64,000 nucleotides of DNA from positions 2,934,542 to 2,998,541 of the forward strand of contig NC_015856.1 of assembly GCF_000221045.1 (NCBI RefSeq), read 5' to 3'. The stretch is from Collimonas fungivorans Ter331. Lineage in GTDB: Bacteria; Pseudomonadota; Gammaproteobacteria; Burkholderiales; Burkholderiaceae_D. Below, piece after piece: positions 1 through 64,000 of the stretch. The position numbers and the translations under genes were made by a program. Position 1 is the first letter of the stretch. Each line of letters starts with the position of its first letter. The notes below the pieces were generated by a model, which saw only the letters and a program-made list of their open reading frames with translations, did no database searches and was not told where the DNA came from.

Positions 1-828
1 GGTCACGACCATACCGGCTGGGCGCTGAAGCAAGTGTTCCGCCCCGGCTTCTTCCAGAAAGTATCGCGCACTTCGGTAGTCGAACATTACGGCCTCAAGA
101 CCCTGATGTACGGCGTGCTGCTGCCGGCGCCGGATATCGGCAAGACTTGCGCAAACTACATGCAGGCAGTGCGCGACGCCGGTTTCGAATGCGGCGTCCA
201 CACCTGGGATCATCGCGTCTGGCAAGACCATGTGCGACAACGCGGCGCCGACTGGACCAGCCAGCAGATGCAGCGTTCGTTCGACCGCTTCACCCAGATT
301 TTCGGCCAGGCGCCGAACACCCACGGCGCCGCCGGCTGGCAGATGAATCCTTACGCTTTCGAGCAGCTGGAGAAATTCGGCATTGCTTATGCCTCCGACG
401 GCCGCGCCATGCTGGCGGACGACGGCGCGCTGGCCGACCAGGCTGCCGGCCCGCATCGCCTGCAGGTCAACGGCAAGACGCTGGCATGCATACAGCTGCC
501 GACCACCCTGCCGACGCTGGATGAACTGCTGGGCCGCAGTTTCGGCGGCGTTGAACTGACGCCGGCGAATATCGCCGCCCATATCCTGGCCCTGACGGCA
601 ACGCCGCGCGATCATGTATTTACTCTGCACGCAGAGCTTGAAGGTCAAAAACTCGCCCCCATATTCGAGCAGTTGCTGCAGGCCTGGAAGGCGCAGGGCT
701 ATGATCTGGTCGCGATGGAAGACTATTACCGACAGGTCAAAGACCAGCAATTACCCACCGTCCCTCTCGCATGGGCGGAGTTGCCGGGACGATCGGGCGA
801 GATGATCATGCAGGCGAGCAGCAGCTGA
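1..828 (+). CDS. ArnD-like polysaccharide deacetylase family protein (5' partial)
   Basis: The open frame runs in from the window edge; at least the N-terminal metal-binding start of the domain is missing. The remaining 275 residues follow ArnD, the deformylase that removes the formyl group from undecaprenyl-phosphate 4-formamido-arabinose during lipid A modification. Seen: a GVHTWDHRVWQ stretch matching the GLHAWDH motif of the family (metal-binding His), an AGW motif, the IQLPTTLPTLDELLGR segment and a late FTLHAELEG motif. An internal GTG at 34 exists, but conserved residues continue upstream of it, so it is not the start. Other arn genes would lie left of the window. The NodB/CE4 deacetylase fold is secure; the exact substrate is inferred from family resemblance. 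Confidence 0.8.
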   Translation, partial: GHDHTGWALKQVFRPGFFQKVSRTSVVEHYGLKTLMYGVLLPAPDIGKTCANYMQAVRDAGFECGVHTWDHRVWQDHVRQRGADWTSQQMQRSFDRFTQIFGQAPNTHGAAGWQMNPYAFEQLEKFGIAYASDGRAMLADDGALADQAAGPHRLQVNGKTLACIQLPTTLPTLDELLGRSFGGVELTPANIAAHILALTATPRDHVFTLHAELEGQKLAPIFEQLLQAWKAQGYDLVAMEDYYRQVKDQQLPTVPLAWAELPGRSGEMIMQASSS

Positions 829-906
829 TCAGCGTATATATCAACGTATATAGCAGGACCCTGATTGGCGACCGATTCATCATTACTCAATGAACAGGAC
901 AATACA

Positions 907-1377
907 GTGGCAGACCATCCTTCCATCATCAACATGACGGTGCCCGACTTCTCTGCAGCCATGACCGGCGGGCAGACATTCAAGTTGTCGGACTACCATG
1001 GAAAAAACATAGTGTTGTATTTTTACCCCAAGGACAACACGCCCGGCTGCACCACGGAAGCCATGCAGTTCCGCGACCTGCACCAGGAATTCCAGCAGAA
1101 AAACACCTTGATATTCGGCATCAGCCGCGACAGCATCCGCTCCCACGAAGGTTTCAAGGCTAAACTGGGGCTACCCTTCGAGCTGATCGCCGATCCCGAC
1201 GAAACGCTGTGCGCCATGTTCAATGTCATGAAAATGAAAAATATGTACGGCAAGCAAGTACGCGGCATCGAGCGCAGCACGTTTGTGATTGACGGCGCCG
1301 GCACATTGGTGAAAGAATGGCGTGGAGTGAAGGTGCCAGTGCACGTTGAAGAAGTATTGGAGTTTGTAAGTCATTGA
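907..1377 (+). CDS. bcp: Peroxiredoxin, Bcp/thiol peroxidase type
   Basis: A 156-residue thioredoxin-fold peroxidase that reduces hydrogen peroxide and organic hydroperoxides in the cytoplasm. The YPKDNTPGCTTEA motif carries the peroxidatic Cys, and the SRDS and PFELIADPD segments are typical of the Bcp/PrxQ group. The frame opens at a TTG (865), but the GTG at 907 is preferred: AGGAC lies 6-7 nt upstream and the length then equals the usual 150-160 residues. The second Cys that many Bcp proteins have five residues after the first is replaced (CTTEAM), so this looks like a 1-Cys form needing an outside thiol. It is followed by a strong terminator, so it ends its transcript. Confidence 0.88.
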   Translation: MADHPSIINMTVPDFSAAMTGGQTFKLSDYHGKNIVLYFYPKDNTPGCTTEAMQFRDLHQEFQQKNTLIFGISRDSIRSHEGFKAKLGLPFELIADPDETLCAMFNVMKMKNMYGKQVRGIERSTFVIDGAGTLVKEWRGVKVPVHVEEVLEFVSH

Positions 1378-1401
1378 ATTCAAAAAAAAATCATTCTGGA
1401 A

Positions 1402-1446
1402 GCCGTTTGCGGAAAAGGCCTGAGGGCCTTCCCAAACGGCTTTTTT
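1402..1446 (+). terminator. Rho-independent terminator after bcp
   Basis: GCCGTTTG pairs with CAAACGGC around a second small hairpin (AAGGCC/GGCCTT), followed directly by TTTTTT. Confidence 0.9.
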
Positions 1447-1597
1447 ACTTTTTAATTTGTGTTTTGTTCGCCAGGCCGCTTCATTCGTGATGTTTTTTAA
1501 ATATATTTAAGTCACACCCGCCGTAGCTTCACCCGTTTGGTCCGGTTCGTGTTATCACCAAAGCGAACACTTTTTTCATCTTTAAAGCGAGGTTCTG
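1447..1597. other. Intergenic region upstream of the PhoH-family gene
   Basis: AT-rich spacer that should hold the promoter of the next gene. It contains a perfect 14-bp palindrome TTAAATATATTTAA at 1497-1510. No promoter hexamer pair stands out. Confidence 0.4.
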
Positions 1598-3280
1598 ATG
1601 CCCTTACCAAAATTACCGACCAAACCCGCTGCTTTACTCTCCGTGCAAGATTATCCGAAAGCGGAAGCCGGCAAAGCCGTCAAACCACGTATTGCCATCG
1701 TTGAACCCATTACCCGCAACAAGGAAGTTGCTCCACAAGCTCGCAACAAACCGGTGGAAAGCCGTAAAACCGACAAGGCCCCCGCGGAAAATTCGCGTGC
1801 CGTTGCCGACAAGCCTGCAAAACCGGCGGACACCCGGCCGAAATCAAGCACCAGCCGCGCCGCCGACAAATCCGGCACGACCAAGCTGTTCGTGCTGGAC
1901 ACCAATGTGCTGATGCACGATCCGACCTCCTTGTTCCGTTTCGAGGAACACGACATCTATCTGCCGATGGTGACGCTGGAGGAACTCGACAACCACAAGA
2001 AAGGCATGTCGGAAGTCGCGCGCAACGCACGCCAGGTATCGCGTTCGCTGGATGCGCTGGTGGGCGACATCGTCGACGACCAGATCGACCATGGTATTCC
2101 GTTGTCGAAGCTCGGCAACAAGGACGCCAAGGGCCGCCTGTTCTTCCAGACCAAGCTGCAAAACGCCGACCTGCCTGAAGGCCTGCCGGTAGGCAAAGCC
2201 GACAACCAGATCCTCGGCGTAGTGCGCGGCCTGGAAGCCGAAACCCCGGGCCGTCCGGTGGTGCTGGTGTCGAAAGACATCAACATGCGCATCAAGGCGC
2301 GCGCCATGGGCCTGCCGGCCGAAGACTATTTCAATGACCATGTGCTGGAAGACACCGACCTGCTGTATTCGGGCATCCAGCAATTGCCGGACGATTTCTG
2401 GATCAAGCACGGCAAAGGCATCGAATCCTGGCAGGAAAACAAACACGGCACCGGCTACACCTACTACCGCCTGAGCGGGCCGCTGGTGCCGACGCTGCTG
2501 GTCAACCAGTTCGTTTTCATCGAACCGAAAAACGGCGAACCGGCGTTCTACGGACAAGTCACGCAGATCAACGGCAAGACCGCAGTACTGCAAACCCTGC
2601 GCGACTACGGCCATGCCAAGAACAGCGTGTGGGGCATCACTGCGCGCAACCGCGAGCAGAATTTCGCCCTGAACCTGCTGATGAATCCGGACTGCGACTT
2701 CGTCACCTTGCTGGGCCAGGCCGGCACCGGCAAAACCCTGCTTGCGCTGGCAGCCGGCCTGGCGCAAGTGCTGGAAACCAAGACCTACAACGAAATCATC
2801 GTGACCCGCGTCACGGTGCCGGTCGGTGAAGATATCGGTTTCCTGCCGGGCACCGAGGAAGAGAAGATGGGGCCGTGGATGGGCGCCTTCGACGACAACC
2901 TGGAAGTGCTCAACAAGTCCGATTCGGATGCCGGCGAATGGGGTCGCGCCGCCACCCAGGACCTGATCCGTTCGCGCATCAAGATCAAATCGCTCAACTT
3001 CATGCGTGGCCGTACCTTCGTCAACAAGTTCCTGATCATCGACGAAGCGCAAAACCTGACGCCGAAGCAGATGAAAACCCTGGTCACCCGCGCCGGTCCG
3101 GGCACCAAGATCATCTGCCTCGGCAACATCGCCCAGATCGATACGCCTTACCTGACCGAGGGCTCGAGCGGCCTGACGTATGTGGTCGATCGTTTCAAGG
3201 GCTGGTCGCACAGCGGCCATGTGACGCTGGCGCGCGGCGAACGCTCGCGCCTGGCCGACCATGCCAGCGATGTGCTGTAA
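1598..3280 (+). CDS. PIN domain-PhoH family ATPase
   Basis: A 560-residue cytoplasmic protein with three parts. Residues 1-95 are a low-complexity Lys/Pro/Ala-rich tail. A PIN ribonuclease domain follows (LFVLDTNVLMHDP, an acidic metal site, to about residue 230). The C-terminal half is a PhoH ATPase with Walker A GQAGTGKT at 373-380 and Walker B FLIIDEAQN near 478-486. PIN-PhoH proteins are thought to be ATP-driven RNA helicase/nucleases; despite the name, a link to phosphate is not established. GAGG lies 6 nt before the ATG. The gene stands alone between two terminators. The tail before the PIN domain is longer than in many homologues. Confidence 0.92.
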   Translation: MPLPKLPTKPAALLSVQDYPKAEAGKAVKPRIAIVEPITRNKEVAPQARNKPVESRKTDKAPAENSRAVADKPAKPADTRPKSSTSRAADKSGTTKLFVLDTNVLMHDPTSLFRFEEHDIYLPMVTLEELDNHKKGMSEVARNARQVSRSLDALVGDIVDDQIDHGIPLSKLGNKDAKGRLFFQTKLQNADLPEGLPVGKADNQILGVVRGLEAETPGRPVVLVSKDINMRIKARAMGLPAEDYFNDHVLEDTDLLYSGIQQLPDDFWIKHGKGIESWQENKHGTGYTYYRLSGPLVPTLLVNQFVFIEPKNGEPAFYGQVTQINGKTAVLQTLRDYGHAKNSVWGITARNREQNFALNLLMNPDCDFVTLLGQAGTGKTLLALAAGLAQVLETKTYNEIIVTRVTVPVGEDIGFLPGTEEEKMGPWMGAFDDNLEVLNKSDSDAGEWGRAATQDLIRSRIKIKSLNFMRGRTFVNKFLIIDEAQNLTPKQMKTLVTRAGPGTKIICLGNIAQIDTPYLTEGSSGLTYVVDRFKGWSHSGHVTLARGERSRLADHASDVL

Positions 3281-3325
3281 CAAGAGCTGAGGGACGGCGC
3301 AGCGATGCGCTGGCTGGATAGCTGA

Positions 3326-3364
3326 ACGGGTGCAATTCAATTTCGGTTGGATTGCACCCGTTTT
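3326..3364 (+). terminator. Rho-independent terminator after the PhoH-family gene
   Basis: ACGGGTGCAAT pairs with ATTGCACCCGT across a short loop and is followed by TTTT. Confidence 0.88.
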
Positions 3365-3423
3365 ATTTGATAATGCGATTTAATGATCTGATGTCCCGCC
3401 ATCTTCCGTAAAGAAAGCCGCCA

Positions 3424-4158
3424 ATGAAACTTGCCATCGTCTCCGACATCCATGCCAACATCTGGGCGCTGGAAGCTGTCCTGGCGGACATCAGCAAACA
3501 AGGAGCCGACCTGGTGGTCAACGCCGGCGATATCCTGTCCGGCCCGCTGGAACCTTCAGCTACCGCGGACCTGCTGATGTCGCTGCAACTGCCTACCATC
3601 CGCGGCAACCACGAACGCCACCTGCTGGATTGCGAACGGCGCCCGGGGCATCCCAGCGACCAGTTTGCATTCGAGCACACGACACAGGCGCAGCGCGACT
3701 GGATCAGGGGATTGCCAGCCACCCTGGCTGTATCTGACGAGATTTTCATGTGCCACGGCACGCCGGCCGACGACCTGGTGTATTTCCTGGAACAGGTCGA
3801 CCAGCAAGGCTGCCGCATGGCCGCGGCGGTCGACATCGAGGCCCGTGCGGCAGGAATCGGCCATAGCCTGATCATTTGCGGCCACACGCACAAGCCGCGC
3901 GCCTATGCCATCTCCGGCGAGCGCCTGGTGGTCAATCCCGGCAGCGTCGGCCTGCAGGCCTATGACGACGACCAGCCCTACTTCCATACTATCGAAAACG
4001 GCAGCCCGCACGCCCGTTACGCCATCTGCGAAAAAACCGTCCATGGCTGGGATGTCAGCCACATCAATATCAGCTACGACCATCACAAGGCTGCCACTAC
4101 GGCGTTGAAGAACGGCCGGGCCGACTGGGCGACATGGCTGTCGACGGGAAGAATTTAG
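3424..4158 (+). CDS. Calcineurin-like metallophosphoesterase family protein
   Basis: A 244-residue protein that opens with the metal-binding signature MKLAIVSDIHANIWALEAVL. It continues with NAGDILSGP, RGNHERH and a late ICGHTHKPR plus NPGSVGLQ, which are the classical blocks of the two-metal calcineurin-like fold (YfcE/MJ0936-type subgroup). Such enzymes hydrolyse phosphodiesters or phosphomonoesters; the natural substrate cannot be read from the sequence. No signal peptide, so cytoplasmic. It has its own short upstream region and is convergent with the ABC operon. Confidence 0.88.
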   Translation: MKLAIVSDIHANIWALEAVLADISKQGADLVVNAGDILSGPLEPSATADLLMSLQLPTIRGNHERHLLDCERRPGHPSDQFAFEHTTQAQRDWIRGLPATLAVSDEIFMCHGTPADDLVYFLEQVDQQGCRMAAAVDIEARAAGIGHSLIICGHTHKPRAYAISGERLVVNPGSVGLQAYDDDQPYFHTIENGSPHARYAICEKTVHGWDVSHINISYDHHKAATTALKNGRADWATWLSTGRI

Positions 4159-4162
4159 GGCA

Positions 4163-4196
4163 TAAAAAAACGGCGCATTGGAAAAATGCGCCGCAA
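4163..4196 (-). terminator. Terminator of the ABC-importer operon
   Basis: CGGCGCATT (4171-4179) pairs with AATGCGCCG (4185-4193); read on the minus strand the stem is followed by a run of seven T. Confidence 0.85.
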
Positions 4197-4225
4197 CCTT
4201 AAGTCACTAAACCTTCAGTTAGAAA

Positions 4226-5080
4226 CTAGAATGCCACAGGACGCCATTTAAGCAAACGTTTTTCCAGCGTCGTCAGCAAATAATCCGCCGCCAAGGCCAC
4301 CACTGCCAGCACGATCATCGCCGCAAACACGCCGCTGGCGTTGAAAGCGCCCTGGGCGGTGGAAATCAGCAAGCCGATGCCTTGCTTGGAACCGAGGAAT
4401 TCGCCCACCACTGCGCCCACCAGGGCAAAACCGAAACTGACGTGCAGGCTGGCCAGGATCCAGCTCAGCGCCGAAGGAATCACCACCGACATCGTGACCT
4501 GGCGCGGCGAGGCGCCGAGGATCTGGGCGTTGGCAATCATGTAACGGTCAGCTTCGCGCACTCCCTGGAAAGCATTGCCGAACACGACAAAGAACACCAT
4601 CACCACCGCCAGCGCAACCTTGGAAGCCATGCCCAAGCCCAGCGCGATCACGAAAATCGAGCCCAGCACCACCCGTGGAATCGAATTGGCGACCTGGATG
4701 TAAATGCTGAAGACATCCGATAGCAATTTGTTACGGCCGAGCAGGATGCCGCAGATGACGCCAGCCACCGAACCGATCAGGAAGCCGAGCACCGTTTCTT
4801 CCAAGGTCACCAGCACCTGTGTCCACAACGGTCCTTGCGAGGTGCCTTCCACTATCCAGTCATAGATCTGCACCACGATCAGCGATGGCTGCGAAAAGAA
4901 GAACGGGTCTATCCATTGCAGCCTGGCCGCCAGTTCCCAGCCGCCCAGGGTCAGCACCAGGATGGCGACGCGCAGGGAAATCACCAGCCAGTAGCGTTGC
5001 TTGATTTTTCGTTGCGCCTCTTGTTCGACAGTGGCCAGGCTGGCCGCGCTGAGTTTGTCGATTGTTTGTACTTGATTCAT
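4226..5080 (-). CDS. ABC transporter permease, SsuC/TauC/NrtB type
   Basis: A 284-residue inner-membrane protein with about six hydrophobic segments. It has the EAA-type cytoplasmic loop (GASPRQVTMSVVIPSALSWILASLHVS) that docks onto the ATPase. The N-terminus (about 30 residues) is hydrophilic and cytoplasmic. It is the last gene of the order substrate-binding protein, ATPase, permease; relatives import nitrate, aliphatic sulfonates, taurine or thiamine precursors. Nothing in the window (no desulfonase, no nitrate reductase) reveals the cargo. Confidence 0.88.
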   Translation of the reverse strand: MNQVQTIDKLSAASLATVEQEAQRKIKQRYWLVISLRVAILVLTLGGWELAARLQWIDPFFFSQPSLIVVQIYDWIVEGTSQGPLWTQVLVTLEETVLGFLIGSVAGVICGILLGRNKLLSDVFSIYIQVANSIPRVVLGSIFVIALGLGMASKVALAVVMVFFVVFGNAFQGVREADRYMIANAQILGASPRQVTMSVVIPSALSWILASLHVSFGFALVGAVVGEFLGSKQGIGLLISTAQGAFNASGVFAAMIVLAVVALAADYLLTTLEKRLLKWRPVAF

Positions 5081-5158
5081 AGATTGCCTTTTTCCTCTCG
5101 CTTGCGGGACACCTGCATCGCCACGAGCGGCGGTATGTAAATGGAGAATTGCCGGTAT

Positions 5159-6007
5159 TTAGCTGATGTGCACTTCTTCGCGCAGATCGGCCCAGATCTT
5201 GCGCGAGATGTCGATGAAGCGCTGTTCATAACGCACCTCGGACATTACGCGCGGCCGCGGCAAGTCGATTTCGTACACGCTCTTCAAAGTGGCCGGGCGC
5301 GCGGTCAGCACATAGACCTTGTCGGCCAGCGCAATCGCTTCTTCCAGGTCATGGGTGACGAACACCACCGAACCGGCTTGCGATGACCACAGCTGCAGCA
5401 GCTCGTCCTGCATCAGGGTGCGGGTCTGCATGTCGAGCGCGCTGAACGGCTCGTCCATCAGCAGGATTTCAGGGCTGTTGATGAATGTCTGCGCCAGCGC
5501 GACGCGCTTGCGCATGCCGCCGGACAGTTGATGTGGATAGTGGCTGGCGAATTTATCGAGGCCGACGCGGCGTATCCATTCTTCCGCCAGCGCATAGGCT
5601 GCGTCTTTCGGCTTGCCGCGGAACAGCGGTCCCGCCGCCACGTTGTCGATCACGCTGCGCCAAGGGAATACCGCATCGTTCTGGAAGACGAAACCGATGC
5701 GCGGATCGATGCCGCTGACCGGCTCGCCCATGATGCGCACTTCGCCCACGGTCGGTTTGAGCAGGCCTGTGATCATGCTCAGCGTGGTCGATTTGCCGCA
5801 GCCGGTCGGGCCCACGACGGCCACGAATTCGCCGCGCGCCACGCTCATGCTGAAATCGCGCAAGGCCACGGTGGCCTTGCCGTCAGGGGAGATGAAGCGG
5901 CACGAGACATTGCGCAGTTCGATGGCGGGCGTATCCCGCAACACCTGCGGCGGCGGCGTGGTTGCCGCAGACGTAGCCGGCGGCGAGACATATGCTGCTT
6001 GAGTCAT
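5159..6007 (-). CDS. ABC transporter ATP-binding protein, SsuB/TauB type
   Basis: A 282-residue nucleotide-binding subunit. Walker A GPTGCGKST, Q-loop VFQND, signature LSGGMRKRVALAQ, Walker B ILLMDEPFSALD and the switch His in VFVTHDLEEAIALAD are all present. The first 25 residues are a Thr/Pro/Ala-rich leader outside the domain. It lies 78 nt upstream of the permease gene and about 100 nt after the binding-protein gene. That gap is filled by a large inverted repeat, which could lower expression relative to the binding protein. Confidence 0.9.
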   Translation of the reverse strand: MTQAAYVSPPATSAATTPPPQVLRDTPAIELRNVSCRFISPDGKATVALRDFSMSVARGEFVAVVGPTGCGKSTTLSMITGLLKPTVGEVRIMGEPVSGIDPRIGFVFQNDAVFPWRSVIDNVAAGPLFRGKPKDAAYALAEEWIRRVGLDKFASHYPHQLSGGMRKRVALAQTFINSPEILLMDEPFSALDMQTRTLMQDELLQLWSSQAGSVVFVTHDLEEAIALADKVYVLTARPATLKSVYEIDLPRPRVMSEVRYEQRFIDISRKIWADLREEVHIS

Positions 6008-6024
6008 TTAAATTCCTTTGCAGT

Positions 6025-6086
6025 GCAGGTCGGAGCAGTTCGCTGGACGCGAGTCTCCCCACTCGGAAGCCGTGCTTCCGACCTGC
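6025..6086. repeat. Complex inverted repeat between binding-protein and ATPase genes
   Basis: GCAGGTCGGA (6025-6034) is complementary to TCCGACCTGC (6077-6086). Inside lie two more stems: CGAGT/ACTCG (6050-6065) and CGGAAGC/GCTTCCG (6064-6080). The inner and outer stems share bases, so they exclude each other. It looks like a REP-type intergenic element in an operon junction. Confidence 0.65.
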
Positions 6087-6106
6087 GGGATGGTTAAGCT
6101 TCGGCC

Positions 6107-7123
6107 TTACTTGGCTTGGCTGACAAACTCGTTGGTATAGGTCTTGGCAAGATCGATATGCTTGCCCTTGACGTTAGGATTGAAACCCGACAGCACCTGC
6201 AGCACGGTTTCCGGGCCGCCCGGCGGCATTTTTCCGTCCGCCGAAAACATCGGCAGGGAATTCTGCAAGGCCTGTACATACATCGGCTTGTTATTGCCGT
6301 AGTAATCCTTCGGCATCTTGTCCGCGATTTCGGCGGCGCTATGGGTATTGATGAATTTCAGCGTCTTGACGAAAGCGTGCGCCAGCTTGGTGGCTTCAGC
6401 CTTGTGCGCTTTCAGCCACGGGCCTTGGACATACAGGCTGGAGGCCGGATACAGGCCGCCCAGCGCCTTGACCGTGCCTTCGACGGTGCGCATGTCGACC
6501 AGCACCGACGCTTCGCCGGTTTTCAGCAGCTGCGACACGGTCGGTTCGGTGGTCATGCCGGCGTCGATGCGGCCTTGCTTGATGGCGACGATGAATGTAT
6601 TGTCGGCGCCCACCGGCAGCACCGAGTACTGGCTGGAAGTGATGCCGGCCTTGGCCGCCAGGTATTGCGTCAGGAAATTGGTCGACGAACCGAGGCCGGT
6701 CACGCCCAGCGTCTTGCCTTTGACGTCAGCCATGCTCTTGATGGTGGCGGCAGCTTTGGTCGAAACCATTTCCACTTCGCCCGGCACCTGGCCGAAGATC
6801 GTGATCGCCGTGACTTCCTTGCCCTTGCTTTGCAGATCGATGGAGTGGTCGTAGAAGCCGACTACCGCCTGCACCGCGCCGGCCAGCAGTTCATTTTCCG
6901 CATCCACGCCAGCCGGCTGCGACTGCAGTTCGACATCCAGGCCCTCTTCCTTGAAATAACCGAGCTGCTCGGTCAGCTTGGCCGGCAGGTAGATCATCTT
7001 GGTGATGCCGCCGACCATGATGGTGATTTTTCCTGAATCGGCCGCCATGGCCTGGCTCGCGCCAAGCACGCCGCTGCCAAGCAGCACGGCGGAAAGCAGG
7101 GAACCGCGGATGAGGGTATGCAT
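6107..7123 (-). CDS. ABC transporter substrate-binding protein, NMT1/SsuA type
   Basis: A 338-residue periplasmic binding protein. The start is the ATG at 7123, which has GGAGA 6 nt upstream and begins a normal signal peptide (MHTLIRGSLLSAVLLGSG, cleavage after ASQAMA). The open frame extends 18 codons further upstream without a good ribosome site. The mature part has the usual opening KITIMVGG...KMIYLPAKLTEQLGYFKEEGLDVE and the GVTGLGSSTNFLTQYL block of the NMT1/THI5-like family, which bind small organic or inorganic anions and thiamine precursors. First gene of the operon and divergent from a response regulator that may control it. Confidence 0.88.
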   Translation of the reverse strand: MHTLIRGSLLSAVLLGSGVLGASQAMAADSGKITIMVGGITKMIYLPAKLTEQLGYFKEEGLDVELQSQPAGVDAENELLAGAVQAVVGFYDHSIDLQSKGKEVTAITIFGQVPGEVEMVSTKAAATIKSMADVKGKTLGVTGLGSSTNFLTQYLAAKAGITSSQYSVLPVGADNTFIVAIKQGRIDAGMTTEPTVSQLLKTGEASVLVDMRTVEGTVKALGGLYPASSLYVQGPWLKAHKAEATKLAHAFVKTLKFINTHSAAEIADKMPKDYYGNNKPMYVQALQNSLPMFSADGKMPPGGPETVLQVLSGFNPNVKGKHIDLAKTYTNEFVSQAK

Positions 7124-7292
7124 TGAGTTGTCTCCGTTTGTTTTTTTGGGATAATGACCGGATCCGCAGGACAACATGCCATTGTTCCAGTCTTGGGCGT
7201 ATTCTAGGATGCGCTAACTTTCATCCAGCTTTCCAAATCCGCCTTATTTAACTTGCAGTGCAACATGAAGTGTCATATAAGCAGCCACATCC
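7124..7292. promoter_or_regulatory. Divergent promoter region between ABC operon and two-component system
   Basis: 169-nt spacer between two outward-facing operons. CTTTC occurs twice 11 bp apart (7218 and 7229), the helical spacing OmpR-family regulators often use; this is only a weak hint. A TATA-like stretch CATATAA lies just before the regulator gene. Confidence 0.4.
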
Positions 7293-7967
7293 ATGAAACT
7301 ACTCCTGATCGAAGACAATCCGCCGCTGGCGCTATGGCTCAGCAAGATTCTGAAAGAAGACAAATTCACCATCGACCTCGCCAGCGACGGCGAAGCCGCC
7401 GATCGCCTGCTGCAAAGCGAAAGCTATGATGTGGTCCTGCTGGATCTGCAGCTGCCGAAGATGAACGGCAAGGCGGTCTTGCGCCGTTTGCGCGAGCGGC
7501 ACAACAATGTGCCGGTGATGATCCTCACCGCCAGCGGCTCGGTGGATGAAAAGGTCGATTGCCTCGGCGCCGGCGCCGACGACTACCTGGTCAAGCCGTT
7601 CGAAGTGCGCGAACTGGTGGCGCGGATCAAGGCCCTGATCCGCCGCCAGACGCCGGGCAAGGCGGCGGAAATGCATTGCGCCGACCTGCGCTACGACAGC
7701 AATACCAGACAGTTCTCGATCGCCGGCAAGCTGCTAGCGCTGCCCGGACGCGAACACGATGTGCTCGAAATCCTGATGCTGAAACAAGGCAAGACCGTCT
7801 CCAAGACAGCCTTGATGGACGGCGTATTCGGACTCGACGACGAACCCAGCGCCGACGCCATTGAAATCTACATCCACCGGCTGCGCAAGAAACTGGAGCA
7901 CTGCCAGGCCGCCATCATGACCTTGCGCGGACTCGGTTACCTGCTCAAGCAGAAAGACGCCAATTGA
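7293..7967 (+). CDS. OmpR-family response regulator, TctD/QseB-like
   Basis: A 224-residue DNA-binding regulator. The receiver domain has the acidic pair IEDN, phospho-acceptor Asp51 (VVLLDLQLP), the conserved Thr (ILTAS) and Lys (YLVKPF). The C-terminal winged helix ends with the usual EIYIHRLRKKL and LRGLGYLL blocks. Its stop overlaps the start of the kinase gene by the bases TTGA, so the two are translationally coupled. Divergence from the ABC importer suggests the importer as a target; that is inference. Confidence 0.92.
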   Translation: MKLLLIEDNPPLALWLSKILKEDKFTIDLASDGEAADRLLQSESYDVVLLDLQLPKMNGKAVLRRLRERHNNVPVMILTASGSVDEKVDCLGAGADDYLVKPFEVRELVARIKALIRRQTPGKAAEMHCADLRYDSNTRQFSIAGKLLALPGREHDVLEILMLKQGKTVSKTALMDGVFGLDDEPSADAIEIYIHRLRKKLEHCQAAIMTLRGLGYLLKQKDAN

Positions 7968-9373
7968 TCATCAGCCTACGCCTGCGCTTGCTGCTGTGGC
8001 TGCTGATTCCGCTGGCGGTGTTTGTCGCCATTAGCGCCACGCTCTCATACCGCAGCGCACGCCAGACAGCGGACCTGATCCAGGACCATGCGCTGCTGGC
8101 GTCGGCGCAAGTGATCGCCGGCGAAATCCATTGGCTGGACGGCGTGCCGCATGCCAGCGTCCCGCCGGCAGCGCTGGAGTTGCTGGTCTCGTCCATGCAG
8201 GACCAGGTGTACTACCAGGTGATTACCGACAACGACAGCCTGCTCGCCGGCCGCCCTGATTTCCCGCAAGCGTTGCGTTTTCCCTTGAGCACGCCGGCGT
8301 TCAGCACCATCGATTACCACGGCCAGGTGCTGCGCGTGGTGAGCCAGGTGCGCACCTTGTACAACGCCGGCCAGCTGCGCAAGATCGCCGTGCTGGTCGG
8401 CCAGACCACCGGCGCCCGCGACCAGATGCTGGCCGACCTGTGGCGCCCTTCCCTGCATCGCCAGATCGCCATGCTGCTGCTGGCCGCGGCGTTGGTAGTG
8501 ATCGGCCTGAGCATGGAACTGCGGCCGCTGATGCATTTGAAAAACCAGCTGGCGGCGCGCGATGCAACCTCGCTGTCGCCGATCAAGGCCGGCCAGCTGC
8601 AGCTGGAGCTGCGGCCCATCGTCGAAGCCATCAACCAGACCATCCAGCGCTTGAATACGCAGGTGTCGGCGCAAAAGCGCTTTATCGCCGACGCCGCCCA
8701 CCAGCTGCGCACGCCGCTCACCCTGCTCGATTCGCAAATCCAGTTTGCGCGCCGCCTGGGCGATGAAAACAGGCGCACCGAAGTGCTGCAGGTGCTGCAG
8801 GCGATGCACGAAAGCAGCAGCAACATGACCGAGCTGACCAACAAGCTATTGCTGCTGTCGCAGGCGGAGGCCTCCGACACCACCGCCTTCCTGCGCCAGC
8901 CGGTGGACCTGCTGGCGGTGTCGGCCGCGGTGCTGGAAGAAATCGTCGACCTGGCGCAGCGCAAGAATATTGACCTCGGGCTCGAGACCACGATGCAGCA
9001 TGCATGGGTAATGGGAAACGAAGCCTTGTTCAGCGCCATGATGATGAACCTGGTCGACAACGCCATCCGCTATACCCCCATCGACGGCACGGTGACCGTG
9101 GCCATCGGCGCCAGCCATGGACAGGTCGAAATCAGCGTCAGCGACAACGGTCCTGGCATTCCGGCCGAAGTGCGCGACCGCGTGTTCGAGCGTTTTTTCC
9201 GCAACGCCGCTCCGGGACAGGATGGCACCGGCCTCGGCCTGGCGATCGTCAAGGAAATCGTGATGGCAGCGCAAGGCAGCGTGACGCTCGGCGCCGGCGA
9301 ACAGCAGCGCGGCCTGGCGGTGTTGCTGCAGTTGCCATCCTGTGCCGCGCCGGGACCTGAGCAACAATTCTAA
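7964..9373 (+). CDS. Sensor histidine kinase, TctE/QseC-like
   Basis: A 469-residue inner-membrane kinase. The N-terminus holds a membrane segment, a periplasmic sensor region of about 140 residues (TctE_N type, with YYQVITDNDSLLAGRPD), and a second membrane segment near 165-185. The H-box DAAHQLRTPL has the phospho-acceptor His246, and the ATPase part has MMNLVDNAIRYTP, SDNGPGI and GTGLGLAIVKEIV. It starts at TTG 7964 inside the regulator stop codon. TctDE-type systems usually respond to carboxylates, but no tricarboxylate transporter lies here, so the signal may be the ABC ligand. Confidence 0.9.
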   Translation: MIISLRLRLLLWLLIPLAVFVAISATLSYRSARQTADLIQDHALLASAQVIAGEIHWLDGVPHASVPPAALELLVSSMQDQVYYQVITDNDSLLAGRPDFPQALRFPLSTPAFSTIDYHGQVLRVVSQVRTLYNAGQLRKIAVLVGQTTGARDQMLADLWRPSLHRQIAMLLLAAALVVIGLSMELRPLMHLKNQLAARDATSLSPIKAGQLQLELRPIVEAINQTIQRLNTQVSAQKRFIADAAHQLRTPLTLLDSQIQFARRLGDENRRTEVLQVLQAMHESSSNMTELTNKLLLLSQAEASDTTAFLRQPVDLLAVSAAVLEEIVDLAQRKNIDLGLETTMQHAWVMGNEALFSAMMMNLVDNAIRYTPIDGTVTVAIGASHGQVEISVSDNGPGIPAEVRDRVFERFFRNAAPGQDGTGLGLAIVKEIVMAAQGSVTLGAGEQQRGLAVLLQLPSCAAPGPEQQF

Positions 9374-9410
9374 AGTGGCGCCAGCAAGAAATTTTATTTT
9401 GCAGTATATT

Positions 9411-9424
9411 ATTGCCTAGGCAAT
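9411..9424. promoter_or_regulatory. Probable MarR operator (perfect palindrome)
   Basis: ATTGCCTAGGCAAT is a perfect 14-bp palindrome. It follows a TATATT box (9405-9410) and lies 43 nt before the MarR gene, where binding would block transcription of regulator and efflux genes. TTGCC-type palindromes are typical MarR/EmrR sites. Confidence 0.75.
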
Positions 9425-9466
9425 GAATATTCAAACAGCAAATCCAGCAGACAAATTGAGAAAAAC

Positions 9467-9940
9467 GTGAGCAACCGCCCCCCATTATTCACTCTGGACA
9501 CTTACCAGATTGAAGAAAGCATAGGCTATCTGTTGGCGCGCTCGCGCGCCATGATGGTCAAAAGCTCAGACGAAGCTTTGATGCCGCATGGAATTACCCA
9601 TGCGCAAGGCGCCATTCTCTTGATGTTGTCAACAGGGAAATATTCGACGGCCGCCGACCTGGCGCGCGAGACGTATACCGACGCGGCATCCACCAAGCGC
9701 ATGATCGACCGCCTGGTGGCGCGTGACCTGATCAAGCGCGAGCCATGTGCAAATGACAGGCGTCTGATGAAACTGCATCTGACCGCAAGCGGCGTGGAGT
9801 TGTCGAAACTGGTGCCCGTGGCTTTTTGCAGCGTGCTGAACAAGCATTTTTCGGAGTTCAGCGCGGAAGAAATCGGCTTTTTGAAATCGATGCTCAGGCG
9901 ATTGGTGGCAAGCAACACATCGCCAGAGAAAACACATTGA
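9467..9940 (+). CDS. MarR-family transcriptional regulator of the efflux operon
   Basis: A 157-residue winged-helix repressor starting at GTG. Seen: the first helices (YLLARSRAMMVKSSDEALMPHGITHAQ), the recognition-helix block (TAADLARETYTDAASTKRMIDRLVARDLIKR) and the wing (NDRRLMKLHLT). The gene opens an array with an outer-membrane factor and EmrA/EmrB-type genes, so it most likely represses them and releases DNA when it binds a phenolic or drug ligand. The 14-bp palindrome upstream is its likely self-operator. Confidence 0.9.
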   Translation: MSNRPPLFTLDTYQIEESIGYLLARSRAMMVKSSDEALMPHGITHAQGAILLMLSTGKYSTAADLARETYTDAASTKRMIDRLVARDLIKREPCANDRRLMKLHLTASGVELSKLVPVAFCSVLNKHFSEFSAEEIGFLKSMLRRLVASNTSPEKTH

Positions 9941-10043
9941 CTATGCAAGATTAATTTATTCAATATTACTTTTAAACAAGCAGCTGCTCCCGGTAGTCTT
10001 CTTATCTGTGGCCGCTAAACCAATCCGTCAAATCAACGCCGAC

Positions 10044-11561
10044 ATGAACTCTCATCCATCTCCAGCCCGACGCAGCCTGCCGAAACTTGGCACCCAGCGT
10101 CTTGTGATCAGCGCCGCCGTACTATTGCTGGCGGCATGCGCCAATTTCAGCGGCATCCACAGCACCGCCAGCACCAACAATCCGGACGATTACGCCTCTG
10201 CCTCTGCCCTGCCGGGACAAGGCGGTTTATGGCCGGCCGGTTCCTGGGTCAGCACCATCGGCGGCAGCCAGCTGCAGCAGCTGGTGGATGAAGCGCTGGC
10301 GGGCAATCCTAACCTGCAAGCCGCCGCCGCCCGCATCGGCGCCGCGCGCGCCATGGTGGAGGCGGCCGGCGCCACCAGCAAGCCGCAAGTCGGCGCCAGC
10401 CTGTCGGCCACCCGCGAACGGTTTTCCGAAAACAGCATTTATCCGCCGCCGTTCGGCGGCATGTACGTGACCGACTATGAAACCGCGCTGAATTTTTCCT
10501 ACGACCTGGATTTCTGGGGCAAGCACAGTGCGCAGTTGCGCTCGGCCATTTCGCAAAGCAAGGCGGCGGAAGCAGAGCATTATGCAGCGCGCCTGGCGCT
10601 GACTGCCGGCATCTCGAAAGCCTGGCTGCAGCTGGGACGGCAATACGCTCAGCTGGACCTGACCAACCAGCAGCTGGTGCTGCGCGACAAGCTGGACAAG
10701 CTGACCCAGCAACGCTTCGCCGCCGGCCTCGATACCCAGAGCGACAACCAGCAAAGCCGGCAACAAGTGGCCGGCCTGCGCGCCGAACAGGCGCAATGGC
10801 AGGAAGCGATCGCACTGACCCGCAACCAGATCGCGGCGCTGATGGGCCAGGGTCCTGACCGCGGCTTGAAAATCGCGCCTCCGGCATTGCCGGCGGACGC
10901 CGCCATCGCCCTGCCCGACCAGCTGCCGCTTGGCCTGCTTGGACGCCGCCCGGACGTGGTCGCCGCGCGCTGGCAGGTAGAAGCTGCACAAAGCGACATC
11001 AAGGTTGCCAAGACCGAGTTCTACCCGGATATCAACCTGTCGGCCATGGCCGGTTTTTCCAGCCTCAGCTTTTCGCAATTCCTGAACCACAGCAGCAAGG
11101 TGGTCGGCATCGGCCCGGCAATCCACCTGCCGATCTTTGAAGGCGGCGCACTGCGCGCCCAGCTCAAGGGCCGGGTCGCCGCTTATGACGGCGCCGTGGC
11201 GACTTACAACCAGGCCCTGAACGATGCTTTCCATGAAGTGGCGGACAGCGTGCAATCGCTGCAGGCGGCCGAAACCCAGGGCAAGAACCAGCAGGCTGCG
11301 GTGGACGCCGCCGAACGCGGCATGAAACTGGCTGAACAGCGGCAGCAGGTAGGCACCGCCAACATGCTGCAAGTGGTGAGCACCCAGATTTCCTGGCTGG
11401 CGCAACGCAAGCTTGAACTCGATACGCGCGCCCGCCGAGCCGACCTGCGCGTCAACCTGATCAAGTCGCTGGGTGGCGGCTTTGACGCCTCGGCCGAAGG
11501 ACTCAATCCGGCCGAAGCAAGCACAGGCACTGCCAGCCCGCAAGCAAACGCAGCTAACTGA
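10044..11561 (+). CDS. Outer-membrane efflux lipoprotein, NodT/OprM family
   Basis: A TolC-like outer-membrane channel of about 505 residues. The ATG at 10044 gives a lipoprotein signal ending LLLAAC, with the lipidated Cys at position 32. A GTG at 10008 would add 12 residues and cannot be excluded, as neither has a clear ribosome site. Two OEP repeats are visible (QQLVDEALAGNPNLQAAAARIGAARAMVEAAG and the second half from RRPDVVAARWQVEAAQSDIKVAKTEFYPDINLSA). It forms the exit duct for the EmrAB-type pump encoded directly downstream. Confidence 0.9.
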   Translation: MNSHPSPARRSLPKLGTQRLVISAAVLLLAACANFSGIHSTASTNNPDDYASASALPGQGGLWPAGSWVSTIGGSQLQQLVDEALAGNPNLQAAAARIGAARAMVEAAGATSKPQVGASLSATRERFSENSIYPPPFGGMYVTDYETALNFSYDLDFWGKHSAQLRSAISQSKAAEAEHYAARLALTAGISKAWLQLGRQYAQLDLTNQQLVLRDKLDKLTQQRFAAGLDTQSDNQQSRQQVAGLRAEQAQWQEAIALTRNQIAALMGQGPDRGLKIAPPALPADAAIALPDQLPLGLLGRRPDVVAARWQVEAAQSDIKVAKTEFYPDINLSAMAGFSSLSFSQFLNHSSKVVGIGPAIHLPIFEGGALRAQLKGRVAAYDGAVATYNQALNDAFHEVADSVQSLQAAETQGKNQQAAVDAAERGMKLAEQRQQVGTANMLQVVSTQISWLAQRKLELDTRARRADLRVNLIKSLGGGFDASAEGLNPAEASTGTASPQANAAN

Positions 11562-11601
11562 TCCATAAAATAAACCGTTCACTTATTGCGAAACCCGCAT
11601 C

Positions 11602-12819
11602 ATGACCACACCAAATCAAACTCCAGAAAATCCGTCTCCAGCTGCCGCCGCTCCGGCGCCAGCGGCCGCCAATGGCAACGGCAAACGCCGCAGCCTGCTG
11701 ATCGGCGTCACTATCGCCCTTATCATCGTCCTGATCGCCTATGGCATCTGGTGGTTCATCTATGCCCGCCACTACGAAAACACCGACGACGCCTATGTCG
11801 GCGGCAACGTGGTGCAAGTCACGCCGCAGGTCGGCGGCACGGTATTGGCGATCAACACCGACGATACCGAACTGGTGCAGGCCGGCAAGCCGCTGGTGGA
11901 ACTCGACAAGGCCGACGCCAAGGTCGCACTGGACCAGGCCGAAGCCCAGCTGGCGCAAACCGTGCGCCAGGTGCGTACGTTGTTCGTCAACAACAACGCT
12001 CTGGTTTCCAACGTCACCGCGCGCACCTCTGAACTGGAACGCGCCCGCGCCGACCTGGCGCGCCGCCAGCAGCTGATCAGCACCGGCGCCGTGTCGAAGG
12101 AAGAACTGGATCACGCCAAGGTCGCGGTGCAGGGAGCGGAAGCCGCGCTGCAAGCCACGCGCGAACAACTGGCGTCGAACCGCGTATTGACTGACCACAC
12201 CACGGTCGAACAGCACCCGAATGTGCAGAATGCCGCGGCCCAGGTGCGCAATGCTTACATCAACCTGGCCCGCACTACCCTGCTCGCGCCAACCACCGGC
12301 TACGTCGCCAAGCGTTCGGTGCAGGTCGGCCAGCGCATCGCCGCCGGTACGCCGCTGCTGTCGATCGTGCCGCTGAATGCCTTGTGGGTTGACGCCAACT
12401 TCAAGGAAGTGCAGATCAACAATATGCGCATCGGCCAGCCGGTGACCTTGAAGTCCGACCTGTATGGATCGAAGATCGAATACCACGGCAAGGTGGTCGG
12501 CCTGGCGGCCGGCACCGGTTCGGCTTTCGCCCTGCTGCCGGCGCAGAACGCCAGCGGTAACTGGATCAAGATCGTGCAGCGGATTCCGGTGCGCATTTCG
12601 CTCGACGCCAAAGACCTGGAAACCCATCCGCTGCGGATCGGCGTTTCGATGGACGCCACGGTCGACATCGCCCAGACCGAAGGCACTTCGCTGACCGCTG
12701 GCACTGCGCGCACCACGCCGGCTTACACTACCGACGTCTTCGACAAGAGCGGCCAGGAAGCAGATGCGCGCATCGCCAGCATCATCGCCGCCAATAACAA
12801 TGCAGCTGCCGCACACTAA
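11602..12819 (+). CDS. EmrA-type membrane fusion protein (HlyD family)
   Basis: A 405-residue periplasmic adaptor with one N-terminal membrane anchor (LLIGVTIALIIVLIAYGIWWF, about residues 33-54). The EmrA signature TDDAYVGGNVVQVTPQVGGTV of the lipoyl/barrel-sandwich half follows, then a coiled-coil hairpin (about 110-200), and the second half with LLAPTTGYVAKRSVQVGQ. It joins the inner-membrane MFS pump to the outer-membrane factor. It sits 40 nt after the channel gene and 81 nt before the pump gene. Confidence 0.92.
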   Translation: MTTPNQTPENPSPAAAAPAPAAANGNGKRRSLLIGVTIALIIVLIAYGIWWFIYARHYENTDDAYVGGNVVQVTPQVGGTVLAINTDDTELVQAGKPLVELDKADAKVALDQAEAQLAQTVRQVRTLFVNNNALVSNVTARTSELERARADLARRQQLISTGAVSKEELDHAKVAVQGAEAALQATREQLASNRVLTDHTTVEQHPNVQNAAAQVRNAYINLARTTLLAPTTGYVAKRSVQVGQRIAAGTPLLSIVPLNALWVDANFKEVQINNMRIGQPVTLKSDLYGSKIEYHGKVVGLAAGTGSAFALLPAQNASGNWIKIVQRIPVRISLDAKDLETHPLRIGVSMDATVDIAQTEGTSLTAGTARTTPAYTTDVFDKSGQEADARIASIIAANNNAAAAH

Positions 12820-12900
12820 GCTGCTGCCGCCTGCCCTGCCGGATGCCGCCATCGTCACAGTGGCGGCGTCCGCCATGCGAACCTTTACCGGAATGCCTTC

Positions 12901-14478
12901 ATGAGTTCCCCAAAACCAGCGATGCCTGCGCGGCCGCCATCGCAACCACTGCCGCCGCTGACCGGCGGCAAGCTCGTCATGGGTACGGTAGCACTGTCGC
13001 TAGCCGTGTTCATGAACGTGCTCGACTCTTCGATCGCCAACGTTTCCATCCCGGCCATCTCGGGCGACCTCGGCGTATCGCCGCAGCAAGGGACCTGGGT
13101 CATTACCTCGTTTGCCGTCGCCAACGCCATCTCGGTGCCGCTGACCGGCTGGCTGACCCAGCGCTTCGGCCAGGTGCGCCTGTTTGTCACCTCGATCATC
13201 CTGTTCGTGCTGTCGTCCATCCTGTGCGGCCTGGCGCCCAGCATGGAAGTGCTGATTGCAGCGCGGGTGCTGCAAGGCGCGGTCGCAGGGCCGATGATCC
13301 CGTTGTCGCAATCCTTGCTGCTGTCCAGCTATACCCCCGCCAAGAGCGGCATGGCCCTGGCGTTCTGGGGCATGACCACCCTGGTGGCGCCGGTCATGGG
13401 GCCGCTGCTGGGGGGCTGGATCTCGGACAACTACACTTGGCCCTGGATTTTCTACATCAACATTCCGGTCGGCGTGTTTGCCGCCTGGGCTACCTGGTCG
13501 ATCTATCACAAGCGCGAGTCGGCGGTATACAAGCTGCCCATCGATAAAATCGGCCTCGCCCTGCTGGTGATCTGGGTCGGTTCGCTGCAGATCATGCTGG
13601 ACAAGGGCAAGGAGCTCGACTGGTTCAACTCCTCGACCATCGTGATACTGGGCGCGATCTCGCTGATCGCATTCATCTACTTCGTCATCTGGGAGCTCGG
13701 CGACGATCATCCGGTGGTCGACCTGACCCTGTTCAAGGGCCGCAACTTCAGCGGCGGCGTGATCGCGATTTCGGTCGGCTACGGCCTGATGTTCGGCGGC
13801 CTGGTGATCTTGCCGCTATGGCTGCAGACTACGCTGGGTTATACGGCGACGCTGGCGGGCGAAGTGATGGCGCCGGTCGGGATCTTTGCCATCATCCTGT
13901 CGCCGTTCATCGGGAAAATATTGCCCAAGGTCGATGCCCGCTGGGTTGCCAGCACCGCGTTCCTGATCTTTGCCGTGGTGTTTTTCCTGCGTGCGCAATT
14001 CACCGAAAACGTCGACACCTTCACGCTGATGATTCCCACCGTGATCCAGGGCGCGGCGATGGCCATGTTCTTCATTCCGCTGACCTCGATCATCCTGTCC
14101 GGCCAGCCGCCGGAAAAGATGCCGTCGGCGGCCGGCCTGTCGAATTTCGTACGAATCATGTTCGGCGGCATGGGCACTTCGATCACCAGCACCTTCTGGG
14201 ATCGCCGCACGTCGCTGCATCATTCCCAGTTGACCGAATTCACCGGCCCGCACAGCCCGGCGTTCACCGAGGCGGTGCATAACCTCACCGCCCAGGGCAT
14301 GTCGGAACCGGCGGCGTGGGCCACCATCGAACGCCTGATTACGGTGAAAGCCGCGACCCAGGGCGCCACCGATATCTTCTGGATCTCGGCGGTGCTGTTC
14401 CTGATGCTGATTGCACTGGTGTGGCTGACCAAGCCTTCGCGCTCCAGCGTGCCGGCTGATGCTGGCGGCGCCCACTAA
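12901..14478 (+). CDS. EmrB-type MFS multidrug efflux transporter (DHA2 family)
   Basis: A 525-residue inner-membrane proton antiporter with 14 predicted helices. The first helix carries the DHA2 signature (LAVFMNVLDSSIANVSIPAI), followed by QGTWVITSFAVANAISVPLTGWL and motif C (WGMTTLVAPVMGPLLGGW). It exports hydrophobic drugs or phenolics through the adaptor and channel encoded upstream. Last gene of the efflux operon, closed by a bidirectional terminator. Confidence 0.94.
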   Translation: MSSPKPAMPARPPSQPLPPLTGGKLVMGTVALSLAVFMNVLDSSIANVSIPAISGDLGVSPQQGTWVITSFAVANAISVPLTGWLTQRFGQVRLFVTSIILFVLSSILCGLAPSMEVLIAARVLQGAVAGPMIPLSQSLLLSSYTPAKSGMALAFWGMTTLVAPVMGPLLGGWISDNYTWPWIFYINIPVGVFAAWATWSIYHKRESAVYKLPIDKIGLALLVIWVGSLQIMLDKGKELDWFNSSTIVILGAISLIAFIYFVIWELGDDHPVVDLTLFKGRNFSGGVIAISVGYGLMFGGLVILPLWLQTTLGYTATLAGEVMAPVGIFAIILSPFIGKILPKVDARWVASTAFLIFAVVFFLRAQFTENVDTFTLMIPTVIQGAAMAMFFIPLTSIILSGQPPEKMPSAAGLSNFVRIMFGGMGTSITSTFWDRRTSLHHSQLTEFTGPHSPAFTEAVHNLTAQGMSEPAAWATIERLITVKAATQGATDIFWISAVLFLMLIALVWLTKPSRSSVPADAGGAH

Positions 14479-14497
14479 AGGGCGAGATGCGGTCCTG

Positions 14498-14537
14498 AAA
14501 AAAAGCGATGCCACCGCTCAGGTGGCATCGCTTTTTT
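14498..14537. terminator. Bidirectional terminator between emrB-type and autotransporter genes
   Basis: AAAAAAGCGATGCCACC pairs with GGTGGCATCGCTTTTTT around a 5-nt loop. A-run and T-run flank the stem, so it can stop transcription from either side. Confidence 0.93.
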
Positions 14538-14565
14538 CATATCATGGACCTGTGAAAGAGCTCTC

Positions 14566-17256
14566 TTACCAGAGATAGCGCAAACCAAGAGTGACCCGGT
14601 TCACCCGGTTATGCGACTCCGCCTGGTAATCGTAGTCGGCAAACAGGTTCAGGCTGGCCGAGGCGGCATACGAAAGATTCACGCCCGCCAGCACCGCATC
14701 CCGGCCCAGGTCTACGCCTTTCACCGTGAAATCGCTGCCCGGGGCGCCAATCAATGTCGCCTGGTATTGCGCCTGCGCGTCCATGAATTCATGCATCCAG
14801 CGCAGTTGCGCGCCAAACGTCATGGAACCCGTAGCCAGCGGCAGGTCTTGGCTGATCTTGACGCCGAGGCTGCTGCGCAAGCTGTTCAAGGTATTGCTCT
14901 GGGTGGACAGCCCCAGGTTCTCGGCATCGGTTTCGGTGAAGCCGTCCTGGCGCAGGCGGGTGTAATGCAGGGCGCCGAACGGCTGCAGGACAAAACGTTC
15001 GTTCAGCTTCGCGCGATAACCCAGTTCGCCGTAGGCGCTTGCCTGCTGGCCATCGTAGGCGCTCTTGGCGCGCAAGGTGGAGCCGGTTCCGGTCAGCACA
15101 TCACGCTGCATGTCGGTGCGCTGTATTGCGTAGCTGGCGATGGCATCGACATACAGCGGGCCCGGGGCGTAACTGGCATAGGCGCCGATCTTGTAGCTGT
15201 CGAGCTTGCCGTTGCCGTTGTAGTCATCGAAATCGGCACTCAAGTGAGCATAATCCAGGCCGGCGCCGACGATCCAGTCATTGCCTACGGCGCGATCGGC
15301 GCCAGCGCTGATGCCGCCTATCCGGTAACTCGCGCCTGAAGTATCGGCAGTCGCGCTCAATTTACCGAAAGAACCGTAAGGCCGCACCCATACGCCGTTA
15401 TCGCCAGCCTTGCGACTGCCATCACGCTGGGTATCCAGGCGCATCGACAACGCCCGGCCGAACAGGTCGTTTTCCCGCAATGCGAGCTGCGAGAAGGTTG
15501 CATGGACGCCGCCGGTGAGGCTGCCTACCGTAGCCTGTAGCTCCGCCTTATCCAGCAAGTTTAGGGTATTGACCGTCTCCGCCAGCGCCCCGGTGGCTAC
15601 CGCTACGCCGGCTGGCGTGACGGCGGGCGGCACAGGTTCTTCCGGCGTGGCCTGGGGCCGGCTGGTGTCGATCGCTTGCCCGATCGCGGCATTGTTGCCG
15701 CTGGTGACCACTGTCGCGATCGGCGCACGGGTAATCACCAGGTAGGCATGGCCGTTGTCGTAGGCCAGCGCCGGCGTCAGCAACGCCGTTGCGTTTGCCT
15801 GCAGCTGGCCAAAGGTACCGCTGACGCCGCCTGCCGCGGTGACAATCGGCAGGCGTATCTGATCCGGATAGGAGCCCGGCAGCATGGTGGCGTTGACGCT
15901 GCCGCCCAGCAGGCTGGCAGTGCCGCCCACTGTCAGCAAGCCGGCGGAAACCGGCGACGCCTCGGTCTGGAATATGCCGTTTGCCGCATGGGTGAAATTC
16001 CCCGTCACGGTCAGGCCGCCGCTACCGTCGCCGACGCCAGGATGCAAGGTGCCCTGGTTCAGCAGGTCGCCGGCAATCGTGCCGCCGCTGCCGGCCAAGG
16101 TTGCCCCCGAGGCGACGGTGGTTGCCCCGCCCAAGCTGCCTGTGAGGTTAAACAGGCCGCTCTGGATTTGCGCGGTGGTGAAAACGCCGTTGCCGCTCCA
16201 GGTCCAGTTGTCGCCCTGCGCTTGCAAAGCGGCGAAATTCGAAAATGCATTCGATGCCGTGCCTGATCCCTGCAGCACGACCTTGCTGCCGGCGTTGCCG
16301 CCGCCATTGGCAGCGCCGTTGATCACCGAGCCGGTTTGCAGGATCAGCGTATTGACGCCGGTGCCCATCGAGACCGCGGTGCCGGAGCCGCTCTGCAACA
16401 GGCCGGCATTGATGACCGTGCTGCTGCCGTTGAGGGTGCGCACCGCCGCGCCTTGCTGGCTGATGATCTGGCCGCCGGCCTGGTTCTCGATGCTGGCGGC
16501 AAAACTGGAACCCACGGTATTCGAAAACACCGCGTCGGAACCCGTGCCGGAGGCATTGATGGTGCCGCTGTTGGTGAGCTTGTCGTTATTGCCCTGCATG
16601 TACACGGTAGGACTGTTGGCGCCGGTGCTCGACAAACTGCCGCTGTTGCTCACCGTGCCGCTGCCGCCGAGGATGGAAATGGCGCGGGCGTTGCTGCCGG
16701 CGGTGGCGATCGTCCCCGAATTGACGATGCTGTTGTTGAGCTGGCCAAGGTTGGTCTGGCCCCAGGCGGCCGATATGCCGAATGCGTTGGGGCCGGCAGT
16801 AACGATGCTGCCCCGGTTGATCAGCGTATTGCCGCTGCCGTTGGCGGCCAAGCCGTCGTTGAAGGCGCCGGTAGTGCTGATGCTGGCCTGGGCGCTGTTG
16901 GTCAACTGGTTATTATTGTTCAGGCCAAGCAGCGCCGCGCCGCGGTTGCCGCCGGTGCCGCCGCCACCGGTCAGGGTGACGCTGCCGTTGTTGGTGATGG
17001 TGCTTGAGGTATCGACCTGAAAAGCCACCGGACTGGTGCTGCGCGGGATGCTGGCCGCTACGCTGGAATCCAGCGTGACCGCAACGCCTGTGCTGCCGGC
17101 CTGGGCCGCGACCGGTGTTGCGTTGCTGCCGGAACAGCTTACGGCAACGCCGCTGGTCGGCGCATTGTTGCTGCAGCTTGCTTGCGCTTGCGTGATCAAA
17201 GCCCCGGCAAACGTAATGATGACGCCGTTCATGCCTCTCTTGAGTGCTGGTTGCAT
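14566..17256 (-). CDS. Autotransporter outer-membrane protein (type Va)
   Basis: An 896-residue surface protein. A signal peptide (to about residue 27, QAQA|SCSN) precedes a long Ser/Gly/Asn/Thr-rich passenger of about 560 residues. The passenger is built from short beta-helix-like repeats (NSGTI, NRGSI, TNSGTINASGTGSD) with an autotransporter-associated repeat around GNFTHAANG. The last 270 residues form the translocator barrel (from GVWVRPYGSFGKLSATADTSG), ending in the aromatic VTLGLRYLW. No protease or lipase active site was seen, so the passenger may be an adhesin or biofilm factor; that is inference. It is a single gene flanked by terminators. Confidence 0.9.
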   Translation of the reverse strand: MQPALKRGMNGVIITFAGALITQAQASCSNNAPTSGVAVSCSGSNATPVAAQAGSTGVAVTLDSSVAASIPRSTSPVAFQVDTSSTITNNGSVTLTGGGGTGGNRGAALLGLNNNNQLTNSAQASISTTGAFNDGLAANGSGNTLINRGSIVTAGPNAFGISAAWGQTNLGQLNNSIVNSGTIATAGSNARAISILGGSGTVSNSGSLSSTGANSPTVYMQGNNDKLTNSGTINASGTGSDAVFSNTVGSSFAASIENQAGGQIISQQGAAVRTLNGSSTVINAGLLQSGSGTAVSMGTGVNTLILQTGSVINGAANGGGNAGSKVVLQGSGTASNAFSNFAALQAQGDNWTWSGNGVFTTAQIQSGLFNLTGSLGGATTVASGATLAGSGGTIAGDLLNQGTLHPGVGDGSGGLTVTGNFTHAANGIFQTEASPVSAGLLTVGGTASLLGGSVNATMLPGSYPDQIRLPIVTAAGGVSGTFGQLQANATALLTPALAYDNGHAYLVITRAPIATVVTSGNNAAIGQAIDTSRPQATPEEPVPPAVTPAGVAVATGALAETVNTLNLLDKAELQATVGSLTGGVHATFSQLALRENDLFGRALSMRLDTQRDGSRKAGDNGVWVRPYGSFGKLSATADTSGASYRIGGISAGADRAVGNDWIVGAGLDYAHLSADFDDYNGNGKLDSYKIGAYASYAPGPLYVDAIASYAIQRTDMQRDVLTGTGSTLRAKSAYDGQQASAYGELGYRAKLNERFVLQPFGALHYTRLRQDGFTETDAENLGLSTQSNTLNSLRSSLGVKISQDLPLATGSMTFGAQLRWMHEFMDAQAQYQATLIGAPGSDFTVKGVDLGRDAVLAGVNLSYAASASLNLFADYDYQAESHNRVNRVTLGLRYLW

Positions 17257-17390
17257 AGCTCAGTCCTCGGTAGGTGCACAATGGATGTGCTTATATACAG
17301 CTTATATTTTCCCCGTGGAAATTATTGTATTTGTAATAGCAACCTATGGCAACAAGGCAAAAATTCGGGCCGGGCTCCCAAATCCGAGGC

Positions 17391-17438
17391 AAAAAAAGAG
17401 GGCGATGCATTGTTACATTGCATCGCCCTCTTTGTTTT
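17391..17438 (-). terminator. Terminator downstream of pit
   Basis: A long stem AAAGAGGGCGATGCA / TGCATCGCCCTCTTT with an 8-nt loop. On the minus strand it is followed by seven T, so it serves the pit operon. Confidence 0.9.
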
Positions 17439-17451
17439 ATTGCTATCTTGA

Positions 17452-18462
17452 CTATAAAATGTGCTTGCCGATCCACCAGGCGATTGCAGCCATGAAAGCC
17501 GACGCCGGGATCGTCAGCACCCAGGCCCAGACGATATTGCCGGCCACGCCCCAGCGCACCGCCGAGACCCGCCGCGCCGCGCCGACGCCGACGATGGCGC
17601 CGGTGATGGTGTGGGTGGTCGAGACCGGAACGCCCAGCATGGTCGCCAGGAACAAGGTGATGGCGCCGCCGGTTTCGGCGCAAAAGCCGCCCACCGGTTT
17701 CAGCTTGGTGATTTTCTGGCCCATGGTCTTGACGATGCGCCAGCCGCCGAACAAGGTGCCCAGGCTGATCGCGCTATAGCAGGAAATGATCACCCACCAA
17801 GGCGGCAGCGTATCGGTCGACTGCGAAAAGCCGGTGGCGATCAGCAGCATCCAGATGATGCCGATGGTCTTTTGCGCATCGTTGCCGCCGTGGCCCAGGC
17901 TATACATCGAGGCCGACACCAGCTGCAGGCGGCGGAACCATTTGTCGACCTTGCGCGGCGTGGAGCGTACGAAAATCCAGGACACCAGCACCATCATGAT
18001 GGAGCCGAACACGAAACCCAGCAGCGGCGACAGGACGATAAACGCGATAGTCTTGATCAGGCCAGCCGAGATCAGCGAGCCGGTGCCGGCCTTCGCCACC
18101 GCGGCGCCGACCAGGCCGCCGATCAAGGCGTGCGACGACGACGACGGGATGCCGTAATACCAGGTCAGGATGTTCCAGCAGATGGCGCCGACCAGCGCCC
18201 CGAACACGACATAATGATCGACTACATTGGGATCGATCGTGCCCTTGCCCACCGTCGCGGCGACGTGCAGCTGGAACACCGCAATCGCAATGAAGTTGAA
18301 CAGCGCCGCCATGGCGACTGCCTGCTGCGGCTTGAGGACGCCGGTAGAAACCACGGTAGCGATAGCATTGGCGGCATCATGGAAGCCGTTCATGAAATCG
18401 AATACCAGCGCCAGTGCAATGAGGAAAACGAGAACGTAGATACTGATTTGAAGAGTGTGCAT
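17452..18462 (-). CDS. pit: Inorganic phosphate transporter, Pit family
   Basis: A 336-residue inner-membrane transporter that takes up metal-phosphate with protons (low affinity, constitutive type). It shows the two inverted PD001131-type signatures: DFMNGFHDAANAIATVVSTG near the N-terminus and SLGHGGNDAQKTIGIIW in the middle. About ten hydrophobic segments are visible. It begins 3 nt after the DUF47 gene stop, a pairing seen widely in bacteria. This gives the cell a second phosphate route next to the Pst system at 44.8-51.7 kb. Confidence 0.95.
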   Translation of the reverse strand: MHTLQISIYVLVFLIALALVFDFMNGFHDAANAIATVVSTGVLKPQQAVAMAALFNFIAIAVFQLHVAATVGKGTIDPNVVDHYVVFGALVGAICWNILTWYYGIPSSSSHALIGGLVGAAVAKAGTGSLISAGLIKTIAFIVLSPLLGFVFGSIMMVLVSWIFVRSTPRKVDKWFRRLQLVSASMYSLGHGGNDAQKTIGIIWMLLIATGFSQSTDTLPPWWVIISCYSAISLGTLFGGWRIVKTMGQKITKLKPVGGFCAETGGAITLFLATMLGVPVSTTHTITGAIVGVGAARRVSAVRWGVAGNIVWAWVLTIPASAFMAAIAWWIGKHIL

Positions 18463-18465
18463 GGA

Positions 18466-19092
18466 TCAGGCGTTTTCTACGATAATGCCTTCGATGATGT
18501 TGGCGACATCTTCGCAACGGTCCGTCACCGTTTCCAGCAACTCGTAAATGGCCTTCAGCTTGATCAGGGTGCGTACATCCGGTTCGTCGCGGAACAGCTT
18601 GGACATGGCGGCGCGCATCACGTGGTCGGCATCCGACTCCAGGCGGTCGATCTCGACGCAGATGGCAAGGATTTCACGCGAGTTGTCCATATTGTGCAGC
18701 AAGCCTACCGCTGCCTTGACCTTTTCCGCGCAACCCAGGCACAGTTCGGCCAGCCGCTTGGCTTCCGGCGTGATCGCCTTGATGTCGTACAGGGAAATGG
18801 TCTGCGCCGCGTCTTCCAGCAAGTCCAGGATGTCGTCCATGCGCGTGATCAGCTGATGGATGTCGTCGCGGTCGATAGGCGTGATGAACGTCTTGTGCAG
18901 CATGTCGATCGCATGATGGGTGACCTGGTCGGCCTGCTTCTCAATGCCTTCGATCGCGTGTACGCGGATTTCCAGATCGTCGAAATTAGTCATCAACGCC
19001 ACCATTTCCTTGGCGCCCTTGACGCATAACTCTGCGTGCTGGTTAAAGAGCTCAAAGAATTTGCCCTCGGTGGGCATCAATCGTCCAAACAT
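18466..19092 (-). CDS. DUF47 (PhoU-like) Pit accessory protein
   Basis: A 208-residue all-helical cytoplasmic protein (TIGR00153/DUF47). It has the PhoU-like segments FDDLEIRVHAIEGIEKQADQVTHHAIDMLHKTFITPIDRDDIHQLI and a second half with EIDRLESDADHVMRAAMSKLF. DUF47 proteins are encoded next to pit genes and are thought to modulate transporter activity. First gene of the two-gene operon; the 180-nt gap to dnaB holds no other gene that I can see. Confidence 0.9.
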   Translation of the reverse strand: MFGRLMPTEGKFFELFNQHAELCVKGAKEMVALMTNFDDLEIRVHAIEGIEKQADQVTHHAIDMLHKTFITPIDRDDIHQLITRMDDILDLLEDAAQTISLYDIKAITPEAKRLAELCLGCAEKVKAAVGLLHNMDNSREILAICVEIDRLESDADHVMRAAMSKLFRDEPDVRTLIKLKAIYELLETVTDRCEDVANIIEGIIVENA

Positions 19093-19272
19093 GTTTTTCT
19101 CTCTTCTGAGGGTTAAGCTGAATCTAAAACTACAACTACGTTCGCAGGTAAATCAAGGATATTAATTTAAAGCAAACAATGTCACGAAACTGAAATATAT
19201 CAGGCTCATTCGGCCTGCGCTTAGCAGGATTTTGTAAATTTTTCGTTAATGCAACAAAACCAACACGGCCAA

Positions 19273-20673
19273 TCAGTCGCCGCCGTACGGCGCGTCCAGA
19301 TTACCGGCGTAATTGTCGAATTTCGTATATTGCCCGATGAAGCTGAGGCGAACGCTGCCGATCGGGCCGTTACGCTGCTTGCCGATAATGATTTCCGCGG
19401 TGCCCTTTTCTTGCGAATCAGGGTTGTATACCTCGTCACGGTAAATGAACAGGATGACGTCGGCATCCTGCTCGATAGCGCCGGATTCGCGCAAGTCGGA
19501 CATCACCGGGCGCTTGTTGGGACGCTGTTCCAGCGAGCGGTTCAGCTGCGACAGCGCGATTACCGGGCACTGCAGCTCTTTCGCCAGGCCCTTCAGGTTA
19601 CGCGAGATTTCAGAAATTTCGGTGGCGCGGTTTTCACCGGCGTTATTGGCCGACATCAGCTGCAAATAGTCGATGATGATCAGGCCCAGCGTGCCGCACT
19701 GGCGCGACAGGCGGCGCGCACGGGCGCGCAACTCGATCGAGCTCAGCGCCGGGGTTTCGTCGATGAACAGCTGGGCGTCGTTCATCTTCTGGATCGCATG
19801 GGTCAGGCGCGGCCAGTCTTCGTCGTTCAGGCGGCCGGTGCGCAGGCGGTGCTGGTCGAGCTTGCCGACCGAACCGAGCATACGCATGGCGAGCTGGGTG
19901 CCGCCCATTTCCATCGAAAAGATCGCCACCGGCAGACCGCTTTCGATCGCAACGTTTTCGCCGATGTTCACAGAGAATGCGGTCTTGCCCATGGATGGCC
20001 GTCCGGCCACGATGACCAGGTCGCCCTTTTGCAGGCCGGAGGTCATCTTGTCGAGGTCGATGAAGCCGGTCGAAACGCCGGTGATGTCGCTCTGGTTGTC
20101 GCGGTTGTAGAGCTCGTCGATGCGCTCCACCACTTGCGTCAGCAAAGGCTGGATTTCCTGGAAACCCTGGGCGCCGCGCGCGCCTTCCTCGGCGATCGCA
20201 AAAATCTTCGATTCGGCCTCGTCCAGCATCTGCTTGACTTCCTTGCCCTGCGGGCTGAAAGCCTGGCCGGAAATCTCGTCGGCGACGGTAATCAGCTTGC
20301 GCAGCACGCCGCGGTCGCGCACGATCTCGGCGTAGCGGCGGATATTGGCGGCGGACGGGGTGTTCTGGGCGAGTGCATTGAGGTAGCTCAGGCCGCCGAC
20401 TTCTTCGGCCTTGCCGGTGCCGCTCAGCGATTCAAAGACCGTGATCACGTCAGCCGGCTTGCTGCCGTTGATCAGCTTGACCATGTGCTGGAAGATGATG
20501 CGGTGGTCGTAACGATAGAAATCGTCGGCGCTCACAAAATCGGCGATCTTGTCCCAGGCCGCGTTATCCAGCAGCAGACCACCCAAAACGGACTGTTCTG
20601 CTTCGATGGAATGGGGTGGTACGCGGAGGGAATCTAGCTGCGGATCGGACGGTGCTTTGGAAGGTGCTTTCAT
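19273..20673 (-). CDS. dnaB: Replicative DNA helicase DnaB
   Basis: A 466-residue hexameric 5'-3' helicase that drives the replication fork. The N-terminal domain (about 20-125, PPHSIEAEQSVLGGLLLDN) is followed by the RecA-like motor with Walker A GRPSMGKTAF, Walker B LIIIDYLQLM and the arginine-finger region. No intein is present. It is downstream of rpsF-priB-rpsR-rplI but separated from rplI by a terminator lying beyond rplI. It has its own TATAAT only 7 nt before its ATG and no ribosome-binding site. Confidence 0.96.
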   Translation of the reverse strand: MKAPSKAPSDPQLDSLRVPPHSIEAEQSVLGGLLLDNAAWDKIADFVSADDFYRYDHRIIFQHMVKLINGSKPADVITVFESLSGTGKAEEVGGLSYLNALAQNTPSAANIRRYAEIVRDRGVLRKLITVADEISGQAFSPQGKEVKQMLDEAESKIFAIAEEGARGAQGFQEIQPLLTQVVERIDELYNRDNQSDITGVSTGFIDLDKMTSGLQKGDLVIVAGRPSMGKTAFSVNIGENVAIESGLPVAIFSMEMGGTQLAMRMLGSVGKLDQHRLRTGRLNDEDWPRLTHAIQKMNDAQLFIDETPALSSIELRARARRLSRQCGTLGLIIIDYLQLMSANNAGENRATEISEISRNLKGLAKELQCPVIALSQLNRSLEQRPNKRPVMSDLRESGAIEQDADVILFIYRDEVYNPDSQEKGTAEIIIGKQRNGPIGSVRLSFIGQYTKFDNYAGNLDAPYGGD

Positions 20674-20680
20674 GGCGCGA

Positions 20681-20686
20681 ATTATA
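20681..20686 (-). promoter_or_regulatory. TATAAT box directly before dnaB
   Basis: On the minus strand the order is TATAAT, seven bases (TCGCGCC), then the dnaB ATG. A start site at the usual distance from a -10 box would fall on or next to the ATG. No good -35 hexamer was seen. Confidence 0.5.
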
Positions 20687-20731
20687 CCTGCTTCTTATAA
20701 GCGTCTTGCTGCACCGCCAGAAAAAGGGCGT

Positions 20732-20760
20732 AAAAAAAGCCGGGAAAACCCGGCTTTTTT
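20732..20760 (-). terminator. Terminator after rplI
   Basis: AAAAAAGCCGGG / CCCGGCTTTTTT with a 4-nt loop. It lies directly downstream of rplI on the minus strand and separates the ribosomal operon from dnaB. Confidence 0.92.
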
Positions 20761-20788
20761 ACTGCAATGATTTTTTGCCAACAACGTA

Positions 20789-21241
20789 TTAAACGTGTTC
20801 GCCGATCACTGCGATGACGATGTCGACAACCACGTCGGTGTGCAGGGCAACTGCAACAGGGTGTTCGCCAGTCGTCTTCAGCGGGCCGTTCGGCAAGCGA
20901 ACTTGTGCTTTTTCAACTGCGAAACCTTGCTTGGTCAGCGCTTCAGCGATGTCGAAGTTGGTCACGGAACCGAACAGACGGCCGTCAACGCCCGATTTTT
21001 GCGAGATCTGAACAGTCAGGCCGCTCAGTTTTTCGCCCTGGCCTTGAGCCACAGCCAGCTTGGCTGCTGCTGCTGTTTCCAGGTCAGCGCGCTTCGCTTC
21101 GAATTCAGCGATGGCAGTAGTGGTAGCACGACGTGCCATACGTTGCGGAATCAGGAAGTTACGTGCGTAACCGTCCTTGACGCGAACAACTTCGCCCAGG
21201 TTGCCGAGATTAACGACTTTTTCCAACAGAATAACTTGCAT
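20789..21241 (-). CDS. rplI: 50S ribosomal protein L9
   Basis: A 150-residue L9 with the universal start [32 protein letters not shown], the long connecting helix (about 40-75) and the C-terminal domain ending in [14 protein letters not shown]. Length is normal. Last gene of rpsF-priB-rpsR-rplI, 26 nt after rpsR. Confidence 0.97.
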
Positions 21242-21267
21242 ATTTTTCTCCTATTTCAAGTCGTCAA

Positions 21268-21552
21268 TTAAGCGTTGTGCAGATCGGTGTAAGGCAGCAG
21301 CGCCAGGAAACGCGCGCGCTTGATCGCGGTGTCCACTTGACGTTGGTAGATTGCCTTGGTGCCGGTCAGACGTGCTGGCATGATCTTGCCGTTTTCCTGA
21401 ACAAAATCCTTGAGCGTGTCGATATCTTTGTAATCAACGCTGGCAACGTGTGCAGCGGTGAAACGGCAGAATTTCTTGCGCTTGAACAGCGGGTTTTGTT
21501 GTTGACGCTTGTTTTTCAGTTTGCTTTTATCGAACTTTTTACCGAATGCCAT
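21268..21552 (-). CDS. rpsR: 30S ribosomal protein S18
   Basis: A 94-residue basic protein with the S18 core ([47 protein letters not shown], here quoted in part by its ends KKFCRF and IYQRQ). It has about 20 extra N-terminal residues rich in Lys and Gln. S18 pairs with S6 on the platform of the small subunit. Its start overlaps the end of priB by 14 nt. Confidence 0.97.
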
Positions 21553-21901
21553 TTTTGGCTCCTGTATCTAAATTTTTACTAATCAATTCATCTGCAATCT
21601 CGATTGCAGCGAAATCCGTGATGTGAAATACCAGACTTCTACCGTTGCGGCTCTTGCGTGCCATGAATCCTGTGAACCAGAAGCTGCCGCCCAATGCCGC
21701 CTGACTGAATCTTCCCGAAATCTCGCCTACGGCCAGCGCGGCGATTTCGAATTCGATCAAACGCTTGATCCCTGCTTCAATCGGCTCCGAACGGTGCTGC
21801 AATATTGCAGATACGATCGGAATGCCTGCCGGCGTATAACGTATGACTTCACGTTCGGCGATGACGGCAACCAGTTGAAACACGTTATTGGCTTGGCTCA
21901 C
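21539..21901 (-). CDS. priB: Primosomal replication protein PriB (N)
   Basis: A 120-residue single-stranded-DNA-binding OB-fold protein of the replication-restart primosome. The [18 protein letters not shown] block matches the PriB/SSB core, and the position between rpsF and rpsR is the classical one. The start is uncertain. The first possible codon is GTG 21901, but AGGAG overlaps it; a second GTG six codons later would have AGGAG 12 nt upstream. A TAG eight codons upstream rules out a longer protein. Confidence 0.9.
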
Positions 21902-21950
21902 TCCTGATGGACTCGATAGCTATGCAAAGTGCTGGCAGATGCTTGGTAAA

Positions 21951-22319
21951 TCAGGCTGCCGGCGCTTCAGTGCGATGGCTCTTGGCTGCATCTTCCTTCT
22001 GCACGGCCTTCATCATTGGCGAAGGACCGGTTTCGGCCTTCTTCAGCTTGACGGTCAGATGACGCAGCACTGCATCATTGAACTTGAAGCCGGTTTCGAT
22101 TTCAGCCAGAGTTTCGCTGTCGCACTCGATGTTGAGGCAGACGTAATGTGCTTTAGCCAGTTTCTGGATCAGGTATGCCAGTTGGCGGCGGCCCCAGTCT
22201 TCCACGCGATGCACGGTGCCGCCACGTGTAGTGACGATACCTTTGTAGCGCTCGATCATTGCAGGCACTTGCTCGCTTTGATCTGGATGGACGATAAATA
22301 CGATTTCATAATGACGCAT
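21951..22319 (-). CDS. rpsF: 30S ribosomal protein S6
   Basis: A 122-residue S6 beginning [25 protein letters not shown]. The ATG at 22319 has GGAG 5 nt upstream; the frame continues 12 codons further without family similarity. The C-terminal tail is Ala/Lys-rich and ends TEAPAA rather than in a Glu run. First gene of the rpsF-priB-rpsR-rplI operon. Confidence 0.96.
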
Positions 22320-22623
22320 GTAAGCTCCTTTTGGACGGATTGAAGAATCGCCCACCTCGGCGTCAAGACGAGTGTGGGAAGAGGAAAACCAGCAATAGTA
22401 CTAGCAATTGCAACAAAACTCAATGCTTTCAGCCTCTCGGCAAGGGCTGGGCGTAAGTAAATAGCTAAAGAGTGGCCGAATTGCATCAAATTGTCTTGCA
22501 TTTGCACAAATACTGTACAAAAATACAGACTGTTGTTATGCACAGCATCGACTGGCCTCCTCAGCGCTGTCTTTGCTGTTTTTCCGAGCACTTCTACACC
22601 GTTTTTTACGCCAAAACTACGCC
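22320..22623. other. Divergent rpsF-lexA intergenic region
   Basis: About 300 nt between two outward-facing genes. It carries the LexA box at 22513-22528 and TTGCAT (22496-22501) as a possible -35 for lexA. No further gene is apparent. Confidence 0.6.
22513..22528. promoter_or_regulatory. LexA-binding SOS box
   Basis: CTGTACAAAAATACAG fits the CTGT-N8-ACAG consensus exactly. It lies 95 nt before the lexA start, so lexA is self-repressed. Confidence 0.9.
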
Positions 22624-23265
22624 ATGATCAAATTGACCGCCCGTCAGCAGCAAATCCTCGATCTGATCAAGGACGCCATCGAAAACACCGGCTTCCCGCC
22701 GACGCGCGCCGAAATAGCGACCGAGCTTGGCTTCCGTTCGGCCAATGCGGCGGAGGAGCACCTGCAGGCGCTGGCGCGCAAGGGCGCCATCGTCATATCG
22801 GCCGGCACCTCGCGCGGCATCCGGCTTACCGAAAGCGCCAGCCGCAGCCAGGGCACGCAACTGGCGCTGCCGCACCCGGCCCTGATGCAGCTGAGCCTGC
22901 CGCTGATCGGACGGGTCGCCGCAGGTTCGCCGATCCTGGCGCAGGAACATATCCAGGCCAGCTACAACGTCGACCCTGCCCTGTTCAGCGCCAAACCGGA
23001 TTACCTGCTGAAGGTGCGCGGCATGTCGATGCGCGACGCCGGCATCCTCGACGGCGACCTGCTGGCGGTCAAGAAAGCCGACAGCGCCAGGAACGGCCAG
23101 ATTGTGGTGGCCCGGCTGGGCGATGACGTCACGGTCAAGCGTTATCAAAAAACCGGCTCTACAATCCAGCTGCTGCCGGAAAACCCGGATTTCGAGCCTA
23201 TCATCGTGACCGAGGATTTTGCACTGGAAGGCCTGGCGGTCGGCCTGCTGCGCAGCTGGAACTAG
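22624..23265 (+). CDS. lexA: LexA repressor
   Basis: A 213-residue SOS repressor/self-cleaving serine peptidase. The winged-helix N-terminus ([19 protein letters not shown]) has the DNA-reading segment [21 protein letters not shown]. The self-cleavage bond is Ala100-Gly101 (VAAGSP), with catalytic Ser135 (RGMSM) and Lys172 (VKR), the usual 37 residues apart. The frame extends 17 codons upstream but only the ATG at 22624 starts the family sequence. Its stop lies 3 nt from the end of convergent trmJ. Confidence 0.97.
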
Positions 23266-23268
23266 GGT

Positions 23269-24045
23269 TCAGGAACGGTCGAGGCGGCGCCGCTTGTTCA
23301 GTATCTGGCTGGCGATGCCGCGCAGGATATTGACCTCTTCGGTTTCCAGCTGGGTGCGCGAAAACAGCCGCTTCAAGCGCGGCATCAGCTTTTTCGGGCT
23401 GGCTGGATCGAGGAATTCAATTTCTACCAGGGCCTGTTCAAGATGGGCAAACATGCCGTCGATATCGGCCAGGCTGGCGGCATTGCCCTGAAAACCTACT
23501 TCCCCACCTGTCGCCGGCGACAAATCCTCGCTGGCCGCGACCCTGCACTCATAAGCCAGCACCTGCACCGCCTGCGCCAGGTTCAGCGACGAATACTCCG
23601 GGTTGGCGGGAATATTCAGCAGCACGTTGCATTTTTCGACAATCTCGTTGGGCAAACCATAACGCTCGCTGCCGAATATGACCGCCGCGTTCAGGCTGGC
23701 GTCGGCCACCAGCTGGGCCGCCAAGGCGCGCGGCGCGGTCAGCGGCGGGGAAAATTCGCGCAAGCGGGCGCTCAGGGCCGCGGCGAAGTTGCAACCCTCC
23801 AGGGCCTGCTCCACGCTATCGACAATCCGCGCCGCCGCCAGGATATCCTGCGCGCCGCTGGCAAATGCAACGGCTTCGTCACGTTGCAGCACATCCGGGA
23901 AACGTGGATTGACCAGGATCAGCTCGGAAAATCCCATGGTTTTGATAGCGCGGGCAGCCGCGCCGACATTGCCGGGACTGCTGGTTTCGACCAGCACAAA
24001 GCGCAGCCGATTGAAAAGAGACGTGTTGATTTTTGCCTGGTTCAT
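23269..24045 (-). CDS. trmJ: tRNA (cytidine/uridine-2'-O-)-methyltransferase TrmJ
   Basis: A 258-residue SPOUT methyltransferase that 2'-O-methylates position 32 in the anticodon loop of several tRNAs. The family opening (RFVLVETSSPGNVGAAARAIKTMGF), the IFGSERYGLPNE loop and the knot motif IPANPEYSSLNLAQAVQVLAYE are all present. A helical C-terminal extension of about 80 residues is typical of TrmJ rather than TrmL. No terminator lies between it and lexA. Confidence 0.93.
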   Translation of the reverse strand: MNQAKINTSLFNRLRFVLVETSSPGNVGAAARAIKTMGFSELILVNPRFPDVLQRDEAVAFASGAQDILAAARIVDSVEQALEGCNFAAALSARLREFSPPLTAPRALAAQLVADASLNAAVIFGSERYGLPNEIVEKCNVLLNIPANPEYSSLNLAQAVQVLAYECRVAASEDLSPATGGEVGFQGNAASLADIDGMFAHLEQALVEIEFLDPASPKKLMPRLKRLFSRTQLETEEVNILRGIASQILNKRRRLDRS

Positions 24046-24087
24046 TTAAAATAGCGCCATTACGCGGATTTCTTCGACTAAAAGTTG

Positions 24088-24130
24088 CTTATTTTTCGAA
24101 ACTTATTTTTTCGAAACTTATTTTTCAAAA
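24088..24130. repeat. Three tandem copies of a 14-15 bp AT-rich unit
   Basis: CTTATTTTTCGAAA (24088-24101), CTTATTTTTTCGAAA (24102-24116) and CTTATTTTTCAAAA (24117-24130) lie head to tail in the divergent trmJ-suhB gap. The TTCGAA core is palindromic. Confidence 0.85.
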
Positions 24131-24225
24131 TACGACAGGAACATCCGCATCGTTCATTATTATCAATCATATAGGTGGTTCTGTTCCCGGTTGGCACAGT
24201 GCCGCCATTTTAACGGAACACTATC

Positions 24226-25029
24226 ATGCATCCAATGCTCAATACGGCCATCAAGGCCGCCCGCAACGGCGCCAAGGTCATTTCGCGCGCCTCTTTCGAC
24301 CTCGACCTGCTGAAAGTCACCAAAAAACAGCATAACGACTTTGTCACCGAAGTCGACCAGGCGGCAGAAGCGGCGATCATTGACGTATTGAAGAATGCCT
24401 ATCCGGACCACGCCATCCTGGCCGAGGAATCGGGCGCTTCCGCCAACCTGCATGACGATAACGAAAACGTCTGGATCATCGATCCGCTCGACGGCACCAC
24501 CAATTTCATCCACGGTTTTCCGCAATACTGCGTCTCGATCGCGCTGCAGCACCGCGGCCAGATCACCCAGGCCGTCGTGTACGACCCGACCCGCAACGAC
24601 TTGTTCACTGCCACCAAGGGTTCCGGCGCCTACCTGAACGACAAGCGGATCCGCGTCAGCAAGCGCGACAAGATCGCCGATGCCTTGATCGGCACTGGCT
24701 TTCCTTTCCGCGAAACCGAAGGCCCGGCCATGGACGAGTACATGAAGATATTCCGCGTCATGACGCAAAGCTGCGCCGGCCTGCGCCGCCCGGGCGCCGC
24801 CGCCCTCGACCTGGCGTATGTCGCCGCCGGCCGCCTTGACGGTTTCTTTGAAAAAGGCCTGAAGCCTTGGGACATCGCCGCAGGCTCCTTGCTGATCAGC
24901 GAATCGGGCGGCATCGTCGGCGATTTCAGCGGCGAATCCGATTATTTGTACAAGGGCGATGTGCTGGCCGGCAGCCCGAAAGTATTTGCGCAGATGGTTG
25001 GCCTGCTGTCTCCGTACGCCACCAAATAA
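24226..25029 (+). CDS. suhB: Inositol monophosphatase family protein SuhB
   Basis: A 267-residue metal-dependent phosphatase. The metal site EE (LAEESGAS) and DPLDGTTNF, plus the C-terminal [15 protein letters not shown], are present. In E. coli SuhB hydrolyses inositol-1-phosphate and also acts with NusA/NusB in ribosomal RNA antitermination. [18 protein letters not shown] at the start matches SuhB proper rather than the CysQ branch. Single gene, divergent from trmJ. Confidence 0.93.
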
Positions 25030-25073
25030 ACTCCAGGTTTTTATTAAACATCCCGGTTTTTAATAAATCTCCC

Positions 25074-25111
25074 GATTTTCCGGAGCAAGCAGGACCCTGC
25101 TCCGGAAAATC
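25074..25111. repeat. 14-bp perfect inverted repeat after suhB
   Basis: GATTTTCCGGAGCA and its exact complement TGCTCCGGAAAATC are separated by 10 nt. It is placed like a terminator of suhB, but no T-run follows on either strand. Confidence 0.6.
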
Positions 25112-25222
25112 CAGGAAACTCCGCTTTGTCATTTCAACTGCGCGGGCCAGTGACTACAATACATGCGCAACAGCGCAATTGGACAGTCCTAACGACCATT
25201 TCTCAACTCGCAGGAGAACCAT

Positions 25223-25690
25223 ATGGCAGTCAAACCAATTCCGGACGGCTATTCTTCCGTCACTCCCTATCTGATTATCGACGGCGCCGCCGACGCCATC
25301 GCGTTTTACAAAAAAGCCTTCGATGCGGTGGAAATACTGCGCATGGATGGACCGGATAACAGAATCGGCCATGCAGAAATCAAGATCGGCGATTCTCACG
25401 TCATGCTGGCGGACGAATTCCCGGAGATGGACATCATCAGTCCGAAAAAACTGGGCGGCGCCGGCGTCAGCATCATGCTCTACGTGGAAAATGTAGACGT
25501 GGTTTTCCCGCGGGCGATCGCCGCCGGCGGCACCCAGGTGCGGCCGCTGCAAGACCAGTTCTATGGCGACCGCTCCGGCACCCTGAAAGATCCGTTCGGC
25601 CACGTCTGGACGGTCGGCACGCATATCGCCGACTATTCGGAAGAAGAAATACGTGAACGCGCCGCAGCCTCCATGAAGAACGCCGGCTGA
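25223..25690 (+). CDS. VOC family protein (PhnB/glyoxalase-like)
   Basis: A 155-residue protein of the vicinal-oxygen-chelate fold. It contains the paired beta-alpha-beta-beta-beta units: VTPYLIIDGAADAIAFYKKAFDA in the first half and VSIMLYVENVDVVFPRAIAAGG in the second. A late DRSGTLKDPFGHVWTVGTHI block is typical of PhnB-like members. AGGAGAACC stands just before the ATG. The substrate is unknown; members include bleomycin-resistance-like and isomerase proteins. Confidence 0.85.
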   Translation: MAVKPIPDGYSSVTPYLIIDGAADAIAFYKKAFDAVEILRMDGPDNRIGHAEIKIGDSHVMLADEFPEMDIISPKKLGGAGVSIMLYVENVDVVFPRAIAAGGTQVRPLQDQFYGDRSGTLKDPFGHVWTVGTHIADYSEEEIRERAAASMKNAG

Positions 25691-25985
25691 CCGATAATCG
25701 CCGGCCCAGCGCTTCCCTGACGCGATCCGCTTTGTTCCCAGGCGGATCGGCGGCCGGCATTTATGCTGCATCGCCTCACGAGACGCCGGAATTGCTTGCC
25801 TGTAGCGCGCCGTTGTTATACTCTGCGGCGACACAGCAAATTCTCCAGTCAAATACTGCTGTCAAGGACGTTATCGGGCCGAAGAGCAATTTCAAGCCCA
25901 GCTGACTCCAATCTCCTCTAATCCGTTTGCCTGCGACTGGCGCCTTATAGAAGGCGACAGGCCGATACTATTCTATTGAGTTGTC
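25691..25985. other. Long leader region upstream of rhlE
   Basis: 295 nt without a supported gene. A possible promoter is TTGCCT (25796-25801) with TATACT (25817-25822), spacer 15 nt, which would leave a transcript leader of about 155 nt before rhlE. Confidence 0.4.
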
Positions 25986-27332
25986 ATGTCTTTTTCTGAA
26001 CTCGGCTTGTCCGAAGCCATCGTTCGTGCCGTAACCGAACACGGATACACTACCCCTACCCCGATCCAGACCCAGGCTATTCCTGCAGTGCTGGCCGGCG
26101 GCGATTTGCTGGCCGGCGCCCAGACCGGCACCGGCAAGACCGCCGGCTTTACGCTACCTGTGCTGCACCGCTTGTCGACTTCGGCCACCAACCCGACCGG
26201 CAGCCAACGCCCGATCCGCGCGCTGGTGCTGACGCCGACACGCGAACTGGCGGCGCAAGTCGAGGAAAGCGTGCGCTTGTACGGCAAATACCTGAAGCTG
26301 ACCTCGGCCGTGATTTTCGGCGGCGTCGGCATCAATCCGCAAATCAAGCTGCTCAAGCACGGCGTCGATATCCTGGTGTGCACACCGGGCCGCCTGCTGG
26401 ACCATATGCAGCAAGGCACCGTCAACCTGAACCACGTGGAAATCCTGATCCTCGATGAAGCCGACCGCATGCTGGACATGGGCTTCATTCGCGACATCAA
26501 GAAGATTCTCGCGGTGCTGCCGAAGAAACGCCAGAACCTGCTGTTCTCCGCCACGTTCTCGGACGAAATCAAGATCCTCGCCGACAACCTGCTGAATTCG
26601 CCGGCCATGATCGAAGTGGCGCGCCGCAATTCGACCGTCGAAGTGATCCAGCAAAAGATCCATCCGGTCGACCGCGACCGCAAGCACCCGCTGCTGGCGC
26701 ACCTGATCAAGACGCACCAATGGTCGCAGGTGCTGGTGTTTACTCGCACCAAGCACGGCGCCAACAAGCTGGTCGAGCAGCTGGAAAAAGACGGCATCAG
26801 CGGCATGGCGATCCACGGCAACAAGAGCCAGTCGGCACGCACCCGCGCGCTGGCCGAATTCAAGGACGGCAGCCTGCAGGTGCTGGTCGCAACCGACATC
26901 GCAGCACGCGGCATCGACATCGACCAGCTGCCGCACGTAGTCAACTATGACTTGCCTAACGTGCCCGAAGACTACGTCCATCGCATCGGCCGCACCGGCC
27001 GCGCCGGCGCTACCGGCGAAGCGGTGTCGCTGGTATGCGTGGATGAACACCAGATGCTGAAAGACATCGAGAAGCTGATCAAGCGCGAATTGCCGAAGGA
27101 AGTGATTGCCGGTTTTGAACCCGATCCGAACGCACGCGCCCAGCCGATACAGCTGCGCAGCGGCGGCGGTGGCGGCAATCGTAGTGGCGGTGGTGGCGGC
27201 GGCGGACGTGGACGCCAGGGCGCGGCGCCCGGCGGCAAGCCAAGCCAGGGGCCCTCACGCGGCCATGGCGGCGGCAATGGCGCTGCACCGCGTCCTGCAG
27301 CTCCGCGCCGCTCCGGCGGACGCGGCCGCTAA
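25986..27332 (+). CDS. rhlE: DEAD-box ATP-dependent RNA helicase, RhlE family
   Basis: A 448-residue RNA helicase. Order of motifs: Q-motif ([11 protein letters not shown]), I (AQTGTGKT), Ia ([11 protein letters not shown]), Ib (TPGRL), II (DEADRM), III (SAT), IV (LVFTRTKH), V ([10 protein letters not shown]) and VI ([10 protein letters not shown]). A C-terminal tail of about 60 residues is rich in Gly, Arg and Pro and probably binds RNA without sequence preference. RhlE proteins help ribosome assembly and RNA decay, often at low temperature. Confidence 0.94.
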
Positions 27333-27401
27333 GCTGCAGCGATATTCATGCGATGCCGGCCTGGCCGGCATCGCAAATCCAGCGCATCCCTTCTCTCTGC
27401 C

Positions 27402-27953
27402 TCAGTTCAGGCAATCAAACAACCCGTCAAAGATCGTCATGCTGCTGCCCGGCAATGGCGCACGCAACGGCCGCTCGCCTGCCAGAGCGCTATAAAACGA
27501 TGCTACCGGCGTCTGCGCCGCCAACGGCGTGCGACAGGTCCAGGTGCGCGCATCGGTCACGACCTTGCCGTTGGCAGCATCGATTTCAGCATTGCTGCCC
27601 GCAAATACCCACACGCACTCTCCCATCGTGCCATCAGACTGCCGTACCGAACAGCGATAGCGCAAGGCTTGCATATTGCTGAATTCGCCTTCACAGATGG
27701 TATCGCCGCAGATATCGTCGAAATCCCGCTGCAGCCGCCGCTCGAGGTCGTAGAAGACATCCCAGCCTTGTTCATGAGCGGGATAATGCACGGCGTCGAC
27801 ATATTCCGCTGCGCTCGCAGCCAGCGCGCCAAACGTCAGGGCGCCAGCCATGCACAGCAGCTTCACCAGCCGGAGCGACGCGGCCCGGGTGGACATGATC
27901 TTGCAATGCGCGAAAAACCGTAAAATGCGGGACAAGCTGGCTGCTGCAGACAT
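27402..27953 (-). CDS. Secreted hypothetical protein with six mature cysteines
   Basis: I do not recognise a family. The ATG at 27953 has AAGGAG 6 nt upstream, so it is chosen over the internal ATG at 27896 although it gives a long N-terminal region. The signal-type hydrophobic stretch (LLCMAGALTFGALAASAAEY, cleavage likely after ASA) follows at about residues 32-49. The mature part of about 130 residues is acidic to neutral and has six Cys (DDICGDTIC, YRC, GEC, WTC, FDC), suggesting up to three disulfides. It is probably periplasmic. Single gene, convergent with rhlE. Confidence 0.7.
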   Translation of the reverse strand: MSAAASLSRILRFFAHCKIMSTRAASLRLVKLLCMAGALTFGALAASAAEYVDAVHYPAHEQGWDVFYDLERRLQRDFDDICGDTICEGEFSNMQALRYRCSVRQSDGTMGECVWVFAGSNAEIDAANGKVVTDARTWTCRTPLAAQTPVASFYSALAGERPLRAPLPGSSMTIFDGLFDCLN

Positions 27954-28180
27954 GCAATTCTCCTTCGATTCAAGACCCGGGTGGCAACATCAAATAGATG
28001 TCAATAATGCATCATAGTTTGCTCGCGCCGGTGAGCCAATAAGCGCGGGCCTAACTTGATCGAAAGGAGATTTGACGAAAATGAAACAGGCAGGAAAAAT
28101 CCGCTGACATGTGTCGCGGACGAAATATTGCAATTATGGATTTTGACAACGCGAGGTAATACTGAAAGACAGGCTAAAAC

Positions 28181-28257
28181 TGGTCCGGCCGGAGGGAATC
28201 GAACCCCCAACATTTCGGGTAGAAGCCGAATGCTCTATCCAGTTGAGCTACGGCCGG
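28181..28257 (-). tRNA. tRNA-Arg (anticodon UCU)
   Basis: A 77-nt cloverleaf with encoded CCA. The acceptor CCGGCCG/CGGCCGG, the D arm GCTC..GAGC, and the anticodon stem TTCGG/CCGAA with loop CTTCTAC (TCT at the centre) pair fully; the T arm has TTCGATT. Reads AGA codons. Confidence 0.95.
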
Positions 28258-28333
28258 ATTCATACGCCTGTCGCCTTGATTCCGGTCGTGAGACCGATTA
28301 TTGCAGAGCCTGCTTTTTATCAAGCGCAATTGA

Positions 28334-28365
28334 AAAATGGGGCTGTCCGAAGACAGCCCCATTTT
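28334..28365 (-). terminator. Terminator of tRNA-Pro with UUCG loop
   Basis: AAAATGGGGCTGTC pairs with GACAGCCCCATTTT. On the minus strand the loop is TTCG, the very stable UUCG tetraloop, and T residues follow. It lies 7 nt after tRNA-Pro, so tRNA-Arg needs its own promoter. Confidence 0.85.
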
Positions 28366-28371
28366 AATTTT

Positions 28372-28448
28372 TGGTCGGAGTACAAGGATTCGAACCTTGG
28401 ACCCCCTGGTCCCAAACCAGGTGCGCTACCGGGCTGCGCTACACTCCG
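28372..28448 (-). tRNA. tRNA-Pro (anticodon UGG)
   Basis: A 77-nt cloverleaf with encoded CCA. The acceptor CGGAGTG/TACTCCG, the anticodon stem CCTGG/CCAGG with loop TTTGGGA (TGG at the centre) and the T arm GTTCGAATC are visible. Confidence 0.96.
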
Positions 28449-28737
28449 AGAAGCAAGATAATAAACAGTATTCCGATTTTTGTCAAATTTTTATACAGGA
28501 AAATTTTGAAATTCTGCTGCAAAAACCGACCCAATAACGGTACCGCCAAAAGCTTATCTGCTGAAAAACTTGAGAGACGGATTAGACCAGAATTTGGAAA
28601 AATATGCGAGAGAAAAACGCATATTCCGGTAAAAAATTTACCCTGCTTTTCATTCTGCTTAAAACATCGGCAAATCAATGGAAAGAACCGGCGACGCCAC
28701 ACAAAAATCGCTGCGCCGAAATCATTTATAGAATTAA
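28449..28737. other. Intergenic, tRNA-Pro to phoR
   Basis: About 290 nt, more AT-rich than the surroundings. It must contain the tRNA-Pro promoter and the 3' end of the phoBR transcript, but I see no clear hairpin terminator and no gene. Confidence 0.4.
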
Positions 28738-30093
28738 TCAGTCCTGCCGCAGCGCCAGTTGCGCGCGCTGGAAACTCACTTTAAAACGGCTGCCCTTGCC
28801 ATACTCCGAAGTGATTTCGAGGCGGCCGCGATGGCGCAGCAGGACATGCTTGACGATCGCCAGGCCGAGGCCGGTTCCTTGCGTGGCGCGCGACCGGGTT
28901 TTGTCGACGCGGTAGAAACGTTCGGTAAGCCGGCTCAGATGTTCAGCGGCGATGCCGATGCCATCGTCGGCCACGGCCAGGCTGGCGCATTCGTCGTCCA
29001 TGCCCCAGCTGACATCGATGCGGCCGCCGTCCGGCGTATACCGGACCGCGTTCGAGAGCAGATTCGCAAACGCACTTTCCAGCTCATCGTGATTGCCCTT
29101 CAGGTCGACATCCTGTACCTGCAGGGTGATGCTGTGCTTGCCGCCCGACAGCGCCCTGGCCTCCTCCACCAAACGATTCAGCAGCGGCTTGATGCGCACC
29201 GCATCGCTGGACGGCGGCTGCACCAGCGACTCCAGCCGGGTCAGGGTCAGCATGTCGGCCACCAGCCGTTGCATGCGCTGTCCTTGCTCCGCCATCAGGT
29301 GCAGCTGGCGCTGCCGGGTTTCCTCGTTCATCTCGCTGCTCAGCGCATGCTCGAGGAAGCCGTTGATGACCGTCAGCGGCGTGCGCAGCTCATGCGATGC
29401 ATTGGCGATGAAGTCGCGCCGCATGGTATCCATTTTTTCGTTTTGCGTGACATCGTGGGTGACCAGGATCTGGCGCCGGCTTTCGAATGAAATCAGCTGC
29501 ACCAGGATTTTCCGGTCGTGATGCATGAACGGCAGAGGCTGTTCGAAACGCCCCGACAACATGTAATCGACGAAATCGGGAGAGCGTATCAGGTTGGTCA
29601 GCAAACGCCCCTCGTCGCGCGTCAGGTCCAGCCCCAGGTGGGCTTGCGCCGCCGGATTGCACCACTCCAGGTGCATCACGCCGTCGACGATCACCACGCC
29701 GTCCGGCAGCAGGCTCATGGCTTGCCGGAAACGCGCCAGCCATTCCGCCATGTCGGCGCGCGAGCGCTCGTCCTCCAGGCGGATGTCTTCCAGCGCGGCA
29801 AAGGCATGCGCCCACAAGCCCCAGGTCTTGGGCCGGCGACCGCCCACCGGCGTATCCATCCAGCGTTCGATCTGGTACAGCGACCACATCTGCAGGAACA
29901 GCAAGCCTGCCAGCGACAGGCTAAAGAACAGCAGGCCGACGATAGCGCCGCCAACCGCAGCCACCGCTACCGCAACCAGGGACAGCAGGCCAAACCAGAG
30001 CAGCGCCGGCACCCAGAACTTGCGTGCGCTGCGGCTGCTGGCGACGGTTCCGGGGCTGGCTCCGGGTTTGGGTCCGGGGTTGACTCTTGTCAC
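28738..30093 (-). CDS. phoR: Phosphate-regulon sensor kinase PhoR, copy 1
   Basis: A 451-residue membrane kinase. Two close hydrophobic segments (about 27-68) with almost no periplasmic loop, a cytoplasmic linker, a PAS domain (FRQAMSLLPDGVVIVDGVMHLEWCNPAA, about 122-215), the H-box with His234 (NASHELRTPL) and a full ATPase half (NLLSNAVRYTPDGG, DDGIGI, GTGLGLAIVKHVL) are present. This is the PhoR layout. The GTG start overlaps the phoB stop (GTGA). A second PhoR with the same architecture lies at 44817-46121. A 23-residue Pro/Gly/Ser-rich N-terminus precedes the first helix here but not in copy 2. Confidence 0.9.
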   Translation of the reverse strand: MTRVNPGPKPGASPGTVASSRSARKFWVPALLWFGLLSLVAVAVAAVGGAIVGLLFFSLSLAGLLFLQMWSLYQIERWMDTPVGGRRPKTWGLWAHAFAALEDIRLEDERSRADMAEWLARFRQAMSLLPDGVVIVDGVMHLEWCNPAAQAHLGLDLTRDEGRLLTNLIRSPDFVDYMLSGRFEQPLPFMHHDRKILVQLISFESRRQILVTHDVTQNEKMDTMRRDFIANASHELRTPLTVINGFLEHALSSEMNEETRQRQLHLMAEQGQRMQRLVADMLTLTRLESLVQPPSSDAVRIKPLLNRLVEEARALSGGKHSITLQVQDVDLKGNHDELESAFANLLSNAVRYTPDGGRIDVSWGMDDECASLAVADDGIGIAAEHLSRLTERFYRVDKTRSRATQGTGLGLAIVKHVLLRHRGRLEITSEYGKGSRFKVSFQRAQLALRQD

Positions 30094-30788
30094 GCTGCCG
30101 GCTCGGCGTTGAGCTTATAGCCGACGCCGCGCACGGTCTTGACATAATCCGCGGCAAGGCCAAGCGATTTGCGCAGACGCATGATATGGACGTCGACCGT
30201 GCGCTCTTCGATGAACGTATGGTCGCCCCAGACTTTATCGAGCAGCTGCGCGCGCGAGAAAATCCGGTCCGGGTGCGCCACCAGGAAACGCAGCAACTTG
30301 AACTCGGCCTGGTCCAGCTCGATTTCCTGACTGTCGACCGTGACCTGGTAGCGATCGGTATCGATCTGGATCAAGCCGTGGCTGAGCAGGCTTTGCCCGA
30401 GTTCCGGCACCTTGCGCCGTAACAGCGCCTGGATCCGTGCAATCAGCTCCTTGGGCGAAAACGGCTTGGTGACATAATCGTCGGCGCCGGCATTGAGGCC
30501 GCGCACCTTGTCCTCATCCATGCCCTTGGCCGTCAGCATGATGACCGGCAAGGTGGCGCTGCGCGGCTGGCTGCGCCACTCCTGCAACAAGGCCAGGCCG
30601 GAAGTATCGGGCAGCATCCAGTCCAGCAGCACGGCCTTGGGCAGGACGCCGATGATCGCTTGCCGCGCTTCGCTGGCGCTATAGGCAATCTCGCAGGAAA
30701 AACCGGCGTCATCGAGCGTGAACCGCAACAGCTCGGCGATGCCGGGTTCGTCTTCAACGATCAGGATGTGGGTTTGATATTTCGACAT
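30090..30788 (-). CDS. phoB: Phosphate-regulon response regulator PhoB, copy 1
   Basis: A 232-residue OmpR-type activator. The receiver has Asp56 (AVLLDWMLPD), ILTAK-like MLTAKGM and TKPFSPKEL. The winged helix has VWGDH..IEERTVDVHIMRLRKSL, the PhoB recognition helix. ATG 30788 is used; two codons upstream a TTG is possible. It starts 33 nt after glmM, so it is probably cotranscribed with ftsH-folP-glmM instead of with a pst operon. A second PhoB with a nearly identical recognition helix lies at 46240-46929. Confidence 0.92.
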   Translation of the reverse strand: MSKYQTHILIVEDEPGIAELLRFTLDDAGFSCEIAYSASEARQAIIGVLPKAVLLDWMLPDTSGLALLQEWRSQPRSATLPVIMLTAKGMDEDKVRGLNAGADDYVTKPFSPKELIARIQALLRRKVPELGQSLLSHGLIQIDTDRYQVTVDSQEIELDQAEFKLLRFLVAHPDRIFSRAQLLDKVWGDHTFIEERTVDVHIMRLRKSLGLAADYVKTVRGVGYKLNAEPAA

Positions 30789-30821
30789 CGGCAATTAACT
30801 CTATTCAGTAGAAGTCGATCA

Positions 30822-32159
30822 TCAGGAATTCACTTTAGCGGCAATCCGGCGCGCCATCACTTGCGCCAGGTCGGCGTCCTTGGCCTCGACCATGACGCGG
30901 ATCAGCGGCTCGGTGCCCGACGCCCGGATCAGCACGCGGCCAGTGTCGCCGAGCTCGCGCTCGACCGCTTCCGTCTCCGCCACCATCGCCGGATTCTTTT
31001 GCCAGTCGAAACCCGCGCTCACCTTCACGTTGACCAGGGTTTGCGGATAGAGCGCGATATCGGCAGTCAGCTGCGCCAGCGTTTCGCCGTCGCGCTTCAA
31101 TGCCGACAACACCTGCAGGGCCGACACGATGCCGTCGCCGGTCGTATGCTTGTCCAGGCACAGCAGGTGGCCCGAGCCCTCGCCGCCCAAGATCCAGCCG
31201 CGCTCTTTCATCACTTCCAGCACGTAACGGTCGCCGACTTTGGCTCGTGCAAATTCCACGCCCATATTGCGGAACGCCACCTCCAGCGCCATGTTGGTCA
31301 TCAAGGTGCCGACTGCGCCTTTGACCGGCCCCGTCTTCATGCGGTCCTTGACCATCACATACAACAGCTCGTCGCCATTATAGATGCGGCCGCGGGCATC
31401 CACCATCAGCAGGCGGTCGGCGTCGCCGTCCAGCGCGATGCCGATGTCGGCGCGGTTGGAGCGCACCGCCAGCGCCAGCGCGTCCGGCGCGGTGGCGCCG
31501 AAGCCGGCGTTGATATTGAAGCCGTTAGGCTGGTTGCCGATCGAAATGACTTCGGCCCCCAGCTCATGGAATACGTGCGGCGCAATATGGTAGGCGGCGC
31601 CGTGGGCGCTGTCGACCACGATGGTCAGTCCGCGCAGGTCGAGCTCGTTGGGGAAAGTGCTTTTGCAGAATTCGATGTAGCGTCCGGCAGCATCATCCAG
31701 GCGCCTTGCCTTGCCCAGCTTATCCGACGCGACACAAGCCATCGGCAGCTCCAGCGCATCTTCGATCGCGGTTTCTACCGTATCCGGCAGCTTGTTGCCC
31801 TGCGCCGAGAAAAATTTGATGCCGTTGTCTTCATACGGGTTATGCGAAGCTGAAATCACCACCCCGGCCGACAGGCGCAACGCCCGCGTCAGGTAAGCAA
31901 TCGCCGGCGTCGGCATAGGGCCCGCCAGCATCACATCGACGCCGGCGGCGGCAAAACCCGCCTCCAGCGCGGCTTCCAGCATATAGCCGGAGACCCGGGT
32001 ATCTTTGCCGATCAGCACGGTTGGCTTGCCCCCGCCCGATTTGGCCTGGGCCAGCACTTTACCGGCAGCGTAACCCAGCTTCATTACAAAATCCGGCGTA
32101 ATCGGCGCTACGCCGACACGACCGCGCACACCATCGGTACCAAAATATTTTCTTGTCAT
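30822..32159 (-). CDS. glmM: Phosphoglucosamine mutase GlmM
   Basis: A 445-residue enzyme that converts glucosamine-6-phosphate to glucosamine-1-phosphate for cell-wall precursors. The phosphoserine loop [14 protein letters not shown] (Ser105), the metal loop DGDADR, the sugar loop GGEGSGH and the phosphate-binding [14 protein letters not shown] are all present. Length is normal. It follows folP by 23 nt, the usual ftsH-folP-glmM order. Confidence 0.96.
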
Positions 32160-32182
32160 CTCAACCTTCAGTCACATGCATT

Positions 32183-33040
32183 TCAATCGTTATATTTTTT
32201 TCGCTGCGCCGCCTGCCATACCTTGAGCGCGTCCACAGTCTCGGCCACATCATGCACCCGGACTATCTTAGCACCCTGGGAAACCGCCGCCAAAGCCGCT
32301 GCCAGGCTGCCGGCAAGGCGCCGTTCCAGCGCTTTGCCGGTCAGCTCGCCCAGCATGGTTTTACGCGACATCCCGGCCAGCAAAGGCAGGTCCAGGGCGC
32401 GTTGAATATCTCCCATGCTTTGCAACAAAGCAACATTATGCGCCAAGGTCTTGCCAAAACCAAAGCCTGGATCGATGCTGATGCGATTCCTGCTTATCCC
32501 GGCCTGCTCCAGCGCGGCTACCCGCTCTTGCAGGAAAGCGCTGACTTCGGCCACCACATCCTGGTATTCGGGCTTGACCTGCATGGTTTGCGGATCGGCC
32601 TGCATGTGCATCACGCACAAACCGCAATCGCTGTCGCTCACTGCTTCCAGGGCGCCAGGTGCGCGAAAACCGTTGATATCGTTGATCAGGTCGGCGCCGG
32701 CGGCGAGCGCTTCGCGCATCACGGCTGGCTTGTAGGTATCGATGGAGAGCGGCTTGCCGCAATCGCGCAGGGCGTAGATGGCGGGCATGACGCGGTCCAG
32801 CTCTTCTTCCAGCGACAGCGCCGGGCTGCCGGGACGGCTCGATTCGCCTCCGATATCGATGATGTCGACGCCGTCGGCGATCATCTGCTCCGCATGCGAC
32901 AAGGCGAATTCGAGGGAGTGGAACTGTCCGCCGTCGGAAAACGAATCGGGGGTGATGTTAAGTATGCCCATCACCAGCGGCCGCGCCTGCGGCGTGTTGA
33001 CCGGCAGCCGGTAGCGGCCGCATTGAAAATATTGTTGCAT
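32183..33040 (-). CDS. folP: Dihydropteroate synthase FolP
   Basis: A 285-residue TIM-barrel enzyme joining p-aminobenzoate to the pterin diphosphate in folate synthesis; target of sulfonamides. Signatures: VMGILNITPDSFSDGG, DIGGESSRPG, SIDTYKP and the late KIVRVHDVAETVDALKVW. The open frame continues 55 codons upstream, but the family sequence begins at MQQYFQCGRYRLP, so ATG 33040 is chosen despite a weak ribosome site. Confidence 0.94.
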   Translation of the reverse strand: MQQYFQCGRYRLPVNTPQARPLVMGILNITPDSFSDGGQFHSLEFALSHAEQMIADGVDIIDIGGESSRPGSPALSLEEELDRVMPAIYALRDCGKPLSIDTYKPAVMREALAAGADLINDINGFRAPGALEAVSDSDCGLCVMHMQADPQTMQVKPEYQDVVAEVSAFLQERVAALEQAGISRNRISIDPGFGFGKTLAHNVALLQSMGDIQRALDLPLLAGMSRKTMLGELTGKALERRLAGSLAAALAAVSQGAKIVRVHDVAETVDALKVWQAAQRKKYND

Positions 33041-33173
33041 ATAGGAAGTTAAATTGAGGGCGCGAAAGGCACGAAAGAAAGGCACGAAAATAAGCAAAAA
33101 GGGCGAGGATTGCTCCTCACCCTTGCTGACGGTTATTTCACAAGCTGCGACGCCAGAGGCGCTCCGGACCGGA

Positions 33174-35060
33174 TCAGGCCGGCGCGGTGGCATTCGGCGA
33201 AACACCGCCGGATGGATTGTCGCCGGGCGCCTTGCGCACCGAACTGCCGGCTTTCGGCAGGCGCGGCTCGAGGCCTTCCATGATGTCGTTGATCTGGTCG
33301 GCGTCGATGGTTTCCCAGTCCAGCAGGGCCTTGGTCATTGCTTCGACCTTGTCCTTGTTTTCTTCCAGCAGGCGGCGCGACAAGGCGTATTGCTGGTCGA
33401 GGATGCTGCGGATCTCGGCATCGACTTTTTGCTGGGTGGCTTCCGACACTGTTTTCGAGGACGAACGGCCGAAGTACGCATCCTGCTCCGTATCTTCGTA
33501 GACCATGGTGCCCAAGGTCTCGGACATGCCGTAACGCGTCACCATCGCCCGTGCCAGCTTGGTGGCGCGTTCAAAGTCGTTCGAAGCGCCGGTCGACATC
33601 TGGTGCATGAAAATCTCTTCTGAAATACGGCCGCCGAACAGGATGGCGATTTCTTCCAGCATCTTGTCCTTGTACATGTTGATGCGGTCATGCTCAGGCA
33701 ATTGCCAGGTCAGGCCCAGGGCAAAGCCGCGCGGCATGATGGTGACCTTGTGCACCGGATCGGCTTTCGGCAGCAGTTTGGCGACCACCGCATGGCCGGA
33801 TTCGTGATACGCCGTATTGCGGCGCTCTTCCTCGCGCATCACGGCAGACTTGCGCTCAGGACCCATGACGATCTTGTCCTTGGCATCCTCGAAATCCTGC
33901 ATCTCCACCAGGCGCTTGGCGCGGCGGGCAGCAAACAAGGCCGCTTCATTGACCAGGTTGGCCAGGTCGGCGCCCGAGAAACCAGGCGTGCCGCGGGCCA
34001 GGATATCGGCCTTGACGTCGGTCGAAATCGGCACCTTGCGCATGTGGACGTTCAAGATCTGTTCGCGGCCGCGGATATCCGGCAGGCCGACCACGACCTG
34101 GCGGTCGAAACGGCCCGGACGCAGCAACGCTTTGTCGAGCACATCGGAACGGTTGGTGGCAGCGATCACGATGACGCCGGAATTGGCCTCGAAGCCGTCC
34201 ATCTCGACCAGCATCTGGTTCAGGGTCTGCTCGCGCTCATCATTGCCGCCGCCCATGCCGGCGCCGCGATGGCGGCCGACTGCATCGATTTCATCGATGA
34301 AGATAATGCATGGCGCATGCTTCTTGGCGTTTTCGAACATGTCGCGCACGCGCGATGCGCCGACGCCGACGAACATTTCAACGAAATCCGAACCGGAAAT
34401 GGTGAAAAACGGCACTTTGGCTTCACCGGCAATCGCACGGGCCAGCAAGGTCTTACCGGTACCCGGTGGACCGACCAGCAGGACGCCGTGCGGAATACGA
34501 CCGCCCAGTTTCTGGAATTTGGTAGGGTCGCGCAGGAAATCGACCAGCTCGGACACTTCTTCCTTGGCCTCATCGCAACCGGCAACATCGCCAAAAGTAA
34601 CGGTATTGCTGTTTTCATCCAGCATGCGCGCCTTCGACTTGCCGAACGAGAACGCCCCGCCCTTGCCGCCGCCCTGCATCTGCCGCATGAAGAAGATCCA
34701 GACCCCGAGCAGCAGGATCATCGGGAACCAGGAAATGAAGATCTGCTGCAGGAACGATGGCTCTTCCGGCTGCTTGACTTCGAATTTGACATTGTTGTTG
34801 ACCAAGTCGCCGATCAGGCCGCGATCCAGCGCCGTAATGGCGGTTTTCACCTTCTTGCCGTCCGAAGTGCTGGCGACAATGTTGCCGCCTTCAATCGTCG
34901 CATCGGTGATATGCCCAGCCCGGATTTCAGTGATCAGATCGGAGTAGGCAATCGGCCCGGCGCCGCTGGCCAGTCCGCGGCCGTCGAACTGCTTGAATAC
35001 GGTGAAAAGCACCAGGGCGATGACCACCCAGATGGCGGCTTTGGAAAACATATTGTTCAC
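33174..35060 (-). CDS. ftsH: ATP-dependent zinc metalloprotease FtsH
   Basis: A 628-residue membrane AAA protease that degrades misfolded membrane proteins and short-lived regulators such as LpxC and sigma-32. Two membrane segments (about 8-23 and 107-125) enclose a periplasmic region. The AAA domain has Walker A GPPGTGKT (197-204) and Walker B IIFIDEID, and the zinc site is HESGH (419-423). The start is GTG 35060 with AGGAG 5 nt upstream. The C-terminus is Pro/Gly/Ala-rich. Confidence 0.97.
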
Positions 35061-35210
35061 TAGAACTCCTTGGACGCGCTGCGCGCCTATTTTTAGGTAC
35101 AGCTTCGAGGTACGGCTTCGAGGTATTCCTTAGATTTTACTCGGAATAGATACGGCTTGCTAGGCAGGATATGTGGACGTACCCACGATAAATCAAGGAA
35201 AACTTGCTAT

Positions 35211-35855
35211 TTAGCGCGGATTTTTCAATATTTTGCCAAGCAAGAAGATTTCCGAAGACTTGTCGCGGCTGGCTTTGGGCTTCCTGGAAGCCACGGTTTT
35301 GAACTCCTGGCGGAATTTCATCAGCACCTCATTGTAGCCGGTGCCGTTGAAACATTTCGCCAGCAAGGCGCCGCCGGGCTTCATGTGCTGCTGCGAAAAT
35401 TCAATTGCCAAATCGATAATTTCCTCGACCCGCGCCGCATCGGAGATGGCGATGCCGGACAGGTTGGGCGCCATGTCGGACAAGACCAGGTCCACCTTGC
35501 GCCCTTCCAGCAGGCGCTCCAGCTGGCGCAGGCTGTCCGCCTCGCGGAAGTCGCCCTGGATGAAATGGACATCGGCAATCGGCTCCATCGGCAGGATATC
35601 GAGGCCGATGATCATGCCATGGATGCCGCCGCCATCCTGGCCGGATAGCTTGTTGCGGGCATATTGCGACCAGCTGCCCGGAGTCGACCCGAGGTCGACG
35701 ATGATCTGGCCAGGCTTGATCAGCTTGTCCAGTTCATCGATTTCTTTCAGCTTGTAAGCGGCCCTTGCACGATAGCCTTCTTTCTGCGCCAGCTTCACGT
35801 AAGGATCGTTAATGTGGTCGTGCAGCCAGTTTTTGTTTAATTTCTTCTTTGCCAT
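35211..35855 (-). CDS. rlmE: 23S rRNA (uridine-2552-2'-O)-methyltransferase RlmE
   Basis: A 214-residue FtsJ/RrmJ methyltransferase acting on U2552 of the 50S A-loop. The opening [34 protein letters not shown] (quoted by its ends KKKLNK and RARAAYKL), the SAM motif [12 protein letters not shown] and the catalytic K-D-K-E residues (with [10 protein letters not shown]) are present. It precedes ftsH on the same strand, as in E. coli. It is divergent from yhbY, with only 31 nt between the two starts. Confidence 0.95.
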
Positions 35856-35886
35856 TCGCGTAGAATACCGTTTTTAAGGAATTTTT

Positions 35887-36357
35887 ATGTTGAAACTTAC
35901 ATCCGCCGAGCGTAGCGAGCTCCGTTCCCAAGCCCACGGACTGAATCCGGTGGTCCTGATCAGCGAAGATGGCTTGAAACCGTCCCTGATGAAAGAGATC
36001 GATGCCAGCCTGAATTCGCACGGCCTGATTAAAGTGCGTGTATTCGGTGATGATCGCGAGGCACGGATTGCCATCTACGAAACTATTTGCGAAAAACTCG
36101 GCGCTGCGCCGGTTCAGCACATCGGCAAGCTGCTGGTCCTGTACCGTCCGCAAAAAGACGCAGCCAAGGAACGCAGCGAAACCCGCGGCAAGGGCATGCG
36201 TGAAGTCACCATCGTCAAGCCGAGCCCAAGCGGCACCAAGCGGCCATCGGTGACCAAGGTCATGGTAAAAGGCAATGAACGCGTGACCCAGGGCGGCAAC
36301 ATCAAGCGCGCCAAACCGCGTCAGAAAAGCAGCAAGAAATCGGCATTGGGCCGTTGA
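35887..36357 (+). CDS. yhbY: YhbY-family RNA-binding protein (CRM domain)
   Basis: The first 95 residues form a CRM domain (LTSAERSELRSQAHGLNPVVLISEDGL, KVRVFGDDREARIAIYETIC, IGKLLVLYRP) that binds pre-50S ribosomal particles. The remaining 60 residues are a very basic tail rich in Lys, Arg, Ser and Pro (ending KPRQKSSKKSALGR). E. coli YhbY is only about 97 residues, so this tail is an extension. TAAGGA lies 7 nt before the ATG. Confidence 0.9.
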   Translation: MLKLTSAERSELRSQAHGLNPVVLISEDGLKPSLMKEIDASLNSHGLIKVRVFGDDREARIAIYETICEKLGAAPVQHIGKLLVLYRPQKDAAKERSETRGKGMREVTIVKPSPSGTKRPSVTKVMVKGNERVTQGGNIKRAKPRQKSSKKSALGR

Positions 36358-36384
36358 TGCTTATGCAGGGCGGCTTATCCGCGG

Positions 36385-36406
36385 GGCCGCTCTCCGCGGA
36401 GCGGCC
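36385..36406. repeat. GC-rich hairpin between convergent yhbY and DUF4149 genes
   Basis: GGCCGCTC / GAGCGGCC with a 6-nt loop. The position suits a shared transcription end, but no T-run is present. Confidence 0.5.
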
Positions 36407-36412
36407 ACCCGC

Positions 36413-36868
36413 CTAGCGCAAACTGCGCAAACGTAAAATAAGCCCCACTCCCAGCAAACTCTGGATCAGGTAGATGCCGCTGGCGACGCCATGCAGGATG
36501 CCGAACCGAGTCTTGGCATCGGCGCTCATGACACCGCCGGCAGCCGCTTCCCGCAAATCCGCCATGAACGGCTGGATGCCGAAATAACCGACCAAAGTGC
36601 ATACCAGCATGGCCAGCGCCAGCCGCAGCAAGGTCTTGCGCAGCGGCGCCGCGTCGTCGTGGGTGCGGTAACTGAACAACATGACCAAGGCTATTCCGCA
36701 AACCACGGACAGCCACGCCTCGATCCTGAATATGCTGCCGGCAATGGTGCCGGCCAGCGCGCGGTCGGCCAGGGTGGCGAACAGGGTCGGCGCAACCAGG
36801 TAACCCACCGTCCACAAGCTGCCCACCCACAAAGTGGCGATCAACAGTCTGAGTCTTACTACAAGCAT
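36413..36868 (-). CDS. DUF4149 domain-containing membrane protein
   Basis: A 151-residue integral membrane protein with four hydrophobic segments: LLIATLWVGSLWTVGYLVAPTLF, the AWLSVVCGIALVMLF helix, LALAMLVCTLVGYFGI, and a final one near GIYLIQSLLGVGLIL. Function unknown. The ATG at 36868 is preferred (GGGAG 5 nt upstream); an open frame continues 29 codons further. It follows greA by 52 nt, an arrangement seen in many betaproteobacteria. Confidence 0.85.
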   Translation of the reverse strand: MLVVRLRLLIATLWVGSLWTVGYLVAPTLFATLADRALAGTIAGSIFRIEAWLSVVCGIALVMLFSYRTHDDAAPLRKTLLRLALAMLVCTLVGYFGIQPFMADLREAAAGGVMSADAKTRFGILHGVASGIYLIQSLLGVGLILRLRSLR

Positions 36869-36920
36869 TGCCACTCCCGGTTTTCCATTCAAACGGCAAG
36901 CGTCGTACGCCTGCCCTGCA

Positions 36921-37397
36921 CTATATGTAACGGACTTCCAGGATCTCGTATTCACGGATGCCGGACGGCGCCTGCACGCCGACCACGTCGCCGGCGGTCT
37001 TGCCGATCAGCGCGCGGGCGATCGGCGAAGTGACGGAAACCTTGGACATCTTGATGTCGGCTTCGTCGGTGCCGACGATTTGATAAGTGACCTTGTCGCC
37101 CGATTCCAGGTCTTCCAGATCGACCGTAGAGGCAAACACCACGCGCCCGTCCGCATCCAGGGTTGCCGGGTCGATAATCTGCGCGGCGCCCAGCTTCCCT
37201 TCGAGGTCGGCAATCCGGCCTTCGACAAAACCTTGCCGCTCTTTCGCCGCATCGTAATCCGCGTTTTCCGAAAGATCGCCATGTGCACGCGCTTCCGCGA
37301 TGGCCTTGATGACGGCTTGACGCTCTTTGGTTTTCAAATGATGCAACTCATCTTTCAACAATTGCGCGCCATGCTTGGTAAGAGGTACTGAGCTCAT
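36921..37397 (-). CDS. greA: Transcription elongation factor GreA
   Basis: A 158-residue factor that rescues backtracked RNA polymerase. It has the N-terminal coiled coil ([50 protein letters not shown], quoted here by its tip DLSENADY) and the FKBP-like C-terminal domain ending [10 protein letters not shown]. The acidic tip residues that reach the active site are intact. The frame runs 47 codons further upstream; the family start is ATG 37397. It lies about 200 nt after carB, with a long hairpin in between. Confidence 0.95.
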
Positions 37398-37454
37398 AGG
37401 GATGGTATTCAACAAATATAAATAGGGTTTATCACGCACACAACAAAAGGTCAC

Positions 37455-37491
37455 GGAGGTCAAAAACGCACCAATGCGCTTTTGACCTCCG
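37455..37491 (-). repeat. 12-bp hairpin in the carB-greA gap
   Basis: CGGAGGTCAAAA / TTTTGACCTCCG, extended inward by CGCA/TGCG after one mismatch. On the minus strand it is followed by TGACCTTTTGTTGTG, only loosely T-rich. It may terminate carAB or shape the greA leader. Confidence 0.6.
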
Positions 37492-37594
37492 CAGGAACTT
37501 CTGTAGTTAAATTGTACGTTTCGGCGGCTGCCAGGCATGCGATTGCGTGCCCGGAAGCGATTCAGGATGCGCCTAGACGCATCCTGATCTGACC

Positions 37595-40500
37595 TTAGTG
37601 TAAGGTTTTATGCAGCCCTTGTAAATCATAGACATGCAACTCGTCCAAATGACGCATGCCTTCGACCGCAGCTTCTGCGCCGGCGATCGTGGTGTAAGTG
37701 GTAGCGTGGGCCGCCAGCGCCGAAGTACGGATCGCCCGCGAATCGACAATCGCGCTGCGTTTTTCTTCGACGGTATTGATCACCAATGAAATTTCATTGT
37801 TCTTGATCATGTCGACCACGTGCGGACGCCCTTCCACCACCTTGTTGACGGTTTCCACCGGGATGCCGGCAGCGCTGATGGCCGCTGCCGTGCCCTTGGT
37901 CGCCACCACCGAGAAGCCGATCGCCACCAGGTCCTTGGCCACCTGCACCGCGCGCGGCTTGTCGCTGCCCTTGACGCTGAGGAACACCTTGCCCGACTTC
38001 GGCAGCTTGATGCCGGCGCCCAGCTGCGACTTGACGAACGCTTCGCCGAAGGTCTTGCCGACACCCATTACTTCGCCGGTGGACTTCATTTCCGGTCCAA
38101 GGATGGTGTCCACGCCCGGGAATTTGACGAACGGGAAAACCGCTTCCTTGACGCTGAAGTATTTCGGCACGACTTCGTCCTTGATGCCCTGGCTGTCGAG
38201 CGACTGGCCGACCATGCAGCGCGCCGCGATCTTGGCCAGCTGCAGGCCGGTTGCCTTGGATACGAACGGCACGGTGCGCGAAGCGCGCGGATTGACTTCC
38301 AGCACGAATACCACGTCCTGGCCGTCGATCTGCTGGATCGCAAACTGCACGTTCATCAGGCCGACCACATTCAAGCCCTTGGCCATCAGCGAGGTCTGGC
38401 GCTTGATCTCTTCGATCGTTGCCTGCGACAGCGAATAAGGCGGCAGCGAACAAGCCGAATCGCCGGAGTGCACGCCAGCCTGTTCAATATGTTCCATGAC
38501 GCCGCCGATGAAGGTGCGCTCGCCGTCGGACAGGCAGTCGACGTCGACTTCGATGGCGTCGTTCAGGAAGCGGTCCAGCAGCACCGGCGAATCGTGCGAC
38601 ACCTTGACGGCTTCGCGCATGTAGCGTTCGAGGTCGCGCTGCTCATGGACGATTTCCATTGCGCGGCCGCCCAATACGTAGGAAGGACGCACCACCAGCG
38701 GATAGCCGATTTCCTGCGCCAGGCGCAATGCATCTTCTTCGGTGCGCGCAGTGCGGTTTGGCGGCTGGCGCAAGTTCAGGTCGTGCAGCAGCTTCTGGAA
38801 ACGCTCGCGGTCTTCGGCGGCGTCGATCATGTCGGGCGAGGTGCCGACGATAGGCACGCCGTTGGCTTCCAGGTCGAGCGCCAGCTTCAAAGGCGTCTGG
38901 CCGCCGTACTGCACGATCACGCCGTACGGCTTTTCCTTGTCGACGATTTCCAGCACGTCTTCCAGCGTCACCGGCTCGAAATACAGGCGGTCCGAGGTGT
39001 CGTAGTCGGTCGATACGGTTTCTGGATTGCAGTTGACCATGATGGTCTCGTAGCCGTCTTCGCGCATCGCCAGCGCTGCGTGGACGCAGCAGTAGTCGAA
39101 TTCGATGCCCTGGCCGATACGGTTAGGACCGCCGCCCAGCACCATGATCTTCTTCTTGTTGGTCGGGTTCGATTCGCACTCTTCCTCGTAGGTCGAGTAC
39201 ATGTAGGCGGTGTTGGTCGAGAATTCGCCGGCGCAGGTGTCGACCCGCTTGTAGACCGGACGGATATTCAAGGCCAGGCGTTTCTTGCGGACGTCGGTAT
39301 CGGTGGTCTTCAGCAGCTTGGCCAGGCGGCGGTCGCCAAAGCCCTTTTGCTTGAGGCGGAACAGCGTGTCGCGGTCCAGCGCTTCCAGCGTCTGGCTGTT
39401 TTCCAGCCACAGTTCGATATCGACGATTTCCTTGATCTGCGACAGGAACCACGGATCGATATGGGTCAGCTGATGCACTTCTTCCAGCGTGAAGCCCTGG
39501 GCGAACGCGTCGCCCACATACCAGATGCGGTCCGGGCCAGGTTCGCCGAGTTCTTCTTCGATGACTTCGCGGTCCTGGGTCTTTTCGTTCATGCCGTCGA
39601 CGCCGACTTCGAGGCCGCGCAAGGCTTTCTGGAACGATTCCTGGAAGGTGCGGCCGATCGCCATCACCTCGCCCACCGATTTCATCTGGGTGGTCAGGTG
39701 GTTGTCGGCAGTCGGGAATTTTTCAAATGCAAAACGCGGGATCTTGGTGACCACGTAATCGATCGAAGGCTCGAACGATGCAGGGGTGGCGCCGCCGGTG
39801 ATTTCATTGCGCAGTTCGTCCAGCGTGAAACCCACTGCCAGCTTGGCCGCGATCTTGGCGATCGGGAAACCGGTCGCCTTCGACGCCAGCGCCGAAGAGC
39901 GCGAGACGCGCGGATTCATTTCGATCACGATCATGCGGCCGTCGGCCGGGTTGACCGAGAACTGCACGTTGGAGCCGCCGGTATCGACGCCGATTTCACG
40001 CAGCACCGCCAGCGAGGCGTTACGCATGATCTGGTATTCCTTGTCGGTCAGTGTCTGCGCCGGCGCCACGGTGATCGAGTCGCCGGTATGCACGCCCATC
40101 GGATCCAGGTTTTCGATCGAGCAGACGATGATGCAGTTGTCCGCCTTGTCGCGCACCACTTCCATCTCGTACTCTTTCCAGCCGATCAGCGATTCTTCGA
40201 TCAGCAGTTCCTTGGTCGGCGAGGCTTCCAGGCCGCGCTTGCAGATGGTTTCGAATTCTTCCGCGTTATAGGCGATGCCGCCGCCGGTGCCGCCCATGGT
40301 GAACGAAGGCCGGATGATGACCGGGAAGCCCAGTTCCTTCTGCACGCCCCACGATTCTTCCATGGTGTGGGCGACGCCGGAACGGGCCGAACCGAGGCCG
40401 ATCTTGGTCATCGCTGCCTTGAACTTGGAACGGTCTTCGGCCTTGTCGATGGCTTCCGGCGAAGCGCCGATCAGCTCGACCTTGTATTTTTCCAGGACGC

Positions 40501-40816
40501 CGTGGCGATGCAGGTCGAGCGCGCAGTTCAGCGCGGTCTGGCCGCCCATGGTCGGCAGGATCGCGTCCGGCTTTTCCTTGGCGATGATGCGCTCCACCGC
40601 CTGCCAGGTGATCGGCTCGATGTAGGTGACATCCGCCATCTCCGGGTCGGTCATGATGGTCGCAGGGTTGCTGTTGACCAGGATGACTTTGTAACCCTCT
40701 TCGCGCAATGCCTTGCAGGCTTGCGCGCCGGAGTAGTCGAACTCGCAAGCCTGGCCGATGATGATCGGGCCGGCGCCGATGATCAGGATACTTTTTAAAT
40801 CACTACGCTTAGGCAT
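37595..40816 (-). CDS. carB: Carbamoyl-phosphate synthase large subunit CarB
   Basis: A 1073-residue enzyme making carbamoyl phosphate from glutamine-derived ammonia, bicarbonate and two ATP, for arginine and pyrimidine synthesis. Two homologous ATP-grasp halves are visible ([26 protein letters not shown] and [19 protein letters not shown]). The C-terminal regulatory MGS domain is about residues 935-1073. Its ATG overlaps the end of carA by 8 nt. Length is normal. Confidence 0.97.
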
Positions 40817-41987
40817 TTTTATTTTTCTCCAACATCGTTTGATTCATCAATTGAATGAAACGATCGAACAAGGGGGCGATGTCATGCGGGCCGGGCGACG
40901 CTTCCGGGTGGCCCTGGAAGCAGAACGCCGGCTTGTCGGTGCGGGCAAAACCCTGCAGCGAACCGTCGAACAAGGAAACGTGGGTCACGCGGCAGTTGGC
41001 CGGCAAGGTCGCGCCATCCACGGCAAAACCGTGGTTTTGCGAAGTGATCAGCACTTGCTTGCTGTCTAGGTCCTGCACCGGATGGTTGGCGCCGTGGTGG
41101 CCGAACTTCATCTTCAGCGTCTTGGCGCCGGAGGCCAGCGCCATGATCTGGTGGCCGAGGCAGATGCCGAAAGTCGGCACGCCGCGCTCGATCAGTTCCT
41201 TGGTGGCGGCAATCGCGTAGTCGCAAGGCTCAGGGTCGCCCGGGCCGTTGGACAGGAAAATCCCGTCCGGATTGAGCGCCAGCGCATCGGCGGCCGAGGC
41301 TTGCGCCGGCAGCACGGTGATCTTGCAGCCGCGCTGCGCCAGCATGCGCAGGATGTTGAACTTGACGCCGTAGTCAAACGCCACCACGTGATATTTTGGG
41401 GTGATCTGCTGATCGTAGCCGCGGCCCAGGCGCCATTCGGTCTCGCTCCAGCTGTAGGCCTTGGTAGTCGACACCACTTTGGCCAGGTCCATGCCGGCCA
41501 GGCCGGGGAAACCGCGCGCCAGTTCCAGCGCCTTGGCGGTTGCCGCGGCAATGTCCGACTCGCCGGCGACGATGGCGCCGCCCTGCGCGCCCTTTTCGCG
41601 CAAGATGCGCGTCAGCTTGCGGGTATCGATGCCGGCGATGGCGACGATATTCGACTCTTGCAGATAAGCGTCCAGGGTCTTGGTGGAGCGGAAATTCGAC
41701 ACCAGGCGCGGCAGGTCGCGGATGATGAGGCCGGCGGCATGGATTTGCGAAGACTCGATATCCTCTTCATTGACGCCGGTATTGCCGATATGCGGGTAAG
41801 TAAGGGTGACGATCTGGCGGCTATAGCTTGGATCGGTGAGGATTTCCTGGTAACCGGTCATGGCGGTATTGAATACGACTTCACCAGTCGTATGACCGGC
41901 AGCGCCAATTGAAATACCTTGGAAAATCGTCCCATCTGCTAGCGCGAGGATGGCCGGTACGGTGAGGCCAGAAAAAAATGGCTGCAA
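40809..41987 (-). CDS. carA: Carbamoyl-phosphate synthase small subunit CarA
   Basis: A 392-residue glutaminase subunit. The N-terminal domain ([26 protein letters not shown]) is followed by a class I amidotransferase with Cys276 (FGICLGHQ) and the His-Glu pair in [11 protein letters not shown]. The start is not the upstream ATG at 42050 but probably TTG 41987: it has AGGAG 7 nt upstream and lies just before the family sequence. It is translated together with carB. Confidence 0.94.
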
Positions 41988-42151
41988 GGGGTAACTCCTG
42001 ATGTTGTTACCGCCGCTGCGCTGCGCCAAACGACCGCTATGAATCCCCAAACAGCGCCCAAACAGCGTTGATTTGACGGATTATCAGTCTTTTTGGGACG
42101 AGATGGAAGGTGGTATGCGCTACGGCGGAGTAAATTGGGCTAAACCCTGCA

Positions 42152-42180
42152 ATTATAGCCGACAACCACCTGCCCGGCAA
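42152..42180 (-). promoter_or_regulatory. Sigma-70 promoter of carAB
   Basis: On the minus strand TTGCCG (-35) and a perfect TATAAT (-10) are 17 nt apart. A start near 42145 gives a leader of about 158 nt before carA. Confidence 0.7.
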
Positions 42181-42329
42181 TCCGATCAGAGGCCAAGCCG
42201 AGGGTTTTTGTATAAATAATTAGGAAAGATATGCGGCGGAGATGCGGCGATGATGCAATTGACAACTTTACTAACAAACAGCGCAAGGACGGCAGCGCCG
42301 TTGTCAACATCGCTGCCAATATTGGTCAG

Positions 42330-42359
42330 CTTGCGGGCCTGGCATTCCGAGCCCGCAAG
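42330..42359 (-). repeat. Hairpin downstream of the HbpS-like gene
   Basis: CTTGCGGGC / GCCCGCAAG with a 12-nt loop, 19 nt after the stop. The palindrome CCAATATTGG follows at 42316-42325. No T-run, so it is only a possible terminator. Confidence 0.5.
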
Positions 42360-42378
42360 AATTGGCTTAAACGTTCAA

Positions 42379-42786
42379 TTAAACGCTCAAGGCGGCAATG
42401 CCGGCCTTGGCGATCTGCACGTCTTCGCTCGACTTCACGCCGGAAACGCCGACTGCACCAAGATATTCGCCGCCGACCACGATAGGCACGCCGCCTTCCA
42501 GCAGACCTTCCAGGTTTGGTGCGGTAATGAACGAGAAACGACCATTGTTGATCATGTCTTCGTAAATCTTCGATTCGCGCTGGCCTAAAGCGGCCGTCTT
42601 GGCCTTGGCCGGCGAAATGTGGGCCGAAATCGGCGCGCAGCCGTCCATGCGCTGCAGCCACAGCAGGTGGCCGCCTTCGTCAACGATGGAAATTGTCACC
42701 GCCCAGTGGTTCTTCACTGCTTCGGCTTCGGCAGCTGCGGCGATTTTCTTGACATCGTCGAGTGTCAGCACTTGTTTCGATTTCAT
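42379..42786 (-). CDS. Heme-binding protein, GlcG/HbpS family
   Basis: A 135-residue protein of the GlcG/HbpS (DUF336) family. Signatures: LTLDDVKKIAAAAEAEA, SIVDEGGHLLWLQRMDGC, AKAKTAALGQRESK and the end VGGEYLGAVGVSGVKSSEDVQIAKAGIAAL. ATG 42786 has AGGAG 5 nt upstream; the longer frame to 42834 lacks support. Known members bind heme or act as small accessory proteins of glycolate or alcohol oxidation; which applies here is open. No signal peptide. Confidence 0.88.
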   Translation of the reverse strand: MKSKQVLTLDDVKKIAAAAEAEAVKNHWAVTISIVDEGGHLLWLQRMDGCAPISAHISPAKAKTAALGQRESKIYEDMINNGRFSFITAPNLEGLLEGGVPIVVGGEYLGAVGVSGVKSSEDVQIAKAGIAALSV

Positions 42787-43045
42787 TTTTGCTCCTTGTG
42801 AAATAACTGAATATTGTACTTTAGTGCTCTGCAATAGGCATCCGCGCCACCGGCATTCGCGCCAGATTATTTCTGGCGCAGTACTGGCGCGATATTTGCT
42901 TCATGGAAAACCGAAATGCAGGAAATTTCCTGACGCCCCTCGGATTTATCCGACTTTAATTATTTAAATGACATGATATAGTTCTGCCCCTTCGCCTGGC
43001 AAGTTTGACAGGCACCTCTTATTCACTTACATTCGTGCGATCGTA
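42787..43045. other. Divergent intergenic region with GCGCCAG repeats
   Basis: 259 nt between the HbpS-like and C40 peptidase genes. GCGCCAG (42859-42865) and CTGGCGC (42873-42879, again at 42884-42890) plus GCGCCAC (42844-42850) form a cluster of direct and inverted 7-mers. No gene is seen. Confidence 0.5.
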
Positions 43046-43636
43046 ATGACCCAAAGCCCATCCATAACGATGACGATCAAAGAAGCCTTCCCGCTATTCC
43101 AGACCTTCGCACTCGCCTGCGCGCTGCTTGCCGGCTTATGGTTATGCAGCCCTGCGCGCGCTTCCGATATCACCGATATCGACCTGCGGCCGCAGCCGAG
43201 CAGCACCCGCAGCAAACTCCAGCAATTCACCGACCGGGCGTCGGACTTGGCTGTGAGCGCGATGGGCATGATCGGCATTCACTACAAATACGGCGGCAAC
43301 AACCCGGAAAACGGCCTCGATTGCAGCGGCCTGGTACGTTATGTATTCAAGGATGCGTGGGGCGTCAACGTTCCGCGCACTGCCGCGGAACTGAGCCGCA
43401 GCGGCGAAAAAATCGACAAGCAAGACCTGAAGCCTGGCGACCTGGTGTTCTATAACACCCTGCGCCGCAGTTTCTCCCACGTCGGCATTTACCTGGGCGA
43501 CAACAAATTCATCCACGCCCCCTCCACCGGCGGCAAAGTCCGTATCGAGAGCATGGACCTGGCTTACTGGAAATCGCGCTTCAACGGTGCGCGCCGCATC
43601 AACGATCCGGATCCTGACAGCGACAACCATCAGTAA
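43046..43636 (+). CDS. NlpC/P60 family C40 peptidase
   Basis: A 196-residue secreted cell-wall hydrolase. A signal peptide (FALACALLAGLWLCSPARA|SD) precedes a spacer of about 30 residues. The catalytic domain follows: GIHYKYGGNNPENGLDCSGLVRYVF with the nucleophile Cys, then SHVGIYLGDNKFIHAPSTGG with the His. Such enzymes cut peptide cross-bridges of peptidoglycan, usually D-Glu-diaminopimelate bonds. The start could also be the ATG at 43070; neither has a strong ribosome site. Confidence 0.92.
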   Translation: MTQSPSITMTIKEAFPLFQTFALACALLAGLWLCSPARASDITDIDLRPQPSSTRSKLQQFTDRASDLAVSAMGMIGIHYKYGGNNPENGLDCSGLVRYVFKDAWGVNVPRTAAELSRSGEKIDKQDLKPGDLVFYNTLRRSFSHVGIYLGDNKFIHAPSTGGKVRIESMDLAYWKSRFNGARRINDPDPDSDNHQ

Positions 43637-43650
43637 CAGCATTACCTGCA

Positions 43651-43689
43651 AAAAGCCCCTGACAGTCAAAATCTGCCAGGGGCTTTTTT
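43651..43689. terminator. Bidirectional terminator between C40 peptidase and patatin-like genes
   Basis: AAAAGCCCCTG / CAGGGGCTTTT, extended inward by short pairing, with T-runs on both strands. It serves the two convergent genes. Confidence 0.88.
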
Positions 43690-43737
43690 CTTGGTGCTTG
43701 CTCGTATAGAGCCTGGCTTAGGTTTCCGCCTCCAGCT

Positions 43738-44661
43738 TTATTCCTCGCGCTTTTCCTTCAGCTTCTTTTTGATGGCCGCCATCTGCGCCATCGCCGCCTG
43801 CTCGCCGGCCAGGATCGCGGTATTGCGCGCGGCGAAATCGTTGCCCTTCATGGCTCCCAGGTCCGGACGGATGACAATGTCGGCATCTTTCAATTCATAG
43901 CTGTTGATGCTTTGCCCCATGATGGCAAAAGTCTGCAGCAATACATCGACCGAACTGGAGGCGGCCTGCACCTCCGGCGAAGCCGAAAGATTCACCGCAA
44001 TCACGAAATCCGCGCCCATTTCGTGCGCAAAGCGCACCGGCACCGGCGACACCAGGCCGCCATCGACATACAAGTGGCCGCCGATGCTTACCGACTGGAA
44101 CACGCCCGGCACCGCAGAAGATGCCCGCACCGCGACGCCGGTGTTACCGCGACGGAACAGGATAGGCGCGCCGCTGTTCAGATCGGTGGCAACCGCGCCA
44201 AACGGGATTTTCAGCTTTTCGATAGGGACATTGTGGATGGTCTTGTTGACGTAATTCTGGATCGCCTCGCCCTTCAGGACGCCGCTGACCTTGGCAAAAA
44301 ACGGCACGGACCAGTCAGAAATGGCAGCCTCGTCCATTTGCAAGGCGATCTTCTGCAGCGCAAAGCCGTTATTGCCGGCTGCGTACAGTGCGCCGACCAC
44401 GCTGCCGGCGCTGGTGCCGACCACGATGTCGGGCACGATCCCCTGCGCTTCCAGCGCCTTGATCACGCCGATATGGGCAAACCCGCGGGCAGCGCCGCCG
44501 CCCAGCGCCAGGCCGATCCTGACTGGCCTGGGCACTTTCGGCTGGACCGCCGGGACGACGGCCACCGGCGGTAGCTGCGGAGCGACCGGGTTGCTGCCGC
44601 AGGCGGCCAGCAAAACGCATAAGACAAGACTCAGGGACGGCAGTAAACGTGGCAAGGACAT
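43738..44661 (-). CDS. Patatin-like phospholipase lipoprotein, RssA type
   Basis: A 307-residue protein. With the start at ATG 44661 it has a lipoprotein signal (LVLCVLLAAC, Cys near 21) and so is anchored in the envelope. The frame extends to 44787, with another ATG at 44715. The patatin domain shows the oxyanion loop LALGGGAARGFAHIGV, the nucleophile elbow GTSAG and the Asp in DGGLVSPVPV, giving the Ser-Asp dyad. Substrate unknown, probably phospholipids. It sits 155 nt downstream of phoR copy 2 on the same strand and could be read through from it. Confidence 0.88.
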   Translation of the reverse strand: MSLPRLLPSLSLVLCVLLAACGSNPVAPQLPPVAVVPAVQPKVPRPVRIGLALGGGAARGFAHIGVIKALEAQGIVPDIVVGTSAGSVVGALYAAGNNGFALQKIALQMDEAAISDWSVPFFAKVSGVLKGEAIQNYVNKTIHNVPIEKLKIPFGAVATDLNSGAPILFRRGNTGVAVRASSAVPGVFQSVSIGGHLYVDGGLVSPVPVRFAHEMGADFVIAVNLSASPEVQAASSSVDVLLQTFAIMGQSINSYELKDADIVIRPDLGAMKGNDFAARNTAILAGEQAAMAQMAAIKKKLKEKREE

Positions 44662-44816
44662 GACAGTGGCGGAAATCCGGCAAGATGGAGGAGAAGCGCA
44701 AACACTGTCATTCATCGACAACGAAGGCGGCCGGCGACGATGTGTCGCCGCAGAATTGTAGCCGATGTTGAAGACTTCGAACCGCAAGGATAAGCTGAAT
44801 TGCGGCTGAATTGCGC

Positions 44817-46121
44817 TCAGTCTTTCGCCACAGCAACGACCGACGCCGCCGGCAATTTGACCGTAAACACGCTGCCCTCGCCCGGCCGCGATTCAACCCC
44901 CAGGCTGCCGTGATGGCGCAGCAATACATGCTTGACGATCGCCAGACCGAGGCCGGTGCCCTGGGTTTCCCGCGAGCGGCTTTTGTCGACACGGTAAAAA
45001 CGCTCGGTGAGCCGCGAAATATGCTCGGCGCTGATGCCGATGCCGGAATCCTTGACCACCAGTTGCGGTCCCGCCCTGCCGTTTTGCCAAAGGATCTGGA
45101 TTTTGCCGCCGGCCGGCGTATAACGCACCGCATTGGAAATCAGGTTGCTGAAAGCGCTGCGCAGCTCATCGTTGCTGCCGGTGATGTCGGGACCGTCGAC
45201 CGCAAGCGAAAAACTGTGCTTGCCGGCCGACAGGACCTCGGCCTCCTGCAGCAGGCTGCGCAGCATGGCTTGCATATCCACCGGTTCGGGGCGCAAGGGA
45301 TAGTCGATCGATTCCAGCCGCGTCAGGGTCAGCATGTCGCCGATCAGGTTTTGCATGCGATGGCCCTGCTCCGTCATCAGCTGCAGATGCGCGGCGCGGG
45401 TTTTCTGGTCGAGATCAGGCTGGGCCTGCGCAATCTCCAGGAAACCGTTGATCACGGTCAGCGGCGTGCGCAATTCGTGCGAGGCATTGGCGATGAAATC
45501 GCGCCGCATCATGTCGATCCTTTCGGATTCGGTGGCGTCGTGGGTCACCAGGATCTGGCGCCGGTTCTCGAACGGGATGATCTGCACGATCAGCTTGCGT
45601 TCGCGCAGGCTCAAGGTCAACGGCTGGTCGTAGCGGCCCAGGATGATGTAGTCGATGAAATCCGGGGTGCGGATCAGGTTGGTGACCCGCATGCCCTTGT
45701 CGCGCCCGTGCTGCAAGCCCAGATGACGCTCCGCGGCCGGATTGCACCACTCCAGGAACAAGACATCATCCATGATGACGACGCCGTCGGGCAGCAGATG
45801 CATGGCCTGGCGGAAACGCGCCAGCCATTCGCTCAGTTCGGTCTGGTGCTTTTCATCGTCGCGCCGCAAACGGTACAGGCGCGAAAAAATGTCGGTCCAT
45901 GCGCCCCAGCCGTCCGGCAGTTTTTCGCTGCGCGGATTGTCCAGCCAGCCGCTGAGCCGGAACAGGTAGTGCAACTGCACCACCACGGCAACCGACATCA
46001 GGGCCAAGCCCAATAACAAACCGGGCAACACACCAAACAGGGCCCACACCACGCCCGAGATGACAAAAATCAGCAGGATCCGCAGCAATGCCGGGATCCA
46101 GAACAACATCTGTGGATTCAT
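44817..46121 (-). CDS. phoR: Phosphate-regulon sensor kinase PhoR, copy 2 (pst-linked)
   Basis: A 434-residue kinase with the PhoR layout: two close N-terminal membrane segments (about 5-50), PAS domain (RFRQAMHLLPDGVVIMDDVLFLEWCNPAA), His215 in NASHELRTPL, and ATPase motifs NLISNAVRYTPAGG, DSGIGI and GTGLGLAIVKHVL. It clearly resembles copy 1 (28738-30093) over the whole cytoplasmic part. It is 118 nt from phoB copy 2, unlike copy 1, where the genes overlap. As the last member of the pst operon it is the likely partner of PstSCAB-PhoU sensing. Confidence 0.92.
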   Translation of the reverse strand: MNPQMLFWIPALLRILLIFVISGVVWALFGVLPGLLLGLALMSVAVVVQLHYLFRLSGWLDNPRSEKLPDGWGAWTDIFSRLYRLRRDDEKHQTELSEWLARFRQAMHLLPDGVVIMDDVLFLEWCNPAAERHLGLQHGRDKGMRVTNLIRTPDFIDYIILGRYDQPLTLSLRERKLIVQIIPFENRRQILVTHDATESERIDMMRRDFIANASHELRTPLTVINGFLEIAQAQPDLDQKTRAAHLQLMTEQGHRMQNLIGDMLTLTRLESIDYPLRPEPVDMQAMLRSLLQEAEVLSAGKHSFSLAVDGPDITGSNDELRSAFSNLISNAVRYTPAGGKIQILWQNGRAGPQLVVKDSGIGISAEHISRLTERFYRVDKSRSRETQGTGLGLAIVKHVLLRHHGSLGVESRPGEGSVFTVKLPAASVVAVAKD

Positions 46122-46199
46122 AAATCACTATTATGCGAGGGAAGCATCGTTCATCGCGCTGGCCCGCAGCAAATGGCACGCGCTTGAAATCCAGCTCTT

Positions 46200-46216
46200 G
46201 CGCTATGTTATAGCGC
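46200..46216. repeat. Small inverted repeat in the phoB-phoR gap
   Basis: GCGCTAT GTT ATAGCGC in the 118-nt spacer between phoB and phoR of copy 2. It could form a processing or attenuating hairpin. Confidence 0.5.
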
Positions 46217-46239
46217 TCTGTTTGCGCCCTATTATTGCG

Positions 46240-46929
46240 CTATTTTGCCGAAAGCATGTAGCCGACGCTACGCACCGTGCGAATCAGGTGTTCCGATTCG
46301 CGCAGCGCCTTGCGCAGGCGCAGCACGTGGACATCCACGGTGCGTTCTTCGATCACGACGTGGTCGCCCCAGACCTTGTCGAGCAGCTGGCTGCGCGAGA
46401 ACACCCGGTCCGGATTGGCCATGAAGAATTTCAGCAGGCGGTATTCGGCGTGGCCAATATCGATCTTCTGGTTTTCCAGGCAGACTGAACAGCTGGCCGG
46501 ATCGAGCGACACCGCACCGGCCGACATCATGCCGGGAACCTCGTCAGCCCCTTTGCGCCGCAGCAGCGCCTTGACCCGGGAAGTCAGTTCACGCGGCGAA
46601 AACGGCTTGGTCATGTAGTCGTCGGCGCCATTGTCGAGGCCGGAAATCTTGTCCTCTTCCATGCTTTTTGCGGTCAGCATCATGATCAGCATGGACTGCA
46701 GCTGGCGGTCCGCGCGCATTTGCGACAGCAGGCGCAAACCGCTCTGGTCCGGCAGCATCCAGTCCAGCAGCACCAGGTGCGGCGTGCGGCGCTGGACGAA
46801 CTCCCAGCCGTCGGCGGCGGTATGCACGATGGACGGAGTCCAGCCGGCTTCCTTGATGGTAAAACCGATCAGTTCGGCGATCGCCGGCTCATCTTCAATG
46901 ATCAGGATGGATGTTTTATCAGCGGCCAT
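46240..46929 (-). CDS. phoB: Phosphate-regulon response regulator PhoB, copy 2 (pst-linked)
   Basis: A 229-residue OmpR-type activator with Asp56 (LVLLDWMLPDQSG), MLTAKSM and TKPFSPREL. The winged helix has VWGDHVVIEERTVDVHVLRLRKAL, which differs from copy 1 only in a few residues of the recognition region, so both should see Pho boxes. It lies 31 nt after phoU in the pst operon. Confidence 0.93.
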   Translation of the reverse strand: MAADKTSILIIEDEPAIAELIGFTIKEAGWTPSIVHTAADGWEFVQRRTPHLVLLDWMLPDQSGLRLLSQMRADRQLQSMLIMMLTAKSMEEDKISGLDNGADDYMTKPFSPRELTSRVKALLRRKGADEVPGMMSAGAVSLDPASCSVCLENQKIDIGHAEYRLLKFFMANPDRVFSRSQLLDKVWGDHVVIEERTVDVHVLRLRKALRESEHLIRTVRSVGYMLSAK

Positions 46930-46960
46930 TTTTTAACATGCAGTGAATATTACGCTTCGA

Positions 46961-47668
46961 TCAAACCTCGTCGTCATCGCGCTGGCTGGTGGCGTAGTCG
47001 GTGTGGCGGATGTCCTTGCCTTCGACGATGTAGATCACATACTCGGCGATGTTCTTGGCGTGATCGCCGATGCGTTCGACCGCCTTGGCCACCCACAGGG
47101 TATCCATGGACGCCGAAATCGTGCGCGGATCTTCCATCATGAAGGTGATCAGGTTGCGCATGATCGAGCGGAAGTCGCGATCGATCACTTCGTCCTGCGC
47201 AATCAGCTTCATGGCCTGTTTCTCGTCCAGGCGCGCCAACGCATCCAGCGCATCGTGCAGCAGGTCGGCTGCGCCGATGGCGATGACGCGCACCGTTTCG
47301 GTGTGGTCGATGGTGCCCGCGCCGCGTTTATGCAGATGGATCGCGGTACGCGCGATTTTTGCCGCTTCGTCGCCGATCCGCTCCAGGTCGGTGATCACCT
47401 TGATGGTCGCCATCACCGTGCGCAAATCGTTGGCGGTCGGCTGGCGGCGCACGATCAGGTGGCTGCAGGCGTCATCCAGCTCGATTTCCAGGCGGTTGAC
47501 CTGGTCGTCGTCCTTGATCACCCGTTCCGCCGCATCCAGGTTGCCGTTGCGGAAAACGTTGATCGCTTCCTGGAACTGGCGCTCGACCAGTCCGCCCATG
47601 AGCAATACCTTGGAACGTATGGTTTCCAAATCCGTGTCGTACTGCTTTGAAGAGTGTTCGCCGCTCAT
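46961..47668 (-). CDS. phoU: Phosphate signalling protein PhoU
   Basis: A 235-residue protein of two three-helix bundles that links Pst transport to PhoR and keeps the regulon off when phosphate is ample. Both repeats show the metal-cluster motif: ELDDACSHLIVRRQPTANDLRTVMATIKVITDLERIGDEA and DTLWVAKAVERIGDHAKNIAEYVIY (given by their ends). It follows pstB by 49 nt. Confidence 0.95.
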   Translation of the reverse strand: MSGEHSSKQYDTDLETIRSKVLLMGGLVERQFQEAINVFRNGNLDAAERVIKDDDQVNRLEIELDDACSHLIVRRQPTANDLRTVMATIKVITDLERIGDEAAKIARTAIHLHKRGAGTIDHTETVRVIAIGAADLLHDALDALARLDEKQAMKLIAQDEVIDRDFRSIMRNLITFMMEDPRTISASMDTLWVAKAVERIGDHAKNIAEYVIYIVEGKDIRHTDYATSQRDDDEV

Positions 47669-47717
47669 CTGATTTCCTTCTGTTCTTTACGCGTCAAGGT
47701 TGAGGCTGTCGCCGGCA

Positions 47718-48506
47718 TTAACCGAAACGGCCTGTGATGTAGTCCTGGGTCTCTTTACGTGCCGGATTCATGAAGATCTGGTCGGTCTCGCCGAACTCCA
47801 CCAGCTCGCCCAGGTACATGTAGGCGGTGTAGTCGGAGCAGCGCGCGGCCTGCTGCATGTTGTGCGTCACGATGGCGATGGTGTAGTCCTGTTTCAGCTC
47901 GCTGATCAGCTCTTCCACCTTGGCGGTCGAGATCGGATCGAGCGCCGAGGTCGGCTCGTCCAGCAGCAAGACATCCGGACGCACCGCCACGCTGCGGGCG
48001 ATGCACAGGCGTTGCTGCTGGCCGCCCGACAGGCTCAGGCCGCTCTTGTTCAGCTTGTCCTTGACTTCGCCCCACAAGGCCGCCTTCGACAGCGCCCATT
48101 CAACGCGCTCATCCATCTCGCCTTTCGGCAGGTTTTCATACAGGCGGATGCCGAACGCGATGTTGTCGTAGATCGACATCGGAAACGGCGTCGGCTTCTG
48201 GAACACCATGCCGACCTTGGCGCGCAGCATGTTCAGGTCTTGTCCGGCTTCCAGGATGTTGCGGCCGGCATACATGATCTTGCCTTCCGCGCGCTGGCCC
48301 GGGTACAGGTCGTACATCCGGTTCAGGGTGCGCAGCAAGGTGGATTTGCCGCAGCCCGAAGGACCGATAAATGCGGTCACTTTCTTTTCATTGACATGCA
48401 GGTTGATGTTCTTCAAGCCCTGGAACGCGCCGTAGTAGAAATTCAGCTGCGAAATCTCTATGGTCGGCTGTTTGTCGAGAGCATTCGGTTTGATTGAGGT
48501 TTGCAT
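47718..48506 (-). CDS. pstB: Phosphate ABC transporter ATP-binding protein PstB
   Basis: A 262-residue ATPase of the high-affinity phosphate importer. Walker [28 protein letters not shown] (PstB-specific Q-loop), signature [14 protein letters not shown], Walker [13 protein letters not shown] and [22 protein letters not shown] are present. The start is ATG 48506; the open frame beyond has no family match. Confidence 0.97.
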
Positions 48507-48544
48507 AATATTGACCAGTAAGGATGGCAATCTAAGTGAGTTCG

Positions 48545-49438
48545 TTAGCCTGGAATCTTCTGGCTGAAAAGCGAACGCGATACGATGTTCAAGGCCAGCA
48601 CGCTGAACGTGATCAGCAATGCCCCGCCCCAAGCCAGCGGCACCCAGTTATCGAACGGGCTCATCGCAAACTGGCTGATCACCACCGGCAGGTTTGCAAT
48701 CGGCTTGTTCATGTTGGTGCTGAAGAACTGGTTGTTCAGGGCGGTGAACAGCAAAGGCGCCGTTTCCCCGGCAATCCGCGCCACCGCCAGCAAGACGCCG
48801 GTGACCACGCCGGCCTTGACCGCGCGCAGGCGCACCAGCAAAGCCACTTTCCAGCGCGGCGCGCCGAGGGAGAACGCCGCTTCGCGCAGGTTGCCCGGCA
48901 CCAGCTTGAGCATGTTGTCGGTAGTCCGCACCACCACCGGCACCGCAATCAGCGACAAGGCGAAGGTGCCGGCCCAGCCGGAAAAATGGCCGACCTTGGC
49001 AACGTAGATCGCGTAGACAAACAAGCCGATCACGATCGACGGCGCTGACAGCATGATGTCGGTGACAAAGCGCGTCACCTGCGCCAGCTTGCTCTCCTCG
49101 CCATATTCAGCCAGGTAGATGCCGGCCAGGATGCCGATCGGAGTACTGATGACAGTCGCCAGTCCCACCAGCATCAGGCTGCCGATGATCGGGTTCAGCA
49201 AACCGCCGGCGCCGGAACCCGGGGCAGGCGTGTTTTGCGTCAGGATGCCGAGGTTCAGCGCGCCAAAGCCCTTGACCACCAGCGTCGCCAGGATCCAGGC
49301 CAGCACCGCTATGCCCAGCGCCATCGCCAGGAACGACAGCACCATGCCGAAACGATGCATCAGCAGCCGCTTGCGGTAGACCTGGTTGACCGGCGGAGTT
49401 GCCTGGATATCGGCATCCGCTTGCGAAGAATTACTCAT
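48545..49438 (-). CDS. pstA: Phosphate ABC transporter permease PstA
   Basis: A 297-residue inner-membrane permease with six helices. The family blocks [33 protein letters not shown] and [15 protein letters not shown], and the coupling loop [13 protein letters not shown], are seen. Its ATG overlaps the pstC stop (ATGA). With PstC it forms the membrane pore. Confidence 0.96.
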
Positions 49439-50463
49439 TTGGCACCTTCTTTACGGGACATGCCCATCAACATGATTTTGGCGATCGACAAGACGATAAA
49501 GGTAATCACGAACAGGATCAGGCCCAGCGCAAACAAGGCCGATACGTGCAGCGTGCTGGAGGCCTCGGCGATTTCATTGGCCAGCGTCGAGGCGATGCTG
49601 TTACCGGAGGCAAACAGCGACCACGACAGCCGCTGCGCATTGCCGATCACGAAGGTCACCGCCATGGTCTCGCCCAAGGCGCGCCCGAGGCCGAGCATGA
49701 CGCCGCCGACCACGCCGGTCTTGGCGTACGGCAGGACCACCTTGCGCACTACTTCCCAACGTGTGCAGCCGAGGCCGTAGGCGGATTCTTTCAGCACTGC
49801 GGGAACGACTTCGAATACGTCCCGCATGACGGAGGAAATGAACGGAATGATCATCACTGCCAGGATCAGGCCCGCGGTGAGCAAGCCTATGCCCATTTTA
49901 GGACCGTTGAACAAAGCGCCGATCAGCGGCAGATGGCCAAGCGTGGCGGACAGGAAAGGCTGGCCGTATTGGGCAAACAGCGGCGCGAATACAAACAGCC
50001 CCCACATGCCGTAGATGATGCTCGGCACGCCGGCCAGCAGTTCTACCGCGGTGCCCAGCGGGCGGCGCAGTTTGGCCGGGCAGATTTCAGTCAGGAACAA
50101 GGCGATCCCGAAACTCACCGGGAAGGCGATAGCCAGGGCGATGAACGACGTCACCAGGGTGCCGACGATGGCGATCATCGCGCCGTAATGGTCGTTGACC
50201 GGATCCCATTCGACGGTGGTGATGAAAGATGGCCCGAACTCGCGGAACACCGGCCAGGCGCCGATCGCCAGGCAAACGATGATGCCGAGCAGGACCAGCA
50301 GCACGATCAGCGAAAACAGCAGCGTGACCTTGTGGAAAAGGAAATCCTGGATGCGTTGTTTACGCATTGTGGCAAGCAGGCTCTGATGCGATAGACCCGC
50401 TTCTTCAGCGCTGATTGCCTGGGGTGAGATCGATTGTGCCATGACAGGAATATTTGCACTCAT
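49435..50463 (-). CDS. pstC: Phosphate ABC transporter permease PstC
   Basis: A 342-residue inner-membrane permease. It has a hydrophilic N-terminus of about 55 residues, then six helices with [40 protein letters not shown] (in part) and the coupling loop [13 protein letters not shown]. The start is ATG 50463, with ATG 50442 an alternative; neither has a strong ribosome site. A 220-nt gap with a hairpin separates it from pstS. Confidence 0.95.
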
Positions 50464-50640
50464 GAGTAGCGATATCCGATGAAGAATAAGAAGCGGCGGC
50501 GGGAGTTGCAAAGCCAGACCGCGCTCGACCTGAAGACATTTCGCGTGGGACTAGGTGATTCAATACTATTAACGGCGCAGGCAGCTTATTCCCCGAACAA
50601 CTGCCGCGCCCACAACACAATTGCAACAACTGAAACTTGC

Positions 50641-50672
50641 GATCCGGACTTGAGCTATCCCAAATCCGGATC
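50641..50672 (-). repeat. Inverted repeat in the pstS-pstC gap
   Basis: GATCCGGA / TCCGGATC with a 16-nt loop, 11 nt after the pstS stop. A stem here could let pstS messenger outlast or exceed the downstream genes, which is common for binding-protein genes. Confidence 0.5.
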
Positions 50673-50683
50673 AGGTATGGCTA

Positions 50684-51727
50684 TTACCAGACAGCCTTGC
50701 CGGCGTTATCCTTGATCTGGGCTTTCCACGACTCTTCCACCAGCTTCACCACCGATGCAGGAATCGCGACATAGTCCAGTTCGGTAGCAGCGGCGCCGCC
50801 GTTCTTATACGCCCATTCAAAGAACTTCAGGACTTCCTTGCCCTTGGCGGCATCGGCCTGGCTCTTGTGGATCAGGATGAAAGAAGCGCTGGTGATAGGC
50901 CAGCTGGTCTTGCCGGCCGCGTCGGTGAAATCCACCGCGAAACCTGGGGTCTTGGCCCAGTCGGCGCCGGCTGCAGCAGCCTTGAAAGTTTCGTCGTCAG
51001 GCTGCACGAAGCTGCCGTCGCGATTCTTCAGCTGAGTATGCTGCAGCTTGTTTTTCTTGGCGTAAGCGTACTCGACATAACCGATCGCGCCCTTGATCTT
51101 TTGCACGTTGGCGGCGACGCCTTCGTTACCCTTGCCGCCCACGCCGACCGGCCATTTGACCGCAGTGCCGGCGCCAACGCCGGTCTTGAACGCCGGGCTG
51201 GTCTTCGACAGGTAGCTGGTGAACACGAATGAAGTGCCGGAACCGTCAGCGCGGTACACCACGGTGATGTCGTCGGCCGGCAGTTTCACGCCTGGGTTGA
51301 GGGCCGTGATTTCAGGCGCATTCCACTTGGTGATCTTGCCCAGGTAGATGTCGGCAAGCACAGGACCGGTCAGCTTGACCTGGCCTGGAGTCACGCCGTC
51401 CAGGTTCACGACCGGCACCACGCCGCCCATGATCGCAGGGAATTGCGCCAGGTTGTCGGTGTTCAGGTCTTCTACCTTCAACGGCATGTCGGAAGCGCCG
51501 AAATCCACAGTTTTCGCCTTGATCTGCTTGATGCCGCCGCCGGAGCCGATCGATTGATAGTTCAAGCTGTTGCCAGTTGCGGTTTTGTAGGCTTCAGCCC
51601 ATTTGGAGTAGATCGGGTAAGGAAAAGAAGCGCCGGCGCCGGTGATTTCCGCTGCCATGACCGAAGAAACCGCCAGGGTCGAACCCATTGCCAGAATGGC
51701 GGCCTTAACGAAGTGATTCAATCGCAT
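50684..51727 (-). CDS. pstS: Phosphate-binding protein PstS
   Basis: A 347-residue periplasmic protein. Signal peptide to about residue 25 (LAVSSVMA|AE), then the PstS start EITGAGASFPYPIYSKWAEAY. The phosphate-binding blocks are SIGSGGGIKQIKAKTVDFGASDMPL and VYRADGSGTSFVFTSYLS. First gene of the operon; behind a Pho box and a long hairpin leader, so strongly phosphate-starvation controlled. Confidence 0.97.
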   Translation of the reverse strand: MRLNHFVKAAILAMGSTLAVSSVMAAEITGAGASFPYPIYSKWAEAYKTATGNSLNYQSIGSGGGIKQIKAKTVDFGASDMPLKVEDLNTDNLAQFPAIMGGVVPVVNLDGVTPGQVKLTGPVLADIYLGKITKWNAPEITALNPGVKLPADDITVVYRADGSGTSFVFTSYLSKTSPAFKTGVGAGTAVKWPVGVGGKGNEGVAANVQKIKGAIGYVEYAYAKKNKLQHTQLKNRDGSFVQPDDETFKAAAAGADWAKTPGFAVDFTDAAGKTSWPITSASFILIHKSQADAAKGKEVLKFFEWAYKNGGAAATELDYVAIPASVVKLVEESWKAQIKDNAGKAVW

Positions 51728-51773
51728 TTGTTACTCCCTTGTTGACTATAGATGTGGTGTGCCCAAGTCGAGA

Positions 51774-51819
51774 CTGTTGTGAAATTCATCTCCTTGCAAG
51801 GAAGCCAATTTCACAACAG
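51774..51819 (-). repeat. 13-bp perfect stem-loop in the pstS leader
   Basis: CTGTTGTGAAATT (51774-51786) and AATTTCACAACAG (51807-51819) are exact complements. The 20-nt loop contains a perfect 12-bp palindrome TCCTTGCAAGGA (51791-51802). It lies between the Pho box and the pstS ATG. No T-run follows. Confidence 0.8.
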
Positions 51820-51852
51820 CCCCTAAGACAGGGCGAACTCTAACCAAGATTT

Positions 51853-51870
51853 ATGACAGCTTTATGACGA
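51853..51870 (-). promoter_or_regulatory. Pho box upstream of pstS
   Basis: On the minus strand TCGTCAT-AAAG-CTGTCAT: two 7-mers 11 bp apart. The second is identical to the CTGTCAT consensus and the first matches 5 of 7. TAGAGT, about 11 nt further on, can serve as the -10 of a PhoB-dependent promoter. Confidence 0.85.
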
Positions 51871-52016
51871 AGAAAAAATCAATGAAAATAACGTTAAATT
51901 ATCAAAAAAATCATAAAAAAACAGGAAAAAAAACCTATTACGCCGTAGTATCTTCTTCATCCTGCCGGCGCACGGTGCCACCTTACAAGGGCAAATGTCT
52001 TGCGATGCTTCCATTT

Positions 52017-52034
52017 TCTTCATCAAGCTGTCAT
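52017..52034 (+). promoter_or_regulatory. Candidate Pho box upstream of ppk
   Basis: TCTTCAT-CAAG-CTGTCAT. The second 7-mer is perfect, the first keeps only 4 of 7 positions. It ends 48 nt before the ppk start. Confidence 0.45.
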
Positions 52035-52082
52035 ATTCAGTGCATACACTGCGCCGTAACCATCAGACCAGTTGCCTGATTC

Positions 52083-54227
52083 ATGAATAAGAAAACCAAG
52101 CCGGACGATGATTCCAAGCACGCCAGCGCCAGATTAGGCGCCAATCCAAGCTATCTGAACCGCGAACTGTCGCAACTGGCCTTCAACCGGCGCGTCATGG
52201 CCCAGGCCGAGGACCGGCATGTGCCGTTGCTGGAGCGACTGCGGTATCTATGCATCGTCAGCAACAACCTCGACGAATTCTTTGAAGTCCGCATCGCCAG
52301 CTTGCTGGCAAACAGCCAGGTTGAAGGCGGCGGCGCCGAGTCGCCTGCCTTGGCCGCCGCGCTTGAGCGCACCAGCATAGAGTGCCACCAGATCGTCGAC
52401 CGCCAGTACGCCATCCTCAACCAGACCATCTTGCCGCAGCTGTCGGCCAACCGCATCCACCTGCTGCGGCACGGCGACCGCAATGAAGAACAGCGGGCAT
52501 GGGTGAAATCCTTCTTTGAACAGGAAATCCGCCCCCTGCTGACCCCGATCGGGCTGGATCCGGCTCACCCGTTTCCCCAGGTATTAAACAAAAGCCTCAA
52601 TTTCATTGTCGAAATGGCGGGCAAGGATGCGTTCGGGCGCAGCACCTCGATTGCCATCATCAAGGCGCCGCGCGTATTGCCGCGCGTGATCAGGCTGCCG
52701 GATGTGCTGTCGCCCGACGGCGCCTCGTTTTGCCTGCTGTCGTCCATCATCCATGCCCACATAGGCGATCTTTTTGCCGGCCGCCAGATATTGGCTTATT
52801 CGCAATTCCGGGTGACGCGCAACAGCGACCTGTGGGTCGACGAAGAAGAGGTCAAGAACCTGCGCCAGGCGCTGCAAAGCGAGCTGCAGAGCCGCCAGTT
52901 CGGGGTTGCCGTCAGGCTGGAGGTGGCGCGCAGCTGCCCGTCGCACCTGGCCCAGTTTCTGCTCGACCAGTTTGGCATCGCCCCCAACCGCTTGTACGCG
53001 GTCGACGGCCCGGTCAACATGGTGCGCCTGTCGGAGATGATCGACCAGATCAGCGACGCCAGCCTGCGTTTCCCGCCGTTTGCTCCGGGCCTGCCGTTGC
53101 ACCTGGAAAACGGTAACGACATCTTCGCGCAGCTGAAACAGAAAGACGTGCTGCTGCACCATCCGTTCCAGTCGTTCCAGCCGGTAGTCGACTTTGTCCG
53201 TTCCGCGGCATTCGACAGCAATGTGGTGGCGATCAAGCAAACCATTTACCGCACCGGCATGAACTCGGACCTGATGGAAGCGCTGATTGTTGCGGCCCAG
53301 CGCGGCAAAGAAGTGATGGTGATCGTTGAACTGATGGCGCGCTTCGACGAGGAAGCCAACATCAACTGGGCTGACAAGCTGGAGCGCGCCGGCGCCCAGG
53401 TGGTATATGGCGTGGTCGGCCTCAAGACCCATGCCAAGCTGTCGCTGGTGATCCGGCGCGAAGCCGACAAGAGCGGCAACGGCGAACTGCGCTATTACGC
53501 CCACCTCGGCACCGGCAACTACCATCCGACCACCACCAAGCTATACACCGACTTCGGCTTGCTCACTTCAAACCAGAAGCTGGCCACTGAAGTCAATGAG
53601 GTCTTCCTGCACCTGACCAGCCTCACCAAACCCAAGAAAATGGATTACCTGTGGCTGGCGCCGTTCCTGCTGCAAAAGGAAATCATCAGGGCGATCCACA
53701 ACGAAGCCGAGATCGCCCGCAAGGGCCGGCCGGCGCGCATCGTCGCCAAGATGAATGCGCTGCTGGACGAATCCGTGATCCGCGCCCTCTACGAAGCCTC
53801 CGCCGACGGCGTCAAGATCGAACTGATCGTGCGCGGCGCTTGCGCGCTCAGGCCTGGCGTTCCGGGATTGTCCGAGAATATCCACGTGCGCTCCATCATC
53901 GGCCGCTTCTTGGAACACAGCCGTATTTATTATTTCCGCAACAACCTGCAGCACGATGTCTACCTGGCCAGCGCCGACTGGATGAACCGCAACCTGTTCC
54001 GGCGGGTCGAAGTGGCATTCCCGGTGCTGGACAAATCGCTCAAGAGGCGAGTCATCAACGAAGGCCTCACGCCTTACCTTAAAGACAACACCAATGCCTG
54101 GAGCCTCGGATCCGATGGCAATTGGCATAAAAACAAGCCTCACCGGAGACAAAAACCATACGGCGCGCAACGCCATCTGATGTTGGCCTTGGGCGCGCTT
54201 TCCCCTACACATTACACAAACAAGTGA
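52083..54227 (+). CDS. ppk1: Polyphosphate kinase 1
   Basis: A 714-residue enzyme that polymerises the gamma-phosphate of ATP into polyphosphate. N domain (SYLNRELSQLAFNRRVMAQAEDR), head domain, and two C domains are seen. Active-site segments are FDEEANINWADKLERAGAQVVYGVVGLKTHAKLSLVIRR with the phospho-accepting His, and RYYAHLGTGNYHPTTTKLYTDFGL. Length is normal. It is divergent from pstS, linking phosphate storage with starvation control, and 23 nt before sixA. Confidence 0.96.
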   Translation: MNKKTKPDDDSKHASARLGANPSYLNRELSQLAFNRRVMAQAEDRHVPLLERLRYLCIVSNNLDEFFEVRIASLLANSQVEGGGAESPALAAALERTSIECHQIVDRQYAILNQTILPQLSANRIHLLRHGDRNEEQRAWVKSFFEQEIRPLLTPIGLDPAHPFPQVLNKSLNFIVEMAGKDAFGRSTSIAIIKAPRVLPRVIRLPDVLSPDGASFCLLSSIIHAHIGDLFAGRQILAYSQFRVTRNSDLWVDEEEVKNLRQALQSELQSRQFGVAVRLEVARSCPSHLAQFLLDQFGIAPNRLYAVDGPVNMVRLSEMIDQISDASLRFPPFAPGLPLHLENGNDIFAQLKQKDVLLHHPFQSFQPVVDFVRSAAFDSNVVAIKQTIYRTGMNSDLMEALIVAAQRGKEVMVIVELMARFDEEANINWADKLERAGAQVVYGVVGLKTHAKLSLVIRREADKSGNGELRYYAHLGTGNYHPTTTKLYTDFGLLTSNQKLATEVNEVFLHLTSLTKPKKMDYLWLAPFLLQKEIIRAIHNEAEIARKGRPARIVAKMNALLDESVIRALYEASADGVKIELIVRGACALRPGVPGLSENIHVRSIIGRFLEHSRIYYFRNNLQHDVYLASADWMNRNLFRRVEVAFPVLDKSLKRRVINEGLTPYLKDNTNAWSLGSDGNWHKNKPHRRQKPYGAQRHLMLALGALSPTHYTNK

Positions 54228-54250
54228 GTAAGAGCAGATAAGGGCAAATC

Positions 54251-54709
54251 ATGGATTTGATTCTATGGCGGCACGCGGAGGCAGAAATCGGCGAACCGGA
54301 CGAGGGCCGCGCCCTCACCGGCAAGGGCCATAAACAAGCCTGGAAGATGGCCGACTGGCTGGACCATAACCTGCCTCACAGTTGCAAGATCATCAGCAGT
54401 CCGGCCACCCGTACGGTGCAAACGGCGGAGGCGCTGGGCCGCAAATTCAAGACCCATCCCGACCTCGCCCCCGACTGCAGCGCCGAACAGTTGCTGGCGG
54501 TGGCCAACTGGCCCAACAACCGCGAACCGGTGCTGATCATCGGCCACCAGCCGACGCTGGGCCAGGCCGCCGCCCTGCTGGTAGCCGGCCAGATGCAGGA
54601 GTGGTCCATCAGGAAAGGCAGCGTCTGGTGGATTGCCCAGCGCGAGCGCGGCGACATCACTACCAATTATCTGAAAGCCGTCATGTCGCCGGATCTGATC
54701 GCCAAGTAG
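54251..54709 (+). CDS. sixA: Phosphohistidine phosphatase SixA
   Basis: A 152-residue histidine-phosphatase-superfamily protein. The catalytic motif is LWRHAEAE (RHG-type, phospho-accepting His), then ISSPATRTVQTAEALG and VLIIGHQPTLGQAA with the second His. SixA removes phosphate from histidine in phosphotransfer proteins. It sits 23 nt after ppk1, so probably one transcript; no exopolyphosphatase gene follows. Confidence 0.93.
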   Translation: MDLILWRHAEAEIGEPDEGRALTGKGHKQAWKMADWLDHNLPHSCKIISSPATRTVQTAEALGRKFKTHPDLAPDCSAEQLLAVANWPNNREPVLIIGHQPTLGQAAALLVAGQMQEWSIRKGSVWWIAQRERGDITTNYLKAVMSPDLIAK

Positions 54710-54898
54710 AAATCAGGCTGAAAACCTGGTTGCCAGGGAGCCGTAAGTGGTATATTTGCGACCAAATCGTTTATCCTGTTTTTCTACCGTTGTTGTCAAA
54801 CTACAGGAATTTTGCGGCATTTCCTTGCATAAGATAAAATGGCAGATGAGTTGCATTATAAGCAACCCTGTTGTAGTGGACCACCCGAGAGGTAACGC

Positions 54899-56134
54899 AT
54901 GCTCTATCAATTTCACGAATTCAACCGCTCCTTACTCCATCCACTGGTGCAATGGGCCGATGCCGGCAGCAGACTCTTCACCGACCCGATATCGCCACTG
55001 TCCCACACGCCATTTGCGCAACGCATCGCCGCCGGCTACGAATTGATGTACCGCCTCGGCAAGCAGTATGAAAAGCCTGAGTTCGAAATCGACAGCACGC
55101 TGGTCAACGACAAAACGGTCGCAATCATCGAAGAAGTAGCGACTACCAAGCCGTTCTGCCGCCTGCTGCATTTCAGGAAAGACCTGAGCGCCAAGGAACT
55201 GGGCGCGCTCAAGCAGCCGACCGTGTTGCTGGTCGCTCCTTTGTCCGGCCATCATTCGACCCTGCTGCGCGATACCGTGCGCGGCCTGCTGCCGGAACAC
55301 GATGTCTACATCACCGACTGGACCGACGCCCGCATGGTGCCGGCCAGCGACGGCGCCTTCCATTTGCACGACTATATCTATTACATACAGGATTTCATCC
55401 GCCAGCTGGGACCGGACCTGCACGTGGTCTCGGTCTGCCAGCCGACCGTTCCGGTGCTGGCCGCAATTTCGCTGATGGCCAGCGCCAAGGACAGCCACCT
55501 GCCGAAGAGCATGACCATGATGGGCGGTCCGATCGATCCGCGCGAATCGCCGACCGACGTCAACAACCTGGCCACCGAAAAGCCGTTCAGCTGGTTCGAG
55601 AACACCGTGATCTACAGCGTGCCCTCCAACTACCCTGGTTTCGGCCGCAAGGTCTATCCGGGCTTCCTGCAGCATGCCGGCTTCGTCGCCATGAATCCGA
55701 GCCGCCATGCCCAGAGCCACTGGGATTTCTACATGCACCTGCGCGAAGGCGACAACGAGTCGGCTGACAGTCACCGCAAGTTCTATAACGAGTACAACGC
55801 GGTGCTGGACATGCCGGCCGAGTACTATCTGGAAACCATCAAGACCGTATTCCAGGATTTCTCGCTGCCGCACGGCACATGGGAAGTCGAAGGCAAGCTG
55901 GTGCGGCCGCAGGATATCAAGAGCGTTGCGCTGTTTACCATCGAAGGCGAACTGGACGACATTTCCGGCCCGGGGCAAACCCAGGCCGCACATGGCCTGT
56001 GCAGTTCCATCCCGAAAAGCAAAAAACAGCATTTCACCGCCGAGAAATGCGGCCACTACGGGATTTTCTCAGGCCGCCGCTGGCGCGAACTGATTTGCCC
56101 GAAGATAACCGCCTTTATCAAGGACAACGCTTAA
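54899..56134 (+). CDS. phaZ: Intracellular polyhydroxyalkanoate depolymerase PhaZ
   Basis: A 411-residue protein of the PhaZ family that mobilises stored polyhydroxybutyrate. The opening [23 protein letters not shown] and the nucleophile elbow VSVCQPTVP with Cys180 in place of the usual Ser match the Ralstonia-type intracellular enzyme. DWTDARMVP and a C-terminal [13 protein letters not shown] (catalytic His) also match. There is no signal peptide, in line with an intracellular role. Closed by a terminator. Confidence 0.93.
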
Positions 56135-56169
56135 GCAAACAGCCTCAGTCCGGAAAATCCGCCGCCAGA

Positions 56170-56198
56170 GCCGTTCCCTTGCCGGGAACGGCTTTTTT
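56170..56198 (+). terminator. Terminator after phaZ
   Basis: GCCGTTCCC / GGGAACGGC with a 5-nt loop, then TTTTTT. Confidence 0.93.
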
Positions 56199-56216
56199 CA
56201 TTTGGCGCGGCCCCGG

Positions 56217-56222
56217 TATAAT
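56217..56222 (+). promoter_or_regulatory. TATAAT box directly before rsxB
   Basis: TATAAT, seven bases (ATGCCCC), then the ATG at 56230. It follows the phaZ terminator by only 18 nt. A convincing -35 hexamer is not seen. Confidence 0.5.
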
Positions 56223-56229
56223 ATGCCCC

Positions 56230-56955
56230 ATGTTGTCATCACCAAGCTCCTTGCCGCCCGTGTCCTCACCTTCCCTCGCCGATCGTATCGAAGCGCTGCT
56301 GCCGCAGACGCAATGCACCAAGTGCGGCTATCCGGCTTGCCGCCCCTATGCCGAAGCCATCGCCGACGGCAGCGCCGGCTACAACCAGTGTCCGCCGGGG
56401 GGCCAGCAAGGCGTGGCGCGGCTGGCGCAGCTGCTGCAGCAGCCGGTCATCCCGCTCAATCCTGCCAACGGCGCCGAACGGCCGCGGCCGCTGGCGGTCA
56501 TCGATGAAGCCGCCTGCATCGGCTGCACGCTGTGCATCCAGGCTTGTCCGGTCGACGCCATCGCCGGCGCCGCCAAGCAGATGCACACAGTGATCAACGA
56601 CCTGTGCACCGGCTGCGACCTGTGCCTAGCGCCTTGCCCGGTCGATTGCATCACCATGGTCGACGTCAGCGGCACGGACACCGGCTGGGATGCATGGACC
56701 CAGCAGCAGGCCGATGCAGCACGTGCCCGCCACGATTTTCGTGCGGTCAGGCTGGCGCGCGAAAAACGGGAAAACGACGAACGCCTGGCCGCCAAGGCCG
56801 CGGAAAAACTCAAGGCGGTTGCAGCCGAATCGGCGGCGACACCTGAACAGCAAGCAGAACAGCAGCGCAAGAAAGCCATCATCCAGGCCGCCATCGAACG
56901 GGCCCGGCTGAAGAAAGAACAACAAGCCGAAGAGGCTGCCAAGGACTCGCCATGA
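56230..56955 (+). CDS. rsxB: RnfB/RsxB-type iron-sulfur electron transport protein
   Basis: A 241-residue protein. It has the 4Fe-4S (Fe-S) motif [19 protein letters not shown] and two ferredoxin clusters [12 protein letters not shown] and [14 protein letters not shown]-terminal helical tail rich in Ala, Gln, Glu and Lys (from about 160) follows. In E. coli rsxABCDGE, RsxB is part of a membrane complex that keeps SoxR reduced, and nth follows the operon. Here only the B subunit is kept, without its N-terminal membrane helix, next to nth. Partner proteins are unknown. Confidence 0.88.
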
Positions 56956-57615
56956 ATGCCGCCCATGAATGCAAATAAACGCCGGGAAATATTCACCCGC
57001 CTGCGCGCCGCCCTGCCGCACCCGACCACCGAACTGGAATACACCACGCCGTTTGAATTGCTGATCTCGGTGATCCTGTCGGCGCAAGCCACCGATGTCT
57101 CGGTCAACAAGGCGACGCGCAAGCTGTACCCGGTCGCCAATACGCCGGCGCAGATCTACGCACTCGGCATCGACGGCCTGATTCCGTATATCCAGACCAT
57201 CGGCCTGTATCGCACCAAGGCCAAGAATGTGATCGAAACCTGCCGCATGCTGGTGGCCTTGCATGACGGCCAGGTGCCGCGCACCCGCGAACAGCTGGAA
57301 GCGCTGCCCGGGGTCGGCCGCAAGACTGCCAACGTGGTACTGAACACCGCTTTCGGGGTGCCGACGATTGCGGTCGACACCCATATCTTCCGTGTCTCCA
57401 ACCGCACCGGCATCGCGCCCGGCAAGGATGTGGAGGCAGTCGAGCACAAGCTGATGAAGCTGGTGCCGGCCGAGTTCCTGCTGGACGCCCATCACTGGCT
57501 GATCCTGCATGGCCGCTATACCTGCATTGCCCGCAAACCGCTATGCTGGAACTGCAGCATCGCCGACCTGTGCGATTTCAAGGCGAAAACGCCGTTGCCG
57601 GAAAAAGGGATATAA
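56956..57615 (+). CDS. nth: Endonuclease III
   Basis: A 219-residue DNA glycosylase/AP lyase that removes oxidised pyrimidines. Helix-hairpin-helix LPGVGRKTANVVL (with the catalytic Lys), Asp in VDTHIFRV and the 4Fe-4S loop C-X6-C-X2-C-X5-C (CIARKPLCWNCSIADLC) are complete. Starts right after the rsxB stop; ATG 56965 (MNANKRREIF, aligning with E. coli) is an equally good choice. Confidence 0.96.
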   Translation: MPPMNANKRREIFTRLRAALPHPTTELEYTTPFELLISVILSAQATDVSVNKATRKLYPVANTPAQIYALGIDGLIPYIQTIGLYRTKAKNVIETCRMLVALHDGQVPRTREQLEALPGVGRKTANVVLNTAFGVPTIAVDTHIFRVSNRTGIAPGKDVEAVEHKLMKLVPAEFLLDAHHWLILHGRYTCIARKPLCWNCSIADLCDFKAKTPLPEKGI

Positions 57616-57619
57616 ATCC

Positions 57620-58318
<699 letters not shown>

Positions 58319-58323
58319 CCATC

Positions 58324-58749
58324 ATGTTCAATCCATCCCAAGACGACGTGCGGCGCTTTTTCTGCGAAACCTACCGCAAGCACCGCGCCGGCGAAATCCT
58401 CACGCCGCTGGAAGCCATCGCCAGCGACTGGCTGGCACAGCATCCCGAGTATGACGACGACCTGAAAGACGTCGACGCCGCGCTGGGAGCAGATTATTCG
58501 GTCGAGAACGGCCAGACCAATCCCTTCCTGCATCTGTCCATGCACCTGTCGATCGCCGAGCAGATCTCGATCGACCAGCCGCCCGGCATACGCGCCGCCG
58601 CCACCGCCCTGACGCAACGCCTGCAATCGGAGCACGAAGCCCACCACCACATCATGGAATGCCTGGGCGAGATGATCTGGAATTCGCAGCGCAGCGGCTT
58701 GCCGCCGGACGGCGCGGCCTATATCGACTGCGTCAGGAAGCGCGTTTAA
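58324..58749 (+). CDS. DUF1841 family protein
   Basis: A 141-residue cytoplasmic protein of unknown function. The family sequence MFNPSQDDVRRFFCETYRKH, NPFLHLSMHLSIAEQISIDQP, and a His-rich segment (EHEAHHHIMECLGEMIW) that could bind metal are seen. It starts 5 nt after the VIT1-type gene, ending the rsxB-nth run. DUF1841 is mostly found in beta- and gammaproteobacteria. Confidence 0.87.
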   Translation: MFNPSQDDVRRFFCETYRKHRAGEILTPLEAIASDWLAQHPEYDDDLKDVDAALGADYSVENGQTNPFLHLSMHLSIAEQISIDQPPGIRAAATALTQRLQSEHEAHHHIMECLGEMIWNSQRSGLPPDGAAYIDCVRKRV

Positions 58750-58774
58750 CACAACGCCAAGCCACCGCACCGGG

Positions 58775-58804
58775 CAAAAAAAACGCCTGGATAAAATCCA
58801 GGCG
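58775..58804 (-). terminator. Terminator of the czc operon
   Basis: CGCCTGGA / TCCAGGCG with a 5-nt loop; on the minus strand eight T follow. Confidence 0.9.
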
Positions 58805-58848
58805 CAAACCCAAGGGGACGTTGGGCAGGGAACTTCGGTTCGGCAAAC

Positions 58849-61800
58849 TCAGTGCTGGACGACGGCTTCTTCGACGACCTTTCCTTCTTCATCTTCGTCA
58901 CGGCGATGGAACAGCTGATACAGTATCGGCAGCACCAGCAAGGTCAGGATGGTTGAGGACAGGATTCCGCCGATCACCACTGTCGCCAGCGGCCGCTGCA
59001 CTTCCGCCCCGGTGCCGGTGGCAATCGCCATCGGCACAAACCCCAGGGAAGCAACCAGCGCCGTCATCAGCACCGGCCGCAAACGGGTCAGCGCGCCCTC
59101 GCGGATCGCCGCGTCCAGGCCGCGGCCTTCTTCACGCAGGCTGCGGATAAAGGCGATCATCACCAGGCCGTTCAGCACCGCCACCCCGCACAGGGCAATG
59201 AAACCGACAGCCGCCGAAATCGACAAGGGAATCCCGCGCAGCCACAAGGCGACGATGCCGCCGGTCAAGGCGAACGGGATGCCGCTGAACACCAGCAAGC
59301 CATCCTTGATATTGCCGAACATGGCGAACAGCAGCGTGAACACCAGCAGCAACGCCACCGGGATCACGATCTGCAAGCGCTGGCTGGCCGACTGCAACTG
59401 TTCAAACTGGCCGCCCCAGCTGGTCCAGTAGCCGGACGGGATCTTGACCTGCTGCTGCAGCTTGGCCTCGGTCTCGGCCACAAACGAGCCGATGTCGCGG
59501 CCGCGTACATTGGCGCTCACCACGATCCGCCGCTTGCCGTTTTCGCGGCTGATCTGGTTCGGCCCGGGCGCCAGTTCCAGGCTGGCCACCTCGCTCAACG
59601 GGATATAGTTGGTGCGCCCTTCTCCGCCGGCGCTGCGCGGAAGCGAAATCGGCAGGCGCCTGAAAGCCTCCAGGTCGCTGCGCAGTTCCTCCGGCAAACG
59701 CACCACGATATCGAAACGGCGGTCGCCCTGGAACAAGGTGCCGGCTTCCTTGCCGCCTATCGCGGTAGCCACCACATCCTGCACGTCGGCTACATTGAGG
59801 CCGTAGCGCGCGGTCTTGTCGCGGTCGATGTTCACCGTCAGCATGGGCAAGCCTGAAGTCTGTTCGATCTTCACTTCGGCGGCGCCGCTGATCTTGCCCA
59901 GTACGGTCGACACCTTGTCGGCGGTATCGTTCAGGACTGCCATGTCGTCGCCGAATATCTTGACGGCGATGTCGCTGCGCACGCCGGAAATCAGTTCATT
60001 GAAACGCAGCTGTATCGGTTGCGAAAACTCGTAGTTGTTGCCGGGGATCTTGTTGGCGGCTTCCTGGATAGCCGCCAGCAACTCGGGCCGCGATTTCTTC
60101 GGCTTGGGCCAGTCGGTTTCCGGTTTCAGCATGATGTAGCCGTCGGAGATATTCGGCGGCATCGGATCGGAGGCGATTTCCGCGGTTCCGGTGCGGGCGA
60201 ACACACGCTCTATTTCGGGAAACTGCCGCTTCAATGTGCTCTCGATCTGTTTTTGCATCTCCAGCGATTGCGTCAGGCTGGTGCCAGGGATGCGCAGCGC
60301 CTGGATCGCCATGTCGCCCTCGTTCAGGCTTGGCACGAACTCGCTGCCAAGCCGGGTCGCCAGCAGGCCGGACAACAGCAGCACAACCAATGCACCGCCC
60401 AGCACCATGGCTTTACGCAGCATCACCCATTCCAGCACCGGCGCGTAAAAACGCTTGGCGCCGCGCATCAGGAAATTTTCGGTTTCCGCCACACGCTTGC
60501 CGATGAACAGCGCCACCGCCGCCGGGATAAAGGTGATCGACAGAATCATCGCGCCGACCAGGGCAATTACCACCGTCAGTGCCATCGGATTGAACATTTT
60601 TCCTTCGACGCCGGTCAGCGCGAAGATCGGCAGGTAAACCACCATGATGATGACCTGGCCGAACAGCAAGGGACGGCGCGCTTCCTTGGAAGCAGCGAAC
60701 ACTTCATGGAAGCGTTCGCTGCGGGTCAGCGGCCGGCCGTGGTGCGCCTGCGCATGGGCCAGGCGCCGCACGCAGTTTTCGACAATGACCACGGCGCCAT
60801 CGATGATGATGCCGAAATCGAGCGCACCCAGGCTGAGCAGGTTGGCGCTCACCTTGTACTGGACCATGCCGGTGAAGGTAAACAGCATGGACAGCGGGAT
60901 CACCATCGCGGTAATGATCGCGGCCCGTATATTCCCAAGGAACATGAACAGGATGGCGATCACCAGGATCGCGCCTTCCAGCAGGTTCTTCTTGACGGTA
61001 TTGATCGCCTTGTCGACCAGCACGGTACGATCGTAGACCGTCACCGCCTCGACCCCGGGCGGCAGGCTGCGGTTGATGTCGACCATCTTGCGGTCGACCG
61101 CCTGCGACACGGCGCGGCTGTTTTCGCCGATCAGCATGAACACCGTGCCCAGTACCACCTCGCGGCCGTTTTCGGTAGCCGCGCCGGTGCGCAGCTCGCG
61201 GCCGATGGCGACCTCGCCGATATCGCGGATACGGATCGGCACGCCCTGCACATTGCCCAGGATGATGTTGCGCATGTCCTCTATCGACTGCACCTGGCCC
61301 GGCGCCCGGATCAGCAGCTGCTCGCCGCGCTTTTCGATATAACCGGCGCCGACATTGCTGTTGTTGCGGTCAAGCGCGGTGACGATATCCTGCAGGGTCA
61401 GTCCGTAGGAGGCCAGCTTCTCCGGCACCGGCGCCACCTGGTATTCCTTGGCGAAACCGCCGATCGAATTGATTTCCGTGACGCCGCTGACATTACGCAG
61501 CTGCGGCTTGATGATCCAGTCCTGGATTTCCCGCAGGTCGGTAGCGGTATAGGCGCTGCCGTCCGCTTTTTTGGCGCCGTCCTTGGCTTCTACCGTCCAC
61601 AGGTAAATCTCGCCCAGGCCGCTTGAAATCGGCCCCATCGCCGGCGTTACGCCAGCCGGCAGCTTGCCCCTCGCCTCCTGGATCCGCTCGTTCACCATCT
61701 GCCGCGCAAAATAGATGTCGGTACCGTCCTTGAAGATCACGGTCACCTGCGACAAGCCGTAACGCGACAGCGAACGCGTCTGCTGCAGGTGCGGCAGGCC

Positions 61801-62022
61801 GGACATCACCGTTTCGATCGGAAAAGTCACCCGCTGTTCGGTCTCCAGCGGTGAATAGCCGGGTGCAGAAGTGTTGATCTGGACCTGGACATTGGTAATG
61901 TCGGGCACCGCGTCGATCGGCAGCTTCTGATAGTTGTAAATGCCGAGCGCGGCCATCGCAAACACGGCCAGCATGACCAGCCAGCGCTGCTCGATGGCGA
62001 AGCGTATGATACGTTCAAACAT
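58849..62022 (-). CDS. CzcA-type heavy-metal efflux RND pump
   Basis: A 1057-residue inner-membrane proton antiporter of the HME-RND family, with 12 helices and two large periplasmic loops. The helix-4 signature DFGIIIDGAVVIVEN carries the two Asp and one Glu of the HME1 group (Co/Zn/Cd), in contrast to Cu/Ag pumps. Further family blocks are LPIDAVPDITNVQVQI and PSLNEGDMAIQALRIPGTSL. Third gene of the CBA order and followed by a terminator. Confidence 0.93.
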   Translation of the reverse strand: MFERIIRFAIEQRWLVMLAVFAMAALGIYNYQKLPIDAVPDITNVQVQINTSAPGYSPLETEQRVTFPIETVMSGLPHLQQTRSLSRYGLSQVTVIFKDGTDIYFARQMVNERIQEARGKLPAGVTPAMGPISSGLGEIYLWTVEAKDGAKKADGSAYTATDLREIQDWIIKPQLRNVSGVTEINSIGGFAKEYQVAPVPEKLASYGLTLQDIVTALDRNNSNVGAGYIEKRGEQLLIRAPGQVQSIEDMRNIILGNVQGVPIRIRDIGEVAIGRELRTGAATENGREVVLGTVFMLIGENSRAVSQAVDRKMVDINRSLPPGVEAVTVYDRTVLVDKAINTVKKNLLEGAILVIAILFMFLGNIRAAIITAMVIPLSMLFTFTGMVQYKVSANLLSLGALDFGIIIDGAVVIVENCVRRLAHAQAHHGRPLTRSERFHEVFAASKEARRPLLFGQVIIMVVYLPIFALTGVEGKMFNPMALTVVIALVGAMILSITFIPAAVALFIGKRVAETENFLMRGAKRFYAPVLEWVMLRKAMVLGGALVVLLLSGLLATRLGSEFVPSLNEGDMAIQALRIPGTSLTQSLEMQKQIESTLKRQFPEIERVFARTGTAEIASDPMPPNISDGYIMLKPETDWPKPKKSRPELLAAIQEAANKIPGNNYEFSQPIQLRFNELISGVRSDIAVKIFGDDMAVLNDTADKVSTVLGKISGAAEVKIEQTSGLPMLTVNIDRDKTARYGLNVADVQDVVATAIGGKEAGTLFQGDRRFDIVVRLPEELRSDLEAFRRLPISLPRSAGGEGRTNYIPLSEVASLELAPGPNQISRENGKRRIVVSANVRGRDIGSFVAETEAKLQQQVKIPSGYWTSWGGQFEQLQSASQRLQIVIPVALLLVFTLLFAMFGNIKDGLLVFSGIPFALTGGIVALWLRGIPLSISAAVGFIALCGVAVLNGLVMIAFIRSLREEGRGLDAAIREGALTRLRPVLMTALVASLGFVPMAIATGTGAEVQRPLATVVIGGILSSTILTLLVLPILYQLFHRRDEDEEGKVVEEAVVQH

Positions 62023-62043
62023 GGGATCGGATCCTTTGCTGCA

Positions 62044-63624
62044 TCAGTGGGCGTGCTCGGCGCTGCTCTTGCCGAGTTCCGATTTGAGAACGAAACTGCC
62101 GTCGGCCGCGTAGCGCGCGCCCGGCTTGAGTCCCTTGACGATCTCCACGTGCTGGCTGTCGGCGCGGCCGGTGCTCACCGGCTGCACCATGAAACCGTCG
62201 GCGATGCGGACGAACACTACCTGTTTGTCGTCCACGCTCTGTATCGCCTGCGGCTGCACCGCCACCGCTACTTCGGCATCGCTGGAAACCACCTCGACAT
62301 TGACAAACAGGCCCGGCCGCCATGCCATGTCCGGATTAGCCAGCGTGACGCGTGCCTTGGCGGTGCGGGTCTGCTCGCCAAGCAAGGCGCCGACATAGGA
62401 AATGCTGCCGCTCGCCGTCGATTCGAAGGCGGTGGCGCTGATCTTGACCTTTTCGCCCAAGCGCACCAGGTTCAAGTCCTTGGCCGGCACGATGATCTCG
62501 GCCCACACGGTGGACAGGTCGGAGATCGTGAAAATGCTGGCATTGGCCGCCACGGCTTCGCCCAGCGCGATGTGTTTCTCTGTCACCAGGCCATTGAACG
62601 GGGCCCGGATCTCATAGCGGTTCAAGGCGCCAGGATTGCCGGCGCCGACACCGGTGCCCAGTACATTGAGTTTCTGGCGCGCATTCTGCAAGGCGATTTC
62701 AGCTTCGCTCATGACTTGCCGTGCTTGCTGGTAATCCTGTTCCGCGGATATCTTTTCTTCCCACAGCTTTTTTTCGCGCTCATAAGTGGTGCGCGCAAAC
62801 GTGAAGCGCTTCTGCGCCGCCAACAGTTCGCTGCGCTGTTCCGCCAGGCCGGTGCTGGCCACCACCGCCAGCAGCTGCCCCTTCTTGACCTGCTGGCCGA
62901 GGCTGACCGCAACCTGCTCTACCACTCCTTCCAGACGCGGCACCACGTGGGCGGTCTTGTCTTCATTGAAGCGGATTTCTCCCGGCAGGGTGACCGAGGT
63001 CTTCACCTTGGCGGGGCCGGCGTTCTCAAGCTTGACGCCGCTGGCGGCAACCTGGGCCTGGTCCAGTTCGAGCTTGCCTTCCTCCTGGGCAAATCCGGCT
63101 TGCATGGACTGGTTGCCATATTGCAGCTGCAGCTTGGCGTCGAATACGTGCGGTTCAGCTATCGGCAAAGTGCTTTTGAGGAAATCCTTTTCCGGCGCGA
63201 AGCCGATTTTCTGGACTTCGCCATCCGGCCTGGTCAGCACCAGCTCCAGCCTGGCTGCCTCCGGCGCCAGCGGTTTACCGTCATTGAACAGCCACACCTG
63301 CAGGCGCGCTTCACCCGCGGCCTCGAGCATCTTCACTTCCAGCGCCAGCTTGTCCTTGGCGTACATTTTCCCGCCGTGCGGACCAGTGCTTGCCGCCGGG
63401 TGGTGTTCGCCGTCCGCATGCTGGCTGTCGTGGCCGTGCTTCTCGGATGGCTTTTCACCATGGTGTTCGGTATCGGCATGCGCAGCGGCTTCCCGGTGCA
63501 TGCTCTCTTCCGGCTTATCGCCGCCATTGCTGCCCGCACTCAAGTACATGCCCGCGGCGACCAGCGCGACAATCGTCGCTATGCCGGCCGCGATAGCTTT
63601 GCTTTTGCTTAAATTGATTTTCAT
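62044..63624 (-). CDS. CzcB-type RND periplasmic adaptor with His-rich region
   Basis: A 526-residue membrane fusion protein. After an N-terminal membrane anchor (about 11-30) comes a His-rich stretch to about residue 85 (HADTEHHGEKPSEKHGHDSQ and GEHHP), likely a metal-binding site. A CzcB-specific N-terminal domain (about 90-190) follows, then the barrel-sandwich and coiled-coil part (VVPRLEGVVEQVAVSLGQQVKKG). The C-terminus again has His (EHAH). It couples CzcA to CzcC; 21 nt before czcA. Confidence 0.91.
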   Translation of the reverse strand: MKINLSKSKAIAAGIATIVALVAAGMYLSAGSNGGDKPEESMHREAAAHADTEHHGEKPSEKHGHDSQHADGEHHPAASTGPHGGKMYAKDKLALEVKMLEAAGEARLQVWLFNDGKPLAPEAARLELVLTRPDGEVQKIGFAPEKDFLKSTLPIAEPHVFDAKLQLQYGNQSMQAGFAQEEGKLELDQAQVAASGVKLENAGPAKVKTSVTLPGEIRFNEDKTAHVVPRLEGVVEQVAVSLGQQVKKGQLLAVVASTGLAEQRSELLAAQKRFTFARTTYEREKKLWEEKISAEQDYQQARQVMSEAEIALQNARQKLNVLGTGVGAGNPGALNRYEIRAPFNGLVTEKHIALGEAVAANASIFTISDLSTVWAEIIVPAKDLNLVRLGEKVKISATAFESTASGSISYVGALLGEQTRTAKARVTLANPDMAWRPGLFVNVEVVSSDAEVAVAVQPQAIQSVDDKQVVFVRIADGFMVQPVSTGRADSQHVEIVKGLKPGARYAADGSFVLKSELGKSSAEHAH

Positions 63625-63657
63625 GTTGGCTGCTTCATAAGCTGATTGATGGGCTGA

Positions 63658-64000
63658 TTAATAAGCTGACTGCGAAGACTCGGCTGGAGGGAAGATTCCT
63701 ACCACGCGTTCGATTTCGGTAGCGGCGCGATGAGTGTCTGCGAGTGCGCGCAGGGTCTGTGACTTGGCCTGGAACAGCACACGCTGCGCATCCAGCACTT
63801 CCAGGAAACTGAACTTGCCGAGCTCAAAACCCTTGGTGGTGATGTCGTAGGTTTTCTGCGCGGCCGGCAGGATTTCGTCCTGTAGCGCCGCCACCTGCTG
63901 GCGCCCCAGCTTCAATCGTTCATAAGCATCCGCCAGTTCGCCATTGAGGCGCAGCTCGGCGCTTTTCTGTTCGTCGCGCGCCTTGTCGGTACGGCGCAGC
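63658..64000 (-). CDS. CzcC-type outer-membrane efflux protein (partial)
   Basis: The C-terminal 113 residues of a TolC-family channel; the gene continues past the window end and the frame is open to 64000. The visible part has YERLKLGRQQVAALQDEILPAAQKTYD, then FELGKFSFLEVLDAQRVLFQAKSQTLRALADTH, the usual end of the second OEP repeat. First gene of the czcCBA order, 33 nt before czcB. Confidence 0.9.
   Translation of the reverse strand, partial: LRRTDKARDEQKSAELRLNGELADAYERLKLGRQQVAALQDEILPAAQKTYDITTKGFELGKFSFLEVLDAQRVLFQAKSQTLRALADTHRAATEIERVVGIFPPAESSQSAY

Follow-up and report, generated by a model that had tools for sequence, protein, structure and literature searches.

The pstS leader of Collimonas fungivorans Ter331 contains a long inverted repeat which is transcribed and kept under selection as a stem in the RNA, at a probability of about 0.8. 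That its main role is protection of the message, as a 5′-terminal stem-loop of the ompA type, is a more specific reading to which we give about even odds. The preliminary description had named conserved pairing in relatives as the check on the repeat, and such pairing was found in all 14 Collimonas species having pstS as well as in nine Herbaspirillum species, in which an unrelated stem covaries. The kept pairing together with this unrelated, covarying Herbaspirillum stem at the same offset speaks for an RNA structure rather than a DNA operator.

The DNA analyzed (the window) comprises 64,000 nucleotides of the C. fungivorans Ter331 genome. In it, pstS is the first gene of pstSCAB-phoU-phoB-phoR, of which the downstream genes were identified as well, and its nearest relatives are found in species of Collimonas, a genus of the Oxalobacteraceae in the Betaproteobacteria (94–99% identity). 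The gene and its expression signals are located as follows:

50684..51727, minus strand: pstS (NCBIfam NF008171, E 1.3e-137), with the ATG at 51727
51853..51870, minus strand: Pho box TCGTCATAAAGCTGTCAT upstream of pstS, with 2 mismatches to the consensus
51837..51842, minus strand: predicted −10 hexamer TAGAGT, following the Pho box after 10 nt, unchanged in Collimonas
51829, minus strand: predicted transcription start, the G of GUC, placed from the −10 position as the eighth base after TAGAGT
51734..51740, minus strand: Shine-Dalgarno sequence (SD) AAGGGAG, 6 nt before the ATG and outside the hairpin

The previously proposed Pho box could be confirmed: it is one of only two matches to the Pho-box pattern in the window (at most 3 mismatches) and does not vary among 13 Collimonas species (pi 0). 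The arrangement is that of a PhoB-regulated promoter, namely a Pho box of two 7-bp repeats with an 11-bp period, followed after about 10 nt by a −10 element. Judged by its letters and position, TAGAGT would correspond to the TATAAT-like element that a PhoB/sigma-70 promoter is expected to have, and transcription from the predicted +1 (51829) would result in a pstS leader of 102 nt. A candidate promoter hexamer further downstream, TATAGT (near 51754–51749), was rejected due to the absence of a usable −35 spacing and of conservation in the Collimonas alignment. Divergent from pstS, the polyphosphate kinase gene ppk is located at 52083–54227 on the plus strand. It is preceded by its own Pho-box-like site TCTTCATCAAGCTGTCAT (52017–52034, plus strand) and, after about 10 nt, by the −10-like TACACT (both within 52017–52051), so that pstS and ppk probably have back-to-back PhoB promoters.

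The hairpin and its parts were assigned as follows:

51770..51823, minus strand: leader hairpin of 17 bp, 13 perfect Watson-Crick, two G-U pairs
51823–51807, minus strand: 5′ arm of the hairpin, GGGGCTGTTGTGAAATT
51806–51787, minus strand: hairpin apex of 20 nt, neutral in Collimonas
51786–51770, minus strand: 3′ arm of the hairpin, AATTTCACAACAGTCTC
51767..51769, minus strand: GAC, complement of the predicted 5′-terminal GUC (51829–51827), possible closing helix

At its core is the 13-bp inverted repeat reported in the preliminary description, whose arms CTGTTGTGAAATT (51774–51786) and AATTTCACAACAG (51807–51819) are exact complements; with G-U pairs counted, the RNA stem extends beyond the length claimed before and reaches 17 bp. 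From the predicted +1 onwards, the leader consists of GUC, UUA, the 17-bp stem with its 20-nt apex, GAC, a spacer, the SD and the ATG. The stem thus begins at about +7, i.e., some 6 nt behind the predicted 5′ end, and the SD (51740–51734) lies about 30 nt past the stem end (51770). GUC and GAC are paired at all three positions in nearly all Collimonas rows. With a start at 51829, the predicted pairing probability of the first 3 nt is about 0.3 in this genome and 0.08–0.93 across Collimonas. Besides the main stem, a small apical helix is possible in the RNA, and the apex mostly has no separate stability beyond that of shuffles.

The leader of this genome folds with z = −4.1, and the values of the Collimonas leaders mostly range from −2.4 to −5.4, with one species at −0.9. 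When the 110-nt leader was shuffled 5000 times with dinucleotides preserved, a perfect inverted repeat of at least 13 bp appeared once, which bears out the earlier statement that such a perfect stem is unlikely by chance. The window contains 10 perfect repeats of at least 12 bp (loop 3–40), compared to 0–1 per shuffled window. Among the perfect inverted repeats of 14–17 bp (14499–14537, 17395–17433, 25074–25111, and 28334–28365), three end in A/T runs as bidirectional terminators do, and the one at 25074–25111 has none. That comparable perfect repeats occur at other places of the window, and that several of these end in A/T runs and are terminator-like, would fit a mobile or chance palindrome, i.e., a repetitive element or terminator remnant that is functionless here. 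The pstS leader repeat, however, is without such runs, is present in a single copy in the genome and is retained by all Collimonas species that have pstS despite the high neutral rate; this origin is already contradicted and very improbable. A repeat element was rejected on the same single-copy result, and an intrinsic terminator or attenuator was rejected since the leader lacks a G + C-rich stem with a T-run and the terminator scan was empty, as the preliminary description had anticipated.

For the rates of change within the genus, 13 Collimonas species were used, and the fourteenth locus, which is incomplete, was left out. The apex, which also varies in length, has a pi of 0.329 and the 4-fold degenerate sites of the same genes one of 0.303, whereas the values are 0.071 for the 5′ arm and 0.042 for the 3′ arm; the spacer between stem and SD has a pi of 0.094. 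Since the arms change slowly and the apex at the neutral rate, the apex is free and the arms are held by selection. The palindrome TCCTTGCAAGGA in the loop, which had been reported together with the repeat, is indeed present (51791–51802), but it was rejected as a part of the feature because it is lost in most Collimonas species and changes at the neutral rate. The same comparison bears on a short leader ORF, which would start at a GTG inside the stem (AGGGGCTGTTGTG) and encode an attenuating leader peptide. In this genome there is a frame of 22 codons with an SD-like AGGGG, but across Collimonas the frame ranges from 1 to 31 codons, is interrupted by frameshifts and stops immediately in one species, and its apex-encoded part is neutral, so that this explanation is refuted by the comparison and can practically be discarded. 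As to pstS itself, the frame of the gene is lost around residue 258 in one Collimonas genome (G009), with the rest readable in another frame, due to either an assembly error or a broken gene, and no pstS match was obtained at the cut-off used in a much reduced Collimonas genome of 1.7 Mb.

In the main stem, 96.6% of the cells of the Collimonas alignment are paired. Double, i.e., compensatory, changes do not occur in it within the genus, and shuffles of the partner letters equal the observed values; for this reason, Collimonas alone cannot separate RNA pairing from conservation of the DNA sequence. Furthermore, the 8-bp core CTGTTGTG/CACAACAG is invariant across the genus, which hints at an additional constraint on the sequence beyond pairing. 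These eight invariant bases per arm and the main stem free of compensatory change are what would be expected of a DNA operator, in which a dimer of a second regulator binds the two half-sites beside the Pho box. A precedent for second regulators at pst promoters is reported with RamB at pstS of C. glutamicum (PMC4448153). Against an operator, the arm spacing is not fixed but amounts to 19, 20 or 22 nt depending on the Collimonas species, which rotates the half-sites relative to each other. The repeat is also located downstream of the predicted start and occurs once per genome, with no copy at another promoter. Together with the Herbaspirillum stem, which is unrelated in sequence and keeps its pairing at the same offset, this makes an operator rather unlikely.

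The nine Herbaspirillum species with a pstS-leader hairpin (e.g., Herbaspirillum huttiense and H. frisingense) comprise eight from one clade and the outlier G276, and their leaders are about 107–126 nt long. The hairpin has no sequence similarity to that of Collimonas, and its offset and layout (5′-GUC-N3-stem-N2-GAC) are the same, with GUC and GAC invariant in all nine species and the stem starting at position 7. In the anchored, ungapped core, 85 of 90 cells pair, compared to 24–53 at slid registers. RNAalifold, applied unaided to a MAFFT alignment, yields the identical structure. In this alignment, four pairs with double changes were counted against a shuffled mean of 1.0, and 1 of 500 shuffles was as high, with a control that ignores relatedness and with each double change stemming from one row. 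Between G276 and G264, seven double changes in the 10-bp core keep the pairing. When arms are swapped between G276 and the other species, only 1–4 of the 10 pairs remain, and the stem of G276 may have been rebuilt rather than evolved pair by pair; pairing is kept there either way. Folds of single leaders were significant in some species of this set, with z-scores of −2.0 to −3.9 in five, and not significant in G184 (−0.5). The remaining Herbaspirillum leaders (71–75 nt) do not outperform shuffled sequences in folding.

The next closest pstS is that of Glaciimonas. Several species of this genus have a recognizable left arm GUUGUGAAAU, for which pairing with a partner further downstream is predicted in four of five leaders. 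Clear support was obtained only for G. soli, in which a stem of different sequence lies at the same place, and the z-scores of the Glaciimonas leaders are not significant. Collimonas shares with other PhoB-dependent pstS promoters the Pho box, its spacing to a −10-like element and the pstSCAB-phoU-phoBR operon behind it, but differs in the 102-nt leader with a hairpin; in most Oxalobacteraceae, the pstS leaders are 27–48 nt long and the hairpin is absent. Six of the short leaders, from Noviherbaspirillum and relatives (L035, L041, L051, L128, L133, and L135), carry GTC-N7-GAC at the predicted start, i.e., the triplets at either side of the long hairpins of Collimonas and Herbaspirillum, and the hairpin may have grown between these triplets. 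In 40 pstS leaders outside the family but within the order, inspection by eye revealed mostly short leaders or leaders with no equivalent layout. Two leaders from another family of the order (L221 and L222) have small hairpins, GGAAGG/CCTTCC and AGAAGG/CCTTCT, which follow the likely start within a few bases.

Common to the lineages with the hairpin is a strong stem directly behind the predicted 5′ end, and protection of the message could work as follows. On the PhoB-induced pstS(CAB-phoU-phoBR) message, the transcribed repeat would form a stable stem-loop some 6 nt behind the predicted 5′ end and would bury or crowd this end, by which removal of pyrophosphate by RppH and 5′-end-dependent entry of RNase E would be hindered. 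With the resulting slower decay, this highly expressed message for a periplasmic binding protein would persist longer in phosphate starvation, and the downstream SD would stay free for ribosomes. High amounts of the pst message are expected under starvation. Protection by a 5′ stem-loop is expected to be weaker with an unpaired 5′ tail, and the pairing of the first 3 nt of only about 0.3 in this genome is thus a weak point of the protection reading. A second one is that the sequence of the stem core is conserved beyond the requirements of pairing, and that most Oxalobacteraceae have no such hairpin counts against it as well.

The protection of mRNAs by 5′ stem-loops via RppH and RNase E is established (reviewed in PMC3997798, which cites Emory 1992, Bouvet and Belasco 1992, and Bricker and Belasco 1999 for it). 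As in the ompA and papA mRNAs of Escherichia coli, a highly expressed message has a stable stem-loop, here maintained as a structure and lying near what is predicted to be the 5′ end, with the SD outside the stem and an unimportant apex sequence. Unlike in those mRNAs, the 5′ end of pstS is a predicted one, its 6-nt segment may be partly unpaired, and the gene is a PhoB-regulated transporter gene. Stress-related 5′ UTR stem-loops with a stabilizing effect are reported for recA of Acinetobacter baumannii and vacA of Helicobacter pylori (cited in the review PMC7509114). They share with the pstS leader a 5′ UTR hairpin, for which a role in stability would be analogous, and differ from it in sequence and gene.

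The hairpin could instead act in translation control, bind a small RNA or an RNA-binding protein (e.g., ProQ, Hfq or CsrA), or serve as a switch that exposes or hides the SD. The invariance of the stem sequence beyond the needs of pairing would agree with this, and with a start 4 nt earlier the 5′ CCCU as well as the SD are mostly paired in some predicted ensembles. However, the SD lies well past the stem and its predicted pairing varies with species and start, no conserved alternative fold or ligand pocket was found, and the apex is neutral; such roles are conceivable but unlikely. In Rfam, no family was matched at the gathering threshold, and the hairpin matched only microRNA-hairpin models, far below threshold. 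Of the three roles offered in the preliminary description, stabilization of the message is best supported, a second DNA-binding regulator is disfavored, and a switch has no specific support.

The titles and abstracts covered on pstS leaders, pstS mRNA stability, Herbaspirillum, and Collimonas describe no such element. It is real and, within this literature, has no earlier description, but as a stem-loop in a 5′ leader it belongs to an ordinary type of element. In textbooks, the pst system exemplifies transcriptional control, and its promoter is usually regarded as controlled by PhoB only; the point of interest is that hairpins of the same layout and different sequence are found at this promoter. 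The occurrence in related genera of a stem with kept shape and changed letters, at one and the same offset, suggests a further layer of control that acts on the message. It is distinctly unlikely that a small RNA or RNA-binding protein docks on the stem during phosphate starvation, with the invariant CUGUUGUG/CACAACAG core as the recognition element and the stem rebuilt independently by the lineages; if true, the pst message would be regulated post-transcriptionally as well as by PhoB. Collimonas, Herbaspirillum, and their stemless short-leader relatives represent a compact natural set for studies of 5′ hairpins and message life outside E. coli.
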